28,719 nucleotides of DNA from Chrysophaeum taylorii. Taxonomy: Eukaryota > Sar > Pelagophyceae > Pelagomonadales > Pelagomonadaceae. The position numbers and the translations under genes were made by a program. Where the stretch lies: the NCBI GenBank assembly GCA_029834535.1, contig JAQMWT010000571.1, positions 1-28,719 of the forward strand, read 5' to 3'. Below the pieces are notes generated by a model. The model searched no databases and was not told the origin of the DNA. It saw nothing but the letters and a program-made list of their open reading frames with translations. Every line of letters starts with the position of its first letter. Position 1 is the first letter of the stretch. Shown one piece after another: positions 1-28,719 of this stretch.

Positions 1-460
1 AGGATTAATGGTCATGAAATTGGTACATAGGATTTCTTCGTCACTGCAGCCGCATGTTGGAAGGTAGGGTCCAACATAAGGATTTAATATCGGCCCAACG
101 AGGGGCGAAAGGTGCTTGTACAGAGTGCTGTACGTACCGGCGGCAGGCATTGCTGAGCATGTCACAGCAAAGGTCATGGCGTAGGGACAGAGACAGAGGA
201 AAGATTCCCTGTTGTTTGGTGTGGTTGTTTAGCACGAATCAACTCCGGTCGAGTGGGGTAGCGTAATTCCCGTTGCGGGGTCGAGTCAAAAATTTGGCAT
301 ACCCTCGGACGGTTGGCAATGGAGCAAGCATTGAGTGGATTTTAGAGCCGAGTTTGCGGTCACTTCCACGAAGAATACCCTATATAGCGACTATGAGATA
401 GGTGATGATCTTCCAGAGCAAAAATGAGAATCCTTGTAATCGAAAGAGTTGTCGGTGGCT
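1..460. other. No gene recognised; downstream flank of retroelement
   Basis: I see only short unconvincing frames here. It lies downstream of the minus-strand methyltransferase-like ORF and could hold the element's 3' untranslated region or LTR. I found no matching direct repeat in the 5583-6411 region on the other side, so LTR status is unsupported. Confidence 0.4.
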
Positions 461-1825
461 TTAGGTAAGGCAGCCAGGCATCACGAGAACGCATCTGGAC
501 ACGAGGTTTAGTATGGCGGTGTCATAGGTGGTAGCGGAGCCAACTTGGGGAAGGGCTTGGACTATCCACAAGTAACCCATAGACGGCTCCCAGATATATG
601 GACCTGTCCGGCGCGGGGATATCGGAAGCGGTGAACGTATACGTGCTCCCAAAGGCGTAGATGGAAGTGGATTTTTGGTGGTGGCGTTCTCTATGGTGAG
701 GTTGCCGTCGGAATGGTGGCCACCAGTTAAGAAGTAGGAGTTGTGTGATGTTGATGAGGTTGTAAGTAATAACCTGTGTGACGGTTGGTTAGTTTCGAAA
801 ACGGTTATGTAATAGGACACAGGAGGGTGAGTTAGTGTGTAGCTGGCAAACAAGTTATAGAGGATTGTAAAAACCTTGACGTGTATAGGATGGGTTGCAT
901 GGGGTAATGGTTCCATAGAGGAGCGTTTAAAGCACAACTGATGAAAAGTACACTTGGATTGAACAGAGTGAGTACGTTGCTCGTGAGCCTGTTGTGAGTG
1001 AAGGCGAAGCAGTAACATATTGAGGGATTCAAGGTCAGCCATAGTAAGCTGAACAGAACCTGTGCGAGAGTAAGGTGCAAACGTTTTAGGAACGGGAATA
1101 TATGGAGGATCGGGGAACACCCGGATCCAGTCTTTGGATACATGTTTAGGTAGCCAAAGGCGCTTGGGAATAGCTTGTAGATCATCCACGATCTTTAGGA
1201 AGGGGCGTGGATGGAGGATGGGCCACGATAATAGCTTAATTGGTCCAGTAGAATATCTGCGTGCGATGCATATCCATCTTTCTCTAGATTGGTAGTCGCC
1301 ACAGAGGTAGGTTGGGAACCTGTCAACAACATCGACACAGTAATCAAGTGTAGTATGGATAAGGTTGGCCACTGTGATGTGGTCTTGATGACAGTATTTA
1401 TGCGGAGGCGTCATCTCAGCCAGTAGTACCAAGGGCTGGAGTAGCTTGATGACAGACAACATGCTGTCGAAAAGAGAGTCGTCCAGCAGGCTGTGTAAGT
1501 CTTCCGTCTTTTGCTGTTTTAGTAAATTCCTGTTTGTGCAGGGAGGAGTGATCTCAATTATATCACAATAGAATGTGCGCCTTTCCTCTGGTGAGATTAG
1601 GTGAAGATGGTTAATAAAGGCGGGGAGAGATTCAAATAATAGTACAGTAGGAAAACGGTGGCGTAACATACGAACAAGCGTATCATCAGACTCAACAACA
1701 ACTTTTACATTGATATTTAAGCCTAAGTCATTAGTGGCTTGAGACAGGAACGCCGGAGTTGACAAACCAGAACAAAGTAACATGACAGAGGGTTTGCGGA
1801 GATTGGACTCTTGTGAGAGAAACAC
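461..1825 (-). CDS. C5-cytosine DNA methyltransferase-like protein of a retroelement
   Basis: The 454-codon frame matches the motif order of C5-cytosine DNA methyltransferases. Motif I is like LLCSGLSTPAFL (residues 16-27), followed by an acidic ESDD at 45-48 in the motif II position. Motif IV is ITPPCTNRN with the PPC catalytic loop at 94-96 (Cys96). Motif VI is LLAEMTP with Glu137 in the ENV position, and motif VIII is QSRERWICIA at 179-188. A C-terminal QVGSATTYDTA near 427-437 resembles the motif X helix (GNAVxPxVA). The key cysteine, glutamate and QxRxR residues are kept, so activity is possible. The family transfers methyl from S-adenosylmethionine to cytosine C5. The motif VI-VIII spacing is compact. 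The first codon of this frame is GTG; the first ATG is codon 15, inside motif I, and the frame is open back to a TGA at 1841-1843, so the true N-terminus is uncertain. It could also be a decayed host gene rather than an element gene. Confidence 0.72.
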   Translation of the reverse strand: MFLSQESNLRKPSVMLLCSGLSTPAFLSQATNDLGLNINVKVVVESDDTLVRMLRHRFPTVLLFESLPAFINHLHLISPEERRTFYCDIIEITPPCTNRNLLKQQKTEDLHSLLDDSLFDSMLSVIKLLQPLVLLAEMTPPHKYCHQDHITVANLIHTTLDYCVDVVDRFPTYLCGDYQSRERWICIARRYSTGPIKLLSWPILHPRPFLKIVDDLQAIPKRLWLPKHVSKDWIRVFPDPPYIPVPKTFAPYSRTGSVQLTMADLESLNMLLLRLHSQQAHEQRTHSVQSKCTFHQLCFKRSSMEPLPHATHPIHVKVFTILYNLFASYTLTHPPVSYYITVFETNQPSHRLLLTTSSTSHNSYFLTGGHHSDGNLTIENATTKNPLPSTPLGARIRSPLPISPRRTGPYIWEPSMGYLWIVQALPQVGSATTYDTAILNLVSRCVLVMPGCLT

Positions 1826-1843
1826 TGGGCGTGAGAGTAGTCA

Positions 1844-2068
1844 AGTTAATGGCTGCGTATTTTGCTGAACAAATTTGTTCTGTTTCCGAAGATTGAGAAC
1901 CAAAGGGCGAATCCACGGGCGATCTGGTAAAACTCTTTGGAGTAGGTAGTTGTAGTATGCCAGTAGACCCCTGTTTTTATGGTATCGCTTGAGGGGAAAT
2001 GCGAGAGAGCGAAGTTCCAGCCGCTTGTCGCGCGCGATGTGTAAGTGAGACAGGGGAGAGCGGGTAAA
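1844..2068 (-). pseudogene. In-frame upstream extension of the methyltransferase ORF
   Basis: Reading the minus strand upstream of the methyltransferase in the same frame, past a single TGA at 1841-1843, gives about 75 further open codons ending at a TAA at 2069-2071. The product contains segments such as GLLAYYNYLLQRVLPDRPW and looks like ordinary protein. It may be the true N-terminal part of the methyltransferase polyprotein, with the TGA as a disabling mutation, or the end of a lost upstream pol domain. I do not recognise a domain in it. Confidence 0.4.
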
Positions 2069-2105
2069 TTAGATGCTACATTGTGTATGGGTACAAGTGC
2101 AGGCC

Positions 2106-2412
2106 AGTAAGTTCACCTAGTCCCAATCTCTAACCCCAGTAAGTTCACCTGGTCCCAGTAAGTTTCGTATAAGTTCACCTGGTCAGTAAGTTCACCTAGC
2201 TCACACCAACTCCTTTGAGCTCGTCGCTCTCGCCTCCGCCAATCTAAGCTGCTTTGATCCGCACGCGCCGCCAACCTTTGAGTTTACTCTAAAAACCCTT
2301 TACTCTAAAAACCCCAGTATGTTCACCTGGTCCCAGTTTCACCTGGTCACTCAGTTCACCTAGTCCCAATCTCAAACCCCAGTAAGTTCACGTGGTCCCA
2401 GTAAGTTCACTT
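2106..2412. repeat. Degenerate GTTCACCT minisatellite
   Basis: Nine copies or near-copies of a unit built on AGTAAGTTCACCTGGTCCC occur here. GTTCACCT cores start near 2111, 2143, 2173, 2190, 2321 and 2354, with variants near 2336, 2386 and 2405. The array is split in two by about 120 bp of unrelated sequence and abuts the 3' end of the helicase remnant. Confidence 0.8.
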
Positions 2413-2442
2413 ATAGTGCGCGTGTAGACGCCGGGAGGGGGC

Positions 2443-3010
2443 TTATCGGTACTGCGCAGCACGTGTGGGGTAGGGTGGAGTCGTCGACCCAGATGAGTAT
2501 ATCCTCGGGGATGCCGATCGACAGAGAGCCACGTAGAGCTGGACGTGGCAGAAGACGGGCTTGGGAAAGAGGACGCCGACCTCGCGGGGCGTCTGGCCCT
2601 GGCTCTTGTTGATCGTTTGGCGTAGGCGGGCCTTAAGCGATACAGGTTGGAGGAGCCTCGGTGACAACGACACGATCGATCATGTATCTGGTACCGTTGC
2701 AGTGGCCGTGCGACGGGTCGAGGTTGCGAAGACATTAAGCTCGCGATCAAAGTCAGCATGCCGTTGGTTGTCAGGGAGTTGAAAACTCTACTGTAAAGAG
2801 CGAGGCGTCGTCTTCCGACCTAGCCTAGTCAGCCGAAAAGAACTCCGACGCCTCGTCTCCGGGAAAAAAAGGCCGCGGTCACGCGCGCGTTGTCAGCATC
2901 GACAACATCGTTTCGACGGGGCGTGAGAATGGCGCGCTGAAAGAGCCGCCGCGGGTCGTGGAAATAGTCTGCGAGGTCGCCGTAGACGGCTTGGAGGATC
3001 ACTGTCTGGC
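2443..3010 (-). pseudogene. PIF1/Helitron-type helicase remnant
   Basis: Three short minus-strand frames together give the C-terminal half of a PIF1-family helicase as found in Helitrons. In order they are a VILQAVYGDLADYF segment (about 3006-2965), RAILTPRRNDVVD, SADxARSEDDA, LRNLDPSHGHCNGTRYM (about 2737-2685), and finally TINKSQGQT followed by GVLFPKPVF and GQLYVALCR. These match the conserved ILTPRN, LLRNL-GLCNGTR, TINKSQGQT and GQLYVALSR blocks. At least three frameshifts and stops (an A-run near 2866-2872, a TAG near 2826, a TAA near 2631) break it. The Walker A part, Rep domain and Helitron ends are not visible. It is probably an old insertion within the retroelement. Confidence 0.8.
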
Positions 3011-3056
3011 TCTCGCGCCTACCTGATCCTTACTCTCGCGCCTACCTGATCCTTAC
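3011..3056. repeat. 23-bp perfect tandem duplication
   Basis: The unit beginning TCTCGCGCCTACC is present twice back to back at 3011-3033 and 3034-3056. It marks the junction between the helicase remnant and the protease ORF. Confidence 0.95.
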
Positions 3057-3057
3057 C

Positions 3058-3981
3058 CTAAATCGAGGGACAAACAAACAGACGAACAAACAAACAGACA
3101 AACATCTGTCGATTAGTAGTTAGGATACGTACATCTTTGTCTATGCGGCTCGTGACAGCGCTGAGCTTTGGCTCAGCTCGATCATTGAACACAGTGGTCA
3201 GGTTCGTCTGGTTCCACTCTAGCATGCTCAGGATAGCGAGATGTCGGTCATGCACTGGCTGAAGACATAAAGCGAAGTCGATCTTAACATAGCCAACATG
3301 TGGATGATCTGGTAGGGGAATAACGATGTTGCGTGTTAACATCATGTGTGATGCCCGTTGTTGTCCTGTTGCCGTCTGAATAACAATCGGCGCGTATTTG
3401 GAGTCCAATGGAATTATATGATTGGGTATTGCGAAATCGTAGGTGGACATCAATGAGATGGTAGCACAAGAGTCAAAATATAGAAAAGAGCAATGTGGAG
3501 GGACACTGTTTACCTTCATGTAGTTGGTGAGGAAGGCGTTTTCCGAATGTGGGCAAGTAGTGGAGAGGCTGGCTGTAAAGAAGTTCTTCAGCAATAACAG
3601 ACTCGTTGGAATAATGATCGGTTGAACAGGTGGTGATGGTTCGTCAGCCTCATCAGCCATGCCGTGCTTTTCGTCAAATGACGATAGCGAAGTATGATCG
3701 GCATCCCTTTTGGTTTCGGCTTGTGATGGTAGGTTGAGGGCAGATTGGACCTGTGAAGATAGCGAGGACAATAATGCTGGTGGTAAAGCCGAGATGGCGG
3801 AAGCGGTAAAGAGGTTAGACACCGTATTGAAAGGATTACCCTGTGTGTTTGTAGTAGGAGGCGTTGTTGTTGGGGTGGGACCAGTAACGACAGTATGGTG
3901 TTGTGGCTCCACGTAGTTTAACGACTTTTCGGTCGAGGATAGATGAACGTCTACATCATAAATGATGTCTTCTGCAAACAT
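3058..3981 (-). CDS. Retropepsin-like aspartic protease ORF
   Basis: The 307-codon frame has a Thr/Pro-rich N-terminal half and a retropepsin-like half. The active-site strand is FLYFDSCATISLM (Asp170), the flap region contains TATGQQ (about 203-208), and the second psi-loop position is HLAILSMLEWN (about 248-258), equivalent to the usual IIG/ILG block. In retropepsins this enzyme cleaves the Gag-Pol polyprotein as a dimer. The residue after Asp-Ser is Cys rather than the nearly invariant Gly, which may impair activity. It starts about 11 bases after the gag stop in another frame, suggesting frameshift or reinitiation expression. The C-terminus runs into a microsatellite, so it is truncated and no RT follows. 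Confidence 0.68.
   Translation of the reverse strand: MFAEDIIYDVDVHLSSTEKSLNYVEPQHHTVVTGPTPTTTPPTTNTQGNPFNTVSNLFTASAISALPPALLSSLSSQVQSALNLPSQAETKRDADHTSLSSFDEKHGMADEADEPSPPVQPIIIPTSLLLLKNFFTASLSTTCPHSENAFLTNYMKVNSVPPHCSFLYFDSCATISLMSTYDFAIPNHIIPLDSKYAPIVIQTATGQQRASHMMLTRNIVIPLPDHPHVGYVKIDFALCLQPVHDRHLAILSMLEWNQTNLTTVFNDRAEPKLSAVTSRIDKDVRILTTNRQMFVCLFVRLFVCPSI
3070..3104. repeat. CAAA/CAGA simple repeat at end of protease ORF
   Basis: A short array of CAAACAAACAGA-like units gives the protease frame an artificial low-complexity tail rich in Phe, Val, Cys and Leu. The natural C-terminus or pol continuation has therefore been replaced by microsatellite sequence. Confidence 0.85.
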
Positions 3982-3992
3982 GAGCTGTTCGT

Positions 3993-5582
3993 TTAGACGA
4001 AGTAAACTACTGTTGTCCTCAGTATATGTCGTTGACAGAATGTCAGCTGATTGTAATAGAGTCTAAAATAACTTGTTGATATTATGTTGTATAGGGTGTT
4101 TAAGGTGTGGTTTGTTCGATCTAATAATTTCATGTTAGACCGAGAGGACCTGTCAAAAGTGCGGGGGTAAATTGGACGGTCATGGGACTGTCCGGCAGTT
4201 TTCTTGGTGACGTAAGAATCACCAGGACGATAATACGATAAATCGCTGCGAGAGAAAGGCTGGCGAGCATCATTAGAGTTACGCAAGCGTCTAGCATTAA
4301 ACGTGGGAGATGTACCAGGTTGGGACGAAGTGATGAAGGCGAGTGTGTTAGCAGTTTGAGTCAGACTTTTGTCTGATGAGTCCGAAGTGTGTGTAAGTAG
4401 TAACTTTGGCTTTGGGCGTTCTAAACGTCTTTTGTTCGACCCATTTGATACGACATTGAAAAAAAGGTCTAATGCGTATTCTAAAATGTAGCTAGGGTTG
4501 GTAGGGTGACACAATCGTTCAGCTTCTGGCACAGGTCGAGATGAAGATCGGGTTTCGTACATATAACACCAATCTACCCAACCACGATCGTAACGGCTGT
4601 TGCTGGTATTATCGGCATAATGCCGATGTATCTCTTCATAGATTTTTCTGCAAAGAGTGCCAAAGTCGAATTGAAGGTCAGTCTCTTCCTGGTTAAGTTG
4701 GTAAGAGATTTGCCTAAATGCTAGGACAGATTCGATAAATACATGGACATACCAGTTAGGATTATAAACAACAGAGTTAAATTGCTGTTTCAAATAAGAC
4801 ACATCAGTAGTCGTAACAGACTCGTAGTGACTAAAGGCGATGAGCATAATAGCTCGAGCCTTGTTGGGTAAATAGCTTTTGTTGTATATCTCATTGATGG
4901 CGGGCCAGGCCGCAAGTGCCGGTTTTCCAACACTTTCAAGATTGAAGTAAGTATGCAAGAATGTAGCGTACGTGTTCTGGTAAGTGTGCCAGTCAGCTGC
5001 AGTTAACGAAAACATGGTAACCGGGGCACGAACACGGGTGTCGAAAGCTAGTGCCTTCGGGTGCGCGCGATTTAAGATTCGTTCCTCTTCTAAGAAACGA
5101 GCATTGATTTCAGGACGTAATGCCTTGACTTCATAGTCGTAACAGACAGTAGTTAGCTGAGCTACTTCTGCATCAGGTAAGTGGGGGAAAGCTTCGTTGG
5201 TGAAATGCCATTCCTGATACTCAGGGGGCAATTCATCAACAGCTAAACGGAGATCAGCAGCCCTATCGGTCTTCCATTCCAGGAAAACGCGATCGAGAAT
5301 TTGATTCCGGAGGATTTCGTAGTCCTTGCATGACCGAGTATATGCTTCGTACGAGTCGTACTCGAGGAAAGCATCGGCATGACTGGACCGTAGTAATTGC
5401 TTGATGTGCTTGATTTGCAAGGATACCTTGCGGTTCTGAAGCTGAAACCGATTTCCTTCGTTAAGAAACTCAACTACAGGAGCTTCGAGCTTCAATATAT
5501 CCGCACCTGTGATCGCCTTGGGTGCGGCTCGTGCTGCGTGTTCTGCCATAGCAGTTGACGGGGAACCTGTGGGTTCAGTCAC
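3993..5582 (-). CDS. Gag-like protein of the retroelement
   Basis: This uninterrupted 529-codon frame lies directly upstream of the retropepsin ORF on the same strand. It has a mostly helical, charged central part with no membrane segment. The C-terminal region after about residue 390 is Ser/Arg/Lys rich, consistent with nucleic-acid binding, but I see no CCHC zinc knuckle. The last roughly 40 residues are Tyr/Thr/Leu rich and may be read-through into non-native sequence. I assign it as Gag from length, position before the protease and composition, not from a recognised motif. The ATG at 5582 gives a plausible start with Met-Thr-Glu-Pro. Capsid-type structural role is inferred. Confidence 0.6.
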   Translation of the reverse strand: MTEPTGSPSTAMAEHAARAAPKAITGADILKLEAPVVEFLNEGNRFQLQNRKVSLQIKHIKQLLRSSHADAFLEYDSYEAYTRSCKDYEILRNQILDRVFLEWKTDRAADLRLAVDELPPEYQEWHFTNEAFPHLPDAEVAQLTTVCYDYEVKALRPEINARFLEEERILNRAHPKALAFDTRVRAPVTMFSLTAADWHTYQNTYATFLHTYFNLESVGKPALAAWPAINEIYNKSYLPNKARAIMLIAFSHYESVTTTDVSYLKQQFNSVVYNPNWYVHVFIESVLAFRQISYQLNQEETDLQFDFGTLCRKIYEEIHRHYADNTSNSRYDRGWVDWCYMYETRSSSRPVPEAERLCHPTNPSYILEYALDLFFNVVSNGSNKRRLERPKPKLLLTHTSDSSDKSLTQTANTLAFITSSQPGTSPTFNARRLRNSNDARQPFSRSDLSYYRPGDSYVTKKTAGQSHDRPIYPRTFDRSSRSNMKLLDRTNHTLNTLYNIISTSYFRLYYNQLTFCQRHILRTTVVYFV

Positions 5583-6411
5583 GCAGTTGACACTGTCTAG
5601 ACATTCTAAGGGGTCTGTCTATCGGTGTCTATGTACACTCATCGTTTTCGATGGAAGGTGTCTATTTGACGACTGTGCAAGCTGTGAGTCCAGAGTAGTG
5701 TCGCTAAGCGTAGTCACTCAGGCAGCTGGTTAGTTTTGGTGCTCTCAAGGAGCTTGTTAAGTGCATTGCCATGGAATGTACGAGTGGACGTACCCAAAAT
5801 ATTCCATAACATGTGTGCAAGAGTACAGGTTAGCCAATTACACACACATCAACATTGACATGACAATACGATGCTATGAACAGGTGCACACAAGGTTACA
5901 CGATCACGAGTGCAAAAAATATTATATACAGCCCAATGGTAATGGCGTTGTATTTACAAGTGTGTTTTCGTGGCGAGGCTAGGTCGGCGCGGTAACGACC
6001 CAATACCCATAGGTTACGTGCACGTTTTAACACATGGTTTCTCAGGGACCCGCCTGGGCCCATAACCTGCAGAGCATTTAGCAAGCAGTGGTAAGTCACC
6101 TGGGAAACCATCCCGTCTCATCGTGAACGTCTGGAAGTAGTTAATTCGGGGAATGAAAAGGTATGTTCCCTATATCCTCAGAACACGACAGGCGGCATCT
6201 AGAACTACACGAGAAAGGTAAAGTGTACAGTGCTACATACCTCGGGACGCGCTAGACCATGATGATGAGCGTAGGCACAAATCGGAGGACTATCTATTTG
6301 ATTGTGTAGAAAGGAAGAAGAAGGGTAAGGAAGAGATCACGTTCTCAACGGACGGATAAGGGTAAGAGGCAGCAGATTTCTCTGCAAAAACAACACACAA
6401 ATTTGGGGGGT
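5583..6411. other. No gene recognised; upstream flank of retroelement
   Basis: About 830 bp with only short frames. It should hold the gag leader and any 5' LTR and primer-binding site, but I could not find an LTR partner near 1-460 or a convincing tRNA-complementary PBS. Confidence 0.4.
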
Positions 6412-7145
6412 TTAGGTTTCGTACCGCCACGACAGCTCACCATGTACACTCTTCGTGCTAACCCCGAGTTGAGCACCGGCCTCGGTCTTGAAGCCGTCGA
6501 ACCTAAGGATTCGAGCGAAGTTGCCGGTGGCGAGCCACATCTTGTTGGTGTTCTGTACAGTCTCTTCAAAAAGCCGTGGCGCCCACGTGCGCCGAAAGGC
6601 CTCGGACTTGGGCAAGTGCTTGACGTAGGCCGCGTAAAGCGCCTTGATCATGTCGATGAAGAAAAAGGTGTTGGCGATGTTGAAAGGCAGAGCGCAACCA
6701 ACCATGAATTTGGTGATCTTCTCGTTGATAACATTGGCACGGCGCGTATCACACCTGTCAGTGACTTCGGTGACTCTAGCTTGCTTCGACACGACTTGCG
6801 ACGGAGCCGTCCCAGTCTCCGGCAACAACGAAGGGCGGACGATGTCGCTGTCGAGGCGCGAAGGTCGTGGACTGCGGCGGGCCGCTTATTCGTGGCCCAT
6901 ACACACCCCGAGATATTCTTAGCTGACGACTTTCTCGCGAGCGTGCACTTAACATCGGGTGTGTGATTGCAATCCAGGACGATGTGCTCAGCCCATTGAG
7001 CTGGCTTGAACTTTTTGCCCGTGCGTGCGTGCATGCAGCCGCGTGCCGCACATCTCCATTCGAACGTGCCGTCGCCCTTAGGCGTTGTGATCACGTAGTC
7101 GCTCACCGAACTCCTGGGCCGCCCCCCCTTGAACATGGTCACCAT
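6412..7145 (-). pseudogene. hAT-type transposase, BED finger plus N-terminal part (copy A)
   Basis: From the ATG at 7145 the product reads VTMFKGGRPRSSVSDYV and then a BED-like zinc finger with CAARGC and AEHIVLDCNH (C-x4-C ... H-x4-C-x-H). After a frameshift near 6828 it continues with INEKITKFMVGCALPFN and the FFFIDMIKALYAAYVKHLP segment typical of the hAT region after the finger. The frame ends at a TAA (6412-6414) after about 245 codons, far short of the 600-700 residues of a full hAT, so the DDE core and C-terminal dimerisation region are absent. The plus-strand copy at 14957-16091 confirms the start, shows where the frame broke and ends at the same point. hAT transposases cut and paste DNA and leave 8-bp target duplications. 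Confidence 0.75.
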
Positions 7146-7656
7146 AACGGTCACCAGCGTGTGCAACTTCAACAGGAGGCAGCGAGCGTGTGGCACAGAA
7201 GAGAAACGGAAGAGAAAACGCTCCCTGACCACAAACGGACGTCCTGCAACGTTTTCTGTTTCTGAGCGTTTCGGTGTCAACCGGACGCGAGAAGATGTTT
7301 AATCCGGTAAAATCCAAGTTAAATCCGGTTTTAAACCGGTTTAAAACATGCGCTAAAGTACTAAAACTAAACTAAAACTAAACCCTGACCTTTGATACCG
7401 GTATTTTAGGTTCGGTAACCCTGAGGTTCCGCAGGATAGAGCCGAAAAAACAAAATGGGCCAAACAAAATAGAGCCGTTTGTAGTCCGTTGCTTTTCCGA
7501 AAACGCCTGGAAAAGCGTGACACGTGTGCGATTCCGCAAGCCAATCCGCCGCAACCTTCACAGGGCGATGCGCGCCGTGCGGCGTCCTGCGGTGGCAAGG
7601 CCGTGCCACCACCGACCCGCCCCGACCATCCGCGGATCTTTGTTACCCCAATTTAA
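7146..7656. other. No gene recognised; contains an 18-bp palindrome
   Basis: The stretch holds the 5' flank of hAT copy A. It includes repeated AATCCGGT words, the perfect palindrome TTTTAAACCGGTTTAAAA at 7329-7346 and a short ACTAAA-rich run at 7357-7383. I see no coding sequence. Confidence 0.5.
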
Positions 7657-7860
7657 TTATTCTTTGTTGGTGGGCTTGGTGAACTCCGCGCACAAGTCCC
7701 CCCACATCTTCGTCCTCTCCTTCCTCGCGTTGAACGTGTCGAAGGCCACCCAGTTGCGGACGAAGGTCTCCTTGATCTTCGGGTCCGCCAGGTGGCTGCC
7801 GCTGAACGACACCTTAGACGCGACGAACATCTCAAGCCGGATCACGACGCCTGACCCCAA
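7657..7860 (-). CDS. Unrecognised C-terminal fragment beside the TIR element
   Basis: About 67 open codons end in a clean TAA. The product is charged and globular-looking, with GDLCAEFTKPTNKE at the C-terminus. The frame is closed upstream by a TAG inside the inverted repeat at 7862-7880, so it looks like the 3' end of a gene cut by the 5-kb element. No matching N-terminal half is apparent beyond the other end at 12925. I do not recognise the family. Confidence 0.4.
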   Translation of the reverse strand: MGSGVVIRLEMFVASKVSFSGSHLADPKIKETFVRNWVAFDTFNARKERTKMWGDLCAEFTKPTNKE

Positions 7861-7861
7861 C

Positions 7862-7880
7862 GTCTGAAACTAGGCCCTAA
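7862..7880. repeat. Left terminal inverted repeat
   Basis: Nineteen bases exactly complementary to 12896-12914. Confidence 0.9.
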
Positions 7881-7985
7881 ATTTGAAGTTCTGACACGAT
7901 TTCCGACGAGCGTCACTCAAAAGCTTAAGTGTACTTGTTCAGTATATATCCTTCAACCAGTTCCCCCGCGAGGCTCCTGATAATT

Positions 7986-10900
7986 TCACCAAACTCGAGC
8001 CTCCATCGCGTCGTCGGTGAGGAAGGTATCGGTATCGCCGGGCTCGTCATACTCGGCGAAGACGCCTTCGTTCCCAACGATTCCTTTGCAGTGACCTTCT
8101 CGAATGAGATCGTACACCTTGCCGTAGGAACCCTTTGTCGTCTCCTGGATGATTTTGCGGCGGAGATGTGGGCCGAGCTTACGGCGGAGCGTCGCAAGCA
8201 ACTCGCGCCCCGTCAGTCCGGCTGGCGGCTCGAAGTTGTGCTCGTATTGGCGCAGAGCAGCAACGAGAGCGGCGTGGTCCATCTGTGAGAGGGGGATCTT
8301 GTTGCCGGCTTCGTCGGTCTCAAAGAGCGTTTTGGTCGGGAGCTCGTTCTCGAGGCTCATGAGCTTCGCGATAGATTCAATGACGCTCTCCTTCTTCTTC
8401 TGGTTCGTGGCGGCCTCGTCCAGGAGCAAGCACTTCGGGATCGTGAAACTCCTCCTACCCAGGCCCGAGATGACGAGCCGCGAGTAATCGGCCACCATGT
8501 CGCCCTTTTTATTCTTCTTCTGCACTGGCGTCGCCGTCGCTTTCATTGCCTGGTCGACGACACCACGGACATGGCGAGCGAGTCTGCCGATCAACTCGTC
8601 AGATCCGAAGATGTCCGGGGTGTGGTACGTCGCGTTGAGCTGGGCGTCGCGGTTGATGATGAGGTAGAGAAGCTCGACGCCGCGCTCGATGCTCTCCATG
8701 CAAGCATGCTGCATGTTGATGCTCTCAACCGTGGAAATGCTGTGCGTGGTCGCGCTCTCGGCGAGTTTGCCGTGGATGTACTCGATGATCGCGCCCACGA
8801 GCTTCGGCAGGTTCTCGTTGAGATTGCGGCGGCGATCCGCGCTGAGATTGTCGACGTCGTGGATGAACTGGAGGAGCTCACCCGAATAGCCCAGCGCGTT
8901 GTAGCGCATCGCCACGCGCTGGAACTGCGCCAGGACGTCGCGCGCGGTGACCGGGTCCATCTTGAGGCCGGGGATGTAGTAGACCGCGCACGGCAAGTCG
9001 TTCTCAAGGAAGTCTTAAGGAGGCGGATGGGGCGCTTATCGAGGTTTGCCTGAAGGACCGGGAGGTAGGCCAGCCGAATAGCAAGCCACGCCATGTGGAG
9101 CACGAGGGTCGCATGGTAGTAGTCGACGAAGTGGAACTGTCGCGAGATCTTCCCCCAGGGGACCTCCTCGTCTTCGCCCAAGTTGCGGTAGATGCGCATG
9201 TACTCGTCGAAGAAAAGCGCCCGGACCCAGGACCACTCGTTATCGCTGTCGTGGCCCGACCCGATCACGAACTTCTTGAGGACGGCCCCAGCGGCGTGCC
9301 AGAGTTCCGGGACCGGGAAGACGTAGTTGAAGGTATCGTACCCGGCCAAGCGGCTCATGAGAATGAGCGACTTGATCCGAGGGATTGTCTCGTGGTCGCC
9401 GGCAACGAAATGGACACGTTTCATCCTCCAGACCGGCTCGTCGCCCTGCTCGTTCGCATTGAGGTCGCCGTCCACTTTGGCGTCGCAGAAAATCTTATGC
9501 GTGTACGCTAGGGCCCGGAAATTGTCGAACTTGTCGCTTGACTTGGCGTCGATCGCGCCGGCGCCGAGGTGCTTTCAACCCCCGAGACCGAACTTCTGGT
9601 CGGTCTTCCGGCGGCGCTGGTCCTCGGGTTCTTTTCCTCCTCCCTATAGAACTGCTCACGGACGAGCTCCATGTTGGCCAGGACCTGGTTCTTCGCCAGT
9701 TGGTCTTTCCGTGTGAGCGCCGACCGAGGCCCGGTCCTCTCCGCCGCCGCCGCGGCTTGGGGCTCGAGGTAACGCTCGTCCAGGTTGTGGGTGATGCTGC
9801 CGATGGACAAGCCGACGAGCCTTTCGAGCATCTGGATGAAAGGCGTCGTGTCCAGGTTCATGATTCCCCAGAGGCGGGCCTTGTTAAGGACGCCCGTCGA
9901 CGCGACCTCACCCGCGCCGAGCTTCCAGCAGTCGGTCTGAGGCGGATACTGCAAGGTGGCGATTACGAAGTCGATGACGGGGGCTACCCGTGCGCGGTGT
10001 TCACTGCCGTGCGACGCGGAACCCGCGCCCTGGCGTTGCTGCTGATAGTTGTCGAGTTCGACAAATTTGGGTTCCGTAGCGTTGAGCCGAAGGAACGCGG
10101 AGACGCGAGAGAAGAAGGTCGCGAGCTGCCTTTTGCGCTGGCGATCAAGCGATTACTGCGACAAGATGATGCCAACGGAGGCGTTGAGCAGATTCGAGAC
10201 GGTCCGAGTGATACCGCGCGCAACGAGCAACGGCGAGAGGGCCCTCTGCGTTGCGTTGGAAAGAGAACATGTCCATATCGATCTGGAGCTGGACTACCGC
10301 GCCTGTTGGCACGTTGCCATCCATCTGCGTCAGCTTGTTTCGCACAAAGCCCCAAAGTCGAGGGTGATTTTGCAAGACTCGGCGGGTCCTATGGTAGCGC
10401 TCGCCAACATCGAGCTTGTCATACCACTCGTTAGTCAGATAGGAGCGGTCGAGGCGCCGGTCGTGAAGCTCGAGCCCGACTTGTAGGAGCCAGACATTCC
10501 AGCCGTAGGCCGAGGCGAGAGCAGCCTCTCGTGGATCCGGGGCCCTGCGCAGAAAATCGTGCACTGACAGCCGCTGACTGTCCTCGTTGCGCAAAGCCAC
10601 GACGCCCACATTGTCGTCGCTCAGAGTAGCGTCGAGAATTGCGAGCCTAGCGTAAGAGGTGGCCAATTCCGCTGCTACTTGGCTCCGAGCATGGTGCTCC
10701 CCCTGGAATGCTTGCAAGTGCACCGCGGACTGCTGCTGCTCGGCGGTGACTTGCGCTTCCAGCCTAAAAGACCGCAGCTGCTCGGCGGCATAGGCCTCGG
10801 GCTTCTGCGCGAGGGCGACGGCGTGTTGAGCTCGCTCGAGGTCGAGCTCCTGCGTCAGCCTCTTGATCTGATTGTTTTGGTCAAGAATCCATTGACTATG

Positions 10901-11493
10901 CAGCTCGCGTTGGACACTGGCATAGTCGTGAGCGACCTTGAGACTGGCCTCCGCCTTCTTGCGGGCCTGATGGTCCGCGTCCGCCTGGCGGCGTCGCTAA
11001 TTGCTCTCGGCCTCAGCAGACGCACGTGCAGCGGCGGTGGAAGCCTCGGCGCGGTCGTCGGCGACGGCAACGGCACGCGCAATGTCTGCTTCGGCGCGCG
11101 CGACTTCCGCCAAGAACCACGCCTGGCCCCTGAGGCGCGAGCCTCGGCGTCCCAGGCGCGCACCTCCGCCGCCGAGGCGCGGGCCTCGGCATCCCGGACG
11201 CGCACCTCTGGCGCCATCTCGACTCGGCGTCGAGCTTCATCAGCAGCTCGACACAGCGCCTCGAGCTCGCACTCCTGCTTCTTTATCATGCTGGCGTTGA
11301 AGATCACGAGCTCTCGATGCAGGCGTAGTTCGACTTGAAGATCGTCGACCTGGTGGTAGGCGGCTAGCTCGGTCTCAGCCTGCTGCAGCTTGGTCTGAGC
11401 GTCCCCATTCTCGTACTCGAGGTGCCTGACACGCGCTCTCAGCCTCGCGATCTCCGTTGAGTTATCCTCGGCTCCGAGCTTGGGCTTTGCCAT
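7986..11493 (-). pseudogene. Large coiled-coil protein of the TIR element, possible DUF6589-like transposase
   Basis: The frame starts with MAKPKLGAEDNSTEIARLR and can be followed for about 1,150 codons across breaks: frameshifts near 11120, 10150, 9620 and 9010, a TAG near 10999 and a TGA near 9583. Residues 1 to about 260 form a long Ala/Glu/Arg coiled coil with an internal repeat around RVRDAEARASAAE. The rest is globular and includes FVAGDHETIPRIKSL and then VFPVPELWHAAGAVLKKF (about 9430-9280). A GDxxT block followed by a Pro-x-Pro-x-x-x-x-His block is the pattern I associate with the DUF6589 family, which has been linked to transposon proteins; this is a tentative match. Other parts are unrecognised. 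Its position between inverted repeats suggests the element's mobility protein. Confidence 0.5.
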
Positions 11494-12129
11494 GACGGCC
11501 TCGGGTTGCCGGTACGGGGCTGGCGACGGCGTGTCGTGAGTATAACCGTCATGTACGGGCGTGCCGTTGAAGACGTCTTATTGCTTGGTATATATTGGCG
11601 GTTGGTTTGTACTACCCTTGCGATCGAGTAATTCCCCTCGTGTGATCTCTCTGGTATATTCGCGCAGTGGTCAATACGTATTACCATGGTGCTACCCGTC
11701 CGGCGTGTCGTCGTACTCCTCGTCCGACTTTGGAGGTGCTTTGCTCGGCGTCGTCTGAGCCCGCCTCTTGTTGGTACTCGCTTTGGGTCGACGTGGGCCT
11801 CGGTGGAGGCCAGGGCCGCGGCGGGGACTGGGGCTTCCACGGCACGCGGCTTGGGATAGCCGCCGGCGCCGGCGCCGTACTCCGAGAGGATGGCCCACGT
11901 CTTTGGAATCGTCCAGTCCCAGGCATGACAGCTGCGTAGGTGGTTGGTCCCACGGCTTCCGCCTGCGCCGCATTGGCAATGAATACGGCGGGGGGGGGTT
12001 GTCCGTGAACTTCGTCGGGTTACTGCAGTACGACCAGTGCCTCCGGCCAGCCGCATCTTTGTGGTGGTGCCTTCGAAGAGTCGGACCAAGATCTCTATTG
12101 AGCGCGGCGTTGAGTATTTCGTAGTCGAC

Positions 12130-12141
12130 AGTGGGATATAG
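12130..12141. repeat. Target-site duplication, left copy
   Basis: AGTGGGATATAG, identical to 12500-12511, flanks SINE-like copy 1. The codons it contains (for Leu-Tyr-Pro-Thr on the minus strand) are needed only once to rejoin ORF1. Confidence 0.85.
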
Positions 12142-12499
12142 CCTTACCCTGATCGCTGACCGCGTGGTTGCGATGGAGGACGGTGCCTCATGAATCCTGA
12201 GCCTTGCGAGGGCATCCGCCCTCCCGGCGTAGGTTGGCACCTATTCGCCTCCCGGGCGGGCCGGTTGGCAGCCGGAACGTTCGCAGTGGGACGGGGTATG
12301 GCCGGGGGGCGCAGACGGAAGGTCATCGACGAGTTGGTTGTCAGTCACATCGCGGTCTCCTCGTCGCATGGCGACAAGCTTGATGATCACTCTCCGCCGA
12401 CCCACCTTTCGGCGCCCCTCGTCTACAGGCCCGTGATTCCGGACTGGCTCCTGTCGGTCCGGCCTGGCTCCCATGCTCGGGAGAGGTCTGAAGTAAGTT
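12142..12499 (+). mobile_element. SINE-like retroposon, copy 1, with 12-bp TSD
   Basis: This 358-bp insertion is flanked by perfect direct repeats AGTGGGATATAG (12130-12141 and 12500-12511). It begins CCTTACCCTGATCG and carries an A-box-like TGACCGCGTGG (12157-12167) and, about 75 bp on, a B-box-like GGTTGGCACC (12232-12241). That spacing suits a Leu/Ser-type tRNA-derived head. It ends in AAGTAAGTT, a remnant of the GTTA-repeat tail seen in copy 2. There are no inverted termini. Together these features fit a tRNA-derived SINE mobilised by a LINE. The B box departs from the consensus GGTTCGANNCC, so the tRNA origin is inference. Confidence 0.65.
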
Positions 12500-12511
12500 A
12501 GTGGGATATAG
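12500..12511. repeat. Target-site duplication, right copy
   Basis: Identical to 12130-12141. Confidence 0.85.
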
Positions 12512-12895
12512 ACTCGCACCTACGCGTCGTGTGAAGCCAACGTCGATTTCCCACCAGCCTTCGGTGTCTAATGCCGTCGCTGCCGCCAAAATATCACCCG
12601 CAGCTGTTGCGAGAAGTGCCATAAGGACGCGGCGACAGCACGGTCTGATTAGCACCGTCTGCCCGCCGGACTTTGGCCTGACCGACACATGAGGTTGTAA
12701 AGTTCCCGTAGACGCAAATTCCAGCGTAGGTAACGCTGCTGCGATCGCGTGCTTTCCGCGGCCCGAAGTTGGTGTTCGATTTAGAACATATTGTGCCGTC
12801 GAAGACGTGGCTCAAGCGGATTTCCCCACACAAAGATACGGGGAGCCGACACGCAAAAGTTAGCATGCCAAATCGATGACTCAGATTAGTTGAAA

Positions 12896-12914
12896 TTAGG
12901 GCCTAGTTTCAGAC
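12896..12914. repeat. Right terminal inverted repeat
   Basis: Perfect inverted match to 7862-7880. It adjoins GACCCCGGGGTC at 12912-12923, itself a perfect palindrome. Confidence 0.9.
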
Positions 12915-12924
12915 CCCGGGGTCA

Positions 12925-13471
12925 CACAGTTTATTTCCTTCCTTCGGATATCCAAGCGCTGCTGCAAGCAATATCGAAGCAACACACCCAACCTACCGAT
13001 ATTGTCATGCCGTCTATGCTTGTTGCCGATTCTCACCAAGTTCCTTATCCGTTTAACTTGAAATACCTGTCCAGATTACATCTGGAGCATTTGTCGTCTA
13101 TCGTGACGGTTGTGCGCACACATGCGAAGAAACAGTCGATTATCAAGACAACTGCATAAAAACCATTTGTACAAGTGATTTCTCGCTCCCTCATTCGACA
13201 CATTGCCTACTACAGTTCACTTGTTGATGAAGAAAAGCCACTTTCGGTCTTTGAAGTGATTCAATCTACTACTACGTTCACTGAGGCTGAACACAAAGAC
13301 ATTGCAAAATTGCTATCTTCCAAACACCCTCAGCTTAATGCTGAACTTACCGCTGCGACCGAAACGTCGTTAAACTACCCGCCAACGGCACCTACTGCCC
13401 CGACACCAGCTACAACCTCTTTCGACAACGAGCTCATCACTGCGGCCGAGTCCAATTTGAATTGTCGCTGA
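12925..13471 (+). pseudogene. Unrecognised plus-strand gene fragment
   Basis: From just outside the right inverted repeat a plus-strand frame reads FLPSDIQALLQAISK and continues, past one TAA at 13157-13159 and a nearby frame change, into SVFEVIQSTTTFTEAEHK and a Pro/Thr/Ala-rich end, stopping at TGA 13469-13471. The helical N-terminal part followed by a low-complexity tail could suit a retroelement Gag, but no motif confirms it. The N-terminus is cut by the neighbouring element. Confidence 0.4.
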
Positions 13472-14253
13472 TCGCGACCGTCAATCACTAATTTAAAACT
13501 GTTGGCTTTAAGTCCGGAATTCGGGCGGCGGGTTCTATTCCGGTCGTCTCTTTCGAATGCATTCGTAAAGGTTTCCGATAGATCCTTGAAAAGTTCTTTC
13601 GCCCCTTGTTCTTTCTCGTTGTTTCCCGTTTCGGATCTGGAGCGGGGTACCTCCCTAGTTCCTTGGTCCTTTCTCAATTCGGTCCGACTCGCGGGAGATT
13701 GACTCTCCCGCTCCGTACTCCGCGATCGTCTCGCGGGCCGTTCGTAGCTGCTCGATTGTTGGGTGGCTCGTCGTTCTTCTCGCTCTACCCTCCATGCTTC
13801 TTGCTTGCGTCGAAACTCGTCGATCTGCGCGCGCAATGCCTCGGAATTGGCTCGTTCTTGCCGCAACGCTTCCTTTAACTCTAAAAATTCTTGTTGGCGC
13901 TCTTGTTCCGTCTTCGCCTCGGATTCTGCTCGTTCGCGTTCGAATCTGGCGGTTAATTCTTCGTTCTCGCGTCGTATACGCTCGAGACTATCCCGAATTT
14001 GCACTCGGTGGCCCGTTTCCGTCTCGCCCGTGTCGCGTTCGCCGCGCTCGGGAGTCCCCGTACTTATCGGTGAAAATATGGCGGGCTCTACCGGTTTTTC
14101 TTTCGCGTCGACGTCTTCGTCGCCACTAGCGCCTATCTCCTCGCGGCTTGCCTCTGCGGCCGCGGGAATGGGAGGTTGTACTTCTTCATGCTCGTCAGCG
14201 TCCTCCATTCTCTCGATGATGCTGAATCTCCAAGTCCTGCTGGGATCCGTCAC
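13375..14253 (-). CDS. Highly charged coiled-coil ORF, possibly Gag-like
   Basis: This open frame of 292 codons starts MTDPSRTWRF. It is acidic to about residue 75, then a continuous Glu/Arg/Gln coiled coil to about 190, for example LKEALRQERANSEALRAQ. An Arg/Ser-rich segment and a C-terminal FKLVIDGRDQRQFKLD follow. It overlaps the end of the plus-strand fragment at 13375-13471, so one of the two ends there is read-through across a junction. The layout resembles the N-terminal part of a chromovirus or gypsy Gag, but that is a guess from composition. Confidence 0.4.
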   Translation of the reverse strand: MTDPSRTWRFSIIERMEDADEHEEVQPPIPAAAEASREEIGASGDEDVDAKEKPVEPAIFSPISTGTPERGERDTGETETGHRVQIRDSLERIRRENEELTARFERERAESEAKTEQERQQEFLELKEALRQERANSEALRAQIDEFRRKQEAWRVEREERRATQQSSSYERPARRSRSTERESQSPASRTELRKDQGTREVPRSRSETGNNEKEQGAKELFKDLSETFTNAFERDDRNRTRRPNSGLKANSFKLVIDGRDQRQFKLDSAAVMSSLSKEVVAGVGAVGAVGG

Positions 14254-14675
14254 TCATCGTAGCACGCCCTTAATTTCAACGCGATCCTTCACTGCCCAAT
14301 CCAAATCTGGGAACAGTGGTTGCGAACTCCTTGTCCGCTCAGCACTCTCCTGGTGCTCCGTGAGTAGCTAACTCGCGCGCTCGACAGCTTCCGCCGTCCT
14401 CAAGACTTCCCGGGTTCACGCGTCGGTATTCCGAAACGCGCATTCGTCGTCCTCTCGACGTACGAAATAAAAAAATTTCGCGTAGAACTCTCCGCGCAAC
14501 TCGGCCCTCTGAACTCGGCACGCTTGATCAGGGCGTGGGCGCGTATCCGGACCGTATCTCGTAGTGCTCGCGGGCACTCGTTCGTCGGCAACCGATATAG
14601 TCGCACGATCTCAAACTCCTCCACCACGTGTGGCGGCAAAAACGTTCCCGACCTCGGGGGGGGCACTGGGGGCAC
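14254..14675 (-). pseudogene. Degenerate coding sequence upstream of the coiled-coil ORF
   Basis: Minus-strand reading gives VVEEFEIVRLYRLPTNECP, then after a frameshift near 14480 EFYAKFFYFVRREDDECAF, then stops near 14411 and 14370. The pieces look like protein and point toward the coiled-coil ORF, so they are probably an earlier part of the same decayed gene. No family is recognised. Confidence 0.35.
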
Positions 14676-14956
14676 TCACCAACACGCCGGGGCTCTCTAC
14701 ACTCGCGGTAGGCTCGGGCTTGGGGGCCGGCTACGCGTCGCCACACACTTGTTCACGCTCGCCTAGCCTCTCAACTTGAGGCTGGCAGTTGCTTTATGAT
14801 AAACAAGATACTCTTGACAGAGAAATCAGGGTGACGTCAGGAGAGTGACATCACTTGACATCACAGGGAAAATAGGAAAAGGCGACCCGTTGAACGGGTG
14901 CAAAACCTGGGAAGTGGGGTAAGCCTCAGCGAGCAGGAGTTGCCGCCACAACCGCT
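14676..14956. other. No gene recognised; 5' flank of hAT copy B
   Basis: Contains a G9 run near 14657 just upstream and AT-richer sequence with GACATCAC words at 14847 and 14858. No coding sequence is seen. Confidence 0.4.
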
Positions 14957-16091
14957 ATGGTGACCATGTCCAGGGGGGGACGGCCCAGGAGTTCGGTGAG
15001 CGACTACGTGATCACAACGCCTAACAGCGACGGCACGTTCGAATGGAGATGTGCGGCACGCGGCTGCATGCACGCACGCGGCTGCATGCACGCACGCACT
15101 TGCAAACAGTTTAAGCCAGCTCAATGGGTTGAGCGCATCGTCCTGGATTGCAATCACACACCCGATGGCGCTAAGTGCACGCTCGCGAGTAAGTCGTCTG
15201 CTAAGAATATCTCGGGGTCTGTATGGGCCACGAATAAGCGGCCCGCCGCTGTCCACGACCTTCGCGCCTCGACAGCGACATCGTCCGCGCCTTCGTTGTT
15301 ACCGGAGACTGGGACGGCTCCGTCGCAAGTCGTGTCGAAGCAAGCTAACTAACTAGCTAACTAACTTCAGACCTCTCCCGAGCATGGGAGCCAGGCCGGA
15401 CCGACAGGTGCCAGTCCGGAATCACGGGCCTGTAGACGAGGAGCGCCGAAAGGTCGGTCGGCGGAGAGTGACCACCATCAAGCTTGTCGCCATGCGACGA
15501 GGAGACCGCGATGTGACTGACAACCAACTCGTCGATAACCTTCCGTCTTCGCCCCCCGGCCATACCCCGTCCCACTGCGAACGTTCCGGCTGCCAACCGG
15601 CCCGCCCGGGAGGCAAATAGGTGCCAACCTACGCCGGGAGGGCGGATGCCCTCGCAAGGCTCAGGATTCATGAGGCACCGTCCTCCATCGCAACCGTAGT
15701 CGGCGATCAGGGTAAGGGCAAGCTAGAGTCACGGAAGTCACGGAAGGGTGTGATACGCGCCGTACCAAGCTTATCAACGAGAAGATCACCAAAATCATGG
15801 TTGGTTGCGCTCTGCCTGCCAGCATCGTCAACACCCTTTTCTTCGTCGATATGATAAAGGCGCTCAACGCGGCCTACGTCAAGCACTTGCCCAAGTCCGA
15901 GGCCTTTCGGCGCACGTGGGCGCCACAGCCTTTTCGAAGAGACCGTACATAACATCAACACGATGTGGTTCGCCACCGGCAACTTCGCTCGAACCATTGG
16001 GTTCGACGGCTTCAAGACCGAGACCGGCGCTCAACTCGGGGTTAGCACGAAGAGTGTACATGGTGAGCTGACGTCGCGGTTCGAAACCTAA
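14957..16091 (+). pseudogene. hAT-type transposase, BED finger plus N-terminal part (copy B), split by a SINE
   Basis: It starts MVTMSRGGRPRSSVSDYV like copy A and carries the same CAARGC ... LDCNH finger, with an in-frame 18-bp tandem duplication encoding GCMHAR twice (about 15062-15097). It continues to SQVVSKQA, where the 370-bp SINE-like element is inserted, then resumes as RVTEVTEGCDTRR and LINEKITKIMVGCALP. A single-base insertion near 15930 shifts the frame. The TAA at 16089-16091 coincides with the end of copy A. Without the SINE and the shift it would encode about 260 residues, so it lacks the catalytic core. The shared abrupt end, at CATGGTGAGCT, resembles a splice donor, which may mean the real protein continued in a lost exon. 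Confidence 0.75.
15348..15717 (-). mobile_element. SINE-like retroposon, copy 2, with 8-bp TSD
   Basis: This 370-bp copy is the reverse complement of 12142-12499 with high similarity. It sits between direct repeats GCAAGCTA (15340-15347 and 15718-15725). Copy A of the hAT gene has this word once (near 6780), proving the insertion. On the minus strand it starts CCTTACCCTGATCGCC and ends in a tail of about five TTAG/GTTA units, the microsatellite-type 3' end common in SINEs. The A-box area is two bases shorter than in copy 1. Confidence 0.75.
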
Positions 16092-16776
16092 GGCTAATTC
16101 TTATGACAACATTAAAAATTAAAGCATGCTTTAGGGTAATTGTTTGTTTCGTACGTCTTTAAAAGAGTCTCTTATGACTGAACTAATGGTTAAGGTCGGG
16201 GTAAGGGTCGAGTTCCTACATTTTGGTCGTTGGAGCCGTCGTAGAGAATCCATGGGACCGTCCTCCCGCTCCTGGGCTCTCACGATGCCGCGGCCGCGAT
16301 CTTTTGCCCTGGAGAGATGTACGTGATAGCTCTCGCCGGAAAAGAAGTCTCGTAGCAATAGACTTAGGCGACGGCCAATCTACGCGCGTTGATTGCTGTT
16401 GTTTTTGGGCGACAACGCGCTCTAGTCCTACAGGCTGGCGACGTCACCATCAATAATCCAACTGTGCAGCGCGACGGAGCGGGTCTTTGGGCCAAGCGGA
16501 AAGAGTTTAAGGCGAACATAACAGCGTTTGGTTTCCGTTATGGAACAAACAACGGGGCCCCGGCGAACAGCTCCCATCGGGGAAGCAGCTCGAGGATCAT
16601 CAAGCAGAGCATAGACTCCAGCTCACAAGATGACCGTCCTCTCACCGCCACGCCCTCCAATTTTTGGTACATACTACCCCAACTGCAGTCCTCCTGGAAA
16701 GTGCATCTACATCCGACACACCACACCGTAATGTCCTTCCTTTCTAGTGATGTTGCGTTACGGTCTTTTACTTGAG
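16092..16776. other. No gene recognised between hAT copy B and the split gene
   Basis: Short frames only. The part just after hAT copy B, TTCTTATGACAACATT at 16100-16115, recurs inverted near 20108-20130 with a few changes, so it belongs to a dispersed repeat. Confidence 0.4.
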
Positions 16777-17145
16777 TCACTGACCGGCGGCCGGGAGCGC
16801 AGCGACAGCTCCGTAGCGCTCCTGGTGAACTTGACGAACGAGCTCCGGCGCTCGATTCATTTCGCCGAACTGATCGGGGATCACCGTCACCTCGCCAGCC
16901 GTGCTCTGGTCGAAGATCTCGTGCGCGCTGAGCGTCCAGTTCTCCGTCTAGCCGCCGCGTTTGACGCGAACCTGGTTGGTCGCGATCCCCTAGCCGTAGA
17001 GCGGCCGACATTTCTTCCACGATACCGCCGTGAAGTCCGTGCGACGCTCTTCCCTCCGGGCCTTGAAAGGTCGGCGATGAGGCGACGGCGGCGACGGCGG
17101 CCCCTCCGAAGCCGAGTCGTCATCATCGCCGCCGTTGCACAACAT
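16777..17145 (-). pseudogene. Decayed unknown gene, 3' part, split by the copia element
   Basis: Adjoining the left LTR, the minus strand reads MLCNGGDDDDSASEGPP, SFTAVSW-like sequence, KKCRPLYG, then TAG, GIATNQVRVKRGG, TAG, and NWTLSAHEIFDQSTAGEV to a TGA at 16777-16779. The reading frame is kept across both TAGs, which suggests recent point-mutation decay. Its 5' part is on the other side of the LTR element. The family is not recognised. The acidic Asp-run segment and Ser/Pro-rich linker suggest a soluble nuclear protein, but that is weak. Confidence 0.4.
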
Positions 17146-17340
17146 AGAGAACAGTAATTTGTACTGTGTTACCCTTCAGCAGAGTCGAGAGCAGTGGCAG
17201 TCTGTTCTCGTTTCTGTCTCTACAACGAGAACAGCCGGTGTGAATAACACAGCGTTTTCTTAAATCAAAAGGTGGCAAAGTTAAGGGAACTAACCCTAGA
17301 ATAGGGGGTACTAACCCTAATTCAGATTTTCTATCTCTAC
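17146..17340 (-). repeat. 3' LTR of copia element
   Basis: This LTR is 195 bp. It contains a perfect 11-bp inverted repeat, CTGTTCTCGTT at 17202-17212 and its complement at 17224-17234, with an 11-base loop. LTR ends do not show the usual TG/CA. Confidence 0.88.
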
Positions 17341-18633
17341 GCCCTCACAGATTGAACGCGGTGAGCGAAATCTGGATCAAACTAAACAGGAAGCGTCTTA
17401 CCATCGACAAGAACATAGAGAGTGTTCTGGACAGAGTCGTACGGTGGAAGAGTAGCTGAAAGAGTAACTTGATGAGATGGCGGTGAGGAGGAGGCTGAGT
17501 GAACACCGTGGGCGTTTTTGAACTTGTGAAATAAATTGCGTGGTAGGAGCTTCGAAAAATGATCAGCGACCTGGTAGTGAGTAGGACACCAGAGAGGACG
17601 AATGATGGAATTGGCTTGGTAGTCACGAATGCGAAATTCTCGTAAATTGATATGACGAGAAGGAGCACTGACTTTAGGATGATTAGCGACATGTAATGCG
17701 CTAGCGTTATCAATAAGCAGGGGAATAGCGTGAGCTTGATCACACGAAAACAGATAAGGGTGAGAGGAGAAAGGCTTGTAGAACCAGTGACATTCATCGG
17801 CGGCTGCGCTGGCGGCGATGAGTTCAGCTTCCATGGTGCTTTTGGAAGTAAGAGTTAGTCGTTTGCTAGACCAAAATACGAGATTGCTAAAGACGAAGAT
17901 ACATGCACCAGAATTGGATCGCAGGCGAGGGTCAGAACGGTCAGCAAAACTTGCATCAGTAAAACAAATAATGGGCGAACGAAGGTGATGCAGTTCATGG
18001 GTGAACGAAGACGATGCAGTTCAGGATAGCGGTTGATCAGAAGCTGAATAAAGGGGGTAATAGAGGGGCTGTCGGATGAATAGTCGAGTGAATCATTCGG
18101 AGTACCCTTTAAGTAGCGAAGTAAAACATATAAGTGCAGAAGGTGGGTCTGGTCAGGGTTGTGCATGCCCTTGCAGCATTTGTTGCACAGAGTGGTGATA
18201 TCAGGCCGACATGTGACAGACAAGTAAATACTAGTGCCACAGTAGTGAGGAAAATTTTGGCGTAATACGTCTAAGGTAGGAGCCAAGTCTGAGAGAAGTT
18301 TAGCAGAAGGTTTTTGAATGAGGATGTCCGAATAGGGGACGTCCAGACTATGTAGGTTGAGCTTATGCTCAGCAAGCATCTTGGTGATCTTCGCTGCTAC
18401 ACTCATAGTGAGATGACCAGCGGAGACATTGTAGTGGACATCGATACCAAGAAAGGATCTGATGTTGTCATGCCACGTACCTTTGCCATATTCCTTCTCC
18501 AGAGCAGTGCGAAGAGATGTAATTTTGGCAGTGTTGGTACCAGTGATCAATAGGTCATCGACTGAAACGGATAGTAACCCATTTGTTGATAGATCGATCC
18601 CAATTGATATAGAGGCAAGTGTCGACTTGTGAG

Positions 18634-18662
18634 CGTTCGAACTCATGTTGTCGAAGAAACGA
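18634..18662. repeat. 29-bp direct repeat at RT, native copy
   Basis: Identical to 18730-18758. On the minus strand it encodes FLRQHEFER in the native RT position. Confidence 0.93.
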
Positions 18663-18729
18663 GTCGAGTTTGATGTTCCACAACAAAGCTGACTGTTTGA
18701 GGCCATAGAGAGCCTTGACGAGTCGGAGA

Positions 18730-18758
18730 CGTTCGAACTCATGTTGTCGAAGAAACGA
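18730..18758. repeat. 29-bp direct repeat at the gag-RT junction
   Basis: The copy sits exactly where gag coding sequence jumps to RT, so a piece of RT normally found 96 bp downstream has been duplicated at the deletion breakpoint. Confidence 0.93.
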
Positions 18759-18762
18759 TTCT

Positions 18763-19582
18763 TCCCATCCGAGTGCATCGATTTCGTCGTATGCTGGGTG
18801 CTTGACGGAGTCGCTACAGGCATGCAGGAAACGGCGAAAGAGGGGGTGCACGGTCTCGCGGAGGTATACGATGAAGTCGGCTTCTTTTCCTTGGAGGTGA
18901 GGTTGGGTGATCGGATACAACTTGCCTTTTGTCATATCGGTCGGGTCCTTGTCTTTATCTTTAAGTTCTTGGACCTTTGGCTCGTAGACGTTTTCCAGGA
19001 AGTGTTTGCCGAACTTGCGGTAGACACCCTTGTGGTAGACGTAACGGCCTTGGAAATCTCGCGTGTTCCCGGCGGCGGTAGAGTGGTGGTCGGGGTCCTT
19101 GTCGTATTCGTCGATACAATGGCTTAGGAGAGCGTCAGCGAGATCATTAGATCCGCGCAAGACGGATTCCCACGTGTAGAAGCCCTGTAGAAAGTAATGA
19201 GTTATGCCTGTTTCAGGCATCAGATGTTCGAAACAACTGCATGACGCGAAACGAAAGCATTTGGGGTGTGACTTGCGCGTTGTCCATTGACTTGAGGACG
19301 GCTCTAGGTGGGTCACTAATGGTGTTAACTTTTGTCTTGGGATCTTGTTGAGCCGGAGTGGGAGGCGGAGCCGCAGCAGCGACGGCAGGTGGTGGCAGCA
19401 TGGCGTTGAGCTGCGCTTGGAGAGCTTGGAAGCGATCATCGTTGTCTTGTTTTTGCGCTAGCATCTCCCTTTGATGCTTTGCCTCTATGTGCCTCTATGC
19501 GAGCTTCTTGGTCTTTCATGGCTTGAGCATGTTCGGTCTTCTGAGTGGCCAACTCTTTTTGAAGTTCTTGGTTGGTTGGCAT
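18763..19582 (-). pseudogene. Copia Gag, frameshifted
   Basis: The ATG at 19582 opens MPTNQELQKELATQK, a coiled-coil start, and the product continues through frameshifts near 19470 and 19225. Recognisable stretches are QALQAQLNAMLPPP, GFYTWESVLRGSNDL and DFQGRYVYHKGVYRKFG, ending in YDEIDALGW next to the deletion junction. Gag would form the particle. No zinc knuckle is present, so the C-terminal part was removed with the deletion. Confidence 0.6.
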
Positions 19583-19668
19583 TTTGCCTTGGTTCAGGAA
19601 CGTCAGGGAGCGACAATCTTCTGGAAATCCTGATACTCTGCTGATACCGGGACTGGTACCCAATACCG

Positions 19669-19863
19669 AGAGAACAGAAATTTGTACTGTGTTACCCTTC
19701 AGCAGAGCCGAGAGCAGTGGCAGTCTGTTCTCGTTTCTGTCTCTACAACGAGAACAGCCGGTGTGAATAACACAGCGTTTTCTTAAATCAAAAGGTGGCA
19801 AAGTTAAGGGAACTAACCCTAGAATAGGGGGTACTAACCCTAATTCAGATTTTCTATCTCTAC
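19669..19863 (-). repeat. 5' LTR of copia element
   Basis: This is 195 bp and matches 17146-17340 except for two substitutions. The next element bases toward gag contain GGTATCAGCAGAG (near 19650), reminiscent of copia primer-binding sites complementary to initiator tRNA-Met, but slightly displaced from the LTR edge. Confidence 0.88.
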
Positions 19864-19955
19864 AGCAGTTCGAGCAGCGCTTTGCACACATCGAGGTGCT
19901 AGGCGTGCGTCGCCGCCGCCATGGTCACTACGTCCATCGTGGAGCTGGAGGGGCG
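19864..19955 (-). pseudogene. Decayed unknown gene, 5' part, split by the copia element
   Basis: On the minus strand a good start context precedes MDVVTMAAATHA, a TAG, then HLDVCKALLEL running into the right LTR. It points toward the fragment at 16777-17145, and I infer that both were one gene before the copia insertion. No target-site duplication is visible, so the joint is not proved. Confidence 0.35.
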
Positions 19956-19978
19956 AATGGAGTCGGGGACCTGTAGTT

Positions 19979-20036
19979 TTTCTCTCTCTCTCCAACACTA
20001 AAGACACTCGCTTTGGTCGAGGGAGAGAGAGAGAAA
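19979..20036. repeat. CT/GA-rich inverted repeat
   Basis: TTTCTCTCTCTCTCC at 19979-19993 pairs perfectly with 20022-20036 around a 28-base loop. It lies outside the copia element. Function is unknown. Confidence 0.85.
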
Positions 20037-20153
20037 GCTATGTATTTTCTGGCTTTAATCATTATAACGGTCATAAAACGACCAATTATAGGTTAGCGGC
20101 CTTCCTTTAATTTACAATGTTGTCATAAGAACTCGCCTAACCCCCCCAAATTT

Positions 20154-20693
20154 GTGGCTGGGTCCTTTGGAATACCAACCCTACCCAGCATTCAAAACAT
20201 ACTGGGCAGGTACCCAGTATTAAAAACGCACTGGGTAGGGTTGGTATTCTAAACTAAGCCAAGTAAAAATTTTATGGGCTTTTTTCTCGGGGGCAGGCCC
20301 CCCGAACCCCCCGAGAATGGGGGGCTCTGCCCCCCAAACCCCCCGCCGGGTGGGACCCCCGGACCCCTCAGGGCCTGCAGGCGCGCCGCGACTCGCTTTG
20401 GGAGCCGAGCAACAACTCCGTCGGCCGCAGTGGACACGGTTTGTTTTCGGGATTCGAACTCGAGTGTTTATCTGTTTTACTAAGGACTAGCTTTTATACA
20501 GTGTACTTCACAGGATTCGAACTCTGATCACGATTTTTCGCGACACGGGTTTTTATTCCCATTTTTGTCACGTAAATACGGGATTCGAACTCGCATCTCT
20601 ATTTTCCTCTACAACAGGCTAAAAAAATACTGGGCAGGTACCCAGTATTCAAAACTCACTGGGTAGGGTTGGTATTCTAAACGACCCAGCCAC
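20154..20693. mobile_element. Foldback MITE with 35-bp inverted repeats
   Basis: GTGGCTGGGTC at 20154-20164, extending through GAATACCAACCCTACCCAG to 20188, is matched in reverse complement at 20659-20693 (33 of 35). The core CTGGGTAGGGTTGGTATTC occurs a third time at 20231-20249, forming an inner foldback with 20170-20188. ATTT flanks both ends (20150-20153 and 20694-20697), a likely 4-bp target duplication. There is no transposase. The interior has a cluster of C6/G6 hairpins at 20287-20345 and three tRNA-like motifs at 20449-20592. An open frame through the hairpin cluster is Gly/Pro-rich and meaningless. Confidence 0.75.
20449..20592 (-). repeat. Three tRNA-3'-half-like motifs, 63-68 bp apart
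   Basis: On the minus strand GAGTTCGAATCC occurs three times, starting near 20592, 20524 and 20461. Each is preceded by an A-rich stretch with a GAT or AAC spacer. The motif equals the Pol III B box and T-arm (GGTTCGAATCC). In the outer two, short T-stems can form with one A-C mismatch. The first has an A-box-like TAGCCTGTTGTAGAGG about 30 bp ahead. None folds into a full cloverleaf. These could be degenerate tRNA-like units or a Pol III promoter array. Confidence 0.45.
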
Positions 20694-20815
20694 ATTTGTG
20701 TGTCGTTTTTTACCGGAAAGAAAAAAAAAACCTGGTTCAAACTACCCCCGTAAAAAAACGAGAGGTACGGTAGGACTCGAAATGCCTGTAGCCGACACAG
20801 TACTGGAACTCCGCT

Positions 20816-20906
20816 TGTGAGGAAGCTATGACACTTACCCCTGCACCACGTATCTAGTATCCCTACGTCACTCCCTTATCGCTAGTCTAACACCCCATTC
20901 CAGTTG
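20816..20906. repeat. 91-bp dispersed repeat, copy 1 (tRNA-like, minus strand)
   Basis: Matches 25333-25423 with about four differences. On the minus strand it contains GTGGTGCAGGGGTAAGTG, resembling an A box and D-arm. In this copy the next bases toward 20770 hold a B-box-like TTTCGAGTCC. It may be a SINE head or tRNA pseudogene. Confidence 0.7.
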
Positions 20907-21012
20907 TCACATGCTAGCAGGTGATCGTTTCGATCGACCCTGTGCTCGACTTCGCGGCGACTCCTCCTCGGCTTCAGTTCGTTGCTCCGTGTTCGTTTCG
21001 TTGTCGTCTATC

Positions 21013-21470
21013 ATGTCCTCGATCGAAATTAAAGATAGCAGGCTTTCGCAAAAACTTGATGCCTTCAGTGGTGAGCGACATCTTTTTTTCATCAGTGGAC
21101 ACGTCGTCTTGAGAACATGATCATCTCCACCGGCGATCACATTATCTTGACCCACGATACTTGGACTAGCATCTCGGAATCTGGCTGCTCTGAAGATGAA
21201 TTTCGGGTCAAGCAACAACGTTGGTACTCTGCCCTCTTCATGTCCCTCCCGATGCATGCTACTGATCGTGCAGATATCCGCAAAAACCGCGATATGAACT
21301 TCACGCGGCTTTACAAGCGCATTACAAATGTCTACACGGGCCACGGGGACCGCGTAGTTCAATCCGCTATTGCTTCGCTGCATTCACTGGTGTGCAACAA
21401 TATTGATGATCTTGAGAACTCCCTCAACAAGTTCATCACCGGAGTTCAAATTGCTCGGCATTGTACCTGA
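21013..21470 (+). pseudogene. Gag-like fragment of the plus-strand copia remnant
   Basis: ATG at 21013 opens MSSIEIKDSRLSQKLDAFSG, stops at TGA 21118-21120, and continues in another frame as DHIILTHDTWTSISESGC, RWYSALFMSLPMHA and RLYKRITNVYTGHGDRVV to a TGA at 21468-21470. The helical composition and position upstream of a zinc knuckle and copia RT support Gag. The family assignment rests on context. Confidence 0.45.
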
Positions 21471-21750
21471 TCCGACGTACCCTCGAGTGTGCCCTCGCAT
21501 TTGACTACGTGCATCGTGCTTCACGACTTACTGGCTTTGTTTTATCGTTTCGCGTTTCGTAGGTGAATGTGGTTGTACCCTCGAGAAGTTCAACAACACA
21601 CAATTTAGACGGCATGCACAACCACTACCGTCACGCTATCCGCCGCGTCGTCAACCGCAACCCCGACTTCAGACTCTTCCAAACTGACCTGCCCTAGACG
21701 CTCCCCTTTCCAAACAACCTGGCTCTACTCGATTCCGACGCAATACCCAA

Positions 21751-21803
21751 TGTCATTTTGGCGGCTGCAAGGACCACTTTCAGAGGGAATGCCGAAAGTT
21801 TCA
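21751..21803 (+). pseudogene. CCHC-like zinc knuckle of decayed Gag
   Basis: A short open stretch encodes CHFGGCKDHFQREC followed by a basic tail. The spacing C-x4-C-x2-H-x4-C contains Gly and aromatic residues as in retroviral-type knuckles, though the usual spacing is C-x2-C-x4-H-x4-C. It would bind RNA during packaging. Confidence 0.5.
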
Positions 21804-22229
21804 AAGTTCCTAGCTATTCAACTTCAACGCCCTCCCCACCATCGCCGTTCTTCTCAACAGCGCAACAATTCCAATGACTCCAAGAACACCCAACAACACC
21901 AACCCCCCAAACCAACACCACTAACACTACCTTTTCTCCTCCTATGCCTACTCCAACCTTGGCTCATTCTCGTTCCACTCCGCCGCTTTTCTTAATACCA
22001 CCATCTATTCCACCCCCTTCACCGCCTTCTCCGGCCACACCCAACGTCTCACATCCACCTCCCGATACTCCGTCTTATTATATTTGCCACCTTTCTGCAA
22101 ATCGAGATACTTCCAAGTCAAAGTGTGTACTGTTGATTGTCTGACGCAAGCACATCAACAACCCCATCCCATTACACGGAAGCCCCTCGTTGGGGATTTT
22201 TTTTTAGCTCCCATTGCACAGGCGCCCTT

Positions 22230-22490
22230 TGTTCTATATTTTCAGCTATTCGTTGCTCCACCCATCGTTCTGTTTGTTCGCCTAGTCGTTGCTCCCCTCC
22301 TCGTTCTTTATTTTTACCTAGTCGTTGCTCCCCTCCTCGTTCTGTATTTTCACCTATTCGTTGATCCCTTCCTCGTTCTATATTTTCAGCTTTTCGTTGA
22401 TCCACTCCCCGTTGTGCATTTTCGGCTATTCGTTGATCCATTCCTCGTTCTCTATTTTCAGCTATTCATTGATCCACTCCTCGTTGTGCT
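22230..22490. repeat. 36-bp minisatellite open on both strands
   Basis: Seven units of exactly 36 bp, with TCGTTG (or variants) at 36-base intervals from about 22249 to 22465. Plus-strand translation gives hydrophobic 12-residue units such as FQLFVDPLLVLY. Minus-strand translation gives charged units such as DQRIAENIERGR. Period 36 keeps both frames open. Confidence 0.85.
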
Positions 22491-24080
22491 TGTCGGTTTT
22501 GGTAAAACCAGCGAATCACGTTCCATCGCGCATTTCACCCGACACAACTACGCTCTGCCTGCCAATTTTTCGCGTTCGCAACTTTCGTGCTTCCTATGTG
22601 GTTGGATCGCTCATCTTCGGGATCCTGGACCGACGCTTCTTTGCTGTGTTATTCGGCTTCTTCATCTACGGTATCAACACAATGTTGTGGTTATCCTTCG
22701 CGCACTATCTGCTTTTCGCCGCTTTTCTGCTAAAATTCGGTTTTGCTGTCGAAGTGAACTCCGTGCTCAGCCCCCGCGACGCTATCTGCAATGTTCTTAC
22801 GTGTCAAACCACTGTTTTGCCACTATCGCCAACTTCTACCGCAGTCTACTCGAGTATGACGAGCAAAGATCGCCGCTTGCTCCTCAAAAGTTGGCCCTTA
22901 TGGCAACTTCGTTCTTGAGAATGCGCAAAAGGGCCACTTTCTTATCTGCCACTGCAGACTGGCATACAGCAGCCTGGTCTACCCGTGTTCGTTCCTTACA
23001 ACGCTGGCGCGTCAGAAGTCTTCCATCTTCGCGTCAAGGACGCGGTCGTGTCCATGGCAACTTGCTAGCGCCACAACGACCAAACACCAACGTTCGCATC
23101 AAACCTGTTTACGCCTGTTTTTGATTCTGTCGACTCCGACCATCGTCATAACCTGGTCACCATGCAACATATCTGCCCACAGGCAGCGTTCTCATCAGAC
23201 GTCTGGTACACCGCCATCATATATACCAGCCTGTGTTCCCGCTATCTTTGCCTCGCTGCGATTCTCAGTGGCAACAATCGCCTAACGCAAGTCTTACCAG
23301 GCACCTTTGTCGCTATTGTTCTTCAGACCTCGATTTTGCTGACAGTTTCGCTTATCAGATTTCCTGCAATGTCAACCACCGAAGGAACTTCAACGTTGTT
23401 CCGACTTTCTCGAATCACGCTTCCAAGCTATCGTGTCGATATCAACCCCTACCCATTCTCCTTGTTGTTTCCTGACCTGTTTTATTGCCTCCCCCAGTTT
23501 GTCTTCCATGTCTCCTGCTGTTGCCCGATTGTCACCTGTTCTTCCGCTGTTGCCCCCTTGTCCCCTGTGTTTGATGAGAATGCGCCGGTTTCACTGGGAC
23601 TGATTACCCCATCACGTGAACCGACCCATTCTACGAGCTCATGAATTCAGAAGAACCAACAACCCCCAGAGAAAAGTGCTCAACAAGGTCGAGCAAACCA
23701 GAGCCGACAAGACAAAGAACCCAAAACCCCCTGAGAAAAGTGCAAAACAATGTCGAGCCAAACAGAGCCGACCGCGCAAAGTCGACAAAAGCGCACATTA
23801 TTCAGAAACAACTGGAGAAACAACGGAAACCCACAATTCTGGCGTTTTACCACGCACTGTTGATTCTGTGTCATCTCGTGTCGATTCTGTGTCATCTTGT
23901 CATTCCCTGTATGTTAATTATGCTAGCTTTCGTTTGTTAGTTCATTATGTCTTCCTTCCCCTTTGTCTCGCCCACACTCTTGTTGATCCCCAATATGTCG
24001 ACGCCCATCGTGTTCTCTACTCTGCTTCCGAAGCAACGTCACACTATTCTTACATTGATGACGGCGCTAGCACTTCCACT
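22491..24080 (+). other. Coding-like but unrecognised stretch of the copia remnant
   Basis: Several 60-200 codon plus-strand frames overlap here without a recognisable protease, integrase or zinc motif. By position it should be decayed pro and integrase sequence, but I cannot confirm any domain. A near-duplicate pair of segments built on AGCAAACCAGAGCCGAC-like sequence lies around 23690-23790. Confidence 0.35.
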
Positions 24081-24546
24081 CATTTACGCGAAGCTCTAGC
24101 CCATCCAAATCGTGCACGTCTTGGCTGGTTACCAGCCATTGCCAAAGAATATCATTCCCTCGGTCAGCTCGGTTGCTGGGATGTTGTTCGCGTTCCTTCT
24201 ACCTTTTCTGGCAACATCTGCACTTTGAAATGGGTTCTCCGCAAGAAGTATGAACCTGGCCGCTTCAAATCGTACAAAGCTCGTCTCGTTGTCCGCGGTT
24301 ACACCCCGGTTCACGGCATTGATTACCACGATACGTACAGTCCTGTCGCCAACATTGTTACTATCCGCTTCAAACTCATGCTTAAGTCTACTGTCGTCCT
24401 GCGCCTTGTTCTCGTTGTTGATGATCTTCTTGTGGCGCACCCTCGTCATTGCATTGGCCATTACCAAGCTTTCCTTCTGCGTTTCAAAGCCTTCACCGAT
24501 GTCCACGAACTCGATCTCCAAACTTACGTTGGTCTTCGCGGGGGCT
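24081..24546 (+). pseudogene. Copia reverse transcriptase with internal deletion
   Basis: The frame reads HLREALAHPNRARLGWLPA, IAKEYHSLGQLGCWDVV, LKWVLRKKYEPGRFKSYKAR, LVVRGYTPVHGIDYHDTYSP and VANIVTIRF, the standard start of RVT_2. It then jumps to LRLVLVVDDLLVAHPRH, the catalytic Asp-Asp block, and LDLQTYVGLRGG. About 90 residues between the YSPVA and VDD blocks, including the LYGLKQ region, are missing, so it is non-functional. The reading frame stays open across the deletion. Confidence 0.88.
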
Positions 24547-24554
24547 GCCGTACT

Positions 24555-25000
24555 GCGGGTGAAGATATCGCTAAGATTGTCAAGACGGGGGACATGCTGG
24601 AGGTCAATAATTTTGTTGCGGTGATATTGGGGCACGGTGGTGCGTTTATCGACATACATAGGAACAGTGTGACGAGGGAGATCAAAATCGTCAAAAAGTT
24701 TGAGAAGCCAGGAAAGTTCAGCAGTAGCAGTAGCCGGTGGTGGAGTGGTGATCATCGGGGTTGTCGGCCCAACTGGAGTCGGAATAATCACAGAGACGAA
24801 GGGCAGAATCGCGACCAAGAACGAGGGCAAGATCGGGAGTACCATTGAGGTAGCGGAGCGTCGTGTCATAACAGAAAGAAACAAGACACAACCGACAATA
24901 CGACGAAAAAAAAAGGTGATCGGGGGAACCGTGTGCAGGATAGTCAGCCGCAGAAAGACGAAGACCTTTTTGAGCGGGAGTCAATCCGGGTTTACTGTTG
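24555..25000 (-). pseudogene. Copia RT tail and RNase H in inverted orientation
   Basis: The minus strand gives TTLRYLNGTPDLALVLG, RLCDYSDSSWADNPDDHHS and STTGYCYC, then after a deletion and frame change ATAELSWLLKLFDDFDLP, VPMYVDKRTTV and RLDNLSDIFTRS. These match the copia blocks LRYLKGT, DADWAGD-RRSTSGY and the RNase H end ADIFTK. The RNase H middle, with the SWxSKKQ and AEYxAL segments, is lost. It meets the plus-strand RT end to end near 24548, so the two come from different copies or an inversion. Confidence 0.8.
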
Positions 25001-25332
25001 ATGAAGCGATGTTCGGTGAGGGTTTCACGGATAGCATGGGATTGGTCGATAGCGATCGTGCGACGTGCTCGAGCACGCGTAATCCCCCTTCCTTCGGCTT
25101 CGTGCTCGCTTTCTCACGTCCCGCTTTACCATGCCATCTCCGGTCGCATTATGCCACAGTATTTCATGATATTGCCCCCCCTGACGTATTTTCACTTCTC
25201 CTGACGTATTTCCACCTCTCCGCTTCTCCTCTTTATTTTGGCACCAGGTACACTTACCCCTTTTTTCTTTTTCTTTCATTTCCAGCACCTGGTCCTCACC
25301 CCTTTTCCCTTTTCTTTCTTTTCCAGCACCTG
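25001..25332. other. No gene recognised; two short tandem duplications
   Basis: A 20-bp unit CTGACGTATTTTCACTTCTC (25181-25200) is repeated at 25201-25220 with two changes. A pyrimidine-rich 42-43-bp unit starting GCACCAGGT or GCACCTGGT is repeated at 25241-25283 and 25284-25325. The latter resembles polypyrimidine-CAG splice-acceptor sequence. Confidence 0.7.
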
Positions 25333-25423
25333 TGTGAGGAAGCTATGACACTTACCCCTGCACCACGTATCTAGTATCCCAACGTCATTCTCTTATCGCT
25401 AGTCTAACGCCCCATTCCAGTTG
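25333..25423. repeat. 91-bp dispersed repeat, copy 2
   Basis: Matches 20816-20906 with about four differences. The flanks differ immediately outside, so the unit boundaries are fairly clear. It begins directly at the end of the pyrimidine-rich duplication. Confidence 0.7.
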
Positions 25424-25629
25424 CTCGTACCGATCAACGGGGTTATACTAACTTTCGTGCACAAAATCTTATATCATATCCGTATTTTCATTGGACGAGA
25501 GACGCTGTGCGGTGAATCCGCTGGAGCTGCCCCAGCTCGGAGCTAGTCGCTAGTAGCCGGCGTTTCTGACGGCCAGCAGCACCTCCTAGCACGGCCGCCC
25601 GTTACTAGCGGTTTCGAGAGGCTTCGAAT

Positions 25630-26310
25630 GGATATGAGCGACGTTATCGACTGCGGTTGAGGACGCACTGGCTGGAACGGAGCCGGTCGGCACCGACTTC
25701 GACGTTAACGATCTCGTGTACCGCGTCTGTCGTTTAGCCCCGAGGGGGCGCTGGTGGCGCTCGACGATGACTTCTACGGCCCCCACTTCAAATAGGCCAC
25801 CGTCATCGGCGTCGACTTTGGCGTCATACACCGCATCTGCGAGAAGCACGACTGGCTTGAGGAGTTCTTCGTCCGATTCGCTGATGGCTCGGGGTTCTTC
25901 CACCGCCCGAGAAGCACGCTGGCGCGGGTTGTGTGCAGGGAGGAGGCCGACCAATACCTCCAGGGCCAGGATTTCGCTGACGCCGCAGCTGAGCAACGGG
26001 ATCGTAAGCGCCTGCAATTTGCCATCGGGAAGGTCAGATGGCTGATCGTCGACCCAGCTCGCTCGTCGGCGCAACTCATCTGTCCGGGTGACCAGATTCC
26101 ACCTCGCAACTCCCAACACCGCATGGCTGCTCTGCGCAAAGGCTGGGCCGCCCTTGGGCCCGAGGAGCGTCAGACCGTCGACGAGCTCATCAACGAGAAC
26201 GCCAGCGGACTCTATGGCCGGCCGGCACCCGAAGTAGGATGGCATGAGATCGAGGAGGTGCCCGAACCCTTGGATCTTGACCAAACTAACAACCGGCCAC
26301 GACGACGATG
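25630..26310 (+). pseudogene. Unrecognised plus-strand gene fragment
   Basis: The plus strand reads TDFDVNDLVYRVCRL, a frameshift near 25742, LVALDDDFYGPHFK, a TAG near 25795, then a long open stretch with GVDFGVIHRICEKHDWLEE, YLQGQDFADAAAEQRD and RKGWAALGPEERQTVDEL, ending at TGA 26308-26310. The order of pieces shows one gene of at least 220 residues. I recognise no family. The C-terminus abuts a tandem duplication where an opposite-strand gene piece begins. Confidence 0.45.
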
Positions 26311-26464
26311 ACGCCCCGTCTCCCAGGCCGCTCCATGAGCATAGCCGTGTCCTCCTCAATCGAGACGTTGATCTTACGCCACTTCTCACGCCCCGTCTCC
26401 CAGGCCGCTCCATGAGCGTCGCCATGTCCGCTTCGATCGAGGCGTTGATCTTACGCCACTTCTC
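26311..26464. repeat. 77-bp tandem duplication, diverged
   Basis: Units at 26311-26387 and 26388-26464 both start ACGCCCCGTCTCCCAGG and end CCACTTCTC, with roughly eight differences. On the minus strand both encode a KWRKIN ... LMERPG segment in different frames, since 77 is not a multiple of three. Confidence 0.88.
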
Positions 26465-26734
26465 CTTCCCGTAAGGGAGCACCTCCTGGAAGAGAGGAAT
26501 GAAGAAGTGAAAGAGGTAAGGGCGGTGCTGGATGATGCTCTCCGAAACATGCTTGCGATTGTGTAGCTTGGGCCAAACCAACGAGATGTTTTTGAGATGG
26601 AGCTTGCGAACTTCCTGCCAAAGCTGAGCGCCGCCGTCGTGCTCGTTGTCTGCTGTGTCGTCGGATGCGACCAGTTCTTGGAGCCGCTCCGCCTCCTCCG
26701 CGTCGAGTACGTCGTCCAGATCACCGTTGTCCAT
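26311..26734 (-). pseudogene. Unrecognised minus-strand gene fragment
   Basis: From the ATG at 26734 the product is acidic at first (MDNGDLDDVLDAEEAERLQ) and then globular with KLHLKNISLVWPKLHNRK and FHFFIPLFQEVLPYGKEKW. It ends in the 77-bp duplication, where the frame is lost. About 115 residues are clear. The open frame beyond is the shadow of the plus-strand gene. The family is not recognised. It and the plus-strand fragment converge, which could be a natural tail-to-tail pair or a rearrangement junction. Confidence 0.4.
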
Positions 26735-26964
26735 TACGGCCCTGGAGAAGCGAGCCGGCACGGCGCCGCCATGTGCCAGCACGTTGCGTCAGAAATATAC
26801 CGCAGATACTGTAAACAATATCAAGATAGGGTTCTAGTATCAGGGTACTGTTCTCCCCGCTGATTGGTGAGTTGTCACACCAGTTGTCACACCGCTTCAT
26901 CAACAGGGATTTTTGGACTGGTGAGTAGTAAATAAATGACAAGTTGTAAACTGGAGCCGTGCAT

Positions 26965-27046
26965 GCATCGATGGTCGAGTGGTCTAAGACGTGAGTTTTA
27001 AGCTCTCATCCGGATACGGGCGTGGGTTCGAACCCCACTCGATGCA
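26965..27046 (+). tRNA. tRNA-Leu (anticodon UAA)
   Basis: The acceptor stem GCATCGA pairs with all seven bases of TCGATGC, with A as discriminator. The D-stem is GTC/GAC, the anticodon loop is TTTAAGC with anticodon TAA at 26999-27001, and the anticodon stem has one T-T mismatch. A long variable arm, CCG-GATA-CGG, marks a class II tRNA. The T-arm GTGGG-TTCGAAC-CCCAC is perfect. A and B boxes match the consensus. CCA is not encoded and there is no intron. A perfect stem and terminator suggest a functional gene. Confidence 0.88.
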
Positions 27047-27047
27047 A

Positions 27048-27051
27048 TTTT
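27048..27051 (+). terminator. Pol III T4 terminator of tRNA-Leu
   Basis: TTTT begins two bases after the tRNA 3' end, as expected for RNA polymerase III termination. Confidence 0.75.
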
Positions 27052-27475
27052 GCGAAGATTCCTTTGAGCTTCCCTGTGAGGAAGCTTCTTCACAAGCACA
27101 CAAATCTTGTGTTCCTACGTCCGTTTTTCTTCCGTCGTAGCATGCATGGAAGCAGCGTTCGTTCGCTTCGATCAAACCTGCGCTTGCTTACCTTCAGGAC
27201 GGATAGCTTCCCTACTTCCAGCAAGGCAGATTTCGCATGAGTGTCATGTGTGTATGAAGTGAACGTGGCATGTGACCTGGTGTCAGGACAGGCGACGTCG
27301 CGCGTGCGTGGTGTGTCAGTGACGTGTCACTGGGACAGGCTGGTGCCTCCCCATCCAGCGAAGCGATCAGGTGCGAAGAGAGGACTGCAGGAGGCACGTG
27401 AAAAGAGCGAAGCGCAGCGGAAGGGCGCGAAAAAGAAAGAACAGGAGCAGAGCGAATTAGGAGCTCCCCAGGAGT
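27052..27475. other. No gene recognised
   Basis: Only short frames. The 27410-27480 part is rich in GAA/AAG words. It separates the tRNA from the copia remnant at the right end. Confidence 0.4.
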
Positions 27476-28719
27476 CTAGGAGAGGTTAGGGGTGACATGA
27501 CCGGTGAGGAAGGCAGTATCGCGGTCGAAGAGGTCAGCGTCCTCGTTGGAAACGAAGACGTTGGCGTAATTGAGCTTGGTCTTGACGTACTTGAAGGCAC
27601 AGACGACGTACGTGTCAACTGCGCAAATGAGGGAATTGAGGGTTATACGCAGATGGCGCAAGTTAGGCGACAGAAGACGGCGACGGACGATCTTCAGTGC
27701 CGGTTGGTTATCACACCATACCGTGGTGCGAGGCGGTCGGACCCCTTCGAGGGTCTGGATGAGGTGGCGGCACGCCAAGAAGGCGACGGGCAGTGTGAGA
27801 CAGGGATAAGATGGCAATCTCAGGCGTGCTGTGGCATGTCGCAGAGACGCGCCGACTGGCCCCGGAGACGCAGGCCCCCTGGAGGAGAATGGCACCACCG
27901 AGGCGCGATAGGGCAGAGCCGTGCGCACCGCGAGCAGCTCACAGCCAAGACTCTCGTCCGCGTAAGCAGAGAGGTGGAAGGCGCCCGGTAGGCAGAAAAC
28001 AGGATGCCAAGGTCTCGGTGAGCCGCGAGCCAGCGCAGGGCACGGTCGAGGGCCCGAGCGTGGCGCTCGGACCACGCTGACGGCGGTGGCCAGGACGTGA
28101 ACCGAGCGCGAAGGTGGGCAACGTCGCCCGCGTGAACATGAGCAGACCAAGGGCTTCGCGTGGTTGATGGCGAGCGCGGCACGGACGTCGCCGCTGTTGG
28201 CCGTCTTGTCGGGTACGTGGGGGTCGACGTTGAAGTCCAGTGCATCGGTGTGGCAGGTCCGACCGTGATCGAGCCGTAGCCGAGGTGACCGAGGACCTTG
28301 TCGATGTACGGGCGCTGGTGGGCGAAGACAGAGCCATCGGCACGGTAGTCGAGGGTGATGCCGCAGATGTCGTGAGCGACGTCTTCCCACGTCATGACAA
28401 AACGGTCGCTGAGCGCAGCGCGTACTTCAGCCACGGCGTCCGGTTGGCCCGCGAGCGGAATGTTGTCGACAACGCTGATGAGTACCGTCGGCGGCCCAGT
28501 ATCTTCATAGCGGTAGAAGAAGCAGGTACGGCGATTCGAGGAAGCCAACAAGGCCGAGGTACTGACGAACGTCTCATACCACTTGCGGCCCGCATGGGCT
28601 GGCCGTAGACAGGCTTGAGCGAGCCACAGCGACCGAGCGGCATGGTTAAACACCCAAGCAGACGCCGCAAGATAGAGCGACAGGCAAGTAGCAAATACGT
28701 AACTGAACGAAGTACATGA
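27476..28719 (-). pseudogene. Copia RT-RNase H remnant running off the window
   Basis: From the right edge the minus strand gives AHAGRKWYETF (the KQAGRxW block), RRTCFFYRYEDTGPP, VLISVVDNIPLAG (the catalytic VDD block, with the second Asp changed to Asn), ICGITLDYRADGSVFAHQ and ATPMHWTS. After frame changes come RNase H pieces, LSAYADESLG, TTVWCDNQPALKI and YANVFVSNED, up to a TAG at 27486-27488. The block order is that of Ty1/copia pol. The VDN change and several frameshifts mean it is inactive. Integrase and gag would lie beyond 28719. Confidence 0.8.

Follow-up and report, generated by a model that had tools for sequence, protein, structure and literature searches.

A putative C5-cytosine methyltransferase in the pol frame of a multicopy Ty1/Copia retrotransposon of an alga

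The window analyzed here is 28,719 nucleotides long and constitutes all of contig C571, one of the 697 contigs that make up a 70.8-Mb genome. It carries on its minus strand an open reading frame, P0001, whose motifs and relatives support its identification as a divergent C5-cytosine methyltransferase (MT), of which it covers the front part. The enzyme is almost certainly encoded inside a Copia retrotransposon (referred to below as family A), and its core is under purifying selection. The full reading, in which a Copia-borne MT is made by stop codon readthrough and methylates the DNA of the element, has a probability of about 0.55. The relevant features of the window are as follows.

6068..6386, minus strand: 5' LTR of 319 bp (TGCAGAG...CTCTGCA), sharing 92-94% identity with the LTR pairs of copies C42 and C127.
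6053..6067, minus strand: putative primer-binding site GGTTATGGGCCCAGG, directly after the LTR and the same in all four other copies read.
3993..5582, minus strand: gag-like ORF of 529 aa, with a nucleotide match to C42 and C127 and no Pfam match.
3058..3981, minus strand: ORF with a retropepsin-like DSC motif (end of gag and protease region), no Pfam match.
2092..3124, no strand assigned: inserted non-coding repeat of 1033 bp between protease and MT, missing between the matching blocks of C42 and C127.
1838..1843, minus strand: in-frame UGA CUA at the boundary of the gag-protease and MT-pol frames, from a comparison of the junction in 34 copies.
464..1825, minus strand: MT ORF P0001, 454 codons with the stop at 461-463, from the ORF list and the genome copies.
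1226..1786, minus strand: MT motifs I-VIII, from the motif alignment (as are the next three).
1538-1540, minus strand: Cys96 of motif IV.
1415-1417, minus strand: Glu137 of motif VI.
1277-1291, minus strand: QSRER of motif VIII.
1..463, minus strand: frame-broken remainder of the MT with remnants of motifs IX-X, running to the contig end, from comparison with other copies.

The sequence-only reading of this DNA had described a 454-codon ORF lying downstream of gag-like and retropepsin ORFs on the same strand. The ORF is present where it was placed, but its coding strand is the minus strand (with GTG as the start codon), the plus strand being full of stops throughout 461-1825, and the ORFs at 3993..5582 and 3058..3981 are indeed found upstream on that same strand. 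The protease reading of 3058..3981 was made by eye from motif and position, and the 3' end of this ORF enters the insertion; the 3' end of the gag-like ORF is in a different frame from that of the intact copies. The primer site GGTTATGGGCCCAGG is one that we take to be of the half-tRNA-iMet type.

The window copy is damaged: the 1-kb insertion splits the protease from the MT, and indels close to the end of the contig disrupt the reading frame ahead of the true motif X. Compared with C42, the first ∼880 nt of the MT are ungapped, and the gaps in the segments that follow towards the contig end number 3, 1, 4, 4, 6, and 10 columns per 150 nt, which fits either decay or falling consensus quality at the end of the contig. 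Residues ∼393-425 of P0001 are out of frame relative to the other copies, and its frame stops at an indel where the other copies continue towards the integrase; since the end of the ORF was made by an indel, 454 codons is not the natural length of the MT, which is ∼590 aa in other copies. The "motif X-like end" previously seen in the ORF was a misreading, as motif X is missing from the 454-codon ORF. The stretch with motifs IX-X (RYPTRPELIRANN...SNALPAGTY) starts ∼75 codons past the ORF end in other copies and is found, frame-broken, within positions 1-463 of the window. The 1033-bp repeat itself begins with CCAGTAAGTTCACC and is closed on one side by a TTTG-rich tail; copies of it, 80-96% identical, occur in or near other MT-bearing elements among the fetched loci.

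The motifs that had been claimed for the ORF, namely, I (CSGLSTPAF), IV (TPPC), VI (AEM), and VIII (QSRER), are all found in P0001 and are common to relatives from other sources that share 38-41% identity with it. The motif order of C5-MTs, i.e., I, IV (PC), VI (Glu), VIII (QxRxR), and X, is likewise observed, with X being read in the other copies. Nevertheless, P0001 alone matched no family of either Pfam or NCBIfam and had no significant match in the PDB. A profile search of the PDB gave C5-MTs only at E values of 0.42 and 1.2, with an unrelated protein ranked ahead of them. Judged on this one sequence by the profile match (PF00145) that the sequence-only reading had called for, the identification would be rejected; the relatives rescue it. 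A search of ∼5.8 billion proteins, with 4569 candidates scored, yielded two of these, P0006 from a marine eukaryote transcriptome collection (41% identity to P0001, 2.7e-72) and P0007 from an ENA contig (39% identity, 9.3e-49), and P0008 came from a profile search in which 8000 candidates were scored; no relatives were confirmed in viral contigs. Against PF00145, whose cut-off is 22 bits, P0007 scored above it (23.0), and P0006 (20.2) and P0008 (17.7) scored below; at E<=10 this family was matched by 5 of the 19 aligned members, three of which were P0006-P0008.

Further evidence comes from a second MT-bearing family in the same genome, family B, which matches PF00145 at 7.3e-8. An hhalign comparison of families A and B gave 2.6e-7 over 203 columns covering motifs I-VIII, the family A profile scored family B at 1.1e-9 in a 203-sequence set in which the best of 200 shuffles reached 0.083, and P0007 matched family B at 1.8e-13 (six-sequence set). 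Taken with the PF00145 scores of P0007 and family B, these profile matches bear out the claim of a C5-methyltransferase domain. The two predicted structures of the MT had mean pLDDT values of 39.4 and 41.6. When the first of these low-confidence models was used in a fold search, the result was generic Rossmann folds, with C5-MTs absent among the 50 matches listed.

The MT frame was found at 93 scored loci (96 stretches, including the window), the other 92 being 78-97% identical to it. These loci were scored from 1400 first-look candidates, so that 93 is a minimum that the real copy number of family A may exceed. Fetching 30 of the 93 loci with flanks of 1.5 kb, and ten with more surrounding sequence, gave 34 different copies, in 14 of which the whole stretch of ∼620 aa tested is free of stops and frame breaks. 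The search for gag, protease, RT, and the MT ORF in one unit, proposed along with the original claim, was successful: the long copies are ∼11.8-kb Copia elements in which the first LTR is followed by the primer site, gag, protease, UGA, MT, integrase, RT, RNase H, an extra ORF region, and the second LTR. In copy C42, a single 1691-aa frame contains the MT, the integrase and SH3 matches, and a Copia RT (RVT_2, 7.7e-42, residues 1431-1651); residues 784-1007, located before RVT_2, match rve (0.0076) and SH3_retrovirus (0.00056), both under the Pfam cut-off. The integrase thus precedes the RT in pol, which is the Copia order, and a Copia-type RNase H follows the RT (as judged by eye). The gag-protease frame upstream of the MT reaches up to 960 aa, and its position and DSC motif fit a Copia element, with no Pfam match for either gag or protease. 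In copy C325, the extra region between RNase H and the 3' LTR consists of frames of 427 and 266 aa split by a stop, with no Pfam match over the cut-off in the 281 and 266 aa scanned; the second frame of this region (L046:3-1646) has weak coiled-coil-like matches.

LTR pairs of 311-326 bp flank the MT in four of six regions, at identities of 92.7, 90.8, 97.1, and 96.8%, and no pair was present inside the 16 kb fetched for the remaining two. Where the LTR ends can be read clearly, they are TG...CA. Among the four LTR-paired copies inspected, C127 has an exact 5-bp target duplication and C42 has one matching at 4 of 5 bases, with no clear duplication in either C311 or C325. At least 27 of the 93 MT copies have an RVT_2 match downstream on the same strand, 3.7-6.3 kb away from start to start (4.18-4.28 kb in 18 of them), a lower bound because only the best 150 RVT_2 places were used; among the same 150 places, not one lies within 9 kb of any of the 93 on the upstream side or on the other strand. 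For comparison, among the best 150 places of RVT_1, same-strand matches within 9 kb accompany 2 of the 93 copies, one on either side. The attachment to a retroelement proposed earlier is therefore confirmed in a more definite form, the MT sitting in the pol frame between protease and integrase and being repeated as a unit, and by its domains the carrier is assigned to the Ty1/Copia superfamily. A DIRS-type carrier was considered as well and was rejected, as the genome has no Phage_integrase match.

These counts also bear on the explanation that P0001 arose by chance as an ORF or is an unrelated host gene that happens to neighbor a retroelement. The missing Pfam match of P0001 alone and the 1-kb insertion between protease and MT in the window would suit such an origin, but the presence of the frame at 93 loci, its fusion to a Copia RT in C42, and the fixed distance to RVT_2 leave it a negligible probability, and it was rejected.

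The gag-protease frame shares its register with the MT-pol frame, and a single stop lies between the two. This stop is an in-frame UGA in 30 of the 34 copies (including L022, where it is displaced by two codons) and is followed by CUA in 25 of the 34; the remaining four copies have a junction that is rearranged or frameshifted. With a four-fold-site rate of 0.057, the chance of zero substitutions at the UGA codon in 30 copies is ∼0.005 if the copies, which are non-independent, are treated as independent. No stable RNA fold was detected after the UGA in nine sequences (z from -0.01 to 1.33). UGA CUA is given as a high-readthrough consensus in human cells in the accessible part of PMC4359377, and from the conserved junction we infer that the UGA is probably read through in the alga as well.

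Mean pairwise dN/dS in the MT was 0.127 for motifs I-VIII (34 copies), 0.316 for the target-recognition-like region (34 copies), 0.264 for motifs IX-X (31 copies), and 0.245 for the whole MT (34 copies), values that apply to copies picked as the best matches to P0001, with a bias towards intact copies, and in which frame-broken stretches raise dN. Elsewhere in the element, subject to the same two effects, it was 0.135 for gag (9 copies), 0.118 for the protease region (28 copies), 0.206 for the integrase (23 copies), 0.159 for RT (7 copies), and 0.35-0.50 for the linkers. The MT core, being close in dN/dS to gag and the protease, is constrained about as tightly as they are. Pairwise distances agree between protease and MT (r 0.82, 0/2000 permutations) and only weakly between MT and integrase (r 0.34, 119/2000) and between protease and integrase (r 0.26, 239/2000); the weak agreement with the integrase leaves room for exchange between copies or noise.

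The putative catalytic Cys and Glu and both motif-VIII Arg residues are retained in all 34 copies and also in P0006 and P0007, at ∼40% identity; the motif-VIII Gln is present in 33 of the 34, and the Asn and Pro of motif X are present in 31 and 30 of 31 copies, respectively. Together with the dN/dS values, this supports the earlier suggestion of past selection for activity. It is improbable that catalysis has been lost and that the MT serves as a structural or nucleic-acid-binding piece of the pol polyprotein: motif VI reads AEM instead of ENV, motif I has an uncommon form, and the family is not recognized directly by Pfam, all of which would agree with such a loss, but the invariance of the Cys, Glu, and both Arg residues in the 34 copies and their presence in the distant relatives argue for an active enzyme. 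As the key residues are conserved in the examined copies, the element may have the means to place epigenetic marks on its own DNA or on that of the host.

For an active enzyme, the position at the head of the pol frame, right behind a UGA in a readthrough context, suggests the following sequence of events. The MT would be produced together with integrase and RT, solely in the minority readthrough products, would then be freed from the polyprotein by the protease, and would be packaged alongside integrase and RT in the replication particle, where it could methylate cytosines of the double-stranded cDNA or, later, of the new insertion. A DNMT5-like host enzyme could keep these marks, resulting in a quiet and less damaging insertion. 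Self-methylation is what we infer from this arrangement, and for its central part, action of the MT on the element's own DNA, the odds appear to be even. Speaking against it, no excess of CpG transitions was seen among 28 copies, and the CpG shortage is only mild (0.91-0.93 in the element and 0.92-1.14 in the flanks).

The missing methylation-decay mark in the element, along with the number of MT-bearing loci (hundreds, from three families in one genome, with at least 93 in A, 32 in B, and 89 in C), would also agree with an MT that acts mainly in trans on host chromatin, such as target sites or silencing loci, and alters the host epigenome. This is the less likely course, because a position in pol behind the UGA couples the dose and localization of the enzyme to those of integrase and RT. 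Methylation of RNA, either that of the element or a tRNA (for example, the primer), in the manner of the Dnmt2-type C5-MTs, is less likely still; it too would leave no CpG decay, and the primer site looks to us tRNA-iMet-like, but the MT shows no detectable closeness to the Dnmt2-like protein of the host. That the C5-MT superfamily includes RNA enzymes is noted in the part of PMC12344493 available. Methylation of the element's own DNA, as set out above, is retained as the preferred reading.

The host is apparently a photosynthetic alga, provided that contig C697, with its two Photo_RC (psbA/psbD-type) matches, belongs to the same organism; no phycobilisome match was found in the genome. The host genes found with PF00145 are a DNMT5-like gene (L054, contig C621), in which PF00145 and SNF2 matches occur in one 2086-aa frame, and a Dnmt2-like gene (L053, contig C634), both names being readings from motifs and architecture; partial PF00145 matches are present on C260 and C57, and further host DNMTs may be hidden by introns. 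Descent of the family A MT from either host gene was considered and set aside, as no closeness to the DNMT5-like, Dnmt2-like, or family C proteins is detectable. The CSG of motif I, common to the family A MT and the DNMT5-like protein, is suggestive only.

Family B (L051, P0009; contig C96) joins a protease-like part, an MT, and an integrase in a single frame and is represented by at least 44 matching stretches at 32 scored loci of 1439 candidates; none of the best 150 RVT_2 places lies near any of the 32 loci. The MT region of family B found nothing at E<=1 among 7999 scored candidates of the protein database. Families A and B also align over motifs IX-X and the integrase (BLASTP 2e-19), and the same order with homology on both sides of the MT suggests an old capture, made before the two families split. 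Family C (L052, contig C235; PF00145 1.2e-5) accounts for at least 90 stretches at 89 scored loci of 1290 candidates. RVT_1 lies 1.8-2.0 kb downstream of the MT (start to start, same strand) in at least 10 of the 53 copies of C1 and, among its best 150 places, near none of the 36 copies of C2; the carrier of family C differs from that of family A.

The recognizable cellular DNA methylase of the alga is DNMT5-like, and DNMT5 is a maintenance-type methylase in other organisms. It is conceivable, if unlikely, that the retrotransposon families (Copia A, Copia-like B, and C) supply de novo methylation that DNMT5 then maintains; in that event, the first version of the host methylome would be written by parasites of the genome. 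In a DNMT5-bearing alga, the element allows a standing question to be tested, namely, where new methylation originates when the recognizable DNA methylase of the cell is of the maintenance type.

Several other features of the window and the genome were recorded. A second, broken Copia pol is located at 17855-19439 on the minus strand (RVT_2, 2.7e-8), and an ORF at 8591-9475, also on the minus strand, has a weak match to DUF6589 (2.3e-5, under the cut-off). One ORF (CEGIRPPGVGWHLFASRAGRL...) occurs twice, on opposite strands, at 12190-12501 and 15357-15671, and the same sequence breaks the pol frame of copy L047. Another ORF, which by eye resembles a zinc finger (SVSDYVITTP...FEWRCAARGCMHAR), is also found twice on opposite strands, at 6648-7280 and 14957-15352. 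Contig C696, which holds 8 of the best 150 RVT_1 places, looks like an organelle genome rich in RTs of the group II intron type.

With respect to known systems, the Tca2 element of Candida albicans is a Copia member in which we know of no MT. According to the available portion of PMC2194720, it has an in-frame UGA between gag and pol, as family A does, and a potential 3' pseudoknot, in contrast to the lack of a stable fold after the UGA in family A. LINE, DIRS, and Gypsy carriers of DNMT have already been published, as described in the accessible sections of PMC5890265, from which the following details are taken. The closest parallel, KnitGypsy-Dnmt3 of Klebsormidium nitens, is likewise an algal LTR retrotransposon with many copies and a C5-MT in the Pol frame, with Ka/Ks below 0.2, but it combines Gypsy domains with a DIRS-like repeat arrangement and a Dnmt3-clade enzyme, whereas family A is a Copia element (RVT_2, integrase before RT) whose MT is placed behind a UGA, after the protease and ahead of the integrase. 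Symbiodinium likewise has retrotransposon-borne C5-MTs under purifying selection, SymbioDIRS-Dnmt3 and SymbioLINE-Dnmt, carried by DIRS and LINE elements rather than by Copia, and its Copia elements are stated there to lack a DNMT domain. Two SymbioDIRS enzymes performed de novo CG methylation in yeast; the SymbioLINE and KnitGypsy enzymes gave inconclusive negatives there, so that activity of a retrotransposon MT is not to be assumed (PMC5890265).

The ParB-methyltransferase of the Sola1 transposons of Ectocarpus, as presented in the part of PMC12477816 covered, is another DNA methylase of an algal mobile element, but Sola1 is a DNA transposon and its enzyme is predicted to form N4-methylcytosine or N6-methyladenine, not 5mC. 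A Copia C5-MT is described in the accessible text of neither PMC9998398 nor PMC12477816, nor does a Copia element with a C5-MT appear among the titles and abstract openings that searches of the open-licence PMC literature on the topic listed. One sentence in the portion of PMC12344493 available names "LTR Copia" as DNMT3 carriers, citing PMC5890265; the name may stand there in error for Gypsy or refer to a separate case. Family A would add Copia to the retrotransposon superfamilies with a captured DNA cytosine methylase, and its protease-UGA-MT-integrase layout would tie that enzyme to the replication machinery of the element.
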